From an uncultured Haliea sp. (GTDB lineage Bacteria > Pseudomonadota > Gammaproteobacteria > Pseudomonadales > Halieaceae), in contig CAMYIZ010000047.1 in the NCBI GenBank assembly GCA_947258585.1, forward strand, positions 62,001 through 126,000: a stretch of DNA of 64,000 bases, written 5' to 3'. Positions 1-64,000 of the stretch are shown here, piece after piece; positions within the stretch are counted from its first letter, which is position 1, and each line of letters opens with the position of its first letter. Position numbers and translations under genes: made by a program. The notes beneath the pieces were generated by a model, which saw only the letters and a program-made list of their open reading frames with translations, was not told the origin of the DNA and did no database searches.

Positions 1-1133
1 TTGGTGTAACGCAGGCCGTGGTGCTCCTCGAATCGCGATTTCAGGCCCTTGAGAATCTTGTAGGCGTCATCCGGGCTGGGCTCCATGACGTCTATCTTCT
101 GGAAGCGGCGGCTGAGGGCCTTGTCCTTGTCGAAGATGCCCCGGTATTCCTGGAAGGTGGTAGAGCCTATGCAGCGCATCTTGCCCGAGGTCAGCAGCGG
201 CTTGAGCAGGTTGCTGGCATCCATGACACCGCCGGAGGCAGCGCCGGCCCCGATAATGGTGTGAATTTCGTCGATGAACAGGATTGCCCCTTCGCGCTTC
301 TTCAGATTGGCCAGCAGGCCCTTGAACCGCTTCTCGAAGTCGCCGCGGTACTTGGTGCCCGCCAGCAACGCCCCGAGGTCCAGAGAGTAGACCACGCTGT
401 CCTTGAGCATTTCCGGCACTTCGCCGTCGACGATCATCTTCGCCAGACCCTCGGCGATGGCGGTTTTGCCGACTCCGGACTCACCCACCAGCAGCGGGTT
501 GTTCTTGCGCCGGCGCGCCAGGATCTGGGCCACCCGCTCGACTTCGGGAATACGTCCGATCAGGGGATCAATGCGCCCCGCCCGGGCCTCCTCATTGAGG
601 TTGGTGGCATAGTTGTCCAGCGGGTTACCCTCGCCGTCTTCCGCCGGGGCCCCTTCGGCGCCGGCGGGGCCGGGTTCGCCGCCGTCGTTGTCCTCGGAAA
701 CCTTGGAAATACCGTGGGTGATGTAATTCACTACATCCAGGCGGGCAACGCTCTGGGTCTTGAGGAAGTAGACAGCCTGGCTTTCCTGCTCACTGAAGAT
801 GGCCACCAGCACGTTGGCGCCGGTGACCTCGCTGCGACCGGAGGACTGGACATGAAACACCGCACGCTGCAATACTCGCTGAAACCCCAGCGTCGGCTGC
901 GTTTCGCGCTCGTCGTCGTCCTCGGAAATGAGTGGCGTGGTGGCATCCACGAATTCGACCAGGTCACCGCGCAGGGCCTTGATGTCGGCGCCACAGCCTT
1001 TCAGGACGCGAATGGCATCGTTGTTGTCCAGCAGCGCCAGCAACAGGTGCTCTACCGTCATGAACTCGTGACGTTTGGCCCTTGCTTCCCGAAATGCCTC
1101 GTTCAGCGTCAGTTCCAGGTCTTTGCTCAGCAT
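1..1133 (-). CDS. clpA: ATP-dependent Clp protease ATP-binding subunit ClpA (3' end cut by window)
   Basis: AAA+ unfoldase that feeds substrates to the ClpP peptidase; with ClpS it degrades N-end-rule proteins. The reverse strand reads an N-terminal Clp repeat domain starting MLSKDLELTLNEAFREARA, then the first AAA+ module with Walker A GESGVGKT (near base 470) and a Walker B region ILFIDEIHT followed by GAGAASGG (near base 260). About 377 of the roughly 750 residues usual for ClpA are present; the reading frame is still open at base 1. The ATG at 1133 has GGGAG about 11 bases upstream. It lies 17 bases after clpS, so the two are almost certainly cotranscribed as in other gammaproteobacteria. 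Identity is firm. Confidence 0.96.
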   Translation of the reverse strand, partial: MLSKDLELTLNEAFREARAKRHEFMTVEHLLLALLDNNDAIRVLKGCGADIKALRGDLVEFVDATTPLISEDDDERETQPTLGFQRVLQRAVFHVQSSGRSEVTGANVLVAIFSEQESQAVYFLKTQSVARLDVVNYITHGISKVSEDNDGGEPGPAGAEGAPAEDGEGNPLDNYATNLNEEARAGRIDPLIGRIPEVERVAQILARRRKNNPLLVGESGVGKTAIAEGLAKMIVDGEVPEMLKDSVVYSLDLGALLAGTKYRGDFEKRFKGLLANLKKREGAILFIDEIHTIIGAGAASGGVMDASNLLKPLLTSGKMRCIGSTTFQEYRGIFDKDKALSRRFQKIDVMEPSPDDAYKILKGLKSRFEEHHGLRYT

Positions 1134-1150
1134 ACTTTACCACTCCCGGG

Positions 1151-1516
1151 CTACTCGCCCTCCGATGCCTCGATTTCGCATAACAGCGGGTGCTGGTTCT
1201 CCCGCGCGTACTGATTTACCTGGGCCGCCTTGGTCTCGGCAATATCCCTTGTGTATATACCACATACGCCCTTGCCCTTGGTATGGACCGTCAACATGAC
1301 GTGGGTCGCCTGCTCGCGGTTCATGCGGAAGAACACTTCCAGCACTTCCACCACGAACTCCATGGGCGTGTAGTCATCGTTCAGCAGTATGACTTTGAAC
1401 AGCGGCGGCTTCTTGAGTTCCGGCTTGGACTCCTGCAGCGCCAGACCGCCGTCGTTGTCGCGCTTCTCGTCGCCGGAGGACAAGCGCCAATGGCCGACTA
1501 CGGGTACCTCGTTCAC
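1151..1516 (-). CDS. clpS: ATP-dependent Clp protease adaptor ClpS
   Basis: Adaptor that binds the ClpA N-domain and delivers N-degron substrates. The 121-residue protein has a disordered N-terminal tail of about 35 residues and then the ClpS core, with the hallmark [16 protein letters not shown] (Asn-Asp-Asp that binds the substrate N-terminus), [20 protein letters not shown] and a C-terminal [10 protein letters not shown]. The start is a GTG at 1516 with GAGAGGC about 7 bases upstream. First gene of a clpS-clpA pair; a TATAAT box about 50 bases upstream on the same strand suggests its own promoter, separate from icd. Confidence 0.96.
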
Positions 1517-1564
1517 ACCTTGCCTCTCACGTCGTTGTCATGCACAGATAGTGGATATGGGCTC

Positions 1565-1570
1565 ATTATA
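1565..1570 (-). promoter_or_regulatory. Probable -10 box of the clpS-clpA promoter
   Basis: The minus strand reads a perfect TATAAT about 50 bases before the clpS GTG. No convincing -35 hexamer sits 16-18 bases upstream, so an activator or an otherwise relaxed -35 would be needed. Placement between the icd terminator and clpS fits an independent transcription start. Confidence 0.5.
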
Positions 1571-1706
1571 AGTCAATTCAAGGTTGCGTGGCGGCGGGCG
1601 GGTCACACCGAGGCCCAGTAGTGGACTCTGCGCTTCAGCCGCAGCGCATGCGGCCCGGCCTACGAAGCGCCGTAGTCATCAGAGAAACATCGCGCAGAAC
1701 GGCACA

Positions 1707-1737
1707 CAAAAAAGGGCCCGTGTCGCCACGAGCCCTT
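1707..1737 (-). terminator. Rho-independent terminator of icd
   Basis: Minus-strand stem of 10 pairs (AGGGCTCGTG against CACGGGCCCT, one G-U pair) with a 4-base loop, immediately followed by a run of six T. It starts about 20 bases after the icd stop codon and separates icd from clpS-clpA. Confidence 0.88.
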
Positions 1738-1759
1738 ATTGGTAACGCCGCGAGCGGAA

Positions 1760-3013
<1,254 letters not shown>

Positions 3014-3160
3014 AGATTGTTCTCCGTAGATGTGGGTCCATTGAGTCTCGGGGTGCGGTATCCTAGCAAGATGCCCCGTCAAAACGGCGCCTAGTGTATC
3101 AGGTTTCCCGATCTTTCTGCTTAACCGGGGGCAGTTTTTTGCCAGCGCCGTGGAGTCCAG
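3014..3160. other. Divergent promoter region between icd and rluE
   Basis: A 147-base gap between two divergently read genes must hold both promoters. On the minus strand TTTTGACG followed by GCTAGGATA is a possible weak icd promoter. No clear plus-strand promoter was recognised; GGAG lies 5 bases before the rluE ATG. Nothing else seen. Confidence 0.4.
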
Positions 3161-3786
3161 ATGGCCGCACTGATTCTCTTTAACAAGCCCTTCCGGGTGC
3201 TGAGCCAGTTCAGCGACCGGGACCCGGGAGATCCGGAATCAACGGCGGCGGCGGCGACGCCGCGCCAGACCCTGGCCGACTTCCTCCGGGCGCCGGGTTT
3301 TCGGGTTGCCGGTCGCCTTGACCACGATTCCGAGGGACTGCTGGTACTGACTGATGACGGGCTGCTGCAGCAGCACATCGCCAACCCTCGCCACAAGCTG
3401 TGGAAAACCTACTGGGTCCAGGTCGAAGGCGTGGCGGAGGACGCCGCCATTGACCACCTCGAAAGCGGCGTTGAACTCAGGGACGGGCTCACCCTGCCCG
3501 CACGGGTGCGGCGAATACCCGAGCCCGCCGGGCTGTGGCCCCGGGATCCGCCTGTGCGCCAGCGCCTCACGGTACCCGACAGCTGGCTGGAGATCCGCAT
3601 CCGCGAGGGCCGCAATCGTCAGGTCCGACGCATGACCGCGGCGGTGAACCTCCCCACCCTGCGCCTGATTCGCTATCGGGTCGGCGACTGGAGCCTCGAA
3701 GGGCTGGCACCCGGAGAGCACCGCCGCCTCACCGTGCACAGCCCCGCGCGGAAACCCGCGCCGCTGCGCTCACGGCGGAGACAGCC

Positions 3787-3790
<4 letters not shown>
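3161..3790 (+). CDS. rluE: 23S rRNA pseudouridine synthase RluE
   Basis: RsuA/RluB/E/F-family pseudouridine synthase; RluE modifies U2457 of 23S rRNA. The 209-residue protein carries the catalytic motif [17 protein letters not shown] with the nucleophilic Asp at residue 54, and the later [11 protein letters not shown] block. It lacks an N-terminal S4 domain, as RluE does. Family assignment follows from motif and from synteny with nudJ-mnmA-hflD-purB. Its TGA overlaps the nudJ ATG (ATGA). The N-terminal 30 residues include a small low-complexity insert (STAAAAT). Confidence 0.92.
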
Positions 3791-7378
<3,588 letters not shown>

Positions 7379-7379
7379 G

Positions 7380-8501
7380 ATGGCCGAGCCTGGCTTGCTG
7401 CCCAACCCCGCCGCCTTCCTGGCCCGGCACTGGCAGCGGGAGCCACTTTTGATCCGCAACGCGATACCCGGGTTCCAGCCGCCGGTGAGTGCCGAGGAGC
7501 TGGCGGGGCTGGCCATGGAAGCCGAGGTCGAGTCGCGTATCGTGATCTGCGACAACGGCGCCTGGCAGCTGCGCCACGGACCCTTCAGCGCCCGGGATTT
7601 TGACTATGCCCAGCCCTGGACCCTGCTGGTGCAGGGTGTCGACCAGTTGCTGCCAGAGGTGGCTGCCCTGCGGAGCCTGGTCAACGGGCTGCCCCGGTGG
7701 CGCCTGGACGATGTCATGGTCAGCTATGCCAGCAACGGCGGCGGTGTCGGGCCCCACTACGACCAGTACGATGTATTCCTGCTGCAGGGTGCGGGCGAGC
7801 GCCTGTGGCGTCTGGGCCAGCGCTGCGACGAGACCAGTCCGCTACTGCCCCACGACGAGCTGAAACTGCTCGAACACTTCGACTGCCACACAGAGCACCG
7901 GCTGCAGTGCGGGGATATTCTCTATGTGCCGCCGGGAGTGGCCCATTGGGGCATCTCGGTGGGAGAATCCACCTGCTTCTCCATTGGCTTTCGGGCACCC
8001 AGGCTCGCGGACCTGCTCTCCCGCTGGACGGATGTGTGTCTGGAGTCCCTGGCTGACCACCGCTTGCTGCACGATGGCGGACGGGGCATCGCCGAGCGCC
8101 CGGGTGAGATCAGCACACCCGATATCGACAATGCAATCACGCAGTTGCGCAGCCTGCTTGCCCGGGAGGATGACCCGCTGTGGTTTGGCGAGGTGGTCAC
8201 CGAAATCGAACTCGATACGCCAGACAAGAAATCCCTGCGTCGCAGCCTGCAGCGGGCGCGCCGCCCCCGGGCCCGGGTGAACATCGCAGGCGAGGCCCGG
8301 GTGGCGTGGCAGGATCTGGGAGCGAATCTGCGCGTATTCGTCAATGGCCAGAGCCAGCGCTGTTCCCACGACCTGCGAGAACCACTCATCGCCCTGTGCG
8401 CCGGGCAAAGCCTCACAGTTTCGTCCATACTGGCGGCAGGGACGGGTGCCGACGAGCTGCTGGAATTCCTGATAGCGATGGGTGGACTGGATGTCGATTG
8501 A
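7380..8501 (+). CDS. roxA: Ribosomal protein uL16 arginine 3-hydroxylase (JmjC dioxygenase, YcfD/RoxA)
   Basis: Fe(II)/2-oxoglutarate oxygenase that hydroxylates an arginine of ribosomal protein L16. The 373-residue protein carries the metal triad H126-x-D128 in GPHYDQYDVF and H189 in PPGVAHWG, matching the spacing in E. coli YcfD. The N-terminal WQREPLLIRNAIPGF is the usual cupin entry. The C-terminal winged-helix domain (from about residue 260) is present. It begins one base after purB and overlaps the next gene by about 11 bases. Confidence 0.94.
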   Translation: MAEPGLLPNPAAFLARHWQREPLLIRNAIPGFQPPVSAEELAGLAMEAEVESRIVICDNGAWQLRHGPFSARDFDYAQPWTLLVQGVDQLLPEVAALRSLVNGLPRWRLDDVMVSYASNGGGVGPHYDQYDVFLLQGAGERLWRLGQRCDETSPLLPHDELKLLEHFDCHTEHRLQCGDILYVPPGVAHWGISVGESTCFSIGFRAPRLADLLSRWTDVCLESLADHRLLHDGGRGIAERPGEISTPDIDNAITQLRSLLAREDDPLWFGEVVTEIELDTPDKKSLRRSLQRARRPRARVNIAGEARVAWQDLGANLRVFVNGQSQRCSHDLREPLIALCAGQSLTVSSILAAGTGADELLEFLIAMGGLDVD

Positions 8502-9417
8502 GAGTGAGGATGTGCTGATTCGGCGTGCCGACTGGCCCGCGGACAGCGAGCTTATGCGTCAATTGCGGGAAACCGTGTTCGTTCGCGAGCAGGGTGTTCC
8601 CGCGGACATCGAATGGGACGGGCGCGACGCCAGCGCCACGCACATGATAGCCCTGCGCGGTGAGCGCCCCGTGGGCTGCGGCCGCCTGTTGCCAGACGGT
8701 AAAATTGGCCGGCTTGCGGTACTGGCACCAGAGCGCGGGCGGGGTACCGGCCGGCGCTTGCTGGAAGCCCTGGTGGACGCCGCAACAGAGGCGGGGCTGG
8801 AGGAAGTCTACCTCCATGCCCAGCAGCATGCGTCGGACTTCTACCGCCGCGCCGGATTTGCCAGCAGCGGCCAGCCTTTCGAGGAGGCCGGCATTGCCCA
8901 TATCGCGATGCGCCGGCAGCTGCTTCGGCCCGCACCGGAGGGTTTCGAGGCCGGTGTCGGCTACCCGCAACCCTTCGCCGATTACGCCGTCGCCCTGTGC
9001 CGTTCAGCGAGCCGTGAACTGTGCCTGCTGTCGCCGGATCTGGATCACCGTGTCTTTGACCGGCAACCGCTGGTCGACGCGATCAGCGAGTTGGCCCGCC
9101 ACTCGCGCCAGTCCGGGGTAAGGATCCTGGTCAGCGACTGGCGCCCGATGGTCCAGCGCGGGCACCGACTGCTCACCCTGGCCCGGCGCCTGCCCACTTC
9201 GGTGCGCCTCCAGCAACTCACCGAGCACCCGGACTGGAAAGGCCAGACCCTGTTGCTGCGGGACCGCAGCGGTATCCTCTGGCAGCCGGGCGACAGCGAC
9301 AAGTCCGGCTTCTGGGAGCCGAACTCACGCGCTGAAGCCAGTCACCACCGGGACCTGTTCGAGGAGCTCTGGCGGCACAGCGCGCCGCACATCGAGTTCC
9401 GCAGCGTACCGCTGTAG
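8491..9417 (+). CDS. GNAT acetyltransferase fused to a C-terminal PLD-like (DUF7931-type) domain
   Basis: Residues 1-145 form a GNAT domain close to the ElaA/YjcF group, with VREQGVPADIEWDGRD, the acetyl-CoA loop LAVLAPERGRGTGRRLLEAL and HAQQHASDFYRRAGF. Residues about 150-308 are a second domain resembling one half of a phospholipase D fold without a visible HKD motif (LCLLSPDLDHRVFD, VRILVSDWRPMVQRGHR, TLLLRDRSGILWQ). Substrate unknown. The ATG at 8491 was preferred to a GTG nine bases upstream. Coupled to roxA; its stop codon abuts the stop of the convergent transporter gene. Confidence 0.78.
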   Translation: MSIESEDVLIRRADWPADSELMRQLRETVFVREQGVPADIEWDGRDASATHMIALRGERPVGCGRLLPDGKIGRLAVLAPERGRGTGRRLLEALVDAATEAGLEEVYLHAQQHASDFYRRAGFASSGQPFEEAGIAHIAMRRQLLRPAPEGFEAGVGYPQPFADYAVALCRSASRELCLLSPDLDHRVFDRQPLVDAISELARHSRQSGVRILVSDWRPMVQRGHRLLTLARRLPTSVRLQQLTEHPDWKGQTLLLRDRSGILWQPGDSDKSGFWEPNSRAEASHHRDLFEELWRHSAPHIEFRSVPL

Positions 9418-10761
9418 TCATTTGCCGATACTACGGCCCAGCCAGCGCTGGGTGACCACGCCGGCGGTCATCGAACCATTGACGTTGAGCGCGGTGCGCG
9501 CCATGTCGATCAGGGGTTCAATGGAAACCAGCACCGCCGCCACCGTCACCGGAAAACCCATGGCCGGCAATACGATCAGGGCGGCAAATGTCGCCCCGCC
9601 ACCGACTCCGGCGACGCCAAAGGAACTGATCGCAATCACCCCGACCAGGCCCGCCATGAAATCCAGGGCCAGCGGATCCAGCCCCATGGACGGCGCGATC
9701 ATCACCGCCAGCATGGCCGGATAGATACCGGCACAGCCATTCTGGCCAATCGTTGCCCCCAGGGTTGCCGACAGGTTGGCTATTGGTGTCGCCACCCGCA
9801 GGGACTCCACCTGGGTTTCCACGTTGAGCGGAATGGTCGCCGCCGAGCTGCGCGAGGTGAAGGCGAAGGCCAGCACCGGCCAGACAGCGTTGAAGTATGT
9901 GGCCGGGCTGACGCCGTGCAGGAACAGCAAGCCTGCGTGAACTGCAAACATGATGGCGATCGCCAGGTAGGAGGCCAGGACGAAAGCAAGCAGCCTGGCG
10001 ATATCGGCGGCGTCAGAGCTCGCCACCACGCCGCTGATCAGGGCCAGGATACCGTAGGGCGTCAGGGCCATGACCAGGTGCACCAGACGCATCACGACCA
10101 GCCGCGCGGTCTCCACGAAGCTCTCGATCTGCGCGCCGCGCTGAGGGTGCTCCCTCGCCACCCCGAGCGCGGCGATACCGAACAGGATACCAAACAGCAC
10201 CACGGCGATGATGGAGGTGGGACGTGCTTCTGTCAGGTCGTAGAACACGTTCGACGGTATGAAGCGGACGAGCATGTCCGCCAGGCCCAGGTCCGCCACG
10301 GTTTCATAGCGCTGGGTCAGGGCGCCGGCGGAGGCAAGTTCCCGCGCGCCCTGGGTGATACTGTCCGCGGTGAGACCGAAAGCGCTGGTCACCAGGATCC
10401 CGATCACGGCAGCGATCATGGTGGTACCGATAAGCAGGCCTACCACAGCCCCGCCAATACGCCCCAGGTCCGCGACGTCACGCAGCTTCAGCACCGCCGC
10501 GACCATCATCACCAGCACCAGGGGCATGATGATCATCCGCAGCAGGTTGATATAGCCGGCGCCCACGACCCCGGTCCACTCCAGCGTGGCCGCAACAACC
10601 GGAGATTGCGCGCCGTAGGTCCACTGCAGGCCCAGCCCAAAGAGCACCCCCGCCACCAGTCCGGCCAGGATCTGCCGGGACAGCTTCCAGCCCTGGCGAC
10701 GGAGCCGGAACAGCAGCAGGCAAAGGCCGAGGAACAGGATCAGGTTCAGTCCGGGGTACAT
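9418..10761 (-). CDS. tcyP: Dicarboxylate/amino acid:cation symporter, TcyP (L-cystine) type
   Basis: DAACS-family inner-membrane symporter. The 447-residue sequence follows E. coli TcyP/YdjN throughout, including FAFTSRSSAATIPLNVE, SATLGATIGQNGCAGIYPAMLAV, SSFGVAGVGGGATFAAL and SIEPLIDMARTALNVNGSMTAG. Several long hydrophobic helices are evident. ATG at 10761 has GGAG 8 bases upstream; a TTG six bases earlier is too close to that site. It is 50 bases downstream of the Rieske gene and may be the last gene of the propionyl-CoA operon. Cystine as substrate is inferred from similarity only. Confidence 0.85.
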   Translation of the reverse strand: MYPGLNLILFLGLCLLLFRLRRQGWKLSRQILAGLVAGVLFGLGLQWTYGAQSPVVAATLEWTGVVGAGYINLLRMIIMPLVLVMMVAAVLKLRDVADLGRIGGAVVGLLIGTTMIAAVIGILVTSAFGLTADSITQGARELASAGALTQRYETVADLGLADMLVRFIPSNVFYDLTEARPTSIIAVVLFGILFGIAALGVAREHPQRGAQIESFVETARLVVMRLVHLVMALTPYGILALISGVVASSDAADIARLLAFVLASYLAIAIMFAVHAGLLFLHGVSPATYFNAVWPVLAFAFTSRSSAATIPLNVETQVESLRVATPIANLSATLGATIGQNGCAGIYPAMLAVMIAPSMGLDPLALDFMAGLVGVIAISSFGVAGVGGGATFAALIVLPAMGFPVTVAAVLVSIEPLIDMARTALNVNGSMTAGVVTQRWLGRSIGK

Positions 10762-10811
10762 GTGCAATGCTCCAGCTGGTGATGGACGGCGTCCGCCGCC
10801 CGTGGACTGCT

Positions 10812-11129
10812 TCAGTCAGGCAGCAGCAGGCCCACTTCGTTGCCCTCGTAGACCAACGGCCAGGTCCTCAGGTGGCGACAGGGTTCCTCGGAGGCGTGCA
10901 GCAGTTGTCCATCGGCGAGGGCGAAGCGGTAGTGGTGCAGGGGGCACTCCAGCACACCCTGTTCGATGCGGGCCGTGTCGAGCGGATGCTCGCGGTGGGG
11001 ACAGCGCGGTTCGATCAGGTACAGCTCGCCGTCCTGTTGTATCAACAGCAACGCCAGCTGGTCGATGCGGAAGTGGCGGCGGTAGTTGTCACTCAGGTTG
11101 ATAAGTTTTTCCAGTGCCTGAAAACGCAT
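10812..11129 (-). CDS. Small Rieske [2Fe-2S] protein
   Basis: A 105-residue stand-alone Rieske domain. Ligands are visible as C43-x-H45 (RCPHREHPL) and C62-x2-H65 (ECPLHHYRF). Such proteins act as soluble electron carriers for oxygenases or reductases, or sense redox state. No partner oxygenase lies next to it; the neighbours are meaB and the TcyP-like transporter, both on the same strand with gaps of about 50 bases. Function in this operon is unknown. Confidence 0.85.
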   Translation of the reverse strand: MRFQALEKLINLSDNYRRHFRIDQLALLLIQQDGELYLIEPRCPHREHPLDTARIEQGVLECPLHHYRFALADGQLLHASEEPCRHLRTWPLVYEGNEVGLLLPD

Positions 11130-11178
11130 AGGGTGTCAATCCGCTCGCAGTCTGCTGTTCGACACAGTGTTCACTGGC

Positions 11179-12138
11179 CTACAGCAGTTCGATCAACTGT
11201 CGCGCTGCCAGGTAGGGCGTGGTGCTCCCCTCCTCTACAGCTTGCTCCAGTTGCGGCAACAGGGACCTGATACGCGGATTCTGCTGCAGGCGCTGGAACA
11301 GCAGTTCGTGCAACAGCTGGCGCATCCAGTCCCGGCTCTGCCGGGCCCGCTTGCGCTGAAAGGCATCGGCTTTCAGGGCCTGGAAATAATAGTCCACGAT
11401 CATGCCCCAGACTGCATCGATGCCCTGGTTCTTCAGTGCCGAGCAGGTCACCACCTGGGGAGTCCAGAAGCTGCTGTGGCGCAGCAGATGCATGGCAGAC
11501 AGGTAGTGCTGGCGGGCCTGTTTGGCGAGCATCACGCTGTCGCCATCGGCCTTGTTGATCACCAGGGCGTCCGCCAGTTCGAGAATGCCCTTCTTGATTC
11601 CCTGCAGCTCATCGCCGCCACCGGGCAGCATCAGTACCATGAAGAAGTCCACCATGCCGGCCACCTGGTACTCCGACTGGCCGACCCCGACAGTTTCCAC
11701 CAGGATCACGTCATAACCCGCAGCTTCACACAGGAGCATGGTTTCGCGTGTCTTCTGCGCCACCCCGCCCAGGGCGCCGGCGGATGGAGATGGACGGATA
11801 AAGGCCTCGTCCCGCCGTGACAGCTCCTCCATGCGGGTCTTGTCGCCGAGGATGGAGCCACCCGCAATCGGTGAGCTGGGATCTACCGCCAGTACCGCGA
11901 CCCGCTTGCCCTGGCTGATCAGGTAGAGACCGAAGGTCTCGATAAAGGTCGACTTGCCGACACCCGGCACCCCGGAAATGCCGACCCGGATGCTGTTGCC
12001 AGTGTCCGGCAACAGCGCCTCCAGTACCTCCTGGGCCTGGTCGCGATGCGAATCGAGGGAGCTTTCCACCAGAGTAATGGCCTTGGCCAGGGCCCGGCGA
12101 TCTCCACCCCGCAGCGCCTCGAGATCAATGCTGGTCAC
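11179..12138 (-). CDS. meaB: Methylmalonyl-CoA mutase-associated GTPase MeaB (ArgK family)
   Basis: G3E P-loop GTPase that loads adenosylcobalamin into methylmalonyl-CoA mutase and protects it from inactivation. The 319-residue protein shows Walker A GVPGVGKST, the Mg-binding DPSSPIAGGSILGDKTRM, the switch ETVGVGQSE and the base-specificity motif NKAD. The start is GTG at 12138, four bases after the mutase stop; the open frame upstream of it is only a shadow of the mutase gene. Coupling to the mutase fits its chaperone role. Confidence 0.95.
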   Translation of the reverse strand: MTSIDLEALRGGDRRALAKAITLVESSLDSHRDQAQEVLEALLPDTGNSIRVGISGVPGVGKSTFIETFGLYLISQGKRVAVLAVDPSSPIAGGSILGDKTRMEELSRRDEAFIRPSPSAGALGGVAQKTRETMLLCEAAGYDVILVETVGVGQSEYQVAGMVDFFMVLMLPGGGDELQGIKKGILELADALVINKADGDSVMLAKQARQHYLSAMHLLRHSSFWTPQVVTCSALKNQGIDAVWGMIVDYYFQALKADAFQRKRARQSRDWMRQLLHELLFQRLQQNPRIRSLLPQLEQAVEEGSTTPYLAARQLIELL

Positions 12139-12142
12139 GGTC

Positions 12143-14305
12143 TCAAGCCGCGCCCTGGGCCTCGTTGACCGCGTCCAGCACTTCCCGGGCGCAGACCGGA
12201 ATCGGGGTCCCGGGGCCGAAGATGCACTTGACCCCGGCCTGGTACAGGAAGTCGTAGTCCTGGCGCGGGATGACACCGCCTGCAATGACCACGATGTCGC
12301 CCGCACCCTGCTTGCGCAGCTCTTCCACCAGCTGGGGAACCAGGGTCTTGTGACCGGCGGCCAGCGAAGAAGCGCCGACCACGTGGACATCGTTCTCGAT
12401 CGCCTGGCGCGCCACTTCCTCCGGGGTGGAGAACATGGGCGACAGGTCGATATCAAAGCCCACATCGGCGAAGGCCGTGGCCACCACTTTGGCCCCGCGA
12501 TCGTGGCCATCCTGACCCATCTTGCACACCAGCATGCGCGGGCGACGGCCGTATTTGGCGACGAACTCATCGATATCCATGCTGATTCCCTGCCAGTTTT
12601 CGTCCTGCTGGAAGGCCGAGCCATAGACGCCGGATACTGTCTGGGCCTGCGCGTTGAATCGACCGAATTCGCGCTCCATGGCAAAAGAGATTTCCCCTAC
12701 CGTGGCTCGACGCCGGGTCGCCTCGATGGACAATTCCAGCAGGTTGCCATTGCCGCTGACCGCAGCCTGGTAGATCTGCTCCAGGATATCCTCCACTGCT
12801 GCCTCATCGCGATTCTCGCGAACGCTGGCCAGCCGCGCCAGCTGCGAAGTGCGCACCGCATCGTTGTCGATCTGCAGGACATCCACCTCGCTTGCGTCGT
12901 CGGTCTGGTACTTGTTGACTCCGACGATAACATCCTCGCCCCGGTCGATACGGGCTTGCTTGCGCGCCGCCGCCTCTTCGATCCGCAACTTGGGCATGCC
13001 GGTTTCAATCGCCTTGGCCATGCCACCGGCCTGCTCGACCTCTTCAATGAGCTCCCAGGCCTTGTCGGCGATAGCCTGGGTCAGGCTTTCCATCATGTAG
13101 GAGCCGCCCCAGGGGTCGACTACCTTGGTGATACCGGTTTCTTCCTGAATGATCAGCTGGGTATTGCGGGCGATCCGGGAGGAAAAGTTGGTGGGCAGCG
13201 CGATGGCCTCGTCCAGGGCATTGGTGTGCAGGGACTGGGTGCCACCGAACACGGCCGCCATGGCCTCGATGGTGGTGCGCACCACGTTGTTGTAGGGGTC
13301 CTGTTCGGTCAGCGACCAGCCGGACGTCTGGCTGTGGGTGCGCAGCATGGAACTTTTCGGATTCTTCGGCTCGAACTCGCTGACGATCCGCGCCCACAAC
13401 AGGCGCGCCGCGCGCAGCTTGGCGATCTCCATATAAAAATTCATGCCGATGCCCCAGAAAAAGGACAGGCGGGGCGCAAACTCATCGATATCCAGGCCCG
13501 CCGACAGGGCGGTGCGTATGTACTCCTTGCCATCAGCCAGGGTGTAGGCCAGCTCCAGTGCCGCGTTGGCACCGGCTTCCTGGATGTGGTAACCGGAGAT
13601 GGAAATGGTGTTGAAACGCGGCATGTTGCGCGAGCAGTAGGCGATGATGTCGCCAATGATCTTCATGCTCGGCGCCGGCGGATAGATATAGGTGTTGCGC
13701 ACCATGAATTCTTTCAGAATGTCGTTCTGAATAGTGCCCGCAAGCTGCTCCTGTTTGACACCCTGCTCTTCGGCCGCAACGATATAACCCGCCAGAATTG
13801 GCAACACCGCGCCGTTCATGGTCATCGACACCGAGACCTGGTCCAGCGGGATGCCGTCGAACAGGATTTTCATGTCCTCGACAGAGTCGATCGCGACACC
13901 GGCTTTACCGACATCGCCGGTCACCCGTGGGTGATCGGAGTCATAGCCGCGGTGGGTCGCCAGATCAAAGGCCACCGACACGCCCTGGCCGCCGGCTGCG
14001 AGAGCCTTGCGGTAAAAGGCATTGGATTCCTCGGCGGTAGAAAAGCCGGCGTACTGCCGGATGGTCCAGGGCCGCCCCGCATACATGGTGGCCTGGGGGC
14101 CGCGCAAGTAGGGTGAGAGCCCCGGCATGGTGTTGGTATACTCGAGATTCTCCAGGTCCTCGGCCGTGTACAGGGGCTTGACATCGACTCCCTCTGGCGT
14201 GTGCCAGGTCAGCGCCTCGATGCCCTTGCCCTTGAGGCCCTTTTCCGCTTCAGCGCGCCAGCTCTCGGGATTGGCGCTCGCCGGGTCGTAGATCTTGTCG
14301 CTCAT
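12143..14305 (-). CDS. scpA: Methylmalonyl-CoA mutase, single-chain large form
   Basis: Adenosylcobalamin enzyme isomerising (R)-methylmalonyl-CoA to succinyl-CoA. The 720-residue protein has the catalytic TIM barrel ([28 protein letters not shown]-like [20 protein letters not shown]) and a C-terminal B12 domain with base-off ligand His601 in [11 protein letters not shown]. It is the ScpA/MutB type that works as one chain. ATG at 14305 has GGAG 9 bases upstream. It lies between epimerase and meaB, completing the route from propionyl-CoA to the TCA cycle. No cobalamin riboswitch was seen upstream. Confidence 0.97.
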
Positions 14306-14328
14306 GGTAATGTCTCCGCGGGGCCCGC

Positions 14329-14739
14329 TCAGTGTTCGTCGGCGGGCTGGTTGATTTCGATCAGGACGCCGTCGCAGCTCTTCGGGTGAATGAAAATCAC
14401 CCTGGAGTTGTGCGCGCCGGGCGTCGGTGCATCCGACAGGAACTGGTAGCCCCTGGCCTTCAATCGCGCTACATCCTCTTCGATATTGTCGGAACGAAAA
14501 CACAGGTGATGCAGGCCGCCGCCGCGCTTTTCCAGGTAGGTGGCGATGGGCCCCTCGCCGTTCAGCGGGTGCACGAGCTCGATATTGGTCGGGGGCAGCG
14601 GAAAGAAGGCCGTGGAGGTCTTGGCCGGCGCCACGTCCTCGGTACCCTCGAAGGGCAGACCGAAGTCCTCCATGAAACGCTTTATAGCCTTGTCGAAGTC
14701 CGGGACCGCAATAGCGATATGGTCCAGCGCTGTAATCAT
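14329..14739 (-). CDS. mce: Methylmalonyl-CoA epimerase
   Basis: Interconverts (S)- and (R)-methylmalonyl-CoA. The 136-residue glyoxalase-fold protein begins [19 protein letters not shown] with the first metal His, and later shows [25 protein letters not shown] and the C-terminal [18 protein letters not shown] containing the last metal Glu. The ATG at 14739 has GAGAGGC 6 bases before it. Gaps of 10 and 23 bases to its neighbours place it inside the propionyl-CoA operon. Confidence 0.95.
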
Positions 14740-14749
14740 GGTCTGCCTC

Positions 14750-17563
14750 TCAAAGTATTTGCTGCAGGAAACCCGCGGTGAGTTCGCGCTTGCGCGCGGC
14801 GATCTGTTCCGGGGGTACGACTTCGATTTTCTCGTCCGGGGTGATCTTGAACAGGGGCTGGCCCTTGTGAATGATGACGCCGTCGGAATCCACCAGCACC
14901 TTGTCGATGGTGCCGGCAAACGGTGCGTAGACCTTGTTGAACATCTTCATGACCTCGACGATATACAGCGGGTCGCCGGCCTCGAAATGCGCGCCCTCGG
15001 ACACATACAGTTCGTGCTGGGGCGATTCGCGGCCGTAGAACATGCCGCCACTCTCGGCCAGGATCTCGTCGCCACGGGCCGCCACCGGCGGCACCAGCAC
15101 CTTGGCCATGCGGGCCTGGTGCTCGGGATCCAGCAGGTCTTCCGGGATGTGGATGCTGAGGTCGTCGTTCACAGAGAGCTCATAGTATCCGGTGGCCTCG
15201 GCGATACTGGGCAGGACCGCCATGATATCGACGCCGGCCTGAAAACCCAGGTGTGCTGAGCGCACCTGGCTCCAGCTGGCATCGGTAAAGCCCGCGGGCG
15301 CGGTGTCGTTAGCCAACAGGGATTGCAGCGCGATCCAGTCAGGCGCATCGACCCTGTTGTTGAGTTCGCTGTAGAAGTCCAGGGCCTGCTGCAGGATGTC
15401 GTGGTCGTGGTCCCAGATCATGCTGGCGGCCGGCGCGCCCGGGATATAGTCCATGTGCAGGAAATGGTAGGTGTCCGCGAGCAATTCGATGGGGTTCTCG
15501 TTCCAGCTCAGCTTGCCGTCAATCACGGTATAGCAATCGCGGTTTATACTGAGCCAGCCGCTGAGCACGTGGGGCTCATCCAGCAAACGGTGCAGGGGTC
15601 GCAGCAACAGGGTCTGCTTCAACTCCATCGCATTGTGCAGAGCCTTCGCAGCCGCCTCACCGAGGCCCTTGATCCTGGCACGGGAGATCTCCCGCCAGGC
15701 AAAATCCAGGTCGATATTGTTGGCCTGGTCCTTGAGCTCACCGACGGCGGTCAGATAGGGCACGATAAAGCGCGTGGTTGGCCGGGCGTTGATATTCTGG
15801 CCGATAAACCAGTTCACCAGGCCGTAGTGGAATTCCAGGTTGGTGGCGAGATCCTTGCCGCGCATGCGCGTGCGGCGGATGGTCTCCGCCATTTTCTCGT
15901 AGGTCTCAAGCCGGGATTCGCCCACCGTGAGCAGCAGGGCGATATTGGAATCGTAGGCCCCTGCCAGGGTGTATTTCATGAACACATCGGTGTCGGGGTT
16001 GTGCAGGCTGATACCCTGGTCGTCGCGGATTTCCCCTTCCACCGCGTCGCTCCAGTACTCAATCACGCCACCGGCGGAAGGCTGCAGTGCCTGATTGGTG
16101 GCGTTGAGGCGCGCTTCCACGCTGTCGTTGTGGCGCAGGACGCGGGTCGGTTTCGGCAGTTTCGGCCCGTGGGCCGCCAGCAACACCATGGCTTCCACCA
16201 GGGACTCGACGACAAAACTGTCGTTGGCATCCTCAGGATTGCTGAAGCGCAGCGCATAGCACAGCTCGGTTACCCGGTGCTCAACCTGGATTCGGGTATT
16301 CATCTCCATGAAGAAGTGCTTGTCACCGTCAACGATACACTCGAACGTGGACACCGAATCGAGACCCACGGCAGCGCCAAAGCGGGCGGCCTCGTCTTCC
16401 ATTTCTTCCAGGGTAACCAGGTCCTGGCGCAACACCCGGGCCTCGATCTCCTGGCCCGCCGCCTCAGCCTGCTCCACCGCCCTGCGCAGGGACTCCACAG
16501 TGACCGAGACTTCCAGCAGTTTCTGCTCGTGCATCTGCAGGGAGCAATCGCGACCGCCCATGGTGATGCACCAGTCACCATTGCCGATCACCTGGATTTC
16601 CTGGTGGCGAGTCGTTTCGATATTCAGCTCCACCAGCACGTTCTTGTTGTCGCCAACGCCGGTGGTCTTTACCTCATTGAGAATTTCCCGGACCAGCTCC
16701 GCGGTGCGCTCCGCCTGACCGATGCCGAGAATGCGCTGCCCCTTGCCGCCGCCGCCGCTGATGGCCTTGAGCCGCACCCGGTTGCGCGGATAGTCCGCCT
16801 GCATGCGGCCCACAGCCTCGGTGAGGGTTTCGCAAAGCTCATCTACCGTGTACAGGTCGATACCCTTGCTGTAGGACGCGGCCAGCACCTTGTCGGCCTT
16901 GTCTTCAATGCTGATCGACTCGTCGTCGAGGAAATCCGGGTCCACCGCCAGGCCTTCCGCCTCGCACAGTGCGGACAGTGCGGCGACATCCGGGTACTTC
17001 TTCAACAGGGTCAGGGCCGTGCCATTGTCGATCCCGGGTGTAACTGAAACACCGGACTTGAGTGCGGTACGCTTGGCTTCATCCTTCAGGCCCGCGTCGT
17101 GCACGGTACGGGAGCACGGGCCGATAAAGTTGAGACCGGCTCGCTCCATGGCCGCAACCATGGTCTCGTCCTCGGCCATGAAGCCGTAGCCGGCGAATAC
17201 TGCATTGTAATTGTTGTCGCGGGCAATGCTGATGATCTGCGCAATGCGCTGGTCGCGCTCTTCCTTGTTGGCGCCGGTGTAATCCGGTACCCGGTGCACC
17301 CGGTCCGGGTCTGTCAGGGAACGCAGCTCTGGGGCCAGTGCGTTCTGGTAGACGATGGAATCCTTCTCGGACAGCAGGATGCCAAAATGAGCGATTCCCA
17401 TCTCGCTGAAGACATCCATCGCCTCCTTGCGGATAGGACCCCGGCAGATGATCAGCGGCCGCAGGTCGCTGCAGTCAAACTGCGCCACCCAGGGCGAAGG
17501 CTGGCGCGCGAGACGGCGGTCGCGGTGAATCAGGGGGTTGCGCAGATAATATTCGTTGGACAC
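14750..17563 (-). CDS. Biotin-dependent acyl-CoA carboxylase, long biotin carboxylase / carrier subunit
   Basis: Presumed alpha subunit of propionyl-CoA carboxylase: carboxylates biotin with ATP and bicarbonate. At 937 residues it is far longer than the usual 650-670. The N-terminal biotin carboxylase domain (FIGPCSRT, RLKAISGGGGKGQR, MNTRIQVEHRVTE) contains an extra segment of about 90 residues before the glycine-rich loop and altered motifs (GGRDCSLQMHEQKLLE, HRVTE). The middle region of about 250 residues is helical and unassigned. The biotinyl domain at the C-terminus has Lys873 in VEVMKMFNK. GTG start at 17563 with GAGGA upstream. Pairing with the next gene and the mutase pathway supports propionyl-CoA as substrate. 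Confidence 0.88.
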   Translation of the reverse strand: MSNEYYLRNPLIHRDRRLARQPSPWVAQFDCSDLRPLIICRGPIRKEAMDVFSEMGIAHFGILLSEKDSIVYQNALAPELRSLTDPDRVHRVPDYTGANKEERDQRIAQIISIARDNNYNAVFAGYGFMAEDETMVAAMERAGLNFIGPCSRTVHDAGLKDEAKRTALKSGVSVTPGIDNGTALTLLKKYPDVAALSALCEAEGLAVDPDFLDDESISIEDKADKVLAASYSKGIDLYTVDELCETLTEAVGRMQADYPRNRVRLKAISGGGGKGQRILGIGQAERTAELVREILNEVKTTGVGDNKNVLVELNIETTRHQEIQVIGNGDWCITMGGRDCSLQMHEQKLLEVSVTVESLRRAVEQAEAAGQEIEARVLRQDLVTLEEMEDEAARFGAAVGLDSVSTFECIVDGDKHFFMEMNTRIQVEHRVTELCYALRFSNPEDANDSFVVESLVEAMVLLAAHGPKLPKPTRVLRHNDSVEARLNATNQALQPSAGGVIEYWSDAVEGEIRDDQGISLHNPDTDVFMKYTLAGAYDSNIALLLTVGESRLETYEKMAETIRRTRMRGKDLATNLEFHYGLVNWFIGQNINARPTTRFIVPYLTAVGELKDQANNIDLDFAWREISRARIKGLGEAAAKALHNAMELKQTLLLRPLHRLLDEPHVLSGWLSINRDCYTVIDGKLSWNENPIELLADTYHFLHMDYIPGAPAASMIWDHDHDILQQALDFYSELNNRVDAPDWIALQSLLANDTAPAGFTDASWSQVRSAHLGFQAGVDIMAVLPSIAEATGYYELSVNDDLSIHIPEDLLDPEHQARMAKVLVPPVAARGDEILAESGGMFYGRESPQHELYVSEGAHFEAGDPLYIVEVMKMFNKVYAPFAGTIDKVLVDSDGVIIHKGQPLFKITPDEKIEVVPPEQIAARKRELTAGFLQQIL

Positions 17564-17598
17564 GCGATCTTTCCTCAGTCTGTCTTATTGGAGCGGGC

Positions 17599-19332
17599 TT
17601 AGTGGAACTCACGCTGCACGGACGTGAGCGGCTCCGGGGTGTAGTGGCGCAGGCAGAAGTCCATGTGCTCGGCAAGCACCTGACGCAGGTCCGATGGCAT
17701 CACGATCTGGGAGATGGAGCCGAGGCTCAGGGCCTCGTTCGGATTCATCAGCTCCTGCTCATAGCGCTGGGCCAGCAATTGTTCCTCGGAGCGCACCCAG
17801 GCGTTGACCAGCTGGGTGGCGGCAGTTTTCGCCTGCTCGGGCGCCAGCCCCGCACTGACCTGTGCCCTGGTCTCGGCGGCGATCTTGTCCGCCACCCCGG
17901 CGCGAATCTTGCGCAATTCATCCTTGTAGACGTACTCGACACCCGCCGGCCCCATCACCGCCACCCGGGTGGTCGGCAGGGCGACAACAAAATCCGCCCC
18001 GGTGGGATAGTTGTTGTAGGAGGCGTAGGCACCACCGAAGGCGTTGCGCACCAGCACCAGGAAGCGCGGCGTGCGCAGGTCGACGATGGCATCCAGCATG
18101 GCGCGGCCAGCCTGGACGATACCGCCGGCCTCCTGCTCCTTGCCGGGCAGGAAGCCGGTGGTGTCTTCGAGGAAGATAATGGGGATGTTGTACAGGTTGC
18201 AGAAGCGAATAAACCGCGCGTTCTTGTAGGCGGCGGCAATGTCGATCTGGCCGGAGGCCACCGCCGAGTTGTTGGCCACAAAACCAACCACGTTGCCGCC
18301 CAGGCGACCGAGCGCGGTGATCGTGTTGCGCGCGCGCTCGGCCTGGATTTCGATAAAATCGCCGTGGTCGCACAGCTGCTGGATGAGAATGCTGATGTCG
18401 ATCGGCGTGTTATAGCCGGTCGGAGAGTTGAACGCCTTCTTCAGCAGGATGTCGATGTCCCAGGTCTTGCGACTCACGGGGTCCGACGTGGCCAGGAAAG
18501 GTGCCGCACTGCTGTTGTTGTCGGGCAGGTAGTTCAACAGGGCACGCACCTTGCGCAGGGCCGCCACTTCATCCGGCACCACGAAATCGGTCACGCCACT
18601 CTGGCTGTGCACACCGGGGCCACCGAGTTCGTCGGGGGTCACGTCCTCGCCGAGCACGGATTTCACGACACCGGGACCGGTGAGCCCGAAAAAGGTGTCA
18701 TTGGGCTGGATCAGGAAGCTGCCCTGGCGCGGCAGATAGGAGCCACCGCCGGCGTTGAAGCCGAACATGCACATGATGCTCGGGACCACGCCGCTGACCT
18801 TGCGCAGGGCGGTAAACGCGTCGGCATAACCGTCGAGGCCACCAACGCCCGCGGGGATATAGGCGCCCGCGGAATCGTTGAGGCCGACCAGGGGAATCCT
18901 GCGCTTCGCCGCCAGCTCGAACAGGCGCGCGAGTTTCTTGCCGTTGGTCGCGTCCATGGAACCGGCGCGGACGGTGAAATCATGGCCATAGATAGCGACG
19001 TCGCGGCCATTGACCTTGATCAGGGCGGTAACCAGGGAGGCGCCGTCGAGATTGGGGCCCCAGTTCTGGTACAGCACCGTGGGTGCTTCATCCGCCAGGT
19101 GGTCGATTCGCTCCCAGATCGTCATCCGGTTCTTCTGGTGCTGGCGCTGGATATTGCGCACACCCGCTGCTCGCAGGGGCCGCTGCTGCAGTTCCCAGCC
19201 AGCCTTCAGTGCCTTCTCATAGAGACCGGGCTCCGACGCGAGCTGGCCTGGCACCTTGAACTCCCGCTCATCCTCGGTGGCAAATGGGTTGTTGAGAGAG
19301 GCAATCAGGTCGGTATCAGTGCTTGTCTTCAT
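17599..19332 (-). CDS. Acyl-CoA carboxylase carboxyltransferase subunit (probable propionyl-CoA carboxylase beta)
   Basis: Transfers carboxyl from biotin to acyl-CoA. The 577-residue protein is a fused N+C carboxyltransferase of the crotonase fold: N-half oxyanion region [18 protein letters not shown]-half [20 protein letters not shown] and [20 protein letters not shown]. It is about 60 residues longer than usual beta subunits. GGAAAAC precedes the ATG at 19332 by 7 bases; another ATG at 19344 (MENK) lacks a ribosome site. First gene of the operon pcc-like beta, alpha, epimerase, mutase, meaB. Substrate assignment rests on that context. Confidence 0.9.
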
Positions 19333-19355
19333 TTTGTTTTCCATGCTGGTGCAGG

Positions 19356-19376
19356 GCCGGCTTGTGGCAAGCCGGC
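19356..19376. promoter_or_regulatory. GC-rich leader hairpin before the carboxylase operon
   Basis: A perfect 9-base inverted repeat, GCCGGCTTG against CAAGCCGGC with a 3-base loop, ends about 12-24 bases before the two candidate start codons of the carboxyltransferase gene. It lies downstream of the proposed promoter, so it would be in the transcribed leader, close to the ribosome site. No T run follows, so it is not a classical terminator. Possible roles are mRNA stabilisation or translational control. Confidence 0.5.
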
Positions 19377-19466
19377 GACTGCCTTTACCCTCTTGTCGAG
19401 GTTCCCGGGTTTACATGTGACGGCGGCCGGGCTTAGGATGAAGTCCCGGCTCAAATTCGGCGCACC

Positions 19467-19495
19467 ACATTAATTCCAAGGCGTGGGAATGTCAA
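19467..19495 (-). promoter_or_regulatory. Probable sigma-70 promoter of the propionyl-CoA operon
   Basis: The minus strand has a consensus -35 TTGACA (19490-19495), a 17-base spacer and TAATGT (19467-19472) as -10. The spacer is bounded by ATTCC at 19473-19477 and its complement GGAAT at 19486-19490, a small inverted repeat that could be an operator. The leader to the carboxyltransferase start would be about 125 bases. The -35 is convincing; the -10 is a 3/6 match. Confidence 0.55.
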
Positions 19496-19566
19496 TTTAA
19501 CGGCCCGCTAACGCGACAGCGAAAGATACTGCATATGCCCTGCCTTTTACCCTCCTCCCCCGCGGA

Positions 19567-19598
19567 TTGCGTAGTTTTCTGGCGCTGCAATTACGCAA
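19567..19598. promoter_or_regulatory. Inverted repeat upstream of pabB
   Basis: TTGCGTA at 19567-19573 and TACGCAA at 19592-19598 are exact complements separated by 18 bases, in the divergent gap of about 300 bases between the carboxylase operon and pabB. Spacing between half-site centres (25 bases) is wider than most dimeric operators. Could be a regulator site for either gene. The rest of this gap holds the promoter and hairpin listed separately, and nothing else recognised. Confidence 0.3.
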
Positions 19599-19650
19599 AT
19601 ACTCAGCGTCAACATTGTGCTGCGGTGACCTCCCCTGCCGGTGACGACCT

Positions 19651-21015
19651 GTGAGCCTGCACTTCGATGAGCTTGCCTGGCAGCCCGACAGCGGCCGCCT
19701 GTTCACTGCCCTGCGCGATCTGCCAGTTCCGGCCTGGCTGGACAGCGCCCAGCCCTGGGCCGGCAATGGCCGCTATGACATTCTGGTGGCAGATCCCGGG
19801 CCAGGGACACCGCTGGCACCGCGCGCGGCGGACCCCGCGGCAAGCTGGCGCAGCTATTTTGACGACCTGGCCCGCTACCACCGGGAACGCTATGCCGGCA
19901 TCGCGCCAGCGGGCCAGCGCCTGCCCTTCTGCGGCGGCCTGCTGGGCTATCTGGGCTACGAGCCGGGCAACGCCCTGCACGGGATCGCGCACCCGCAGGC
20001 CGACCGCATTTCCACGCCTGGCGCCCATATCGGCGCCTATGACTGGTGCATCATCCAGGACCACCTGCTGCAGCGATCCGTGCTGGTTTCCCTGCCCTGG
20101 GTGAGCGCCGCGACCCGCAGGGAGCTTCGTCAGCGGCTGGCGTCGGCGCAACACGCAAGCGGAGATGGCACGTTCCAGCTGCAGGGCGGCTTTGTCTCGG
20201 GAATCAGCCGCGACCAGTACCGGGCGGCCTTTGCCCGGATCCAGGCCTATATCCAGGCCGGGGACTGTTACCAGGTGAACCTGGCGCAGCGTTTCGAGGC
20301 ACCCTGCAGCGGCGATCCGTTTGCCGCCTACCGGGTGTTGCGGGAAGTGGCTGCAGCGCCCTTTTCCGGCTACCTGCAACTGAGCGCGCAGCAGGCGCTG
20401 CTGTGCCTGTCGCCGGAACGGTTCCTGTCCCTGCAGGGCCAGCAGGTGGAAACCCGTCCCATCAAGGGCACCCGTCCTCGATTCGCGGATGCAGATCGCG
20501 ACCTGCGCAGCGCCCGGGAGTTGCGCGAGAGCCCCAAGGACCGCGCCGAGAACCTGATGATCGTGGACCTCCTGCGCAACGATCTCGGCCACAGCTGCGT
20601 GCCCGGCAGCATCCGCGTCGATCAGCTGTTTGCCCTGGAAAGCTACCCCACCGTGCACCACCTGGTCAGCACAATCCGCGGCGAACTGGCGCCGGATCGC
20701 AGCCCCTTCGACCTCCTGCGCGACAGCTTCCCCGGCGGCTCCATCACCGGCGCGCCCAAGCGCCGCGCCATGCAGATCATTGCCGAACTGGAACCCTACA
20801 GCCGCGAGGCCTACTGCGGCTCACTCCTCTATATCAGCGCGGACGGCCACATGGACAGCAACATCGCCATCCGCAGCCTGGTCGCCAACAACGGCAGCCT
20901 GCGCTGCTGGGGGGGCGGCGGGATTGTGGCGGACTCGGAGGCTGATCAGGAGTATCAGGAGACCTACGACAAGGTCGGGCGATTCCTCAGCACTTTGGAG
21001 CAGCGGTTCAGGTAG
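19651..21015 (+). CDS. pabB: Aminodeoxychorismate synthase component I
   Basis: Converts chorismate with ammonia to 4-amino-4-deoxychorismate for folate synthesis. The 454-residue protein has the chorismate-binding core: PIKGTRPR with the active-site Lys that distinguishes PabB, ENLMIVDLLRNDLGHSC, FPGGSITGAPKRRAMQII and YCGSLLYISADGHMDSNIAIRS. The start is GTG at 19651. No pabA or pabC is adjacent. It converges with thrH across a repeat-rich gap. Confidence 0.94.
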   Translation: MSLHFDELAWQPDSGRLFTALRDLPVPAWLDSAQPWAGNGRYDILVADPGPGTPLAPRAADPAASWRSYFDDLARYHRERYAGIAPAGQRLPFCGGLLGYLGYEPGNALHGIAHPQADRISTPGAHIGAYDWCIIQDHLLQRSVLVSLPWVSAATRRELRQRLASAQHASGDGTFQLQGGFVSGISRDQYRAAFARIQAYIQAGDCYQVNLAQRFEAPCSGDPFAAYRVLREVAAAPFSGYLQLSAQQALLCLSPERFLSLQGQQVETRPIKGTRPRFADADRDLRSARELRESPKDRAENLMIVDLLRNDLGHSCVPGSIRVDQLFALESYPTVHHLVSTIRGELAPDRSPFDLLRDSFPGGSITGAPKRRAMQIIAELEPYSREAYCGSLLYISADGHMDSNIAIRSLVANNGSLRCWGGGGIVADSEADQEYQETYDKVGRFLSTLEQRFR

Positions 21016-21078
21016 CTGCGGGTCGAACCCCGTAACTCCTGGCTGGTTCTAATGGAATTCGGATCCGGGACCAGGGTG

Positions 21079-21181
21079 CCGTCTGGCTGCGGGGCTTGCG
21101 GGACTCGCCGCAAGTACGTCCTTGTAGGCTCGTATCGCGCATCCATGCGCTCAACGGTCCCGCAAGCCCCGCAGCCATACG
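21079..21181 (+). repeat. Structured inverted-repeat element, copy 1 (REP/MITE-like)
   Basis: Outer arms 21085-21104 and 21157-21176 are exact 20-base reverse complements, extending outward with one mismatch to about 21080/21181. The 52-base interior holds GCGCAT-CC-ATGCGC and a weaker TAC..GTA hairpin, so the whole could fold into a long stem with two internal hairpins. The interior matches the reverse complement of copy 2 over about 60 positions, while the outer arms differ and remain self-complementary. No transposase or RAYT gene is nearby. Confidence 0.8.
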
Positions 21182-21282
21182 CCCCCCTCTGACACCGAGT
21201 ACATCGGACCTGAAAAACACCCAATCCTGAGAACTTTACCCAAGTCTATTACCGGGAAGCCCGAATTCACCCGAGCAGTGAA

Positions 21283-21392
21283 GCGCTGTGCATGCTGCGG
21301 CCTCCCGGGACCGTAGGCGGCATGGACGCCGCCTACGAGCCTACATGGATGTATTCACGGCGAGTCCCGGGAGGCCGCAGCATGGGCAGCGC
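21283..21392 (-). repeat. Structured inverted-repeat element, copy 2 (opposite orientation)
   Basis: Outer arms 21291-21311 and 21364-21384 are exact 21-base reverse complements, and GCGCTG (21283-21288) / CAGCGC (21387-21392) extends the stem past a 2-base mismatch. Inside, CGTAGGCGGC / GCCGCCTACG (10 pairs, 6-base loop) and TACAT-CC-ATGTA form two hairpins. Read on the minus strand its core aligns without gaps to copy 1. The pair lies 106 bases apart, head-to-head, between the convergent genes pabB and thrH. Confidence 0.8.
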
Positions 21393-21397
21393 GCGTT

Positions 21398-21460
21398 CCA
21401 GGCGCCAGGCGCCAGGCGCTACGCGCCGGTAACCCGGCCCGGTCAGGTCGGGTCGGGTCA
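21398..21460. repeat. Short tandem repeats next to thrH
   Basis: Three perfect copies of CCAGGCG at 21398-21418 are followed by GGTCA-GGTCG-GGTCG-GGTCA, four near-copies of a 5-base unit, at 21441-21460, which reaches the thrH stop codon. With the two inverted repeats this accounts for most of the 442-base gap; the remainder (21016-21078 and 21182-21282) shows nothing recognisable. Confidence 0.7.
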
Positions 21461-22075
21461 GACTGAGAGGGGCCTGTTGCTGGCGTCCACGAATGCCTGT
21501 TTCAACGCCGGAAAGTCGTGCACCGCCTGGAACTGCGGAAACTCGTCGATCACGTTCTGCGGCGCGTGGAACAGGAGGCCGACATCGGCCTCCCCCAGCA
21601 TCGTGGTGTCGTTGTAGGAATCGCCGGCGGCGATAATACGGTAGTGGAGGCTGTGCAGGGCCTGCACGGACGCGCGCTTGGGGTCTTTCTGGCGCAGCTT
21701 GTAGTCGACCACCCGGCCGCTGTCGTCGACCTCCAGACGGTGGCAGAACAGGGTCGGCCAACCAAGCTGGCGCATCAGGGGGGCGGAGAATTCGTAGAAA
21801 GTATCGGAGAGAATGATCACCTGGAAACGCTCGCGCAGCCAGTCGAGAAAGTCCGCCGCGCCGGGCAGTGGCTCCAGGGTGGCGATGACCTCCTGGATGT
21901 CGTCGATCCTGAGGCCGTGCTGGTCGAGGATGCGCAGGCGCTGCTTCATCAACACGTCGTAGTCGGGAATATCCCGGGTGGTGGCGCGCAGCTCGGGGAT
22001 ACCGGTGCGTTCGGCGAAGGCGATCCAGATTTCCGGTATGAGTACCCCTTCGAGGTCCAGGCAGGCCAATTCCAC
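21458..22075 (-). CDS. thrH: Bifunctional phosphoserine phosphatase / homoserine phosphotransferase ThrH
   Basis: HAD-family enzyme first described in Pseudomonas aeruginosa, moving phosphate from phosphoserine to water or homoserine. Length of 205 residues equals the Pseudomonas protein. Motif I is DLEGVL (Asp-x-Glu in place of Asp-x-Asp, typical of ThrH), with SDTFYEF, QKDPKR and GDSYNDTTML. The start is GTG at 22075, chosen because GGGAG lies 8 bases upstream and the protein then aligns end to end; the frame is open 15 bases further. Confidence 0.95.
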   Translation of the reverse strand: MELACLDLEGVLIPEIWIAFAERTGIPELRATTRDIPDYDVLMKQRLRILDQHGLRIDDIQEVIATLEPLPGAADFLDWLRERFQVIILSDTFYEFSAPLMRQLGWPTLFCHRLEVDDSGRVVDYKLRQKDPKRASVQALHSLHYRIIAAGDSYNDTTMLGEADVGLLFHAPQNVIDEFPQFQAVHDFPALKQAFVDASNRPLSV

Positions 22076-22157
22076 GTGTCGTTCTCCCAACTCGGATGCG
22101 AAAGCGGGACAATCTACCCAAGGGTGCCAGCCGCCACAAGCGGGACGAGCGAAAAAA

Positions 22158-23251
<1,094 letters not shown>

Positions 23252-24154
23252 TTAGTTGTTCGCCACCCCGTGGGGCACATGCCCTGTAGCGATGTGGGGA
23301 CTGGCCAGCTGGCAGTGGGTTTCCTGGTCGTCGAAGAACACATCCGCCTGGTAGGCGCGCAGGAACTCGGTCTTGTTCAGCCCACCCAGAAAGATGGATT
23401 CGTCGATGCGGATGTCCCAGGCGCGCAGGGTGCGGATCACCCGCTCATGGGCCGGCGCCGAGCGGGCGGTCACCAGCGCCGTGCGAATCGGCGCCTCGGT
23501 GGCGGGAAAGGCCTGTTGCAGGCGATGCAGCGCGGCGAGGAATGGCTTGAAGGGACCGCCGCTCAGGGGCGTCCTGGCCGCTGCCTGCTCGCTGGCGGTA
23601 AATGCCTCCAGGCCCTCCGTCTTGAAGACCCGCTCGGCTTCATCCGAAAACACGACCGCGTCACCGTCGAAGGCGAAGCGCAGCTGGTCGGAACTGCTGT
23701 TGCCACCCTTGTTGGATACCAGGGTCGCCGCGGCCACTCCGCAGTTCAGGGCGTAGCGGACATCCTCCGCTTCATTGGACAGGAACAGTTGACAGCCAAA
23801 AGCGTTGATATAGCGCCAGGGGCTCTCCCCGCCACAGAACGCGGCGCGGCTGATCGGCAGGTCGTAGTGCTGAATGGAATTGAACACCCGCAGACCGGTA
23901 TCGGCACTGTTGCGCGAGAGCAGCACCACCTCCACCTGGCCGTCGTCACCAAGCAGGGTATTCAGGCGCAACAGCTTTTGCACCAGGGGAAAGGCCTCTC
24001 CCGGTTCCAGCGGTTGTTCCTCGCGAGCAATCTGGTATTCGGAGTAAGCCTGCAAGCCCTCTTCCTGGTACACGCGGTGGCTCTCGCCCAGGTCGAACAG
24101 CGCCCGGGAGGAGATCGCGATAACCAGCTTGGCACTGCCATCCGCGCTCGCCAT
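23252..24154 (-). CDS. 5'-nucleotidase, cytosolic cN-I-like family
   Basis: The 300-residue protein matches the bacterial 5'-nucleotidase family related to NT5C1 (PF06189). Conserved stretches visible are LVIAISSRALFDLGESH, FCGGESPWRYINAFGCQLFLSNE, FAFDGDAVVFSDEAE, and the C-terminal SIFLGGLNKTEFLRAYQADVFFDDQ with the HAD-like aspartates. It would dephosphorylate nucleoside monophosphates. The ATG at 24154 overlaps the symporter stop (TGATG), so translation is coupled. Why a nucleotidase is paired with an amino-acid symporter is unclear. Confidence 0.85.
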   Translation of the reverse strand: MASADGSAKLVIAISSRALFDLGESHRVYQEEGLQAYSEYQIAREEQPLEPGEAFPLVQKLLRLNTLLGDDGQVEVVLLSRNSADTGLRVFNSIQHYDLPISRAAFCGGESPWRYINAFGCQLFLSNEAEDVRYALNCGVAAATLVSNKGGNSSSDQLRFAFDGDAVVFSDEAERVFKTEGLEAFTASEQAAARTPLSGGPFKPFLAALHRLQQAFPATEAPIRTALVTARSAPAHERVIRTLRAWDIRIDESIFLGGLNKTEFLRAYQADVFFDDQETHCQLASPHIATGHVPHGVANN

Positions 24155-25485
24155 CAGCGGTCCCCGGCGTTGAAGTAGTCGCGGCTGATGCGGAAGACCA
24201 GCGGTCCGAGCAACAGCAGCGCGATAAGGTTGGGGATGGCCATAAAGGCGTTGAGGGTGTCGGCGATCAACCACACCATCTCCAGCTCTATGAGTGTGCC
24301 CACGGGAATCACCGCCACCCACAACAGGCGGAACGGCAGGCTCGCCCGCACCCCGAACAGGAACACCGCGCAGCGCTCACCGTAGAAGGACCAGCCGATC
24401 ATGGTGGTAAAAGCGAACAGGCACAGGCCCAGAGAGACCACGTACTGGCCACCGGGCATGCCGCCGGCAAAGGCCATGGAAGTGAGGCTGGCGCCACTCA
24501 CCCCCGAGGGCAGCACGTCCATGATCACGATCACCAGACCGGTCATGGTGCAGACCACCAGGGTATCGATAAAGGTGCCGAGCATGGCAATCATGCCCTG
24601 CTGCACCGGCTGGTCGGTGCGGGCCGCGGCATGGGCGATGGGAGCACTCCCCAGGCCGGCCTCATTGGAGAAGACCCCGCGGGCGACACCGAAGCGGATC
24701 GCCGCCCAGACCGTGGCGCCGGCAAAACCACCGGTGGCAGCGGACCCGGTAAAGGCGGACTCCACGATCACCGCAACCGCCGCCGGCACCGCGCTGAGGT
24801 GAGTGATGATGACTATCAGGCCCATCACGATATAGCTCAGGGCCATGAAAGGGACCAGCCAGCTGGCAACCCGGGCGATACGTTTCACCCCACCGAGGAT
24901 CACCGCCGCCACCAGCACCATCAACACCAGACCAGTGGCCAGCGGCGGCACGGCAAAGGAGTCCTGCAGCACCTGGGACACGGAATTGGATTGCACAGTA
25001 TTGGCGATGCCGAAGCCGGCCAGGCTGCCGAAGATCGCGAAGGCCCAGGCCAGCCAGTGCCAGCGCTTGTGCAGCCCGTTGCGAATGTAGTACATGGGGC
25101 CGCCACTGTAATTGCCTTCGGCATCCTGTTCCCGGAAACGCACGGCACAGACGGCCTCGGCATATTTTGTCGCCATGCCGACCAGGGCGGTGATCCACAT
25201 CCAGAACAGGGCCCCGGGGCCGCCCAGCACCAGGGCGGTCGCCACCCCGGCAATGTTACCGGTGCCGATGGTGGCGGACAGGGACGTCATCAGGGCGCTG
25301 AACGGGGAGATATCACCTTTGCCGTGCCCTTCCCGACCGCCCAGCAGGAGCGCAAATGCCCGCGGAATATTGCGCAGGGTGAGGAAGCGCAGGCCGATGC
25401 TGAGATACAGACCCGTTCCCAGCAACAGCACCAGCATCACCGGCCCCCAGGCCCAGCTGTTAATGGTTGTGATCATTTCGCTCAT
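24154..25485 (-). CDS. Sodium:alanine/glycine symporter (AGCS family)
   Basis: Inner-membrane sodium-coupled amino acid carrier of 443 residues with about 10-11 hydrophobic segments. The AGCS signature is seen in SATIGTGNIAGVATALVLGGPGA-type sequence near residues 70-92, followed by WMWITALVGMATKYAEA and, later, GVFSNEAGLGSAPIAHAAA. Specificity cannot be read; alanine, glycine or D-amino acids are usual. It lies 18 bases after the D-cysteine desulfhydrase-like gene and overlaps the nucleotidase gene. Confidence 0.92.
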   Translation of the reverse strand: MSEMITTINSWAWGPVMLVLLLGTGLYLSIGLRFLTLRNIPRAFALLLGGREGHGKGDISPFSALMTSLSATIGTGNIAGVATALVLGGPGALFWMWITALVGMATKYAEAVCAVRFREQDAEGNYSGGPMYYIRNGLHKRWHWLAWAFAIFGSLAGFGIANTVQSNSVSQVLQDSFAVPPLATGLVLMVLVAAVILGGVKRIARVASWLVPFMALSYIVMGLIVIITHLSAVPAAVAVIVESAFTGSAATGGFAGATVWAAIRFGVARGVFSNEAGLGSAPIAHAAARTDQPVQQGMIAMLGTFIDTLVVCTMTGLVIVIMDVLPSGVSGASLTSMAFAGGMPGGQYVVSLGLCLFAFTTMIGWSFYGERCAVFLFGVRASLPFRLLWVAVIPVGTLIELEMVWLIADTLNAFMAIPNLIALLLLGPLVFRISRDYFNAGDR

Positions 25486-25503
25486 TGCGCCCGCCCCCGG
25501 AGC

Positions 25504-26520
25504 TCAGCCGCGCACACTGGCGCCGGCAAGCTTGAAATTCTGTGCCTGCGGGAACACCCCGAAAACACCGCCTGTGTGCAGGAAAATGATATCGCGACAG
25601 TCGCGAAAACGCCCTGCCGCGAGTTCGGCGAGCATGCCCTGGAAGGCCTTGCCGGTGTAGACCGGGTCCAGCAGCAGGCCCTCGAGGGCGGCCAGTTCCG
25701 CGATCAGCGCGAACACTTCCGGCCCGGCGACACCGTAACCCTCCCCCACGTAACCGTCCAGCACCCGGACTTCCGGGCTTACAGGTGGTACTGCGGGGAA
25801 ACGGCTGCGCCAGTCGGCGCTGTCCGCCGCCACCTTGTCCAGGAAGTACTGCTCGTCGTCGCAAACATTGACGCCCCACACGGTCAGGGGCAGGCCATAG
25901 AGACTGGCGCCGAGCGTCAACCCGGCCTGGGTGCCACCGGAACCGGTGGCAGTGACCAGATGGGCACTGTCGATGTCCGCAGAGGCGAGATCTGCCTTCA
26001 GCTCTTCACAGGCGGCGATGTAGCCCCAGGCACCGAGCCCGTCACTGCCACCCGTGGGAATCGCCAGCGCCTTGCGTCCCAGCCTGGCATAGTGTTCCTG
26101 CCAATGGACAAACAGATCCGGCAACTCGCTGACATACTGGCGCTTCGGGTAGCAGTTGATGGTGGCGCCGGCCAGTTGGTCCAGGAGGAAGTTGCCCTCG
26201 CTGGCAGCGGGCTCCTCCCCGCGCAGCAACAGATGTACCGACAGCCCCGACTGGGCGCCGGCGAACGCGGTGGCACGGCAGTGGTTGCTTTGCACGCCGC
26301 CGCAGGTAATCAGGGTATCGCAGCCTTCCGCCAGGGCGTGGGCGACGATGAACTCGAGCTTGCGAACCTTGTTGCCGCTGAGCAGGCAACCACTCAGGTC
26401 GTCGCGCTTGACCCAGAGCCGATGGCCCTGCCCCCAGCGCTCGCTGGCCCGAGCCAGGTAGTGCAGCGGGGTGGGCCGACGGGCCAGATCGACCCGTGGC
26501 GGCAACTCAAGTGCAGCCAT
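25504..26520 (-). CDS. PLP enzyme of the D-cysteine desulfhydrase / ACC deaminase family
   Basis: Fold-type II PLP enzyme, 338 residues. The PLP lysine is K51 in LLSGNKVRKLEF; CGGVQSNHCRATAFA and IPTGGSDGLGAWGYIAACEE are family blocks, and the C-terminal LDPVYTGKAFQGML is typical. D-cysteine desulfhydrase (pyruvate, sulfide, ammonia) is more likely than ACC deaminase, but the two are hard to separate by eye. The adjacent amino-acid symporter and nearby cysB favour amino-acid sulfur metabolism. ATG overlaps the yajC stop. Confidence 0.85.
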   Translation of the reverse strand: MAALELPPRVDLARRPTPLHYLARASERWGQGHRLWVKRDDLSGCLLSGNKVRKLEFIVAHALAEGCDTLITCGGVQSNHCRATAFAGAQSGLSVHLLLRGEEPAASEGNFLLDQLAGATINCYPKRQYVSELPDLFVHWQEHYARLGRKALAIPTGGSDGLGAWGYIAACEELKADLASADIDSAHLVTATGSGGTQAGLTLGASLYGLPLTVWGVNVCDDEQYFLDKVAADSADWRSRFPAVPPVSPEVRVLDGYVGEGYGVAGPEVFALIAELAALEGLLLDPVYTGKAFQGMLAELAAGRFRDCRDIIFLHTGGVFGVFPQAQNFKLAGASVRG

Positions 26521-26855
26521 CAGCCGATGGACTTGAGCGTTCCCTTCGGCAACACGGCGTGGACATGAATACGCTGGAACTTCATCTCCACATTGTTGGC
26601 GACGTTCAGCACAATGTAGTTGTCATCCAGGCTGGTGATGCGGCCGAGGATACCGGAGCTGGTGACCACCTCATCGCCCTTGCCCAGCGCGGAAACCATC
26701 TGCGCGTGTTCCTTCTGGCGCTTGCGCTGGGGGCGAATCGCAATGAAGTAGAACAGCGCAAACAGACCGACCAGGAACACAATCTGGAACATTTCGCCGC
26801 CACCGGCGGCGGCACCTTCGGCCTGGGCGTGGGCGCTGGCAATGAACAAACTCAT
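26520..26855 (-). CDS. yajC: Preprotein translocase subunit YajC
   Basis: Small single-span component of the Sec holotranslocon associated with SecDF. The 111-residue protein has an N-terminal hydrophobic helix (FQIVFLVGLFALFYFIAIRP) followed by the conserved RPQRKRQKEHAQMVSALGKGDEVVTSSGILG. ATG at 26855 has a perfect AAGGAG 6 bases upstream; the open frame beyond it is not coding. Unlike the common tgt-yajC-secD-secF order, here it overlaps the PLP enzyme gene and follows an exonuclease gene. Confidence 0.95.
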   Translation of the reverse strand: MSLFIASAHAQAEGAAAGGGEMFQIVFLVGLFALFYFIAIRPQRKRQKEHAQMVSALGKGDEVVTSSGILGRITSLDDNYIVLNVANNVEMKFQRIHVHAVLPKGTLKSIG

Positions 26856-26968
26856 GGGAACTCCTTGTTGGCGGGCAAAGCGGGAAGATGCTTGCGAGAG
26901 CTTACAGACAGGCGCAAATGTACAGTGAAACCCCTGCCCCTGCAATGCGGGCGGTGGGCACGCAGCGG

Positions 26969-27751
26969 TCAGGCACGCAGCTCGAAGTCGTACTCCATGA
27001 TCTGCGGCGCATGGTCAGAGAAGCGCTGGGCCTTGTAGATATCCGCTCCCCTGACGGCTGGTACCAGTCCCGGCGTGATCAGCTGGTAGTCCAGACGCCA
27101 GCCCACGTTCCGGTCCCAGGCCTGGCCGCGGTTGGACCACCAGGTGTACTGCTCTGGCTCGGTATTGACCAGGCGGAAGGAATCGACGTAGCCCAGCTTG
27201 TCGTAGACCTGGTCCAGCCAGGCGCGCTCCTCGGGGAGAAATCCAGAGTTTTTCTGGTTGGCCCTCCAGTTCTTCAGGTCGATGGGCTGGTGGCAAATGT
27301 TCCAGTCCGCGCAGATGATGAACTCGCGGCGTTTGCGCCGCAGACCCTTAAGGTGTTCGTAGAACTGGGCCATGAAATCGAATTTCTTCGCCTGTGCCGC
27401 CTCACTGCTGGAACCCGAAGGCAGGTACAGGGAGATGACGCTGAGCCCTTCGTAGTCCGCCTGCAGGTAGCGGCCTTCACTGTCAGCTGACTCCCAGCCC
27501 AGGCTGGTGACGATCTGCCGCGGCCGAACCCGGGAATACAGCGCGGTGCCACTGTAGCCCTTTTTGATCGCATCATTGTAGAAACAATAGTAGCCCTCGG
27601 GGCTGAACACCGGGTCCGCAAGTTGCTCTTCCTGGGCCTTGGTCTCCTGAATGCAGACGACATCGGCGCTCTGCTCCGCCAGCCAGGAAAAGAACCCCTT
27701 GCGGGCCGCTGCACGAATGCCGTTGGTGTTACAGGTAATAATAGTTGCCAC
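26969..27751 (-). CDS. xth: Exodeoxyribonuclease III (Crc-like branch, catalytic residues kept)
   Basis: EEP-fold nuclease, AP endonuclease/3'-5' exonuclease for base-excision repair. The 260-residue protein keeps the catalytic set: Glu36 in CIQETKAQ, Asp-Asn in CADWNICH, GWRLDYQ and SDHAPQ (His247). Its overall sequence (SWLAEQSADVVCIQ, GRYLQADYEGLSVISLYLPSG, KRREFI) strongly resembles Pseudomonas Crc, which has lost those residues. Divergent from the acyl-CoA synthetase gene, with a 171-base gap (27752-27922) in which no clear promoter was recognised. Confidence 0.92.
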   Translation of the reverse strand: MATIITCNTNGIRAAARKGFFSWLAEQSADVVCIQETKAQEEQLADPVFSPEGYYCFYNDAIKKGYSGTALYSRVRPRQIVTSLGWESADSEGRYLQADYEGLSVISLYLPSGSSSEAAQAKKFDFMAQFYEHLKGLRRKRREFIICADWNICHQPIDLKNWRANQKNSGFLPEERAWLDQVYDKLGYVDSFRLVNTEPEQYTWWSNRGQAWDRNVGWRLDYQLITPGLVPAVRGADIYKAQRFSDHAPQIMEYDFELRA

Positions 27752-27922
27752 AATCCGTCCCGGTGTTTACGCAGCGGCGCAGTGTAACGGAATGGACCAG
27801 CTCGCTTCAATTCGCCGCGCCCCGCCAGCTACCCTGCCCCCGGACACCACCCTTGTGTATCATCCCTGCAGCTCCGCTTCCTGCCCTGCAACCTGACGAC
27901 GACCGGGAGACCCCAGATCACC

Positions 27923-29629
27923 ATGAATGAAGTCGCCGCTATCAGCACCCGCCTGCGTACTGCCTGTGAGCAACTGACGGCCCCGGGGGCCCCCTTCGAA
28001 ATCGAGCCCCGGACCGTCAACGGCGCCGAACTGCGCTGCTACCGCAACGCGCCCGTGGACCTCCGCACGGCCCTGGATGCCGGCCGAGCGCATGGCGACA
28101 GAACCGCCATTACCTACGAGGATGAGCGCTACAGTTTCACCGAGTTTTTCGCCGCCGCCGACCGCTTTGCCCACTACCTCGTCAATACCGCGGGTATCAA
28201 ACCAGGGGACCGGGTCGCCATCGCCATGCGCAACTACCCGGAGTGGATGTTTGCCTTCGTCGGCGCCGTGTCGGTGGGAGCGGTGGTGGTGCCCCTGAAT
28301 AGCTGGGGACGCGCAGAGGAACTGGGCTACGCCCTCGGTGACGCGGGCGCCCGCCTGGTGGTGTGCGACCCGGAGCGACTGGCCCTGGTGCGGTCGCGCC
28401 TGCGGGAACTGGGTTGCGCAGCGATCGTGGCCCGCAGTGCTGGCGCCGACACCCGTGGCGCCGACACCTGGGAGGTCACCCGGGCAGGCCCGGCAGAGTG
28501 CCCGCAGGTGACCATCAGCCCGGACGACCTGGTGATGATCATGTACACCTCCGGCACTACCGGCAAACCCAAGGGCGCCGCCTCTACCCACTTCGCCATT
28601 GCCCAGGCCCTCTACAACTTCGAGTTGATGGCCTACATGTCGGCAATGGCCAACCCGGACATCATTGGCAAGATGATGTCCTCGGGCTATGAGCCTTCGA
28701 CCCTGCTCTCAGTGCCACTGTTCCACGTCTCGGGATGCTACGCCGTCTTTCTGCTCAACCTGCGGGGCGGACGCAAGACCAGCATCCTCTACAAGTGGGA
28801 CCCGGTGGCCGCCCTGCAGGTTATTGAACGCGAGCGTATCACCGTCTTCACCGGGGTGCCGGCCATGACCATCGCCATGCTGGAGTCACCCGAATTCGAA
28901 CGCACGGATACCAGCAGCCTGTACTCCCTCGGCGCCGGCGGCACCGCCTGCCCGCCACACCTGAAAGACCTGATCTACGGCAAGGTCCCCCACGCCTACC
29001 CCGGCACCGGCTACGGCATGACCGAAACCAATGCCACCGGCAGTAGCTGCACCGGCGAGGCCTATCGGGTCTGCCCCACCGCCGCCGGCACCCTGTCGCC
29101 CATCGTCGACCTGCGCGCAATTGATTCGGACGGCAACACCCTGCCCCCGGGCCAGGCGGGTGAGCTGATGCTGCGCAGCCCCACCAATGCGCGTGAGTAC
29201 TGGAATCTGCCCGCCGCAACGGCGGAAACCTTTGTCGACGGCTGGGTGCGCACCGGCGATATCGGCTACATGGACGAGTACGGCTTCGTCCACATCGTGG
29301 ACCGGATCAAGGACATGGTGATCCGCAGCGGCGAAAACATCTACCCGATTGAAGTGGAGGGTGTGCTCACCGCCCACCCGCAGGTGCGCGAGGCCTCCGT
29401 GTATGGCCTCCCGCACCCCGAACTGGGGGAAGAGCTCGCAGCGACGGTATATGGCGATCCCGGCCTGAAGCCGGAGGAACTGACTGCCTACCTGAAGGAG
29501 CACCTGGCGGGATTCAAGGTGCCTACCCAGTGGTTGCTGACCGCTGAGCCACTGGCCCGCAATGCCACCGGCAAACTGCTGAAGCAGGAAATCCGTGCTC
29601 GGCACCTGCAGCAGTGGCCGCATTCCTGA
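27923..29629 (+). CDS. Class I adenylate-forming acyl-CoA synthetase
   Basis: ANL-superfamily enzyme that activates a carboxylic acid as acyl-AMP and then acyl-CoA. The 568-residue protein shows the P-loop MYTSGTTGKPKGAASTH (about residue 208), the A5-type GYGMTETNA, the hinge RTGDIGYMDEYGFVHIVDR followed by KDMVIRSGENIYPIEVE, and the C-terminal lysine NATGKLLKQE. Substrate unknown; the N-terminal 45 residues are unusual. It faces a minus-strand run of catabolic genes, so a xenobiotic- or terpenoid-derived acid is plausible but not shown. GGGAG sits about 13 bases before the ATG, slightly far. Confidence 0.88.
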   Translation: MNEVAAISTRLRTACEQLTAPGAPFEIEPRTVNGAELRCYRNAPVDLRTALDAGRAHGDRTAITYEDERYSFTEFFAAADRFAHYLVNTAGIKPGDRVAIAMRNYPEWMFAFVGAVSVGAVVVPLNSWGRAEELGYALGDAGARLVVCDPERLALVRSRLRELGCAAIVARSAGADTRGADTWEVTRAGPAECPQVTISPDDLVMIMYTSGTTGKPKGAASTHFAIAQALYNFELMAYMSAMANPDIIGKMMSSGYEPSTLLSVPLFHVSGCYAVFLLNLRGGRKTSILYKWDPVAALQVIERERITVFTGVPAMTIAMLESPEFERTDTSSLYSLGAGGTACPPHLKDLIYGKVPHAYPGTGYGMTETNATGSSCTGEAYRVCPTAAGTLSPIVDLRAIDSDGNTLPPGQAGELMLRSPTNAREYWNLPAATAETFVDGWVRTGDIGYMDEYGFVHIVDRIKDMVIRSGENIYPIEVEGVLTAHPQVREASVYGLPHPELGEELAATVYGDPGLKPEELTAYLKEHLAGFKVPTQWLLTAEPLARNATGKLLKQEIRARHLQQWPHS

Positions 29630-29635
29630 GAGCAC

Positions 29636-29660
29636 TGCTGCCGGCGGGCCCGCCGCAGCA
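29636..29660. terminator. Hairpin between convergent genes, possible bidirectional terminator
   Basis: TGCTG / CAGCA surrounds GGCGGG / CCCGCC with a small bulge in the 45-base gap between the acyl-CoA synthetase stop and the glutathione transferase stop. No T run follows on either strand, so factor-independent termination is uncertain. Confidence 0.35.
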
Positions 29661-29674
29661 ACAGGGTCGGCGCC

Positions 29675-30379
29675 TCAGTCCCCGGGGCCTGCGCCGGTGA
29701 CCATGGAGCGGGCCCGGCGTGAAAACGCCTCCGCATCCTCGGTTTTCTTCGCATCCATGAGTTCGGCGATATCCACCGGCACCTTGACTCCGGCGCGGGC
29801 ACGGGGCCGGTCGGAAATCGCTCCCATCCAGCGGGAGAGATTGTCCAGGCCCTCAATGGAGATGCCTGACCAGCGGTGCGTCCTGACCCACGCCCAGTTC
29901 GCCATATCGGCGATGCTGTAGTCTCCGGCGAGGAATTCGCTCTCGCCCAGGCGTCGGTCCAGTACCTCGAACAGGCGCCGGCCCTCGGTCTGGTAGCGAT
30001 CGATGGCGGGCTGGATTTTTTCCGGGAAGTAGCGATAGAACACATTGGCCTGGCCCATCATCGGGCCTACCCCGCCCATCTGGAACATCAGCCACTGCAG
30101 CACGCGGGAGCGGCCGCGCACATCCGTGGGCAGGAACCTGCCACTCTTCTCCGCCAGGTAGATCATGATGGCCCCGGATTCGAACACGGCAAAATCGTCC
30201 TCATCCCGGTCCGTAATGGCGGGAATGCGGCCGTTGGGGCAGATCCGCAAAAACTCCGCCGTTTTCTGCTGCCCGGCACCCAGGTCGATGGTGTGCACCT
30301 CGTAGGGCAACTCCATTTCCTCCAGCGCGATGGAGGCCTTGTAGCCGTTGGGCGTCGGTGCGGTGTAGAGGTCAATCAT
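29675..30379 (-). CDS. Glutathione S-transferase, Nu-class / YfcG-like
   Basis: The 234-residue protein has the thioredoxin-fold N-domain [20 protein letters not shown] with Pro-Asn-Gly instead of a catalytic cysteine, [13 protein letters not shown] with the cis-Pro, and [13 protein letters not shown] binding glutathione. The all-helical C-domain includes [16 protein letters not shown]. Members act as disulfide-bond reductases or transferases. Last gene of a minus-strand group, 10 bases after the NTF2-like gene. Confidence 0.9.
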
Positions 30380-30389
30380 GCCCTGGCCT

Positions 30390-30839
30390 TCAAAGGTTCA
30401 TGAAATCCGGTGCGTTGAATATCCAGCTCTTTTCCTCTACGCGGCGGCTGATGCGCCAGCCGGCGGGAGTGCGGCGGTATTCATCCACGTACCACAGACC
30501 GATCAGGAAAACCTGCTGGCCACCGTCCGGGAGGTTCATTTCCATCGGATTGAAACACATCACGCGTCCCGTTGCGCTGTCGCCGCTCACGGCGAACTGC
30601 AGGTTGGCGTTCAAATGCTGGGAATTGGGGAAGATCTCGTCGGCCACCGCCTGTTTCAGGTAGGCAATGGTCTCCTCCAGGTTGCCCACCGAGCCGCCAA
30701 AGGCGGAATAATCGATGTGGGCATCCTCGGTAAACACCTCGCGAAGCGTATCGAACGACTTGCTGTCGATCAGGTGGGAGTAGAAAAACACCAGATCCTG
30801 CAGTTCCAGACGGTCGGAGATATCCTGTTGCGACAACAT
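30390..30839 (-). CDS. NTF2-like / SnoaL-like protein
   Basis: A 149-residue cone-fold protein of the SnoaL_4 type: an N-terminal helix pair [20 protein letters not shown], then [14 protein letters not shown], and the C-terminal strands [24 protein letters not shown]. The group contains dehydratases, isomerases (ketosteroid isomerase relatives) and non-enzymes. The ATG at 30839 has AAGGA 8 bases upstream. Position among P450, glutathione transferase and amidohydrolase-like genes suggests a catabolic step; the reaction is not known. Confidence 0.75.
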
Positions 30840-30872
30840 GGCAGCTTTCCTTTTTATTGGTAGTTGCTAGGC

Positions 30873-31637
30873 TCAGAAAACCAGCGGCAGACTGATGTGC
30901 TGCCGGTACATGCGATCCCGGTGCGCCAGCAGCCGCGGGGTCAACCATTGCGCCGTCTCTTCGGCACCCGACTCGTACATGCCCCGCAGGTAGTCGGGCA
31001 TGGGATTGACCTCATGCGGCAGGGGTTTGACCATCCCCGCGAAGTTGGCCCAGTAGAAATCCACGGCGCTGAGCTGCTCCCCCACGAACCACTCGCGCCC
31101 CGCTGCTTCCTGGGCGGCGAGGCGCTGGTCCAGCAAGCCGGCGATAGCCGCCAGTTTGGCGCCCGCCACTGCAGCCGCTTCTGCGCTCCAGGCATACTTG
31201 GCTGCCATGCGCACGACACCCGGCGGCGGCTCTGGAAGACTCATGCCCGGTATGAAAAGCTGCAAGCGACGCTGCCAGCCAAATCCGTCGACCCCGGCTA
31301 TCAACGCCGACAGGCCCAGCACCTCGGCCCGCAGCGCGGGATCGACGGGCAGCAGGGCCGGTTCCGGCGCCAGGCGTTCCCCAAGGTGCAATAGATCCAG
31401 CCAGTGACAGACCGGAGGCAGGTCATCGTAGACTGCCACCGGTGCCGAAGTCTGCCCGGTCCAGGACTTCAGCGCGGCGTTTTCACCACCGGCCTCCTGG
31501 CGCACGGGCAGATAGCTGAGCCCCTTGAAGTCGAACAGGGACTTGGCCGTTTCGCCCCAGGGCCCGGGTACGCCCGCCGTCAGGACCAGGCGCAAGCCGG
31601 GAGCGTCAACCGCGTCTTCAACCTCGGCATATTCCAT
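30873..31637 (-). CDS. Glutathione S-transferase-like protein
   Basis: A 254-residue protein with a GST layout: an N-terminal thioredoxin-like half (LRLVLTAGVPGPWGETAKSL, FDFKGLSYLPVRQ) and a helical C-terminal half with LDQRLAAQEAAGREWFVGEQLSAVDFYWANF-type sequence, where the Asp of the N-capping box is kept. The usual glutathione-binding ES motif is replaced by YDDLPPVCHWLD, so glutathione binding is doubtful. ATG at 31637 with AAGGAG 7 bases upstream was chosen over an in-frame start 18 bases earlier. Gap of 14 bases to the amidohydrolase-like gene. Confidence 0.75.
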   Translation of the reverse strand: MEYAEVEDAVDAPGLRLVLTAGVPGPWGETAKSLFDFKGLSYLPVRQEAGGENAALKSWTGQTSAPVAVYDDLPPVCHWLDLLHLGERLAPEPALLPVDPALRAEVLGLSALIAGVDGFGWQRRLQLFIPGMSLPEPPPGVVRMAAKYAWSAEAAAVAGAKLAAIAGLLDQRLAAQEAAGREWFVGEQLSAVDFYWANFAGMVKPLPHEVNPMPDYLRGMYESGAEETAQWLTPRLLAHRDRMYRQHISLPLVF

Positions 31638-31651
31638 CACAACACTCCTTC

Positions 31652-32524
31652 TCAAGTATCCAGTTTAAACACGCGGATCGCGTTTTCCCGCAGGAATTTC
31701 GGCCAGACTTCATCGCGGAATGGCACCTCGGGCATCTCGCTGAAAATGCGGTCCAGGGACAGGCCCATGGGGAAGTACCCCGCGTACATGACCTGGTCGG
31801 AACCGCGTGTATTGGCGAAATGCACGATATCCTTCGGGTAGTGCTTGGGCGCAAAGGCACTGGTCATGTAGTGCAGGTTGGGGTACTTGAGCATGAGCTT
31901 CCAGGCCACATCCGTCCACGGCTCGCAGCCGTGCCGGGTAACGATATTGAGCTCGGGGAAAAACCACAATACCTCGTCCAGCAGTTCCACCTTTTGCGGG
32001 CCAAACGGCAGGCGCGGCCCGGGTATACCCATGCAGGGACAGAAGGGAATGTCGAGCTCCACCAGTTTGGCGTAAATCGGATACCACTTCTTGTCGTTCA
32101 CCGGCACCGGCGGGCAAATCATCGCCGGGGACGCAGTCACCGCCTTGATGTCGAACTCTTCTTTCAGCGCAACGATGGTGCGGACCTCGTCCATGCCATT
32201 GTTGGGGTTGGCCTCATAACAGGCAAAAAAGCGGTCCGGGAACCGGCGCAAGGCCTCCTTGTGCTGTTCGGCATAGGGGCCGATGCCGATCATTGCGCGC
32301 TCGATATTGTGCTTGTCCATCTGCGCGACGGTGTAGGCGACGTAATCCTCCTGGCCATCGATCTTGGGGATATCCTTGAACATGTACTGGGCGGGCATCT
32401 TGAACATCTCATGGCTCTGCCTGTCCATGAGCATGGGCTTGATCCACTCGTAGAAGTGGCTGTTATCGTCGCCGGGCACGGCCAGCATCAAATCGATAAC
32501 GCCAATATCTTGCGGCATGGGCAT
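31652..32524 (-). CDS. Amidohydrolase-2-fold protein with missing metal ligands
   Basis: The 290-residue protein aligns with amidohydrolase family 2 (PF04909; decarboxylases, hydrolases). The N-terminal strand that normally reads Asp-x-His-x-His is IDLMLAVPG here, and the C-terminal G-x-Asp-x-P motif is VMYAGYFPMG. A His in IVTRHGCEPWTDVAW remains. The barrel core (FACYEANPNNGMDEV, LPFGPQKVELLDEVLWFFP) is otherwise intact, so it may be a metal-free enzyme or a binding protein. GGAGG lies 9 bases before ATG. Situated between P450 and GST-like genes. Confidence 0.78.
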   Translation of the reverse strand: MPMPQDIGVIDLMLAVPGDDNSHFYEWIKPMLMDRQSHEMFKMPAQYMFKDIPKIDGQEDYVAYTVAQMDKHNIERAMIGIGPYAEQHKEALRRFPDRFFACYEANPNNGMDEVRTIVALKEEFDIKAVTASPAMICPPVPVNDKKWYPIYAKLVELDIPFCPCMGIPGPRLPFGPQKVELLDEVLWFFPELNIVTRHGCEPWTDVAWKLMLKYPNLHYMTSAFAPKHYPKDIVHFANTRGSDQVMYAGYFPMGLSLDRIFSEMPEVPFRDEVWPKFLRENAIRVFKLDT

Positions 32525-32667
32525 TTGCGGGAGCCTCCTCGAATTATAGAGCGGTCATTGTGCTCGCTGCCGCCGGAGACACCAAGACCGGCGACCAGGC
32601 CGGGGCGGATAATTCAGCCCGGGGCACAATAGCATGAACCGGTGCCGGCCGCCGCCGGCGCAGCCTG
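32525..32667. other. Gap between P450 and amidohydrolase-like genes
   Basis: A 143-base stretch on the transcribed minus strand between two co-directional genes. It starts after the P450 stop with a GC-rich palindrome around GCCGGC-CGCC-GCCGGC (near 32645-32660) lacking a T run. No clear promoter was recognised ahead of the amidohydrolase-like gene. Confidence 0.4.
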
Positions 32668-33894
32668 CTAGGCCAGGTCGAAGGCAATCGGCATGTGCTT
32701 GATGCCGTTGATGAAGTTCGATCGCAGCCACTGGATCTCGCCGTCCAGGCGCGGGTTGCGGATGCGACGCACGATCTCGTCAAAGATCGCGGTGAGTTCC
32801 AGTCGCGCCAGATGCGACCCCAGGCAGAAGTGCTGGCCGACGCCGAACGCGCGGTGACCATTGCGCACATCCTCACGCTGGTTGCGCAGGATGTCAAAGT
32901 TGTCGCCGTCCACAAATACCGCTTCATCAGCGCTGGCGGCGCCGTAGAACAGCTGCACCAGGTCCCCCTTGCGAATCTGCACACCATTCAGCTCGGTATC
33001 TTCCATGGCAGTGCGCCGGAACGCGATCACCGCCGGGTTGAACCGCAGGAACTCCTCTATCGCATCCGGCACCAGCGACGGGTCATCCGCCAGCTGCTGG
33101 AACTGCTGCGGATGCTCCAGCAGCATCCGCATGCCCTGGCTCGTCACGGTGCGCGTGGTCTCGTTCCCCGCCACGATCAACATCAGGAAGAAGTTGCAGA
33201 ACTCCTCTTCCGTCAGCGGCTCGTCTTCCACCGTGCCCTCCAGCAGGGTACCCACAATACCGGAGGAGGGATTCTCCCGGTGCTGGGCCGCCAGCTCCAG
33301 ACCAAGCATGAACATTTCCATCATCGCGTTCATGCCGTCTTCCTGGGACGTGCTCAGGTCCGGGTCGTCCATTCCCAGCATGATATTCGTCAGTTCGAAC
33401 AGGCGCTGGCGCCGTTCCAGCGGCACCCCCATCAGCTCGCAGATGGCGATGAGCGGCAGTTCCGCCGCGATATCCGTAACGAAATCGCAGCGACCGTTGA
33501 CCACCGCGCGGTCCAGGATGTCCCGGGCGATCTCCCGGAAGCGAGGCTCATAGCTTTCCACTTTCTTCGGGGTAAAGGCGGAGCGCACCAAACGCCTGAA
33601 TTTCAGGTGCTTCGGCGGGTCCATGTTGATCATCAGCATGCGCATCATTTCGATTTCTTCCGCCGTCGGGTTCTGCAGCATGCAGGTGCGCTCGGCGGAG
33701 GAAAACAGCTCCGGATGCTTCGACACATAATCCAGCTCAGCCTGGCGCGTTACCGCCCAATACCCCGGGCTATCGTTGTCGGGTTCGTGCCAGTAAACAG
33801 GCGCGTCCCTGCGCAACTGGCGGAAGGCCTCACGCGGCAATCCGCCGCGAAAGGTGTCGGGATCGTTGAGGTTGATATGGGGACAAGTGGCCAT
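32668..33894 (-). CDS. Cytochrome P450 (CYP125/CYP124/CYP142-like bacterial class)
   Basis: Haem monooxygenase, soluble, 408 residues. The haem-thiolate loop is AFGVGQHFCLGSHLA with Cys357; the oxygen-activating I-helix is LIVAGNETTRT; the ExxR of helix K is EEFLR; INMDPPKHLKFRRLV is the B'-C region shared with sterol/terpene P450s of actinobacteria and marine proteobacteria. It needs a ferredoxin and reductase not found next to it. ATG at 33894 with AGGAG 7 bases upstream. A palindromic operator-like site lies 37 bases upstream. Confidence 0.9.
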   Translation of the reverse strand: MATCPHINLNDPDTFRGGLPREAFRQLRRDAPVYWHEPDNDSPGYWAVTRQAELDYVSKHPELFSSAERTCMLQNPTAEEIEMMRMLMINMDPPKHLKFRRLVRSAFTPKKVESYEPRFREIARDILDRAVVNGRCDFVTDIAAELPLIAICELMGVPLERRQRLFELTNIMLGMDDPDLSTSQEDGMNAMMEMFMLGLELAAQHRENPSSGIVGTLLEGTVEDEPLTEEEFCNFFLMLIVAGNETTRTVTSQGMRMLLEHPQQFQQLADDPSLVPDAIEEFLRFNPAVIAFRRTAMEDTELNGVQIRKGDLVQLFYGAASADEAVFVDGDNFDILRNQREDVRNGHRAFGVGQHFCLGSHLARLELTAIFDEIVRRIRNPRLDGEIQWLRSNFINGIKHMPIAFDLA

Positions 33895-33922
33895 GCTGCT
33901 CTCCTGAGCCGTCGCCGGCTCG

Positions 33923-33961
33923 CCTCGGGGCTAATGACCATTAGTTTGAGGCGCCCCGAGG
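33923..33961. promoter_or_regulatory. Nested palindrome upstream of the P450 gene (operator candidate)
   Basis: CTAATG-AC-CATTAG (33931-33944) is a perfect 14-base dyad of the kind bound by TetR-family dimers. It sits inside a second inverted repeat, CCTCGGGGC (33923-33931) and GCCCCGAGG (33953-33961). Located in the 92-base gap between the molybdenum hydroxylase large subunit and the P450 start. No regulator gene of TetR type is in the window. Confidence 0.5.
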
Positions 33962-33986
33962 GCGCCGTCAAGCGTTGAAAAATCGG

Positions 33987-36161
33987 TCAGGAGAGCTGCA
34001 GAGGTAGACGGCGCTGCCGTACCCCGGTCGCGGCGAAGATCGCGTTGGCCAGCGCCGGTGCCGCCGGAGGGGTGCCGGGTTCACCGACCCCGGTAGGCGG
34101 AGCATCGCTGTCGATGAGTACCACGGTCATGGCCGGGACCTCGTTCTGGCGCAGCACCGGATAGTCGTGGTAGTTGCCCTGCTCGACCGCTCCATCCTTG
34201 AGAGTGATCTCACCATACAGTGCAGCGCTGAGCGCAAAAACGATACCGCCAATCATCTGGTCCCTGACGATATCGGGGTTGATGACCTGGCCGCAATCCA
34301 CGGCGCAGTAGACATGCTCCAGCCTGGGCTTGCCGTCCTCCAGCGATATCTCCACCACCTCGGCCACCACGGAGTGGAAGGATGCGTGCACCGCCAGCCC
34401 CTGGAAACGTCCCGGCGGCGCCTTGCCCCAGTTCGCTGCCTCGGCCACTGCATCCAGCACCCTGCGCGCCGGCGCATCCTCAGCCAGGTAGCGGCGACGA
34501 AAGGCCAGGGGGCAAAGTCCGGCCCTGTGGGCCAGTTCATCGACGAAGCTCTCGACCACAAACGCCGTGTGGCTGTGGCCCACGGAACGCCAGTACCCCA
34601 GAGGAACCGGGACCGGCAGATTGTGGTATTCGACATTGATCCCGGCAAAGTTATAGGGCAGCTCTTTGGCCCCTTCTACCGAGGCGAAGTCCTTGCCTGC
34701 CGCCAGCTTGCCCGCCAGCGCAGTTGCCCCTGCCGGCACCCACTGGGGCAGCATGCTACCGGCAAGCTTGGGCAGCACTTGCTGGTTGATACTCGGCCCC
34801 ACGATGCGATGGCGCCAGTGACTGACCTCTCCCCCAGCGCCTACCCGCGCCTGAATCTGTCCGGCCATGGCCGGGCGGTACCAGTCGTGACGGATATCGT
34901 CCTCCCGGCTCCACACCAGTTTTACCGGCCGCTTGAGTTCACGTGCGATCGCCACCACTTCAGCGACGTTGTCGGCGGCTGCCCGGCGACCAAATCCACC
35001 GCCGAGAAACTGATTGTGGATGACCACGGCCTCCCGGGGCACACCCAGCACCCTGGACGCCGCATCCCGCGCCACGTCCGGCGCCTGGGTGCCGACCCAG
35101 ACCTCGCAGCCGCTGGCCGTGAGACGGCAGGTGGCGTTGAGCGGCTCCATCGGGGCATGCGCCAGGAACGGCACTTCGTAGCGCGCCTCCACCAGGGTGC
35201 CGTCCTCGGGGCCGGAGCCCGGCTCATCGCGCACGCTGGCAAAGTCGTCCCCGTCCAGCGCCGCCGCCATGGCCCGGGCAATGGCGCCACTGTCACGCAG
35301 GCCCTCGGCTGGCGGGGTGAAGCGAACATCGACTTTGGCCGCTGCCTGCCGCGCCGGCCAGTAGCCGTCGGCCACCACCGCCACCCCGTGCTCGGTAGCA
35401 AACACCGCCTCGACACCGGGCATCTCGCTCGCGGCAGCGGCGTCGAAGGATTCGACGGCACCATCAAACCAGGGGCAGCGCAGCAACACCGCAGTGAGGC
35501 AACCCTCCGGTGCAACATCAATACCGAATTGCGCTGTACCGTTGCTCTTGGCCTCCGCGTCCACGCGCTGCTCGTAGTGGCCGACAAGCCTCTGCTCCGA
35601 GGCGGGCTTCAACATGACGCCAGTCACCGCGGGCAAAGTGCGCGCCACCGGCACCAGTTCGCCGTAGGCAATGCGCACGGCGCCGTCCCTTCTGCTGATG
35701 ACACTGCCGTCGCGGGCCTGCAGCGCGTCTCGCGCCAGCCCTGTCTGGTTCATGGCGGCGACGATCAGGGTTTCACGTGCGCTGGCGCCGACCTGGCGCA
35801 GGATATCGTAATACACCCGGATAGAAGCGCTGCCACCGGTAATCTGCAGGCGCATCTCGGGGTCGGCAAAGGCGCCGTGTACCGGCGCCATCTCGTAGCG
35901 GATCGCGGCCGGGTCCAGCTCCAGTTCCTCGGCCACGAGGGTCACCATGCCGGTAACAATGCCCTGCCCCATTTCCGCCTTCGGAATCTGCAGCGTGACC
36001 GTGCCATCGGTGTCGATGCGCAGGAACGCGTTGGGCCGGAAATCGGTTTCACTGCCGAGCAGCAGCGGCTCTTCCGAGCAGCCCGTTAACTGAAAGCCAA
36101 GCGTCAGCGCCCCGCCTGCCACAGATACATTGCGAATAAACTGGCGCCGGGTAAGGTTCAC
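33987..36161 (-). CDS. Molybdenum hydroxylase large subunit, IorB (isoquinoline 1-oxidoreductase beta) type
   Basis: Xanthine-oxidase-family subunit binding the molybdopterin cytosine dinucleotide cofactor; hydroxylates N-heterocycles or oxidises aldehydes. From GTG at 36161 (ribosome site GGAGGGGGAA) it has 724 residues. The N-terminus carries a Tat motif in LTRRQFIRN followed by a hydrophobic stretch ending LTGC, a lipobox-like site. Cofactor loops include [41 protein letters not shown] and [13 protein letters not shown] with the catalytic Glu. GTGA overlap with the small subunit. Exported form fits the IorB group. Confidence 0.9.
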
Positions 36162-36634
36162 GCTTCCCCCTCCACCGCCGGCTCCCAGTGCGCCACGGCG
36201 GCTACGCTGAGAATAGCCCGCTGCACTTTGTGGTAAGTACCGCAGCGACACAGATTGCCCGCCATGGCCTGGCGAATGTTGGCCTCATCGGGCGCGGGGT
36301 TGGCCGCCAGCAGAGCCGCTGCGGACATGATCTGCCCCGATTGGCAGTAACCGCACTGGGGTACATTGTGTTCCACCCACGCCCGCTGCAATGGGTGCTC
36401 GCCGCCGAGCCCCTCGATGGTCGTCACCGCCTTGCCGGCCACCGCCGCCAGCGGCAGGGAGCAGCTGCGCACGGCGGCGCCATCCAGGTGCACCGTACAG
36501 GCGCCGCAGAGACCCATGCCACAGCCAAACTTGGTACCGGTGAGGCCCAGATTGTCCCGCAGCGCCCACAACAACGGGGTTTGCGGGTCGATTTCGAGAC
36601 TGACGTCGCCGCCATTGAGGGTAAACGCAACCAT
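36158..36634 (-). CDS. Molybdenum hydroxylase [2Fe-2S] small subunit, IorA type
   Basis: Electron-transfer subunit of 158 residues with two [2Fe-2S] sites: plant-type cluster C38, C43, C46, C58 ([16 protein letters not shown]) and the second cluster C94, C97, C129, C131 ([16 protein letters not shown]). Partner of the large subunit, whose GTG start overlaps its stop. No signal peptide of its own, so export would be by hitch-hiking on the Tat signal of the large subunit. Four bases before it ends the bcp intergenic space. Confidence 0.94.
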
Positions 36635-36638
36635 GAGG

Positions 36639-37115
36639 TTAAAGCTTTAGCTCCTTGATCAGCTGCAGGACGTCATCATGGTGGGTCTTGGTGGCAACCT
36701 TGTCCATCACATGCTTGAGACGGCCGTCCTTGCCAATGATAAAACTGGTGCGCAGTATGCCCATGAACTCCCGACCCATGAATTTCTTCAGGCCCCAGGC
36801 GCCGTATTTCTCGGCAACCGCATGGTCCTCATCTGACAACAGGGTAAAATTGAGGTCCTGCTTCTCAATGAATTTTCCCAGGCGCGCAACCGGGTCCGGA
36901 CTCACGCCAAGAACCACCGTATCCGCCTTGGCCAGCGCTTTCTGGCTGTCGCGAATGCCGCAGGCCTGCACGGTACAGCCCGGGGTCATGGCCTTGGGGT
37001 AAAAATACAGCACCACGTTTTTCTTGTCCCGAAACTGCTTCAGGGTCACGGTTTTGCCGTCCTGGTCGGGCAGGGAAAACGCCGGTGCCAGGTTACCAAG
37101 CTTGGGAAATGCCAT
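36639..37115 (-). CDS. bcp: Thioredoxin-dependent thiol peroxidase Bcp
   Basis: Peroxiredoxin reducing hydroperoxides. The 158-residue protein has peroxidatic Cys47 in [15 protein letters not shown] and resolving Cys52, the E. coli BCP arrangement. ATG at 37115 is preceded by AGAAGGAG at 8 bases; the frame is open for 280 bases upstream without coding character. It lies 4 bases before the molybdenum hydroxylase small subunit start on the same strand, consistent with handling of peroxide made by that enzyme, which is inference. Confidence 0.94.
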
Positions 37116-37161
37116 TGCCTGCTCTCCTTCTGGTCGTGTTGCAGCTGGCCCCCGGGACGCG

Positions 37162-37716
37162 TCAGTCCCGGGGACGCCTGCGCTCAATGGCCGACACCCT
37201 GACCGGAAAGTCCCCGGTAGTGACGTCGACAAAGTACTCTTGCAGTGTTTCGCGGATAACCGGGAAGGCGATCTCGTCCCAGGGGATATCCTGTTCGAGG
37301 AACAGCCCACTATCGCTGCTCTCGGGCCCCACGCCAAAGGCACCATCCACCACCTCGCAGCGGTAGAACATGTAGACCTGGCTGATATGGGGCACATCGA
37401 ATATGCGGTACAGCTCCAGATCGCTCACCCGGGCCCGGGCCTCTTCCCAGGTCTCCCGGGCAGCGCCCTGGACTGTGGTCTCGCCGTTTTCCATGAAGCC
37501 CGCGGGGAGGGTCCAGTAGCCGCGACGGGGCTCGATGGCGCGCTTGCACAGGAGTATCCTGCCCTCGAAGACGGGCACGCAGCCGACGATGACCCGCGGG
37601 TTGATGTAATGGATGGTCTCGCAGGAAACGCAGACAAATCGCTGACGGTCGTCCCCTTCGGGGATTCGCAGGCCGACCTCGGCGCCACAACTGGTACAGA
37701 ACTTAATCACATCCAC
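37162..37716 (-). CDS. Nudix hydrolase with N-terminal zinc ribbon
   Basis: The 184-residue protein opens with a zinc ribbon of CTSC and CVSC (residues 7-10 and 29-32), a layout seen in NudC-like and ADP-ribose pyrophosphatase-like proteins. The Nudix box is GFMENGETTVQGAARETWEE followed by A, with the catalytic REx2EE kept. GTG start at 37716 (a second GTG six bases later is possible). Probable substrates are NADH- or FAD-type dinucleotides; not determinable here. It sits between the flavin reductase and bcp genes. Confidence 0.85.
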   Translation of the reverse strand: MDVIKFCTSCGAEVGLRIPEGDDRQRFVCVSCETIHYINPRVIVGCVPVFEGRILLCKRAIEPRRGYWTLPAGFMENGETTVQGAARETWEEARARVSDLELYRIFDVPHISQVYMFYRCEVVDGAFGVGPESSDSGLFLEQDIPWDEIAFPVIRETLQEYFVDVTTGDFPVRVSAIERRRPRD

Positions 37717-37734
37717 TATCCGTTATCGTCCCGG

Positions 37735-38214
37735 TCAGGCGAGCGCGCGATAGGCACCGCTGTAAAACAGCAGCGGCTCACCCTCCGGGCGCACCTGCAT
37801 CGCATCCACGCGCCCAACAATGATCAGGTGGTCGCCGCCGGGATGGGTTGCATCCAGGCTGCACTCAAAGCTCACCAGCGCGTCGTTGATCAGGGGCGCA
37901 CCGCCATTTTCGCCCGGCGTGAAGTGCCCGGGTTCCAGAATGTGATCGCCCTTGCGCGCGTACCGCGAGGACAGCTCCTGCTGGTTTCCTGCGAGGACGT
38001 TGATGGCGTAGTGCCCGGCACCCGCAAACACATCGAATACTTCCGAGTTGTTCTGCAGGCTCCACAGTACCAGCGGCGGGTCCAGCGACACCGAGCTGAA
38101 GGAGTTGGCGGTCAGCGCCAGCGGCTCTCCCTGTTCATTCACCGCAGTAATCAGGCACACCCCCGTGGTAAAGCGCCCCAGGGCATTGCGAAACTCACGT
38201 CCATCCAACTCCAT
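37735..38214 (-). CDS. Flavin reductase domain protein (HpaC/RutF-like)
   Basis: A 159-residue split-barrel flavoprotein: FRNALGRFTTGVCLITAVNEQG, LALTANSFSSVSLDPPLVLW and HYAINVLAGNQQELS are the flavin-binding blocks of NAD(P)H:FMN reductases that feed two-component monooxygenases. No oxygenase component is adjacent, though the LLM-class enzyme at 39.7 kb is a possible partner. 41 bases after moaE on the same strand. Confidence 0.88.
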   Translation of the reverse strand: MELDGREFRNALGRFTTGVCLITAVNEQGEPLALTANSFSSVSLDPPLVLWSLQNNSEVFDVFAGAGHYAINVLAGNQQELSSRYARKGDHILEPGHFTPGENGGAPLINDALVSFECSLDATHPGGDHLIIVGRVDAMQVRPEGEPLLFYSGAYRALA

Positions 38215-38255
38215 GTCCTACTCCACTGTTGGTACTGTTATTGACACATATCGGT

Positions 38256-38732
38256 TCACCGGGAACTTCCTTGCGGGGGTTGCCAGCGCGCAGCGCGCTC
38301 ATCGTCGCTGCTGCGCGCCTCCACCCATGCCGATCCCGCGGGGCCGTGCTCTTTCTTCCAGAAGGGTGCCCGGGTCTTGAGAAAATCCATAATGAAGTCA
38401 CAGGCGGCAAAGGCTTCGCCCCGGTGAGCGGCACCGACGCCGACCCAAACGATGGGCTCGCCCGGCGCCAGCCGCCCAACCCGGTGGACCACCGTCGCCG
38501 CGAGCAGTGGCCAGCGCGCCGCCGCGTCCTCCAGGATGAGCTGCAGGCTGCGCTCAGTCATGCCCGGGTAATGCTCCAGCTCGAGGGTGGTCACCGCTGC
38601 GCTGCCCTCCCCGCCCCTGACATAGCCGGTGAATTCAACCACGGCGCCACAGTCGGCGACCTTCAGCGACCGATGCAGGGCGGCAGGATCAAACGCCTGC
38701 TCCTGCACCTGTGCCTGCAGCACCGCAGCCAC
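38256..38732 (-). CDS. moaE: Molybdopterin synthase catalytic subunit MoaE
   Basis: Large subunit of molybdopterin synthase, adding two sulfurs from MoaD thiocarboxylate to precursor Z. The 158-residue protein contains GAVVEFTGYVRG, LELEHYPGMTE, HRVGRLAPGEPIVWVGVGAAHRGEAF and the active-site lysines of FWKKEHG. Start is GTG at 38732, three bases after the moaD stop. The moaC-moaD-moaE set lies upstream of the molybdenum hydroxylase on the same strand. Confidence 0.95.
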   Translation of the reverse strand: MAAVLQAQVQEQAFDPAALHRSLKVADCGAVVEFTGYVRGGEGSAAVTTLELEHYPGMTERSLQLILEDAAARWPLLAATVVHRVGRLAPGEPIVWVGVGAAHRGEAFAACDFIMDFLKTRAPFWKKEHGPAGSAWVEARSSDDERAARWQPPQGSSR

Positions 38733-38735
38733 TGC

Positions 38736-38987
38736 TCAGCCGCCAGTCACGGGAGGGAAGAATGCCACCTCGTCACCCTCCCGCAGCAAGTCGGCCGGCT
38801 CCGCGACACACTGGTTCACGGCTATCAGCAGATTGGGCTGCCCGAGCGCAGCCTGCCACTGGGGGCCGCGCTGCTGCAGATGGGAGAGCAGTTTCTCCAC
38901 CGTGGCAGCGTCTGCCGACCAGGGCACTTCCAGCCGGTCGCAGCCAAGCTGTTCCCGCACCCGGGCGAAAAACAGTAGCCGCAGCAT
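38736..38987 (-). CDS. moaD: Molybdopterin synthase sulfur carrier MoaD
   Basis: Ubiquitin-fold carrier of 83 residues ending in the required Gly-Gly (FFPPVTGG), where the thiocarboxylate forms. N-terminal strand [15 protein letters not shown] and AVNQCVAEPADLLREGDEVAF are typical. The ATG overlaps the moaC stop (TGATG). Confidence 0.94.
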   Translation of the reverse strand: MLRLLFFARVREQLGCDRLEVPWSADAATVEKLLSHLQQRGPQWQAALGQPNLLIAVNQCVAEPADLLREGDEVAFFPPVTGG

Positions 38988-39475
38988 CAGACCTCACCGA
39001 CCTCGCGCTGCCAGTCTCCCGAGCGACCGCCGCGCTTTTCCGCCAGGCAGATCTCGCCGATGACCATGCCGCGATCGACGGCCTTGCACATGTCGTATAT
39101 GGTCAGCGCGGCTACCGATGCGGCGGTCAAGGCCTCCATTTCCACCCCGGTTTTGCCCTCCAGTCGACAGCGCGCGGTGATATTCACGGCGCTGGCTGCG
39201 GTATCCAGGGAAAAATCGAGGTCGATACTGCTCAACATCAGGGGGTGACAGAGGGGAATGAGCTCCGAGCATTTCTTGGCTGCCTGGATGCCGGCAATGC
39301 GGGCCACAGTGAGCACATCGCCCTTGGCATGCGCCCCGGCCTGCAGCAAACGCATGGTCTCCGGCTCCATGGACACCCGCGCGGTTGCCACCGCCTCGCG
39401 CCGTGTTTCGGGCTTGTCCCCCACATCCACCATGCGGGCCGTGCCCGACGCATCCAGATGCGTCAATTCCGCCAT
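38987..39475 (-). CDS. moaC: Cyclic pyranopterin monophosphate synthase MoaC
   Basis: Second step of molybdenum cofactor synthesis, rearranging the MoaA product. The 162-residue protein has the full MoaC signature: [44 protein letters not shown] and [28 protein letters not shown]. The ATG at 39475 gives the standard length. First gene of moaC-moaD-moaE; moaA and moaB are not in the window. The 179-base gap to the divergent LLM gene (39476-39654) must hold both promoters; none was recognised. Confidence 0.96.
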
Positions 39476-39654
39476 TGCGTGTTGATCCCTGTCGCCTGTC
39501 GTGGCCGCGAGTGTATCCAATCGGCTGCCAGATTAACACCGATGCTGAGCGCTTGTGCCAGCCAGCATGGCCGCTTTGGCGCCTTGTCGCCTCCCCTGAA
39601 TAAGGTAGAGTAGCTGCGAGACAAGCACCCGATATCCAGCAAAGGACACAGCGC

Positions 39655-40668
39655 ATGAGCAAGCTTTCCCTGGGACTGCAACTCGGCTACTGGGGCGCAC
39701 AGCCGCCACCGAACCTGGTGTCCCTGGCCCAGGAGGCAGAGCGCCTGGACTTCGACTCGGTGTGGGTGGCGGAATCCTGGGGCAACGACTGTTTCACCCC
39801 ACTGGCCTGGATCGGCAGCCAGACCTCGCGCATCCGCCTGGGGACCGCTGTGGCCCAGTTGTCCGCCCGCACCCCAACGGCCTGTGCCATGGCCGCCATG
39901 GCACTGGACCACCTGTCCGGAGGGCGTATGATCCTGGGCCTGGGAGTTTCCGGCCCGCAGGTCGTGGAAGGCTGGTACGGCGCGCCCTACAGCAAGCCGG
40001 TGACCCGGACCCGGGACTACGTCGAGATCATCCGCAAAGTGCTGGCCCGGGAGGAACCGGTAACCAGCGACAGCGAATTCTATCCCCTGCCTTTCCGGGG
40101 CCCCGGAGCCTGGAACATGGGCAAGCCGCTGAAATCGATTGTGCATCCACTGCGGGCCGACCTGCCTGTCTTTATCGGCGCCGAGGGTCCCAAAAACGTC
40201 GAGCAGACGGCGGAAATCGCCGATGGCTGGCTACCCCTGTACTACTCACCCTACCGGCAGGAGGTCTACGCTGATCAACTGCGCAAGGCCAGGCCCGGCT
40301 TCGAAATCCCCGCGCTGGTCCTGTGCAACATCAATGACAATCTGGAAGAGGCGCTCTACCCGGTCAAGGCCATGCTGGGCTTCTATATTGGCGGCATGGG
40401 CTCCAAAGCGCGCAATTTCCACAAGGAACTGATGGCACGCATGGGCTTTGCGGACGAGGCGGAACAGATCCAGGAGCTGTTCTTTGCCGGCAAACGCGAC
40501 CAGGCCATTGCATTGGTGCCCGACCAGTTCGCCGACGAGATTTCCCTCTGCGGTCCCCGCGACCGGATCCGGGAAAAAATTCGCGACTGGGAAAACTCGC
40601 CGGTCACCAGCCTGCTGATCAACGGCGACAGCAACCTGCTGCGCAACATGGCGGAACTCGTGCTTTGA
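39655..40668 (+). CDS. LLM-class flavin/F420-dependent oxidoreductase
   Basis: Luciferase-like TIM-barrel oxidoreductase of 337 residues. It opens LSLGLQLGYWGAQPPPNLVS, with FDSVWVAESWGND, LGTAVAQLSARTPTACAMAA and GGRMILGLGVSGPQVVEGWYG, closely like the mycobacterial F420-dependent group (TIGR03559-type). Whether it uses F420 or FMN is undecided: F420 is uncommon in gammaproteobacteria and no F420 biosynthesis gene is in view. 56 bases upstream of the MFS carrier, probably cotranscribed. Confidence 0.85.
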   Translation: MSKLSLGLQLGYWGAQPPPNLVSLAQEAERLDFDSVWVAESWGNDCFTPLAWIGSQTSRIRLGTAVAQLSARTPTACAMAAMALDHLSGGRMILGLGVSGPQVVEGWYGAPYSKPVTRTRDYVEIIRKVLAREEPVTSDSEFYPLPFRGPGAWNMGKPLKSIVHPLRADLPVFIGAEGPKNVEQTAEIADGWLPLYYSPYRQEVYADQLRKARPGFEIPALVLCNINDNLEEALYPVKAMLGFYIGGMGSKARNFHKELMARMGFADEAEQIQELFFAGKRDQAIALVPDQFADEISLCGPRDRIREKIRDWENSPVTSLLINGDSNLLRNMAELVL

Positions 40669-40724
40669 CCTGACCTGCACAAACGCTATATTGGCGGGAC
40701 ATAAAAACACAAGGAACTCCGACT

Positions 40725-42026
40725 GTGAGCCAGATGGCACAGGATTACTCGGCCGGTTACAAGCGTTTTGTCCTGGTCATGCTCACCATCGTCTACGCGT
40801 TCAACTTCATCGACCGCCAGATCCTGGTGATCCTGCAGGAGCCCATCAAGGCCGACATGGGGCTGTCAGATGCCCAGCTGGGGTTGCTCAGCGGCTTCAG
40901 TTTTGCCCTGATCTACGTTACCGCCGGCATTCCCATCGCCTACTGGGCGGACCGCGGCAACCGCCGCAACATCGTCTCCCTGGCACTGGCGGTCTGGAGC
41001 GGCATGACCGCCCTGTCCGGCTTTGTGCAGAACTACGGTCAGCTACTGGCGGCACGGATTGGAGTCGGCCTTGGTGAAGCGGGCGGCAGCCCCCCCGCAC
41101 ACTCGATGATCAGCGACTATTTCCCCCCGGAACAGCGTGGCCGGGCGCTCTCCTTTTACTCGACCGGCATCTATGTCGGTATTCTGTTCGGTTTTATGTT
41201 TGGCGGGGTAATCGCCGAAGCCTTTGGCTGGCGCATGGCGTTCCTGGTAGTAGGTATCCCGGGAGTGCTGTTCGCCATTGTGTTGAGGTTCACGGTACAG
41301 GAACCGATACGAGGACGCTGGGACACCGCCGCTGAGACTGCGCAGCGGCCGACGTTCGCGGAAACCCTGGCGGTGCTGAAACAGCTGCCGTCGTTCTGGT
41401 ACATCGCCGTGGGCTGCGCGTTGACCGCCTTCGTGGGTTACGGCGTTGGCAATTTCTTTCCCTCCTTCCTGATCCGCAACCACGGACTCAGCATTGCCCA
41501 GGTGGGCGTGGTGCTGGCCCTGGTCTCCGGTGTCGGTGGCGCCCTGGGCACTTACCTCGGGGGTTACCTGGGTGACCGCTTCGGCGCGCGCGACCCGCGC
41601 TGGTACCTGTGGGTTCCCATGTACGGCGGCCTGATCGCCTTCGGCCCCTACCTGTATGTATTGCTGACAGACAACACGACCCACCTCCTGGCCATTCTGG
41701 TGTTTACCAACATCCTCACTGCAATGTACCTTGGTCCCTGCATTGCCATGTCCCATGCGCTGGTGCCACCCTCCATGCGCGCCCTGACCTCGGCGATCCT
41801 GTTCTTTGTGCTGAACATGATCGGTCTGGGCCTCGGCCCGTTCCTGACCGGCCTGACCAGTGACCTGCTGGCTCCCCGCTTCGGTGACCAGAGCCTGCGC
41901 TATGCCATGGTCCTGGCTTCAATGACAGGCCTCATCGCGATCGCCCTTTTCTACCTCGGGGCCCGCAAGCTCCCCGCTGACCTGGCCAGGCGCGAAAGCG
42001 ACCGCAGTGCCCTGGCAGTGGCTTGA
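40725..42026 (+). CDS. MFS transporter, Spinster family
   Basis: Inner-membrane carrier of 433 residues with about 12 hydrophobic helices. The Spinster-type start is seen in VYAFNFIDRQILVILQEPIKADMGLSDAQLGLL; ADRGNRRNIVSLAL is the MFS A-motif loop and GEAGGSPPAHSMISDYFPPEQRGRALS follows. GTG start at 40725 with AAGGA 9 bases upstream; an ATG nine bases later is possible. Homologues accompany catabolic clusters for aromatic or steroid acids; the substrate here is unknown. Confidence 0.9.
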   Translation: MSQMAQDYSAGYKRFVLVMLTIVYAFNFIDRQILVILQEPIKADMGLSDAQLGLLSGFSFALIYVTAGIPIAYWADRGNRRNIVSLALAVWSGMTALSGFVQNYGQLLAARIGVGLGEAGGSPPAHSMISDYFPPEQRGRALSFYSTGIYVGILFGFMFGGVIAEAFGWRMAFLVVGIPGVLFAIVLRFTVQEPIRGRWDTAAETAQRPTFAETLAVLKQLPSFWYIAVGCALTAFVGYGVGNFFPSFLIRNHGLSIAQVGVVLALVSGVGGALGTYLGGYLGDRFGARDPRWYLWVPMYGGLIAFGPYLYVLLTDNTTHLLAILVFTNILTAMYLGPCIAMSHALVPPSMRALTSAILFFVLNMIGLGLGPFLTGLTSDLLAPRFGDQSLRYAMVLASMTGLIAIALFYLGARKLPADLARRESDRSALAVA

Positions 42027-42084
42027 CCGTGCCCAACAGGCCCCATAGCTTGAACACCGGGCTGGGCATCCAGGGCAACACGCT

Positions 42085-43074
42085 GTGAAGAAACCCGCAG
42101 TGTCACAGGCTGCGCTGGATACTGCGCGCCGGAACAACCTCGGGCACCGGCTGATTGCACTCGCCGACGATTTCTCGGCCAGGGTACTGGCGGCCTACCG
42201 CGAACAGGGCTATGCGGACGTTCGCCCGGTTCACGGCGGAGTCCTGAGGAATCTCGGCCTGGAGGGCACCAGGCTCACCGTGTTGGCCGCACGGGCAGGT
42301 GTCACCCACAGGGCCATGGCGAAGCTGCTGGAGAATGTTGAATCCATGGGGCTGGTGCAGAGACACCGGGATCCAACGGATGCCCGCGCCACCCTGATCA
42401 GCTATACGCCGCGTGGAATTGAACTGCTGCAGGACTCGAGCAGGATCATTGAACAGATCTATCGGGCCTACTCCAGGATTCTCGGCGCTGACGCTCTGCT
42501 GGCTCTTGAGGTCAATCTCTACGAGTTCCTGACCGCCCTGAATATCGAAATCGCGAGCAGTGGCCAGCAAGCCCTGCACTCTGTACAACCGGAAAGGCGG
42601 CGCAGCAACAGCAAAACCTACATCTCACACAACATCGGCCGCTATTTGCAGCTGCTGGGGGATGATTATCATCGGCGCTGTGCAGCCGTCATGGAGGCCG
42701 CCGGATACACCGATGTACGCATCGACCACCTCGCCGTGGTCAGCCATCTCAGCGTGGCGGGCATGACCCTGTCCCAGCTCTCTGACTCTGCGGCTATTTC
42801 TCTTCAGGCAACGGGCAAGCAGGTCAGCTCGGTGCAGCGCCTCGGCTATGTCACCGTTACCGTGGATGCACAGGACAAGCGGGTGCGCCTGGTCACGTTC
42901 AGCCCCAGAGGCCGGGCGTTTATCGCCGCCCTGCTGGCCGCATTCGCCAGCATTGAGCAAGACTACTGCCGCATCGTCGGGCGGCGAAAGCTCAAGCGCC
43001 TGCAACAGGACCTCGCGTACACAGCCAAGGCGCTCAAGCTCCAGGTCCCACTGTCGCATCCGGCCGGACTCTAA
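42085..43074 (+). CDS. Tandem double-MarR transcription regulator
   Basis: The 329-residue protein contains two MarR-type winged-helix domains in one chain, residues about 17-115 and 182-280, which align with each other without a gap at roughly one-third identity by eye (NNLGHRLIALADDF / HNIGRYLQLLGDDY; GYADVRPVH / GYTDVRIDH; LISYTPRG / LVTFSPRG). The first wing DPTDARA is canonical; the second, DAQDKRV, is degenerate. A 66-residue helical linker joins them. GTG start. It lies just upstream of the sulfatase and receptor genes, whose promoters share a candidate operator. Confidence 0.85.
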   Translation: MKKPAVSQAALDTARRNNLGHRLIALADDFSARVLAAYREQGYADVRPVHGGVLRNLGLEGTRLTVLAARAGVTHRAMAKLLENVESMGLVQRHRDPTDARATLISYTPRGIELLQDSSRIIEQIYRAYSRILGADALLALEVNLYEFLTALNIEIASSGQQALHSVQPERRRSNSKTYISHNIGRYLQLLGDDYHRRCAAVMEAAGYTDVRIDHLAVVSHLSVAGMTLSQLSDSAAISLQATGKQVSSVQRLGYVTVTVDAQDKRVRLVTFSPRGRAFIAALLAAFASIEQDYCRIVGRRKLKRLQQDLAYTAKALKLQVPLSHPAGL

Positions 43075-43137
43075 GCCACCTCGCGCAACTCACCGGCAGT
43101 TGCAAGCTCAGCAGGTCGTCATCAACTGACGAAGGAG

Positions 43138-43166
43138 TTGCAATATTTGATACCCCGTTTACTATC
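43138..43166 (+). promoter_or_regulatory. Sulfatase promoter with shared operator box A
   Basis: TTGCAA (43138-43143), 16 bases, TACTAT (43160-43165) form a plausible sigma-70 promoter 66 bases before the sulfatase ATG. Overlapping it is GATACCCCGTTTACTATC (43149-43166), an imperfect dyad with GATA/TATC ends. The same 29-base arrangement with identical spacing recurs before the TonB receptor gene. Confidence 0.6.
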
Positions 43167-43231
43167 TACGGCTGCTGAACACGCTCCAGAACTGGAGCAG
43201 TCCGGCCCACCGGCTAGTCGGAGATAATAAT

Positions 43232-45562
43232 ATGCAACTGTCCACTGTCTATCTCGTTACCAGGTGCCGCATCGTGTTGCCACTGTTGCTGGCTGTGACC
43301 CTGTTCTCCCCCGCTGCCACAATGCCAGCGACCAGTGCGCCGGAGACGAGACCGGAGGTTGAAGTCCGACACCCCCCCGAAGAGGCGCCAAACATCGTGG
43401 TGGTTCTGCTGGATGATGTAGGTTTCGGCGCTGCAAGCACTTTCGGTGGCCCCATCCACACCCCGACGCTTGAACACCTCGCTCAACGCGGCTTGCGTTA
43501 CAACCGATTTCACACGACAGCCCTGTGTTCACCGACCCGGGCATCCTTGCTAACCGGACGCGATCCCCACGTTGCAAATGTCGGTGCGGTGATCAACTCC
43601 TCAAACGCCTATGAGGGCTACCAGGGCATCTTGCGGCCAGAGACCGCTACCGTTGCCGAGCTGTTACGCAGCACCGGCTACGGCACGGCTTTGTTCGGAA
43701 AATGGCATCTGGTGCCAGACTGGGAGGCATCGCCGATCGGGCCTTTTGACCGCTGGCCCAGAGGCCAGGGATTCGAAAAGTTCTACGGCTTTCTCGGTGG
43801 CGAAACCGACCAGTTCGAGCCTACTCTGTATCAGGACACCACCGCGATACGCCGCCCGCCGGGGGCGGACTATCACCTGACCGAGGACTTGGCAGACCAG
43901 GCTGTGCGCTGGTTAAAACTGCAGAACTCGCTGGCGCCAGAAAGGCCTTTTTTTCTCTACTTTGCTCCCGGCGCTACCCATGCACCGCTGCAGGTACCGG
44001 AGCCATGGATCAGTCGCTATCGCGGGGCCTTCAAGCAGGGTTGGGACGTACTTCGCGAGGAAACGTTCCGGCGCCAGAAGGCGCTCGGAGTCATTCCCGC
44101 CGCCACCCAGCTCACAGCGCGCCACGATGGTATCCCAGCCTGGGACAGCCTGGGCCCGGACGAGCAGATCGTGGCGGCACGAATGATGGAGGCATTTGCC
44201 GGCTTCCTCAGCCACACCGACTCCCAGGTCGGCCGGATAGTGGATACCCTGCAGACACTGGGGCTGTTCGACAACACCCTGTTCATCTATCTCGTGGGAG
44301 ACAACGGTGGCGAGGGCGCAGGCGGTGCGGAGGGAAGCATCAATTACCTGGGCGCCCTGCAGGGCATGCAGGAGCCGCTCTCGCGACAGCTCGAACAACT
44401 TGACGAGATTGGTGGCCCCGACAGTTTTGCGCTCTATCCTGCAGGCTGGGCCTGGGCTACCAACACCCCCTTCCAGTGGGTCAAGCAGATTGCGTCCCAT
44501 CTCGGTGGAACCCGGACGCCAATGGTCGTCAGCTGGCCACGCCGTATCGAGGACCATGGGGGCTTGCGCAGCCAGTTCTCACATGTCAACGACATCGCTC
44601 CGACTATTCTCGATGCCGTCGGCCTGTCGCTGCCCGAGACCGTGAGCGGTGTCCGGCAGCTGCCCATGGATGGCGCCAGCCTTCTGCCCAGCTTTGCCGA
44701 CCCGGAAGCTCCCGAGCACAAGGACACCCAGTATTTCGAAGTCCACGGCCACCGTTCGATATACCACGAAGACTGGATGGCCTCGGCGCGCCACAGCATG
44801 CTGCCGTGGGATGTGGGGCTACCGGTATCTCCCACCCCCTTCGCGGACGATGTCTGGGAACTCTACCATCTGGAGCAGGATTTCAGCCAAAGCGAAGACC
44901 TGGCACAGCAAAGGCCTGACAAATTGCGGGCCTTGCAAGCGCTCTTCCACAGTGAAGCACAACGGGTCGGAATCCTGCCGCTGCGGAACGCCCTGGCGGT
45001 GCGCGGTAGCGCGCCGCTGCCGAGTCTACGGGGCGATCGCCAGCACTTCACCTTCTACGAAGGAGCAGTGGCCATCCCGGAGAGCGGCGCACCTGGCATG
45101 CTAAATCGCTCCTGGGAGCTTGCGGCTGACTTGGTCGTGGCACCTGACCATAGTGCCCCCCCGAGGGGTGTCATTGCCACGCTGGGGGGCAGCGGTAGCG
45201 GCTGGTCCCTGTATCTGGATGCAGACGGTCGGCCCGTATTCGAATACCGGGTTTTCGAGGTCGCGAGTATCCGCATCACGGGAACGCACTCGCTATTGCC
45301 TGGGGAGCAGAGAGTCACACTCGCCTTCGACTACGACGGTGGCGGCTACGGCCAGGGTGGCCAATTCACCTTGAAACTGGGTGACAAATCGCTGGGCCAG
45401 CAGCGCACACCCGCAACACCCCCGGGGTTCTACTCCATTGATGAGACTTTCGATATCGGTGTCGATACCGGCTCGCCTGCCGGAAGCTACCCGGCAGACT
45501 CTCCTGTTGGCTACCTCCTCACGGGCGCCCGGATTGAGCGTGTGGCGATCGAGCTGCGCTGA
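43232..45562 (+). CDS. Secreted sulfatase (FGly-type arylsulfatase)
   Basis: Type I sulfatase of 776 residues. A signal peptide is likely (hydrophobic IVLPLLLAVTLFSPAAT after TRCR). The formylglycine motif is C99-S-P-T-R103 in TTALCSPTRASLLTGRD; metal ligands are in VLLDDVGFG (Asp61-Asp62) and LVGDNGGEG, with GKWHLVPDW carrying the catalytic Lys-x-His. A C-terminal jelly-roll-like extension of about 200 residues follows. The cysteine form needs a formylglycine-generating enzyme or anSME, not in the window. ATG at 43232 with GGAG 8 bases upstream. Partner of the TonB receptor gene 158 bases downstream. Confidence 0.92.
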   Translation: MQLSTVYLVTRCRIVLPLLLAVTLFSPAATMPATSAPETRPEVEVRHPPEEAPNIVVVLLDDVGFGAASTFGGPIHTPTLEHLAQRGLRYNRFHTTALCSPTRASLLTGRDPHVANVGAVINSSNAYEGYQGILRPETATVAELLRSTGYGTALFGKWHLVPDWEASPIGPFDRWPRGQGFEKFYGFLGGETDQFEPTLYQDTTAIRRPPGADYHLTEDLADQAVRWLKLQNSLAPERPFFLYFAPGATHAPLQVPEPWISRYRGAFKQGWDVLREETFRRQKALGVIPAATQLTARHDGIPAWDSLGPDEQIVAARMMEAFAGFLSHTDSQVGRIVDTLQTLGLFDNTLFIYLVGDNGGEGAGGAEGSINYLGALQGMQEPLSRQLEQLDEIGGPDSFALYPAGWAWATNTPFQWVKQIASHLGGTRTPMVVSWPRRIEDHGGLRSQFSHVNDIAPTILDAVGLSLPETVSGVRQLPMDGASLLPSFADPEAPEHKDTQYFEVHGHRSIYHEDWMASARHSMLPWDVGLPVSPTPFADDVWELYHLEQDFSQSEDLAQQRPDKLRALQALFHSEAQRVGILPLRNALAVRGSAPLPSLRGDRQHFTFYEGAVAIPESGAPGMLNRSWELAADLVVAPDHSAPPRGVIATLGGSGSGWSLYLDADGRPVFEYRVFEVASIRITGTHSLLPGEQRVTLAFDYDGGGYGQGGQFTLKLGDKSLGQQRTPATPPGFYSIDETFDIGVDTGSPAGSYPADSPVGYLLTGARIERVAIELR

Positions 45563-45606
45563 CAGGCTAAACATCTGAACCACTGACTGCCGCCTTCGAT
45601 ACTGGC

Positions 45607-45665
45607 TTGCAATAAATGATACCGCGCTTACTATCAGGGGGCATGTACGATACCTGGTTTAGTAC
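45607..45665 (+). promoter_or_regulatory. TonB receptor promoter with operator boxes B and C
   Basis: TTGCAA (45607-45612), 16 bases, TACTAT (45629-45634) repeat the sulfatase promoter layout. Box B GATACCGCGCTTACTATC (45618-45635) and box C GATACCTGGTTTAGTA (45649-45664) begin 31 bases apart, three helical turns. Box A at 43149 is the third copy; consensus GATACCNNGYTTASTA. Confidence 0.6.
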
Positions 45666-45720
45666 ATCCGGGAATCCTGCAGTTCATCCCGCTTGACCCG
45701 AGCAACCGGAGACCCATGAC

Positions 45721-48120
45721 ATGAATAAGAGAAATAATAGTTACCAGTATTCCCTCCCCCTGGTGCTGGCCAGCTGTTACCTGGCCGCCACCCCGAGCCT
45801 GGCCCAGCCCGACAAAAGCGTGCGCACCCAGGCACTGGAGGAGGTTGTTGTTACGGCGCAGAAGCGCGAGGAAAGCCTGCAGGAAACCCCAATCGCGGTT
45901 TCCGCCTTTGACATAGGTGCGCTGCAGCAAATAGGCGTCCGGGAACCTGGCGATGTCGCGCTCTATACCCCCAACCTGGAAATCCGCAAACCGCCGGGTA
46001 GCTCTGACAATTACGGCTACAGCATGCGCGGCATGTCCTCTACCGACCCGTCACTGCTGACCGAGCCCACGGTGGGCCTGTATGCGGACGGGGTCTATAT
46101 CGCGCGCATTTCCGGGGCTTCCTTCGACACAGTCGATCTCGAGCGCATTGAAGTGCTGCGCGGTCCCCAGGGAACGCTGTATGGCCGCAACGCCATCGGT
46201 GGCGCGATCAACCTGGTGACGCGCAAGCCCGGGGAGGAGTTCGGCTTCAGACAAAAACTCTCTGTCGGCAACTACGACTACCTGCGCAGCGAAACCTCAG
46301 TCGACACCGGTATGCACAACGGCTTTGGCGCGACCCTGTCCTACACTCATTGGAAGCGGGAGGGTTGGCTGGACAACTCCGGGGCGGACAACAAGCTCGG
46401 CGAAACCAAAAACTCCGACGCCGTGCGCTTTGCTCTGCGCTGGCGCCCCACCGACGCATTGACAGCGGATTACGTATTCGACTACTCGGACCGGGACAGC
46501 AACGGGGCCATTGTGCAGTTGGTCCACATTCGGCCCTTCCAGCAGGGACTCGGCGGCCCGATCTACGCCCAGGCAGCCGCGGTAGCTTCACCCAATCGCC
46601 AGGGCAGTCTGCCGATGCCGTTCTCTGATTCAGCGGCCAACTACTCGACCATCAAGGGCCACGCCCTGACTGTCGAGTGGGCCGGCGACAACTTCACCCT
46701 CAAATCGATCACCGCCCACCGCGACTGGGATTCGGGAACCAGCGAGAATGAATACGGCAGCTTCCGCTCGGATGGTGTGAACGTACTCAACGGAAGGGGT
46801 GGTGTCATTCCGGCGGGGGATTTCGTCCCCTTGTTCATTGCCAGTCGCGAAAGCCGGCAGGACCAGTTCACCCAGGAATTCCAGATGCTGGGCACGGCGC
46901 TGGATGATCGCCTGCAATATACCCTGGGCCTGTACTACTTTGAGGAGGAAACCTACGAGGACAACCCCCAGTCTTTCGTATTGCCCGCCATCTTTGCCTA
47001 CGGCGGACTCGACCAGGGGACGCAATCTTTCCTGTGCCAGGATCCCACGTTCTCCAACCCGCTGGCCTGCTTCGGCAAGGACACACTGCTGTCGACGCCG
47101 GTGTTTATCTACGGCTCGGATAACGACTCGGTAGCGGCCTACAGCCAGTTGACTTATGCGGCGACCGAAGAGGTAGACGTCACCCTTGGCCTGCGCTACA
47201 CACGCGACCAGAAGACTTCTTTCCTGCGCAACTCGACGATTCAGCGCAATGAAGGCATTGAAGAGGTCATTGGCGACGACTCCTGGTCCAACGTAACCCC
47301 GGCACTCACCGTCAGCTATGCGCCGACCGATACCCTGAACAGCTACTTTACCCTGGCGCGAGGATTTCGCTCGGGGGGCTTCAACGCCCGCGCCGCCAGC
47401 GCCCGGGCCTTTTCCACACCGTTCAACGAGGAGAACGTGACCTCCTACGAACTCGGGATCAAGTCCGATCTCTGGGATCGGAAGCTGCGGGTCAATGCCG
47501 CCCTGTTCCACTATGTCTATGAAGACAAGCAGGTAACACAGTTCGAGGCCGGCTCCAGCGGCGCCTCCTCCATCATTGCCAATGCGGGCAAAACCGAGGC
47601 CCAGGGTGCGGAGCTCGAGGTCACCCTGATCCCGGTAACGGGCCTGCTGCTGAAGGCCAGCTACGGCTTTATCGACAACAACATCAAGGAGTTCGACACA
47701 ACACCCAGCAACCCAGTTACCGGCGTGGGCGGCGGCACCGAGAACGTCGATATCTCAGGCATTGCCAAGACGATTCACACACCGCGGCACAACGCCAGCC
47801 TGATCGCCGAATACACCTTCGAGCCCTTCTCCTTTGGCCAACTGGTGCTGCAGGCTGATTCATCGTACAACAGTGAGCGCTACTTCCACCCCATCAACAA
47901 CCTGTACGACTCGGCGGGCAAGCAGACCCTGATCAACGCCCGCGCCAGCCTGACCAATATTGACCTCGGCTCCGGCTCACTGCGGATCTCCGCCTGGGGC
48001 AAGAACCTGGCGGACAAGGAATACCGGGAATGGGGCATCGATTTTGGCGCCCTGGGCTTCGCCACCGACTCCTTCATTCTGCCGCGGATGTACGGCCTGG
48101 ATGTCATCTATGAATACTGA
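45721..48120 (+). CDS. TonB-dependent outer-membrane receptor
   Basis: A 799-residue outer-membrane transporter. After a signal peptide (hydrophobic SLPLVLASCYLAATPSLAQ) comes a TonB box/plug start LEEVVVTAQKREESLQETPI, the plug motifs IEVLRGPQGTLYGRNAIGGAINLVTRKP and a beta-barrel of about 600 residues ending in an aromatic C-terminus (DVIYEY). GGAG lies 9 bases before ATG. It resembles receptors for non-siderophore organic compounds expanded in marine heterotrophs and sphingomonads. It heads an operon with the three following genes and shares its operator with the sulfatase. Confidence 0.93.
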   Translation: MNKRNNSYQYSLPLVLASCYLAATPSLAQPDKSVRTQALEEVVVTAQKREESLQETPIAVSAFDIGALQQIGVREPGDVALYTPNLEIRKPPGSSDNYGYSMRGMSSTDPSLLTEPTVGLYADGVYIARISGASFDTVDLERIEVLRGPQGTLYGRNAIGGAINLVTRKPGEEFGFRQKLSVGNYDYLRSETSVDTGMHNGFGATLSYTHWKREGWLDNSGADNKLGETKNSDAVRFALRWRPTDALTADYVFDYSDRDSNGAIVQLVHIRPFQQGLGGPIYAQAAAVASPNRQGSLPMPFSDSAANYSTIKGHALTVEWAGDNFTLKSITAHRDWDSGTSENEYGSFRSDGVNVLNGRGGVIPAGDFVPLFIASRESRQDQFTQEFQMLGTALDDRLQYTLGLYYFEEETYEDNPQSFVLPAIFAYGGLDQGTQSFLCQDPTFSNPLACFGKDTLLSTPVFIYGSDNDSVAAYSQLTYAATEEVDVTLGLRYTRDQKTSFLRNSTIQRNEGIEEVIGDDSWSNVTPALTVSYAPTDTLNSYFTLARGFRSGGFNARAASARAFSTPFNEENVTSYELGIKSDLWDRKLRVNAALFHYVYEDKQVTQFEAGSSGASSIIANAGKTEAQGAELEVTLIPVTGLLLKASYGFIDNNIKEFDTTPSNPVTGVGGGTENVDISGIAKTIHTPRHNASLIAEYTFEPFSFGQLVLQADSSYNSERYFHPINNLYDSAGKQTLINARASLTNIDLGSGSLRISAWGKNLADKEYREWGIDFGALGFATDSFILPRMYGLDVIYEY

Positions 48121-48142
48121 AGCCCCGGCCCGGAGGCAAACC

Positions 48143-49390
48143 ATGCAACGACAACACAATCCCATCAACACGGCGCAGCAGCGCGAGCATGAACTGCTGG
48201 CCCTGCGCTACTACCGCCACCCGGAGATTGTCGCCACCCGCGAGGCAGTGCGCGAGTTCTGGCTGCAGCACGCGGCGCCCAGCGCCACCATGCGCAGCTG
48301 CTTCGACTGGGCGTTCGAGGAAGTGATGTTTGGCGCCACAATATGGGCCCTGAACCAGGACCCGTTCTACCCGAAGGTCATCACGATCAGCCGCCTGCCC
48401 CACCGGCTGGCAGGGGAGGACATTCCCGGTAGCCGTTGGGGTATCGACAACCCGGACTCGATCTACCGGGTGATACCCATCAGCCATGACCAGCGCTATG
48501 TGATCCGGGGCCGGGTCGCGAAACAGCGCCTGGTGGAAAATTACTTCACCCTGTGGGGGCCGGAAATGCAGACCCTGGGGCTGCTGGATGGCAAGGAGCT
48601 GGACGTGGACGCGGATGGTTGCTTTGAGGTCACGGTAGATGCCAGCGCTGCGGCGGGACGTCGCAACCATATCCAGTCACCGCCCGGCAGCCATGAGTTC
48701 TACATTCGCGACGTGATTGCCAACTGGGGCAGCGACCGGGCCAATGAGCTGGAGATCGAACGACTGGGGCCCGCCCCGGAGCGCCCGCCCTTCAGCGAAA
48801 GTGAAAATCTCGAACGCATCAAGGCCTACATGCAGCGCTGGGCGGAGTCCACCACCCGCTGGAACCGGCAGGCCATGGACGGGCCGGTCAACGCCTTCGA
48901 GTTCACCATCGATCGCGACAGCGATGGCGCCCTGCGCAACCAGATCTACATCATGGGCTATTTCCGCTTGCCGGACGCAGACACCGCCCTGGTGCTGGAT
49001 ATCAGCCTCGGCGGCGCGGATTATTTTATCGCCCCGATCACCAATATCTGGGGCACGACCAACTACATTACCGACCGCAGCGGCTGCCTGAACCGGCACC
49101 AGTCCCGGGCAAACCCGGACGGGACCTATACCTTTGTGCTCAGCCTGCGGGACCCGGATGTGCACAACTGGCTGGACCCCTCAGACCTCGACGAGGGTAT
49201 CCTTACCTTGCGCTGGGCAGAGTTCGCGGGCGGCAAGCCCGGCGCGGACCTCGGTGTCCACCAGCGCCTGGTACCGCTGGAGCGGTTGCGGCAGGAACTG
49301 ACTGGTGACCACCACTGGCTGACCGCTGGCCAGCGACAGCAGCAACTGACCGAGCGGGCGCAGAGTTACGCCTGGCGCCTGGAGGACTAG
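48143..49390 (+). CDS. Conserved protein of unknown function, possibly DUF1214-related
   Basis: A 415-residue protein without a signal peptide or membrane segment. The C-terminal third (IWGTTNYITDRSGCLNRHQ, PDGTYTFVLSLRDPDVHNWL, EGILTLRWAEF) has the look of DUF1214 beta-sandwich domains (Asn-Trp-Leu motif), but the match is by eye and tentative. The N-terminal part (REHELLALRYYRHPEIV) is helical. GGAGG precedes the ATG by 7 bases; 22 bases after the receptor gene and one base before the SDR gene, so it belongs to their operon. Its function is not known. Confidence 0.65.
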   Translation: MQRQHNPINTAQQREHELLALRYYRHPEIVATREAVREFWLQHAAPSATMRSCFDWAFEEVMFGATIWALNQDPFYPKVITISRLPHRLAGEDIPGSRWGIDNPDSIYRVIPISHDQRYVIRGRVAKQRLVENYFTLWGPEMQTLGLLDGKELDVDADGCFEVTVDASAAAGRRNHIQSPPGSHEFYIRDVIANWGSDRANELEIERLGPAPERPPFSESENLERIKAYMQRWAESTTRWNRQAMDGPVNAFEFTIDRDSDGALRNQIYIMGYFRLPDADTALVLDISLGGADYFIAPITNIWGTTNYITDRSGCLNRHQSRANPDGTYTFVLSLRDPDVHNWLDPSDLDEGILTLRWAEFAGGKPGADLGVHQRLVPLERLRQELTGDHHWLTAGQRQQQLTERAQSYAWRLED

Positions 49391-49391
49391 C

Positions 49392-50234
49392 ATGGCGACG
49401 CTGAAAAATTCTGTCTGGCTGATCTCGGGCTGCTCCAGCGGTTTTGGCCGGGAGATCGCCCTGGCCGCCCTGGAAGGCGGTGCCCTGGTGGCCGTGACCG
49501 CGCGCAAGCCGGAGACCGTCGCGGACATCTGTGCACGCTACCCCGAGCAGACCATCGCCCTGCAACTCGATGTCTGCTCAAGTGAAGACATTGCCGCCTG
49601 TGTCGCCGCGACCCTGGACCGGTTCGGGCGTATCGACGCCCTGGTCAACAACGCCGGCTACGGCTATGTCGCGGCGATCGAGGAAGGCGAAGAAGACGCC
49701 GTCAGGGCCCTGTTCGAGGTGAACTTCTTCGGCGCCCTGGCGCTGACCCGGGCGGTGTTGCCTGTGATGCGCAAACAGGGCAGCGGACACATCATCAACA
49801 ATTCCTCCCAGGCTGGCATCATGGCCAATCCGGGCACCGGCTATTACAGTGCTTCCAAGTATGCCCTGGAAGGTTTGATGCAGGCACTGCAGAAGGAAGT
49901 CGCCCCATTGGGTATTCACGTGAGCTCAGTGCAGCCCGGAGCCTTCCGCACCGACTGGTCGGGCCGCTCCATGCAGCGCTCCGGGGCCGTCATTGATGAC
50001 TACCGGCACGTGCACGAGCGTCTTGATATGATCGCTGCGATCGACGGTAAACAACCGGGAGATCCGGTGCGCGCCGGCAGGATTTTTGTCGAGCTGTTCA
50101 CCATGGCGGAACCGCCCGCGCAGCTGCTGCTCGGCGCCGGCGTGCTGGCGACCTACCGGGAAAAACTTGCGGCGGAAAACGCCAACCTGGACCGCTGGGA
50201 AAGCTTGACCCGGGCGGCGGATTTTCCGCAATAA
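49392..50234 (+). CDS. Short-chain dehydrogenase/reductase (SDR)
   Basis: Classical SDR of 280 residues. The Rossmann glycine motif is SGCSSGFGRE (residues 12-21), the structural NNAGYG follows near residue 86, and the catalytic Ser and YSASK are in NNSSQAGIMANPGTGYYSAS. A 40-residue C-terminal extension ends LDRWESLTR. NAD(P)-dependent oxidation of an alcohol in the degraded compound is the natural guess. GGAGG six bases before ATG overlaps the preceding gene. Confidence 0.9.
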   Translation: MATLKNSVWLISGCSSGFGREIALAALEGGALVAVTARKPETVADICARYPEQTIALQLDVCSSEDIAACVAATLDRFGRIDALVNNAGYGYVAAIEEGEEDAVRALFEVNFFGALALTRAVLPVMRKQGSGHIINNSSQAGIMANPGTGYYSASKYALEGLMQALQKEVAPLGIHVSSVQPGAFRTDWSGRSMQRSGAVIDDYRHVHERLDMIAAIDGKQPGDPVRAGRIFVELFTMAEPPAQLLLGAGVLATYREKLAAENANLDRWESLTRAADFPQ

Positions 50235-50260
50235 TAATCGATAAGACAGAAGGTGACAGC

Positions 50261-52123
50261 ATGCCAACTCCGGCACAGTATCTCCGCGCACTGGGCGCCG
50301 CCCTGCTGGTTGCAAACGGCGCCGTCGCCGAGCCCGGGTATTCCCCCTGGCAGGGACAACACTATCCCGACCAGGTGTTCTGGGGCGACACCCACCTGCA
50401 CAGCTCCGTCTCGCTGGACGCCAATCTGTTCGGCGCGAGGAATATGGGGCCTGAGCGCGCTTACCGGTTTGCCCGCGGGGAGACCGTCACCGCCAGCAAC
50501 GGCATGCAGGCCCGGATCAACCGGCCGCTGGATTTCCTGGTGGTCTCCGACCACGCCGAATACCTGGGCATCATGCCCCGCATTCGTGCCGGCGAACCGG
50601 CCATTCTTGAGAACGAGACAGCGCAGGGCTGGCGCCGGGTGCTCACCGGGGGCGACCCGATCGCCTTCGGGCGGATGATGCTGGATATCGGCGCGTCCTA
50701 TGCAGCGGGCAAGCCCCTGGTTACCCTGCCCGACTCGCTGCCCTCCCCCTGGGAGGAAAACAACCGCATTGCGGACGCAGCCAACGTACCGGGCCTGTTC
50801 ACCGCGCTGGTGGGTTTTGAGTGGTCATCGATGCCGGACGGCGACAACCTGCACCGGGTGGTGATCTTCCGCGATGGCGCCGACCGGGCCAACCAGGTTA
50901 CGCCGTTCTCCGCTTTCGACAGCGATGATCCCCAGGCGCTCTGGCAGTATCTCGCGGAATACGAAGCCAGGACCGGCGGCCAGGCGCTGGCCATCCCCCA
51001 CAACGGCAACCTCAGCGGCGGGCGGATGTTTGCGCCCACCACCTACCGGGGCGAGGCGATCAGCGAGGCGTACGCGCGGGAGCGCAGCCGCTGGGAGCCG
51101 CTGATGGAGGTCACCCAGATCAAGGGCGACAGCGAGGCCCACCCCTTGCTGTCCCCCACCGATGAATTCGCCGACTACGGCACCTGGGACCAGTTCAATA
51201 TCGAAATGAGCGAGCCCCAGCGGGACGACATGCAACGCTACCAGTATGCGCGCCCGGCGCTGCAGCTGGGACTGGAACTGGAGCAGCAGCTGGGGGTCAA
51301 CCCCTTCCAGTTCGGGATGATCGGCAGTTCCGACTCCCATACCGCGCTGGCCGCGGTGGAGGAAGACAACTACTGGGGCAAGATGGCCACCCACGAGCCC
51401 TCCCCGGAACGGGCGGGGAAACTCTGGGGCATCCCGGAAGCGGAGATGAACAGTGCCATGCAGCTGGCGGCGGGCTATGCCGCGGTCTGGGCAACCGAAA
51501 ACACGCGGGAGGCGCTGTTCGATGCCATGCGCCGGCGCGAGGTCTACGCTACCACGGGGCCGCGAATCCGGGTGCGGTTTTTCGGTGGCTGGGACTATTC
51601 AGCCGCAGACCTCGCCGGCCCCCACCCTGCCCTGCGCGGCTATCAGAAAGGCGTTCCCATGGGCGGCGAACTGCCCTCGCCGCCCACCACGGACAGGGCG
51701 CCTGTGTTCATGGTCTCCGCGCTGAAGGAGCCGGACGGCGCCAACCTGGACCGGATCCAGGTCGTCAAGGGCTGGATTGACCGCTGGGGTGAGTCCCGGG
51801 AACAGGTGTATGACGTTGTCTGGTCCGGTTCCCGCAGCCGGGATGCAGCGGGCAAACTTGCAGCGGTCGGAAATACTGTCGACCTCGACAGCGCCAGCTA
51901 CGCCAACACCATTGGCGAGGCAGAGCTGGCAACTGTGTGGACCGACCCGGATTTCGATCCCGCCCAGCCCGCGGTCTACTACCTGCGGGTGCTGGAGATT
52001 CCCACCCCCCGCTGGACCCTGCACGACCAGGTCCGGCTGGGCGCCACGATTCCCGCGGGCACCCCGCTGGTGCACCAGGAGCGCGCCTACACGTCGCCCA
52101 TCTGGTATCGGCCAGCACCCTGA
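50261..52123 (+). CDS. Secreted DUF3604 (PHP-like metal-dependent) protein
   Basis: A 620-residue DUF3604 protein. A short signal peptide ending near GAVAEPG precedes VFWGDTHLHSSVSLDANLFG, whose His-x-His is the first metal-binding motif of a PHP-type phosphoesterase fold. Further ligands are in FLVVSDHAEYLGI, AIPHNGNLSGG and IGSSDSHTALAA. Family members are common beside TonB receptors and sulfatases, yet no activity is established. Last gene of the receptor operon; convergent with the SRPBCC gene 22 bases away. Confidence 0.85.
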   Translation: MPTPAQYLRALGAALLVANGAVAEPGYSPWQGQHYPDQVFWGDTHLHSSVSLDANLFGARNMGPERAYRFARGETVTASNGMQARINRPLDFLVVSDHAEYLGIMPRIRAGEPAILENETAQGWRRVLTGGDPIAFGRMMLDIGASYAAGKPLVTLPDSLPSPWEENNRIADAANVPGLFTALVGFEWSSMPDGDNLHRVVIFRDGADRANQVTPFSAFDSDDPQALWQYLAEYEARTGGQALAIPHNGNLSGGRMFAPTTYRGEAISEAYARERSRWEPLMEVTQIKGDSEAHPLLSPTDEFADYGTWDQFNIEMSEPQRDDMQRYQYARPALQLGLELEQQLGVNPFQFGMIGSSDSHTALAAVEEDNYWGKMATHEPSPERAGKLWGIPEAEMNSAMQLAAGYAAVWATENTREALFDAMRRREVYATTGPRIRVRFFGGWDYSAADLAGPHPALRGYQKGVPMGGELPSPPTTDRAPVFMVSALKEPDGANLDRIQVVKGWIDRWGESREQVYDVVWSGSRSRDAAGKLAAVGNTVDLDSASYANTIGEAELATVWTDPDFDPAQPAVYYLRVLEIPTPRWTLHDQVRLGATIPAGTPLVHQERAYTSPIWYRPAP

Positions 52124-52145
52124 TCACCAGCGCCGGAGCACCAGA

Positions 52146-52565
52146 CTAGCGCTTGGCAGCGGCCTCCAGCTTGGCCAGCATGTCGGCGTAAACGCCCTCC
52201 AGCATCGCCTGTCCTTCCGCCTCGTCGATACCTTCCGGCTTTGCCTCGCAGCGCCAGTGCACCCGGGTCCGCTCGCCGTTGTCGATTGACTTCACTTCGA
52301 CCGAGGCCCGGTACTCGCTGACCGGCATCGGCATCTGTGGAATCCTGTAACTGAATGCGCGCCGCTCCGGGTCCATGGTCTCCAGGATCTCGTCTAACGG
52401 ATCCATGCCGGTCATGTGGATGCGCCGGGTCATGCCGACGCCGCTGCCGATGACCTCGATCCGGTCCCAGCCGGGATACCAGTCCAGATTGCCGAAGTTC
52501 TCCAGCAAGCCCCAGACTTTACTCACGGGGGCATCCAGCTCCTTTTCTATATTGACCTTGATCAT
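52146..52565 (-). CDS. SRPBCC family protein (polyketide cyclase/dehydrase-like)
   Basis: A 139-residue START-like domain: MIKVNIEKELDAPVSKVWGLLENFGNLDWYPG-type N-terminus, then GVGMTRRIHMTG and a long C-terminal helix EGQAMLEGVYADMLAKLEAA. Such folds bind hydrophobic ligands. The ATG overlaps the stop of the deacylase-like gene (TGATG), so the two are coupled. Ligand unknown. Confidence 0.88.
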   Translation of the reverse strand: MIKVNIEKELDAPVSKVWGLLENFGNLDWYPGWDRIEVIGSGVGMTRRIHMTGMDPLDEILETMDPERRAFSYRIPQMPMPVSEYRASVEVKSIDNGERTRVHWRCEAKPEGIDEAEGQAMLEGVYADMLAKLEAAAKR

Positions 52566-54340
52566 CAGGCTGCTTCCTCATTGGGATTGTTGATGTTGCG
52601 CTTGTTGGGTTGGCCGGGGTTCGTCGCCTGCCCGGCGCGAACCAGACGCCCTGGCAGCGCGCCGGTGGGGACGCCGTCGGCCATGATGACTTCCCCGGAT
52701 ACGATGGTGTAGCGGTAGCCGCTGGCGCCCTGGAACACGCGGCGGCCCCCGGCGGGTAAATCGTAGATCACGGCGGGGGTCTCAATCGCCAGCTGCTCCA
52801 GGTCGATGATGTTGATATCGGCCTTCATGCCGGGCTCCAGGGTGCCGCGATCGGCGAGGCCCATGCAGCGCGCCGTATCCCGGGTATGCATCTGCACGGC
52901 CTGCTCGAGGCCGATGCGGGCGCCGCGCTGGCGGTCCCGCACCAGGTAGCTGAGCAGCCAGGTGGGGATACTGGCATCCGACAGTACGCCGCAGTGGGCG
53001 CCGGTATCCGCCAGGCTGATCACCGCATTCTCGTCCGCCAGCATCTGCATCTGCCGGTCCAGGTTGCGGTTATCGTAGCCAAACAACGGGCAGTACAGCA
53101 TCCGCTTGCCGTCTTTCTCGAGCAGCGCGTCATAGGCAAACTCGGCGGGTGTCACGCCCGCCTGCCGGGCCCGAAAGGCAACACTGTCCTCGAGGGCCGG
53201 TTCGTAGTCGGGCTCATCACCCAGCACATAGATGTTGTCGAAGCCGGTGGCGATCTTGTCCATGATGTCGTGACCCAGGTGCGGCGGTGTTTCCGCCACG
53301 ATGGCCTCGCGCACGGCGGGGTCGCGCAGCTGTCGCAGGCGCTCCACCGGCTCCAGCCCCGCCAGCGGTGCGTAGGCCTGGTGAAACATGAACGGGTTGA
53401 CCGTGCCTTCCCAGCCCATGAGGATATTGACCGGGCGGGCGCCGACGTGAGGAATCAAGCGCGCGCCTTCGGCCCGGGCCTCCTTGACGTACTGCAGCTG
53501 CTGCAGGACCCGCGGCCAGTCCGCCTCGGAGCGGTAGAACAGCACAAAATTCACCTGGCAGTCGTTGTCTATGGAGAGACGCTTCATCCATGCCATCTCC
53601 TCCTCCCAGTTGCTGAAGTCCGAGACCAGGCCGTAAATACCCTGGCCGGTTTCGCCGATCACCCGCCCGATACCCAGCAACTCGCTGGCGTCGGCATAGG
53701 TACCGGGCATGACCTCGCCGGTGCGCGTGGTGTGCAGCTGGGTGCGGGAGGTGGTGAAGCCCACCGCTCCGGCGGCCAGGCCCTCGCGCACGATGGCCGC
53801 CATCTGCGCGATATCTGCATCCGTGGCCGGTTCATTGTGCACCCCCCGCTCACCCATCACATAGGTGCGCACCGCGCAGTGCGGGACCTGGGCACCGATA
53901 TCGATAGCCCGGGGCATCCGGTCGAGGGCATCCAGGTACTCCGGGAAGCTTTCCCACTCCCAGGTAATCCCCTCCGCCAGCGCCGCGCCGGGTATGTCCT
54001 CGACATCTTCCATGACTTCGATCATGCGCTGGCGCTCGGCGTCATCGGGCTTGCAGGGGGCAAAGCCCACGCCGCAGTTGCCCATTACCAGGGTGGTAAT
54101 GCCGTGGTTCGAAGCCGGGCTGCAATAGGGGTCCCAGGTGGCCTGGCCATCCATGTGCGAATGGGTGTCTACCCAGCCGGGGGCAACCAACAGGCCCCGG
54201 GCATCGATCTCCCGGCGTGCCTGCCCGGACACCTCACCGACGGCGACGATGCGCCCGTCAACAATGGCCACATTGCCTTCGAAGGCCGCCCGACCGGTGC
54301 CGTCAACGATTTTTCCATTACAAATCAGCAGATCGTACAA
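52565..54340 (-). CDS. N-acyl-D-amino-acid deacylase-type amidohydrolase
   Basis: Amidohydrolase of the D-aminoacylase family, 591 residues. The N-terminal composite domain LLICNGKIVDGTGRAAFEGN leads to the metal motif GWVDTHSHMDGQATWDP; HCAVRTYVMGERG, ARLIPHVGARP and SLADTGAHCGVLSDAS follow, and the C-terminal beta-sandwich GLADRGTLEPGMKADINIID closes the fold. The usual metal-bridging Cys region is MGNCGVGFAPC. The start is taken as TTG at 54340, since GGAGG lies 8 bases upstream. The physiological substrate is unknown. Confidence 0.87.
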   Translation of the reverse strand: MYDLLICNGKIVDGTGRAAFEGNVAIVDGRIVAVGEVSGQARREIDARGLLVAPGWVDTHSHMDGQATWDPYCSPASNHGITTLVMGNCGVGFAPCKPDDAERQRMIEVMEDVEDIPGAALAEGITWEWESFPEYLDALDRMPRAIDIGAQVPHCAVRTYVMGERGVHNEPATDADIAQMAAIVREGLAAGAVGFTTSRTQLHTTRTGEVMPGTYADASELLGIGRVIGETGQGIYGLVSDFSNWEEEMAWMKRLSIDNDCQVNFVLFYRSEADWPRVLQQLQYVKEARAEGARLIPHVGARPVNILMGWEGTVNPFMFHQAYAPLAGLEPVERLRQLRDPAVREAIVAETPPHLGHDIMDKIATGFDNIYVLGDEPDYEPALEDSVAFRARQAGVTPAEFAYDALLEKDGKRMLYCPLFGYDNRNLDRQMQMLADENAVISLADTGAHCGVLSDASIPTWLLSYLVRDRQRGARIGLEQAVQMHTRDTARCMGLADRGTLEPGMKADINIIDLEQLAIETPAVIYDLPAGGRRVFQGASGYRYTIVSGEVIMADGVPTGALPGRLVRAGQATNPGQPNKRNINNPNEEAA

Positions 54341-54497
54341 AGGGCTATCCTCCGGCAATTGCTTATCTTTCTTGTGCTCACCAGACTAGTGCAATCCCCG
54401 GGCGCTGGAAAGTTTCCCGCCCGTGGAACAAGCACCTGCGGCTGCAGAATCCGCCGCTGGTCCAGCCAGTTAGCCTTGTCAAGGAGGACGCTCCATC

Positions 54498-56450
54498 ATG
54501 CGCCCGCTGCCCCGCCGCCCCACTCTCCTCGCGGGCCTCGCCTGCGCCGCCCTGCTCGCCGCCTGCGGCGCTGAGGTACCGTCGGCGCCACCGGCACTGC
54601 CAGCATCCTTGTGGGAGCCCCACCAGGGCTGGTCGCAGTATGGCGGCGACCCGGGCGGTACCCGCTTCTCCGCCGGGCAGCAGATTACGCCGGCCAACGT
54701 CGACCGGCTGCAGCTCGCCTGGACCTACCACAGCGGAGACCTGGCGCCAGAGTCTTTCCCCGATACATTCAACAGCCCGGCCATGCAGGTGACCCCGATC
54801 CTCGCCCAGGACACGCTGTACCTGTGCTCGCCGCGCAACCGGATCATCGCGCTGGACCCGGCCACCGGTGCGGAGCGCTGGCACTATGCCGCCGACCCCG
54901 AGTTGCGCGGCCTCTACAGCGTCACCTGCCGCGGGGTGGCCTACCACGCCAGCCCCGACATGGCCGGGCAGGCCTGTGCCGCGCGCATCGTCGCCGGCAC
55001 CCTGGACGGGCGCCTGCTGGCCCTGGATGCCAGCACTGGCAAACCCTGTGCTGATTTCGGCGAAGACGGCGAGGTCGATTTGACGGCGGCGCTGGGCGAT
55101 GCCAGACCGGCGGAATATGCACTCACCTCGCCTCCTCTGGTGGTGGACAAGCTGATCATCACCGGCGCCCATGTGGCGGACCTGCGCCGCGGCGGGGTCC
55201 CCAGCGGGGTAATCCGCGCTTTTGACGTGCGCACTGGCGCCCTGGTCTGGGACTGGGAAGCGCTGCTGCCGGAAAAGCGGCTGGCGGACAGCTATACCCC
55301 CGGCAGCCCCAATGCCTGGGCACCGCTGTCCGTCGACCCTGAACGCGGCCTGGTCTACATACCCACCGGCAATCCGGCGGGAGACTACTATGGCGGGGAG
55401 CGGGACGGTATGGACGCTTTCGGCAGCTCGGTAGTGGCGCTGGATATCCATACCGGGAAGCGGGTCTGGCATTTCCAGACCGTACACAACGATATCTGGG
55501 ACTACGATGTACCATCACAACCGGTGCTGTTCGATTTCCCCGGGCCTGAAGGCCCGATACCGGCGCTGGTGCAGGCCACCAAGATGGGATTCCTGTTTGT
55601 GTTGAACCGGGAGACCGGCGAGCCCCTGTTTCCGGTCGAGGAGCGCCCCGCGCCATTGGGTGGACCGGCACCGGAGGCCCTGTCGCCGACGCAGCCCTGG
55701 CCGCTGCTGCCGGAGCCCCTGCATCCCACCGAACTCAGCGAAAGCGACCTGTTCGGTTTCGCCTGGTTCGACAAGCAGGCCTGTATCAAGGAATTCCGCA
55801 CCCTGAACTACCAGGGCCTCTACACTCCCATCGGGACCACTCCAACCCTGGTTTACCCCGGCTTCATGGGCGGCAGCAACTGGGGCAGTGTCAGCTGGGA
55901 CCCGGTGCGCAAGCTGCTGCTGGCCAACACGTCCAGAGTGCCGGCCATTATCGAGCTGATCCCGCGGGAGGTGGTGGAATCCCCCGATTTCGTCGGCCCG
56001 GTGGAACTGCAGCTGGATACTCCCTATGCGGTGCGGCGGCGCCCTTTCCTGTCGCCGCTGGGCGCGCCCTGCAACAGGCCGCCGTGGGGTGTGCTGACGG
56101 CTATCGACATGACCAGTGGCAAGAAAGCCTGGGAAGTCCCCCTGGGCGGCACCCGCGACCTGGCGCCTTTCCCCCTGTGGTTGAACCTCGGGGTCCCCAA
56201 CAGCGGCGGCTCCCTGGTCACCGCCAGCGGTCTGACCTTTATCGGCGCGGCTACCGACAGCTATCTGCGGGCATTTGCCACCGACACCGGCGCCGAATTG
56301 TGGAAAGCCCGGCTGCCCGCCGGCGGCCATGCGACGCCCATGACCTACACCCTCGCCGACGGCACCCAGTACGTCGTCATCGCCGCTGGCGGCAACCGCA
56401 TGCTGGGCTCCAGGACCGGCGACGCACTGGTGGCGTTCCGCCTGCCCTAG
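54498..56450 (+). CDS. PQQ-dependent dehydrogenase, lipoprotein
   Basis: Quinoprotein of 650 residues resembling the soluble domain of membrane glucose dehydrogenase. The N-terminus is a lipoprotein signal (LACAALLAACGAE, lipobox LAAC). The eight-bladed propeller begins WSQYGGDPGGTRFSAGQQIT with tryptophan-docking repeats such as IIALDPATGAERWHY, VVALDIHTGKRVWHFQ and DIWDYDVPSQPVLFDF (PQQ site Asp). GGNRMLGSRTGDALVAF ends it. It lacks a haem-c CXXCH domain, so electrons probably go to quinone. Oxidises an alcohol, sugar or aldehyde not identifiable here. AAGGAGG precedes the ATG. Confidence 0.9.
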   Translation: MRPLPRRPTLLAGLACAALLAACGAEVPSAPPALPASLWEPHQGWSQYGGDPGGTRFSAGQQITPANVDRLQLAWTYHSGDLAPESFPDTFNSPAMQVTPILAQDTLYLCSPRNRIIALDPATGAERWHYAADPELRGLYSVTCRGVAYHASPDMAGQACAARIVAGTLDGRLLALDASTGKPCADFGEDGEVDLTAALGDARPAEYALTSPPLVVDKLIITGAHVADLRRGGVPSGVIRAFDVRTGALVWDWEALLPEKRLADSYTPGSPNAWAPLSVDPERGLVYIPTGNPAGDYYGGERDGMDAFGSSVVALDIHTGKRVWHFQTVHNDIWDYDVPSQPVLFDFPGPEGPIPALVQATKMGFLFVLNRETGEPLFPVEERPAPLGGPAPEALSPTQPWPLLPEPLHPTELSESDLFGFAWFDKQACIKEFRTLNYQGLYTPIGTTPTLVYPGFMGGSNWGSVSWDPVRKLLLANTSRVPAIIELIPREVVESPDFVGPVELQLDTPYAVRRRPFLSPLGAPCNRPPWGVLTAIDMTSGKKAWEVPLGGTRDLAPFPLWLNLGVPNSGGSLVTASGLTFIGAATDSYLRAFATDTGAELWKARLPAGGHATPMTYTLADGTQYVVIAAGGNRMLGSRTGDALVAFRLP

Positions 56451-56461
56451 CCGCGCGACGT

Positions 56462-57553
56462 CTATTTCTGGTCGAAGTCCACCACGATCCGGTCGCTGAT
56501 CGGGTGCGCCTGGCAGGTCAGGATGAAGCCCTGCTCGACCTCGCCCGGCTCCAGGCCGTGGGTAATGTCCATGTCGACGGCGCCTTCCACCAGCTTCGCC
56601 TTGCAGGTGGAGCAGACCCCGCCCTTGCAGGAAAAAGGCAGGTCCAGGCCCTGGTTGAGGCCTGCGTCGAGGACGTTCTCGCCGTCTGCGGCCAGGGAAA
56701 AGGTGCTGGCACGACCGTCCATGACGATGGTGACGTCGCTGGCCTGGCCGGCGTAATCGCGCGCCCGGGCATGGTGCTTGGCGATCACTGCCTCGGCATC
56801 CTCGGCCGACGAGGCGAACAGCTCGTAGTGGATGTTGGCCTCGCTGACCCCGACGCTGCGCAGCCCCCGTGACACCTCTGAGATCATGGACTCCGGGCCG
56901 CAGATAAAGTATTCGTCGTAGCTTTTCAGATCAATCAGGCGCCGGTTCAGCTCCCCGCCCTTGCGATTGTCCAGGCGGCCGTTGAGGATATCCGCGCCCT
57001 GGTCTTCCCGGCTGAGGATATTGACCCAGTGCAGGCGGGTCAGGTAGCGGTTCTTGAGAAAACTCAGTGCCTCCCGGAACATGATGGTGTTGGTGCGCTG
57101 GTTGCCGTAGAGGAGGGTCACGCGACTGTCGGGTTCCTCCGCCAGGATCGAGCTGATATTGGAGATCACCGGGGTAATCCCGCTGCCGGAGGCGATGAAC
57201 AGGTAGTTGCGCGCCCGCCCCGCGTCCAGGGGCACATAGAAGCTGCCCTGGGGCGGCATGACCTCAAGCGTATCGCCGGCTTGCAGCTGGTCGTTGGCGA
57301 AATTGGAGAACAGGCCCCCCTCGACGCGCTTGATCGCCACCTGCGGTGCCGGATCGTGGATGCCGGCGCAGATCGAGTAGGAGCGCCTGACGGGCACGCC
57401 GTCCAGCGTGTGCTGCAGGGTCAGGTACTGGCCGGGCTGGAAGCGGAAACGCTCGCGCAGCTCTTCGGGCACCGCAAAGCTCACCTTGATGGCGAGGTCG
57501 GTCTCGGGTTCGACACGGGCGATTTTCAGGGGAAAAAATTGCATGTCTGCCAT
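56462..57553 (-). CDS. paaE: Phenylacetyl-CoA epoxidase reductase subunit PaaE
   Basis: NADPH:ferredoxin-type reductase supplying electrons to the PaaABC epoxidase. The 363-residue protein has the FAD domain (VRRSYSICAG, GGLFSNF), the NAD(P)-binding domain (LFIASGSGITPVISN, YFICGPESMI) and a C-terminal plant-type [2Fe-2S] domain with CKGGVCSTCKAKL and a later Cys in ILTCQAHP. Last gene of the paa operon; its stop is 11 bases from the stop of the convergent PQQ dehydrogenase gene. Confidence 0.96.
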   Translation of the reverse strand: MADMQFFPLKIARVEPETDLAIKVSFAVPEELRERFRFQPGQYLTLQHTLDGVPVRRSYSICAGIHDPAPQVAIKRVEGGLFSNFANDQLQAGDTLEVMPPQGSFYVPLDAGRARNYLFIASGSGITPVISNISSILAEEPDSRVTLLYGNQRTNTIMFREALSFLKNRYLTRLHWVNILSREDQGADILNGRLDNRKGGELNRRLIDLKSYDEYFICGPESMISEVSRGLRSVGVSEANIHYELFASSAEDAEAVIAKHHARARDYAGQASDVTIVMDGRASTFSLAADGENVLDAGLNQGLDLPFSCKGGVCSTCKAKLVEGAVDMDITHGLEPGEVEQGFILTCQAHPISDRIVVDFDQK

Positions 57554-57562
57554 GGGCTGGTC

Positions 57563-58096
57563 CTAAATGGGCTTGAAGTGATCAAAGGGCTCGGCACAGC
57601 TGTTGCACTGGTACAGCGCCTTGCAGGCCGTGGAACCGAATTCACTGAGTTGGCGCACATCCGGCGAACCACAGCGCGGACAGCTGACGACAGCGACACC
57701 GGTACTGCCACAGGCCGGCGGGGCGATGCCCCAGGCGCGCAGCTTGTCCTGCGCAGCCGCGGTCATCCAGGAGGTGGACCAGGCCGGGGACAGCCGGGTC
57801 TCCACCACCACTTGCTTGTGGCCGACGACCTGCAGTGCAGCGACGATGTCCTCCGCCATCACCGTCATCGCGGGGCAGCCGGAATAGGTCGGAGTTATGG
57901 TCACGACTACGGCCTCACCGCGCTGCTCGATGTCCTGCAGCACCCCGAGTTCCCACAGGCTGATCACCGGGATCTCCGGATCCTTGACCTCGTCCAGCAG
58001 GTCCCAGAGCGCCGGTACAGGCGATGCCGCCCGGCGCTGTCGGCGCTCGTGCTCCTCCGCCGGTAACGCGGGTATCCGGTTTTCCACCGTCACCAT
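57563..58096 (-). CDS. paaD: Phenylacetyl-CoA epoxidase assembly factor PaaD
   Basis: DUF59/MIP18-type protein needed for maturation of the epoxidase iron sites. The 177-residue protein has LLDEVKDPEIPVISLWELGVL and TYSGCPAMTVM with the conserved Cys, plus a C-terminal zinc-ribbon of four cysteines (CPRCGS and CNSC) usual for PaaD. Nine bases before paaE. Confidence 0.95.
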   Translation of the reverse strand: MVTVENRIPALPAEEHERRQRRAASPVPALWDLLDEVKDPEIPVISLWELGVLQDIEQRGEAVVVTITPTYSGCPAMTVMAEDIVAALQVVGHKQVVVETRLSPAWSTSWMTAAAQDKLRAWGIAPPACGSTGVAVVSCPRCGSPDVRQLSEFGSTACKALYQCNSCAEPFDHFKPI

Positions 58097-58103
58097 CGCC
58101 GAC

Positions 58104-58871
58104 TTACCATTCCAGGCCGGGATAGGCGCGCTGCATGAACTGCAGCTCGCTCAGCAGGTGACCCAGGGATTCCGTGTGGATGCCCTGCCGGCCGCCGCGC
58201 ACTGACCAGTCTCCCGCCGGCACGGCGATGGTGGCCTCGTCCAGGGTGGCGCGCACCGCGGCGTCCCAGGCAGGCCGCAGGGCGGCACTGTCAACGGCAA
58301 TACCCGCCGCGACCAGCTCCTGTTCCAGCTCATCGAGCTCAAACAATTCGTGGGTATAGCCCCACAGGTCATCGATCGCCGACTGCAGGCGACGATGGCT
58401 TTCCTCGGTGCCGTCGCCCAGGCGCAGCATCCAGTCGCGGCTGCGGCGCAAATGGTAGCGGGACTCCTTCACCGCCTTGGCGGCAATACCGGCCAACTGC
58501 GGGTCCGCTGATTCCAGCAGCGCCTCCATAAAGGCGAGGGCATACTCATCCACCAGGTACTGGCGGGCCATGGTGAACGCAAAGTCGCCCCGTGGCAGTT
58601 CGTGCAGCAGCAGGTTGGTGAACTCGCGGCAGTCACGCAGGTAGGCAAAGCTGTCTTCGCTGCGCCCGTCGCCGCTCAGCTCGGCGGCATAGCTGTAGAA
58701 CATGCGCGCGCGGCCTATGTAGTCCAGGGCCACATTGGTGAGCGCCAGGTCCTCTTCCAGGAACGGGGCGTTGCTGCACCACTCCGACAGGCGGTGCCCC
58801 AGGACCAGGGCATCGTCGCCCAGGCGCACGGCATACTGCAGGACGGCTTCGTGTCTATTCGCGGCATTCAT
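58104..58871 (-). CDS. paaC: Phenylacetyl-CoA epoxidase structural subunit PaaC
   Basis: Ferritin-like subunit forming the catalytic heterodimer with PaaA. The 255-residue protein shows GHRLSEWCSNAPFLEEDLALTN, LDYIGRARMFYSYAAEL and the C-terminal GRQGIHTESLGHLLSELQFMQ that is diagnostic. Seven bases before paaD. Confidence 0.96.
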   Translation of the reverse strand: MNAANRHEAVLQYAVRLGDDALVLGHRLSEWCSNAPFLEEDLALTNVALDYIGRARMFYSYAAELSGDGRSEDSFAYLRDCREFTNLLLHELPRGDFAFTMARQYLVDEYALAFMEALLESADPQLAGIAAKAVKESRYHLRRSRDWMLRLGDGTEESHRRLQSAIDDLWGYTHELFELDELEQELVAAGIAVDSAALRPAWDAAVRATLDEATIAVPAGDWSVRGGRQGIHTESLGHLLSELQFMQRAYPGLEW

Positions 58872-58880
58872 GTCAACACC

Positions 58881-59165
58881 TCACATGTTGTTGACTTCGT
58901 CCGGCAACTGGTAGTGCGTTGCATGACGATAGGGTTTGTCGTCCAGGGGGTCGTAAAAGCTCTCGCAGTCGCCTTCCTGGGACGCGACGATATCCGAGGA
59001 ATTGACCACCCAGATGCTGACGCCTTCACTGCGCCGGGTGTAGACGTCGCGCGCATACTCCAGCGCCTGGGCGGGATCTTCCGCGTGCAGGCTGCCCACG
59101 TGTTTGTGGTCCAGGCCGCGGCGGGAACGGATAAACACTTCGTACAGCTTCATGTGTTCTGACAT
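58881..59165 (-). CDS. paaB: Phenylacetyl-CoA epoxidase subunit PaaB
   Basis: Small bridging subunit of the epoxidase, 94 residues: WELYEVFIRSR-like start (KLYEVFIRSRRGLDHKHVGS), DPAQALEYARDVYTRRSEGVSIWVV and ATHYQLPDEVNNM. Between paaA and paaC with gaps of about 10 bases. Confidence 0.96.
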   Translation of the reverse strand: MSEHMKLYEVFIRSRRGLDHKHVGSLHAEDPAQALEYARDVYTRRSEGVSIWVVNSSDIVASQEGDCESFYDPLDDKPYRHATHYQLPDEVNNM

Positions 59166-59176
59166 GGTCCTGCCCC

Positions 59177-60145
59177 CTACGCCGCCTGGCGGTCATTGCG
59201 TTGCCGTTTTTTCGCCTCGTGGGCGCTGATCGCGTCGCGCACCCACTGGCCCTCTTCGTGCGCCTTGACGTGGTGCGCCAGACGCTGCCGGTTGCAGGGT
59301 CCATCACCATTGATGACGCGGTTGAACTCCTCCCAGTCGATGTCGCCGAAATCGTAGTGTCCGCGCTGCTCGTTCCACTGCAAGTCGGGGTCGGGGATGC
59401 TCAGGCCGATGACCTCCGCCTGCTTGACCGACTGGTCGACAAACTTCTGCCGCAGCTCGTCATTGCTCTGCCGCTTGATCTTCCACTTCATCGACTGCGC
59501 CGAGTGCGCTGACTCCGCATCGTGGGGACCGAACATCATCAGCGAGGGCCACCAGAAGCGATTCAGCGAGTCCTGGGCCATGGCTTTCTGTTCCGCAGTG
59601 CCGCGGGCGAGGGTCATCATGATGTGGTAGCCCTGGCGCTGGTGAAAACTCTCTTCCTTGCAGATCCGCACCATGCCGCGGGCATAGGGGCCGTAGGACG
59701 TACGCTGCAGGGAGACCTGATTGACGATTGCCGCCCCATCCACCAGCCAGCCGATGGCGCCGATATCGGCCCAGGTAAGGGCGGGATAGTTGAAGATGGA
59801 GGCGTACTTGGCGCGCCCGTCGTGCAGGGCCTGATTCATCTCCTCACGGCTGGCCCCCAGGGTTTCCGCAGCGCTGTACAGATAGAGACCGTGGCCGCCC
59901 TCGTCCTGGACCTTGGCCAGCAGGATGCACTTGCGGTGCAGGCTCGGCGCCCGGGTGATCCAGTTGCCCTCCGGCTGCATGCCGATCACCTCCGAGTGGG
60001 CGTGCTGGGAAATCTGCCGAATCAGGTTCTGCCGGTACTTTTCCGGCATCCAGTCCTTGGGCTCGATTTTTTCCTCGGCGTCTATGCGCGCCTGGAAGCG
60101 CTGTTCCAGTGCCGCCAGGTCCTGTTCATGATGCTCAGTTGTCAT
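59177..60145 (-). CDS. paaA: Phenylacetyl-CoA epoxidase catalytic subunit PaaA
   Basis: Di-iron subunit that epoxidises the ring of phenylacetyl-CoA. The 322-residue protein shows iron-ligand helices around [36 protein letters not shown] and [21 protein letters not shown] at 60145 was taken because AGGAG lies 7 bases upstream; a GTG six bases earlier is too close to it. First gene of paaABCDE, after the thiolase gene by 24 bases. Confidence 0.97.
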
Positions 60146-60169
60146 AACCACTCTCCTGTCAACTTGCCG

Positions 60170-61372
60170 TCAAACCCGCTCAATCACCAGGGCGATACCC
60201 TGCCCCACCCCGATACACATGGTGCACAGCGCGTAGCGCCCGCCGCGGCGCTGCAGTTCATACATGGCGGTCGTCACCAGCCGCGCGCCACTCATGCCCA
60301 GCGGATGCCCGAGGGCAATGGCCCCGCCGTTGGGGTTGACGTGGGGGGCATCGTCCGGGAGTCCCAGGCCGCGCAACACCGCCAGTCCCTGGGCCGCAAA
60401 AGCCTCATTGAGCTCGATCACGTCCATCGCCGCGAGCTCGAGACCCGCCAGCCGCAGTACCTTGCGCGTGGCCTCGACCGGGCCGTACCCCATGATGCGC
60501 GGTTCCAGGCCGCTGCTGGCCATGGCCACGACCCGGGCGCGCGGTTCCAGCCCGTTGCTGCGCGCCGCCTCCGCGGAGGCAATCAGCAGCCCACAGGCGC
60601 CGTCGTTGACCCCCGAGGCGTTGCCCGCGGTCACGGTACCGCCGTCGCGAAACGGTGTCGGCAGTTTGGCCAGGGCTTCCAGCGTGGTTTCGCGGGGATG
60701 CTCGTCCCGGATGACCTGCAGGGCCTCGCCCTTGCGCTGGGGAATACTGACCGGGGTGATCTCGGCGTCGAATACGCCCGCCGCCTGGGCCGCCGCCGCC
60801 CGCTGCTGGCTGCGCAGGGCAAAGGCATCCTGTGCCGACCGCTCAATGCTGAACTGCTCGGCGACGTTTTCCGCAGTCTCCGGCATGGAGTCGATGCCAT
60901 ACTGCTTCTGCAGCAGGCGATTGACGAAGCGCCAGCCGATCGTGGTGTCGTACATCTGGACATCGCGACCGTAAGCGGAGCTCGCCTTGCCCATGACAAA
61001 GGGTGCGCGGGACATGGACTCGACACCGCCGGCAATGGCCAACTGGGCCTCGCCGCACTTGATCGCCCGGGCGGCACTGCCAATGGCGTCCATACCCGAA
61101 CCGCAGAGCCGGTTCACGGTGACCCCGGGTACCGTCACCGGCAGGCCCGCCAACAGGCTGCTCATCCGCGCCACGTTGCGATTGTCCTCGCCGGCCTGGT
61201 TGGCACAGCCAAACCAGACATCGTCTACCTGCTCCCAGTCCACGCCCGGGTTGCGCGCCATCAAGGCGCGCAGGGGTATGGCCCCGAGGTCATCGGTACG
61301 CACAGCCGCCAGGGCGCCGCCGTAGCGGCCAATCGGGGTGCGCAAGGCGTCACAAATAAAAGCTTCCTGCAT
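60170..61372 (-). CDS. paaJ: 3-oxoadipyl-CoA / 3-oxo-5,6-dehydrosuberyl-CoA thiolase
   Basis: Thiolase of the last paa steps, releasing acetyl-CoA and succinyl-CoA. The 400-residue protein has acyl-carrier Cys90 in VNRLCGSGMDAIG, His in NPNGGAIALGHPLGMSG and the proton-transfer Cys in ALCTMCIGVGQG, with EAFICDALRTPIGRYGGAL as N-terminus, typical for PcaF/PaaJ. The ATG overlaps the paaI stop. Could equally be named pcaF; context favours paaJ. Confidence 0.94.
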   Translation of the reverse strand: MQEAFICDALRTPIGRYGGALAAVRTDDLGAIPLRALMARNPGVDWEQVDDVWFGCANQAGEDNRNVARMSSLLAGLPVTVPGVTVNRLCGSGMDAIGSAARAIKCGEAQLAIAGGVESMSRAPFVMGKASSAYGRDVQMYDTTIGWRFVNRLLQKQYGIDSMPETAENVAEQFSIERSAQDAFALRSQQRAAAAQAAGVFDAEITPVSIPQRKGEALQVIRDEHPRETTLEALAKLPTPFRDGGTVTAGNASGVNDGACGLLIASAEAARSNGLEPRARVVAMASSGLEPRIMGYGPVEATRKVLRLAGLELAAMDVIELNEAFAAQGLAVLRGLGLPDDAPHVNPNGGAIALGHPLGMSGARLVTTAMYELQRRGGRYALCTMCIGVGQGIALVIERV

Positions 61373-61818
61373 CAGTCATGCTCTCCAGCTGAAACATCGA
61401 CAAGGTGTCCACCAATACGGTGGGAGTTGCCCCGGAACAGGGCAATGGTCTGCTGCGTCTGATTGACCACAGTGACATCGTAAACGCCACTGCGCCGGCC
61501 CTGCTGAACCTGGCTGGCCGCTGCGGTCAATTCATCGCCCAGCCGGGCGGGGGCCAAAAATTCAATGCGGGCACCAGCCGCAACGGTGTTGTGGTTCTCG
61601 CTGTTGCAGGCGTAGGCGAAACAGCTGTCCGCCAGGGTGAAGATCAGGCCGCCGTGGCAGATGTCGTGGCCATTGACCATGTCGGCGCGCACCTGCATGC
61701 TCATGGTGGCGCTGCCGGGCGCGATATCCAGCAGGGTAATGCCCAGGGCGCGACAGGCGTGGTCGCCCCGCCACAGGGCATCGCCGCAGGCCTGGGCCAG
61801 ACTCGGCGTCTCGCTCAT
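61372..61818 (-). CDS. paaI: Hydroxyphenylacetyl-CoA thioesterase PaaI
   Basis: Hotdog-fold thioesterase of 148 residues that clears dead-end acyl-CoAs of the pathway. NGHDICHGGLIFTLADSCFAYACNS contains the catalytic Asp region and GARIEFLAPARLGDELTA follows. Start taken as ATG at 61818, overlapping the paaG stop (TGATG); a GTG just before it is possible. Coupled at both ends. Confidence 0.94.
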   Translation of the reverse strand: MSETPSLAQACGDALWRGDHACRALGITLLDIAPGSATMSMQVRADMVNGHDICHGGLIFTLADSCFAYACNSENHNTVAAGARIEFLAPARLGDELTAAASQVQQGRRSGVYDVTVVNQTQQTIALFRGNSHRIGGHLVDVSAGEHD

Positions 61819-62609
61819 CACTCCCCCCGGTAACGCGGTGGCCGCTTTTCCAGAAAGGCTGCAACGCCCTCCCGGTAGTCGGCGGTCTTGCCCGCGGCGC
61901 GCATCAGGTGTTTTTCCAGTTCGAGCTGTTCATCCAGGCTATTGGCCGCCGAGGCGGCGAACGCCTGCTTGGTGAAGGCGAACCCCCGGGTGGGCTGGGT
62001 GGCCATGGTTTCCGCCAGTTCCAGTGCGGTGGCCTGCAGTTCGTCGTCCTCCACCACCTGCCAGATCATGCCCCAGGCCAGGGCCTGCTCCGCGGACACC
62101 TTCGGCCCCAGCATCGCCAGCCCCTTCGCCCGGGCCATGCCGACCAGCCGCGGCAGGATCCAGGTACCGCCGGAATCCGGGATCAGGCCCAGCTTGGCGA
62201 ACGACTCGATAAAGCTGGCGGAGCGGGCCGCAATGACAATGTCACAGGCCAGGGCGATGTTGGCGCCGGCACCCGCGGCAACGCCGTTGACCGCGCAAAT
62301 CACGGGCTTTTCCATGCCGGTCAGCAGACGGATCAGCGGGTTGTAGTACTTTTCTACGGAATCGCCCAGGTCCGGCGGCGCGTCGCCTGCCGAGACCGCG
62401 CGGTCATTGAGATCCTGGCCGGCGCAGAAACCCCTGCCCGCGCCGGTGAGCAGTACCGCCCGCACCTGGGGATCGTCGGCGGCACGGGTCAGCGCGTCCC
62501 GCACCTCCGCATGCATGGCGGCGGTAAAGCTGTTGAGCGCGGTGGGCCGGTTCAACACCAGTCTCGCCACACCCTTGTCGATGGTGAATTCGATATTTTC
62601 CCAGCTCAT
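61818..62609 (-). CDS. paaG: 1,2-epoxyphenylacetyl-CoA isomerase PaaG
   Basis: Crotonase-fold enzyme turning the ring epoxide into oxepin-CoA. The 263-residue protein has the oxyanion segments GAGRGFCAGQDLNDR and VNGVAAGAGANIALACDI, LGLIPDSGGTWILPRLVG with the catalytic Asp, and the C-terminal FLEKRPPRYRG. ATG at 62609 (MSWENIEF) has GAGGAGG 9 bases upstream, better than an in-frame start 18 bases earlier. 14 bases after paaZ. Confidence 0.96.
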   Translation of the reverse strand: MSWENIEFTIDKGVARLVLNRPTALNSFTAAMHAEVRDALTRAADDPQVRAVLLTGAGRGFCAGQDLNDRAVSAGDAPPDLGDSVEKYYNPLIRLLTGMEKPVICAVNGVAAGAGANIALACDIVIAARSASFIESFAKLGLIPDSGGTWILPRLVGMARAKGLAMLGPKVSAEQALAWGMIWQVVEDDELQATALELAETMATQPTRGFAFTKQAFAASAANSLDEQLELEKHLMRAAGKTADYREGVAAFLEKRPPRYRGE

Positions 62610-62623
62610 GGGCAGAGCCCTCC

Positions 62624-64000
62624 TCAATCCTCGCGGCGTTCCACCAGGGTCAAAATATCGTAGATGGCAACCGGCTCATCGGCCTGGTTGGTCACCTCGA
62701 TAGCCCAGACCACGACCCCATTGGGCTTTTCCTCGCCCCGCCTGGCCTTCTTGATCTTCTTCTTCACGGTGAGCCGGGTGCGAATGGTATCACCGGGCGC
62801 CACCGGTTCGATGAAACGCAGATTCTCCAGACCGTAGTTGGCAATCACCGGGCCGGGAGCCGGATGCACGAACATCCCCGCCGCCGCTGAAATCACAAAG
62901 TAGCCGTGGGCGACACGCTTGCCAAAAAACGAGTCCCGGGCGGCAATCTCGTCGAAGTGGGCGTAGAAATGATCACCGCTGATACAGCCGAAGTTGACGA
63001 TATCTGCCTCGGTGACCGTGCGCCGGTGAGTCAGCAGGGACTCGCCCACCTGCAGGTCCTCGAAGTACTTCCTGAAGGGGTGCACATCGTCCGAATAGGA
63101 CCGGGCGCCGGCGTGGTACTCCGCGGTAATCGCCATCAGCGTGGTGGGCGAGCCCTGGATGGCCGTGCGTTGCATGTAGTGCTTCACCGCGCGCAGACCG
63201 CCCAGTTCCTCGCCACCGCCGGCGCGCCCGGGGCCGCCGTGCACCAGCTGTGCCAGCGGCGAGCCATGCCCGGTTGACTCCGCGGCACAATCGCGATTGA
63301 TGACCAGCATGCGCCCGTGCCAGGGAGCAGTGCCCAGAATGACCTGCCGTGCCTCGCTGTCGTCGTGGGTAAACAGGGAGCCGACCAGGCTGCCCTTGCC
63401 GAGACGGGCGATGGCGACTGCGTCGTCAATATCCCGGTAGGGAATCAAGGTGCTGACCGGACCGAAGGCCTCGACCTCGTGCACCAGCGTCTTGCCGTGC
63501 GGGTCGTCACAGCGCAACAGCGTGGGCGGGAAAAAGGCGCCGCTGCTGTTGTCAGTGCCGGTAAGAGACAATGTTTCCGCGCCACCGTAGACCAGTTCGC
63601 ACTCGGTCGCCAGGCGCTCGACGCTGGTACGGACGTCCCGCGCCTGGTCACTGCCCACCAGCGGCCCCATGCGCACACCCTCCGCAGCGGGGTCGCCGAC
63701 CGTGATCTTGTCCAGGCGTGCCTGCAGGGCCGCAGCCACCGCATCGAGCTGGGCGGCGGGCACGATGATCCGACGAATCGCCGTGCACTTCTGCCCGGCC
63801 TTGACGGTCATCTCCCGCGCGACTTCCTTGACGAACAGCTCGAATTCCGGGTCGTCGGCTGCAACAGTTGCACCCAGGATGGCGCAGTTCAGCGAATCGG
63901 CCTCCATGGTGAACGGCACGGAATTGGCCACCAGGTTGGGATGGGTACGCAGCTTGCGCCCGGTCGTGGCCGAGCCGGTAAAGGTGACCACGTCCTGCTC
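62624..64000 (-). CDS. paaZ: Bifunctional oxepin-CoA hydrolase / semialdehyde dehydrogenase PaaZ (5' end cut by window)
   Basis: Ring-opening enzyme of the phenylacetate pathway. The visible 458 residues begin inside the aldehyde dehydrogenase domain ([27 protein letters not shown] with catalytic Glu, [13 protein letters not shown] with catalytic Cys) and continue into the C-terminal MaoC-type hydratase domain ([40 protein letters not shown]). The N-terminal third lies beyond base 64000. First visible gene of the paa operon. Confidence 0.96.

Follow-up and report, generated by a model that had tools for sequence, protein, structure and literature searches.

In the gap between a pabB-like and a thrH-like gene of an uncultured Haliea sp., two structured repeats face inward, and we put the probability at about one half that this pair is one locus of a dispersed family related to YPAL and Ysr224, a mobile repeat that carries a two-site RNA module for binding CsrA/RsmA. 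Units of the family have a conserved core of ~58 nt set in an arm that is variable in sequence but base-paired, and neighbouring units usually face inward. Site occupancy differs between species, and the arms co-vary at orthologous sites. The kind of element is already known; we found no description of this arm-variable branch. The features of the locus are given below, numbered along the 64,000-nucleotide stretch that was analysed (the window); both gene names come from the first-pass annotation.

19651..21015, plus strand: pabB-like gene, upstream of copy 1 (open reading frame list and crude coding score)
21073..21188, plus strand: unit 1 (copy 1), arms 21073-21104 and 21157-21188, GGA strand minus (inverted repeat and folds)
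21102..21159, plus strand: core of unit 1, GAC...GTC, 58 nt (from the sequence and the alignment of units)
21107-21129 and 21131-21156: hairpins H1 and H2 of unit 1
21119-21121 and 21142-21144: TCC triplets of unit 1, GGA when read on the minus strand
21189..21282: spacer between the inward-facing units 1 and 2
21283..21392, minus strand: unit 2 (copy 2), arms 21283-21311 and 21364-21392, GGA strand plus (inverted repeat and folds)
21309..21366, minus strand: core of unit 2, 58 nt
21312-21337, plus strand: H2 of unit 2, AUGGAC loop, GGA at 21324-21326
21339-21361, plus strand: H1 of unit 2, CUACAUGGAUGU at 21341-21352, GGA at 21347-21349
21458..22090, minus strand: thrH-like gene, convergent with pabB (open reading frame and orthologues)

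Both copies are found where the first-pass annotation had placed a pair of structured repeats, and the arms are, as it had described, unlike between the copies yet self-complementary, around cores that align (21073-21188 and 21283-21392). The arms of copy 1 are 32 nt long and 91% complementary, those of copy 2 29 nt and 93%; the two copies stand in inverted relative orientation and are 74% complementary over 78 nt. When stretches of 120-121 nt were folded, both strands were far more stable than shuffles, with z scores of -8.7 to -11.4 for RNA and -8.5 to -11.6 for DNA, and none of 200 shuffles was as stable as the two copies in RNA or DNA folding of either strand.

The suggestion that this is a dispersed repeat of the REP or MITE kind is borne out: the window's genome has some 25 units, spread over about 15 sites. 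Queries with copy 1 and copy 2 found about 16 clear places, and a profile search of the fetched loci gave 25 unit matches at about 15 sites, two of these matches lying at contig ends. Only the ~58-nt core is common to the copies of this genome, and copies with unlike arms can share a core at up to 100% identity over 62 nt. An exact 27-mer pattern from the core, containing one two-fold position, was found in at least 119 stretches; among the matches listed, most are labelled as gammaproteobacterial genera or as unclassified Gammaproteobacteria or Proteobacteria (Methylotuvimicrobium, Marinobacter, Stenotrophomonas, Rheinheimera, Yersinia and Sodalis are included), and one is labelled Rhodospirillales. 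With a covariance model, scoring at most 11 candidates per genome, units were found in 78 of the 369 gammaproteobacterial genomes sampled, and in a sample of the phylum (398 genomes, the class included) in 32, all of them from the same order or class. A plasmid or phage reservoir was rejected, there being no match at E 1e-5 and at E<=10 only short partial matches, the best to an E. coli phage (E 0.04, 48% of the query); E. coli as a reservoir was rejected as well, with no match at E<=1. The units are like REP, BIME and REPIN sequences in being intergenic palindromic repeats that form inverted pairs, but they are several times longer than REPs of 20-40 bp (PMC3733652) and have a conserved 58-nt core. 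No link to a RAYT or IS200-like transposase was found: PF01797 (Y1 transposase) has no match in the window's genome (G000), and across 58 genomes there is no association, the transposase being present in 14 of the 24 that have the element and 16 of the 34 that do not. A RAYT/REP system was rejected on these two grounds.

The closest relatives of the family are found in Yersinia. The Rfam model of Ysr224 (RF02770) matches 9 unit positions in 8 of the 11 loci scanned, with E 0.0038-0.83 (cut E<=1), and the window at E 1.3; because all matches are below the curated gathering score, we speak of kinship and not of formal membership. The Ysr224 consensus contains the ~58-nt core, the alignment of locus L248 has the same core, and judged by sequence the core is homologous to Ysr224, with the difference that the Rfam model lies on the opposite (TCC) strand. 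A search of Y. pekkanenii gave 19 units, and its copies hold the exact 27-mer. Twelve were examined, and six could be delimited, these being 165-166 bp long, flanked by direct repeats of 9-21 bp and located at terminator hairpins; three of the six have inverted arms of 7-8 bp. Over all genomes, flanking direct repeats of at least 10 nt occur in 8 of 209 units (2 of the 8 in Yersinia loci), as against 1 of 418 control pairings; for the pabB-thrH locus none is on record. The element YPAL, or RU-2, is described as about 168 bp long, with internal inverted repeats, and as inserting at dyad targets with duplication of 3-26 bp (PMC2229807). Judging by length and insertion habit, and working from the description of YPAL rather than its sequence, we take the Yersinia element to be YPAL, and Ysr224 and YPAL would then be one element. 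The copy numbers given for Y. ruckeri sit uneasily with this identification, since YPAL is reported there as rare, with 2 copies (PMC2847712), and Ysr224 is said to have multiple copies (PMC12112432). Ysr224 copies are reported to be expressed in Yersinia, on a strand that may be either one (PMC9029176, PMC12112432), and a listing of the 20 most prevalent sRNAs of bacteria includes it (PMC9029176). The likeness to YPAL/Ysr224 thus lies in the conserved core shared with Ysr224, the dispersed copies, the internal inverted repeats and, for YPAL, the insertion of the Yersinia copies next to dyad-symmetric sites. What sets the window's genome apart is that arm sequence varies between copies and that inward-facing pairs occupy most sites; the common body of ~167 bp (YPAL being ~167-169 bp) and the target duplications are not seen there.

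The pairing of the arms extends to many genomes. Over 211 units, a unit's own arms match at 12.5 of 16 positions on average, and arms taken from different units, with equal optimisation of the register, at 6.3 of 16 (5.2 in an unoptimised control). An alignment of 60 units was drawn from 127 that were eligible, one per locus, with a core of 57-60 nt and at least 9 of 16 arm pairs, and because of these requirements it leans to paired units; in it, 88.7% of the cells are paired as against 62.3% after shuffling, the covariation score is 0.637 as against 0.159 after shuffling and at most 0.143 for slid structures, and all 19 outer pairs have changed on both sides somewhere. A lack of further copies together with a lack of covariation above background had been named as telling against the fold; copies were found, the covariation exceeds both controls, and with folding far beyond shuffles the preserved structure that had been proposed, a long stem with two hairpins at a three-way junction, holds up well.

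How the arms change can be followed between close species. Nine sites were at first paired between the window's genome and G004, with flanks 79-92% identical, and more were paired later. Over 20 unit pairs treated as orthologous, comprising 400 arm pairs, 250 arm pairs are unchanged and paired, 75 have changed on both sides and still pair, 51 have changed on one side, 13 have changed on both sides and are unpaired, and 11 are unchanged mismatches. Three of the unit pairs entering these counts (L243/L232, L244/L234 and L229/L259) are of doubtful orthology, and at L241+/L240- the use of one of two tandem copies inflates the one-sided changes of that pair. Leaving out L243/L232 and L244/L234 (360 arm pairs), the numbers are 240, 51, 49, 9 and 11 in the same order. 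That arms change on both sides between close species and remain paired is a new observation, as are the strand bias of the arm mismatches and the two evenly spaced GGA loops described below, and the arms offer a clean example from nature of changes made in concert on two sides while the core between them is conserved. At some sites the arms are kept and the core differs (L253-/L228-, L249-/L254+, L248+/L237-), at others the core is kept and the arms differ (L246+/L235-, L250+/L239+); at L238/L257 the core is flipped within its arms, and at L250/L239 the whole composite is inverted between the species. The spacers of six composites have 72-92% identity over aligned positions. At the pabB-thrH locus the spacer is 87% identical to the longer orthologous spacer of G004 over 93 aligned positions (193 columns), and the inner 20 nt of either arm of unit 2 are identical in G004. 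An origin of the arms generally by insertion into existing palindromes was rejected, since at L246/L235 the arms have changed and the core, the outer stem and the spacer can still be aligned; in Y. pekkanenii, terminators do look like insertion targets. With the thrH-like gene as the anchor for finding the orthologous site in relatives, unit matches were found in 7 of 30 loci downstream of thrH (G000, G002, G004, G005 and G007, and weakly G024 and G014). The congeners G001, G003 and G006 have no unit at this site, their pabB-thrH gap measuring about 15 nt (G001, G006) or less (G003). This gap offers no clean empty site with a target duplication, and the sites L256 and L258 are remnant-like or not alignable.

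Mismatches in the arms are not distributed equally between the strands. For the 173 of 211 units in which 10 or more of the 16 arm positions pair, G.U mismatches number 142 on the GGA strand and 35 on the other, G.A 101 and 23, and G.G 49 and 7. The G.U bias is present in loci from genomes of the order (35 vs 11), in the 27-mer loci (107 vs 24) and with one unit per locus (113 vs 26), and the GGA strand gives the stabler fold in 139 of the 173 units; the pairs of H2 alone have no wobble bias (8 vs 9). The mismatch types that are biased to the GGA strand are those that an RNA helix tolerates. Because of this bias we read the GGA strand as selected as a folded single strand, which holds for RNA and single-stranded DNA alike and has a one-stranded mutation process as its rival; that the folded form is RNA, we infer. 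The first-pass annotation had offered a folded RNA or a cruciform, and the folded RNA is plausible, while a cruciform in double-stranded DNA should not give so strong a strand bias.

On the GGA strand, both hairpins have predicted A-N-GGA-N loops, one of which is nearly the CsrA SELEX consensus. This consensus is given as RUACARGGAUGU, and the loop bound by RsmE as ANGGAN (PMC7652899); the common type of H1 reads CUACANGGA(U/C)GUA. Since the pattern used to fetch many of the loci includes H1, the claim for H1 is based on the pattern-free units: GGA is present in the H1 and H2 loops of all 75 units whose loci were found by BLAST and not through the 27-mer, and in both loops of all 91 units without the exact 27-mer (0.25 and 0.30 in shuffled cores), and the variation among those units is mainly at the two N positions, before and after GGA. 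Of the units from 27-mer-scan loci (n=136), 12 are without GGA in H2. Both TCC triplets are invariant in the 60-row alignment, 29 of whose rows come from loci fetched with an H1-containing pattern. When the stem was left free, GGA stood at the apex of H2 in 160 of 171 clear hairpins; the apex of H1 was ambiguous in the hairpin survey, with GGA chosen in 82 of 161. Bridging by CsrA is described for sites 10-63 nt apart, with an optimum of >18 nt (PMC7652899), and the gap from GGA to GGA, 20 nt in unit 2 and in 140 of 173 units, is inside this range and above the 18-nt optimum. In sequence the units thus have what is looked for in a CsrA/RsmA ligand RNA, namely GGA in a hairpin loop, ANGGAN, and two sites 10-63 nt apart. 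The presence of csrA is uninformative, since nearly all genomes have the gene, whether they bear the element (56 of 60 tested, out of 101 known) or not (18 of 20), and G252, an element-rich genome that is 98% complete, has no csrA match. The window's genome has four CsrA-family matches (G000 C21, C60, C7 and C15), more than any of 12 other genomes of the genus or family that were tested.

Known RNAs with similar loops were compared. In the TwoAYGGAY RNA, two hairpins carry AYGGAY loops and the external stem is poorly conserved, and this RNA is a predicted CsrA binder (PMC4333381); the likeness is in the two-hairpin layout with GGA loops, and CsrA binding is predicted on the same grounds. Membership in TwoAYGGAY (RF01731) was rejected, with no model match at E<=10 in the window region or at E<=1 in 11 further loci, and there is no evidence of common descent with the units. 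In CsrB, CsrC and RsmX-Y-Z, hairpins with GGA loops sequester CsrA (PMC7652899). The units share such hairpins with them, but CsrB/CsrC/RsmX-Y-Z are single genes with many sites, and the units have two hairpins per three-way junction and are scattered; the Rfam models of these RNAs had no match in the scanned loci, and in the window no Rfam family scored above its gathering score. In the open PMC literature, no report was found that links YPAL or Ysr224 to CsrA.

In the model that we favour, the long arm and the three-way junction would place the two hairpins next to each other, with their A-N-GGA-N loops about 20 nt apart and both within reach of a single CsrA/RsmA dimer. Scattered units would then serve as predicted CsrA-binding modules, either as decoys or by marking mRNAs, and would spread as mobile repeats; since the arm would only have to pair, its sequence would be free to drift. 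The main evidence against this model comes from four sides: the orientation of isolated units, the non-discriminating csrA, G252 without csrA, and the Ysr224 model on the TCC strand. As to orientation, of the isolated units between codirectional genes 20 have the GGA strand in the transcript of their neighbours and 34 the opposite one (p 0.08), which gives no indication that the GGA form is intended for host mRNAs. Further points against the model are the absence of wobble bias in H2, and the 12 of 136 units from 27-mer loci without GGA in H2. Stable or long stems of H2 also count against the model, as some H2 stems are long and very stable stems may disfavour CsrA binding (PMC7652899). One may go further, tentatively and with the odds against it, and suppose that YPAL-type repeats are a mobile CsrA/RsmA-decoy system, a small selfish repeat that would have carried its two-site RNA on a three-way junction across the Gammaproteobacteria, with tens of scattered decoys per genome, in which an inward-facing pair would supply one GGA-bearing and one complementary masking unit per transcript, from either side. 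We know of no agreed function for YPAL-type repeats, and the strand-biased fold together with two CsrA-grade loops at bridging distance makes their function a question for a short binding assay. If the CsrA model is true, a mobile repeat titrates or recruits a major post-transcriptional regulator, and the annotation of Ysr224 as an 'sRNA' would be explained.

The leading rival, which we consider unlikely but would take seriously, is a structure for the mobility of single-stranded DNA, in which the folded GGA-strand DNA would be the substrate of a recombinase, the loops and core its recognition sites, and the unit pairs the inverted ends of a small non-autonomous element. The arrangement of units speaks for it: among the 66 pairs of neighbours lying no more than 800 bp apart, inward-facing ones dominate with 49, as against 8 that face outward and 9 in tandem. 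So do the inverted composite at L250/L239, the flipped core at L238/L257, the differing occupancy at the pabB-thrH site and the direct repeats that flank the Y. pekkanenii copies; G.T pairs, moreover, are tolerated in DNA hairpins too. However, no Y1 transposase is found in the window's genome or associated with the element across the 58 genomes, flanking direct repeats are rare outside Yersinia, and the fit of both loops to the CsrA site, variable bases included, is left unexplained.

Quite unlikely, in our view, is a selfish or neutral palindrome, in which replication or repair would copy changes from one arm to the other and the fold would have no function. Palindrome-templated correction is a known mutational process, and such a process would suit the core alleles that differ at sites with kept arms and the arms that differ round kept cores. 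Gene context fits too: by crude gene calls, 72 of 207 units are between convergent genes, 104 between codirectional and 14 between divergent ones, 7 are inside genes and 10 far from them, and few units between divergent genes are expected if insertions are tolerated only away from promoters. But correction is symmetric between the strands and predicts no 4:1 mismatch bias tied to core orientation, nor does this explanation predict that an exact 27-mer is kept in many genera while the arms differ. The same counts bear on the placement between convergent genes noted in the first-pass annotation, which stands as a tendency (72 of 207) and falls as a rule, with 104 of 207 units between codirectional genes. 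Least probable is an RNA 3'-end element of the flanking genes, a terminator or mRNA stabiliser with the stem as its working part, for although the units are mostly intergenic and often just downstream of genes, and YPAL is described as read together with upstream genes with a possible effect on transcript stability (PMC2229807), isolated units have no clear orientation preference (34 vs 20, p 0.08) despite the strand-biased fold, and the conserved loops go unexplained.

Some smaller observations concern the surroundings and the build of the units. In a minority of Halieaceae units there is a weakly conserved boundary, where beyond the arm comes CTACCTTCRGTGCC at one end of the unit and CTACGAAGTGCC at the opposite end (seen in the flanks of L003, L231, L002, L236 and L046). 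In L073, L104, L146 and L155, from Methylotuvimicrobium, Methylomicrobium and a MAG, some units run into a second repeat, GCCATGGATGGCRTGAATGCAGATTTTGCA, which also has an ATGGAT palindrome. Units or whole pairs form tandem arrays with periods of about 350 bp at L066 and L047 (G033), and another array, with periods of about 227 bp, lies at G599:C1:94425-95651; at L040/L172 (G004) a unit is duplicated head to tail. In the cores of L228, L235, L248, L009 and L237, H1 or H2 is enlarged by a GC-rich insert that resembles a hairpin (CTGGGCGGCCCC is one of them), and these inserts look like a smaller palindrome nested in the loop region.
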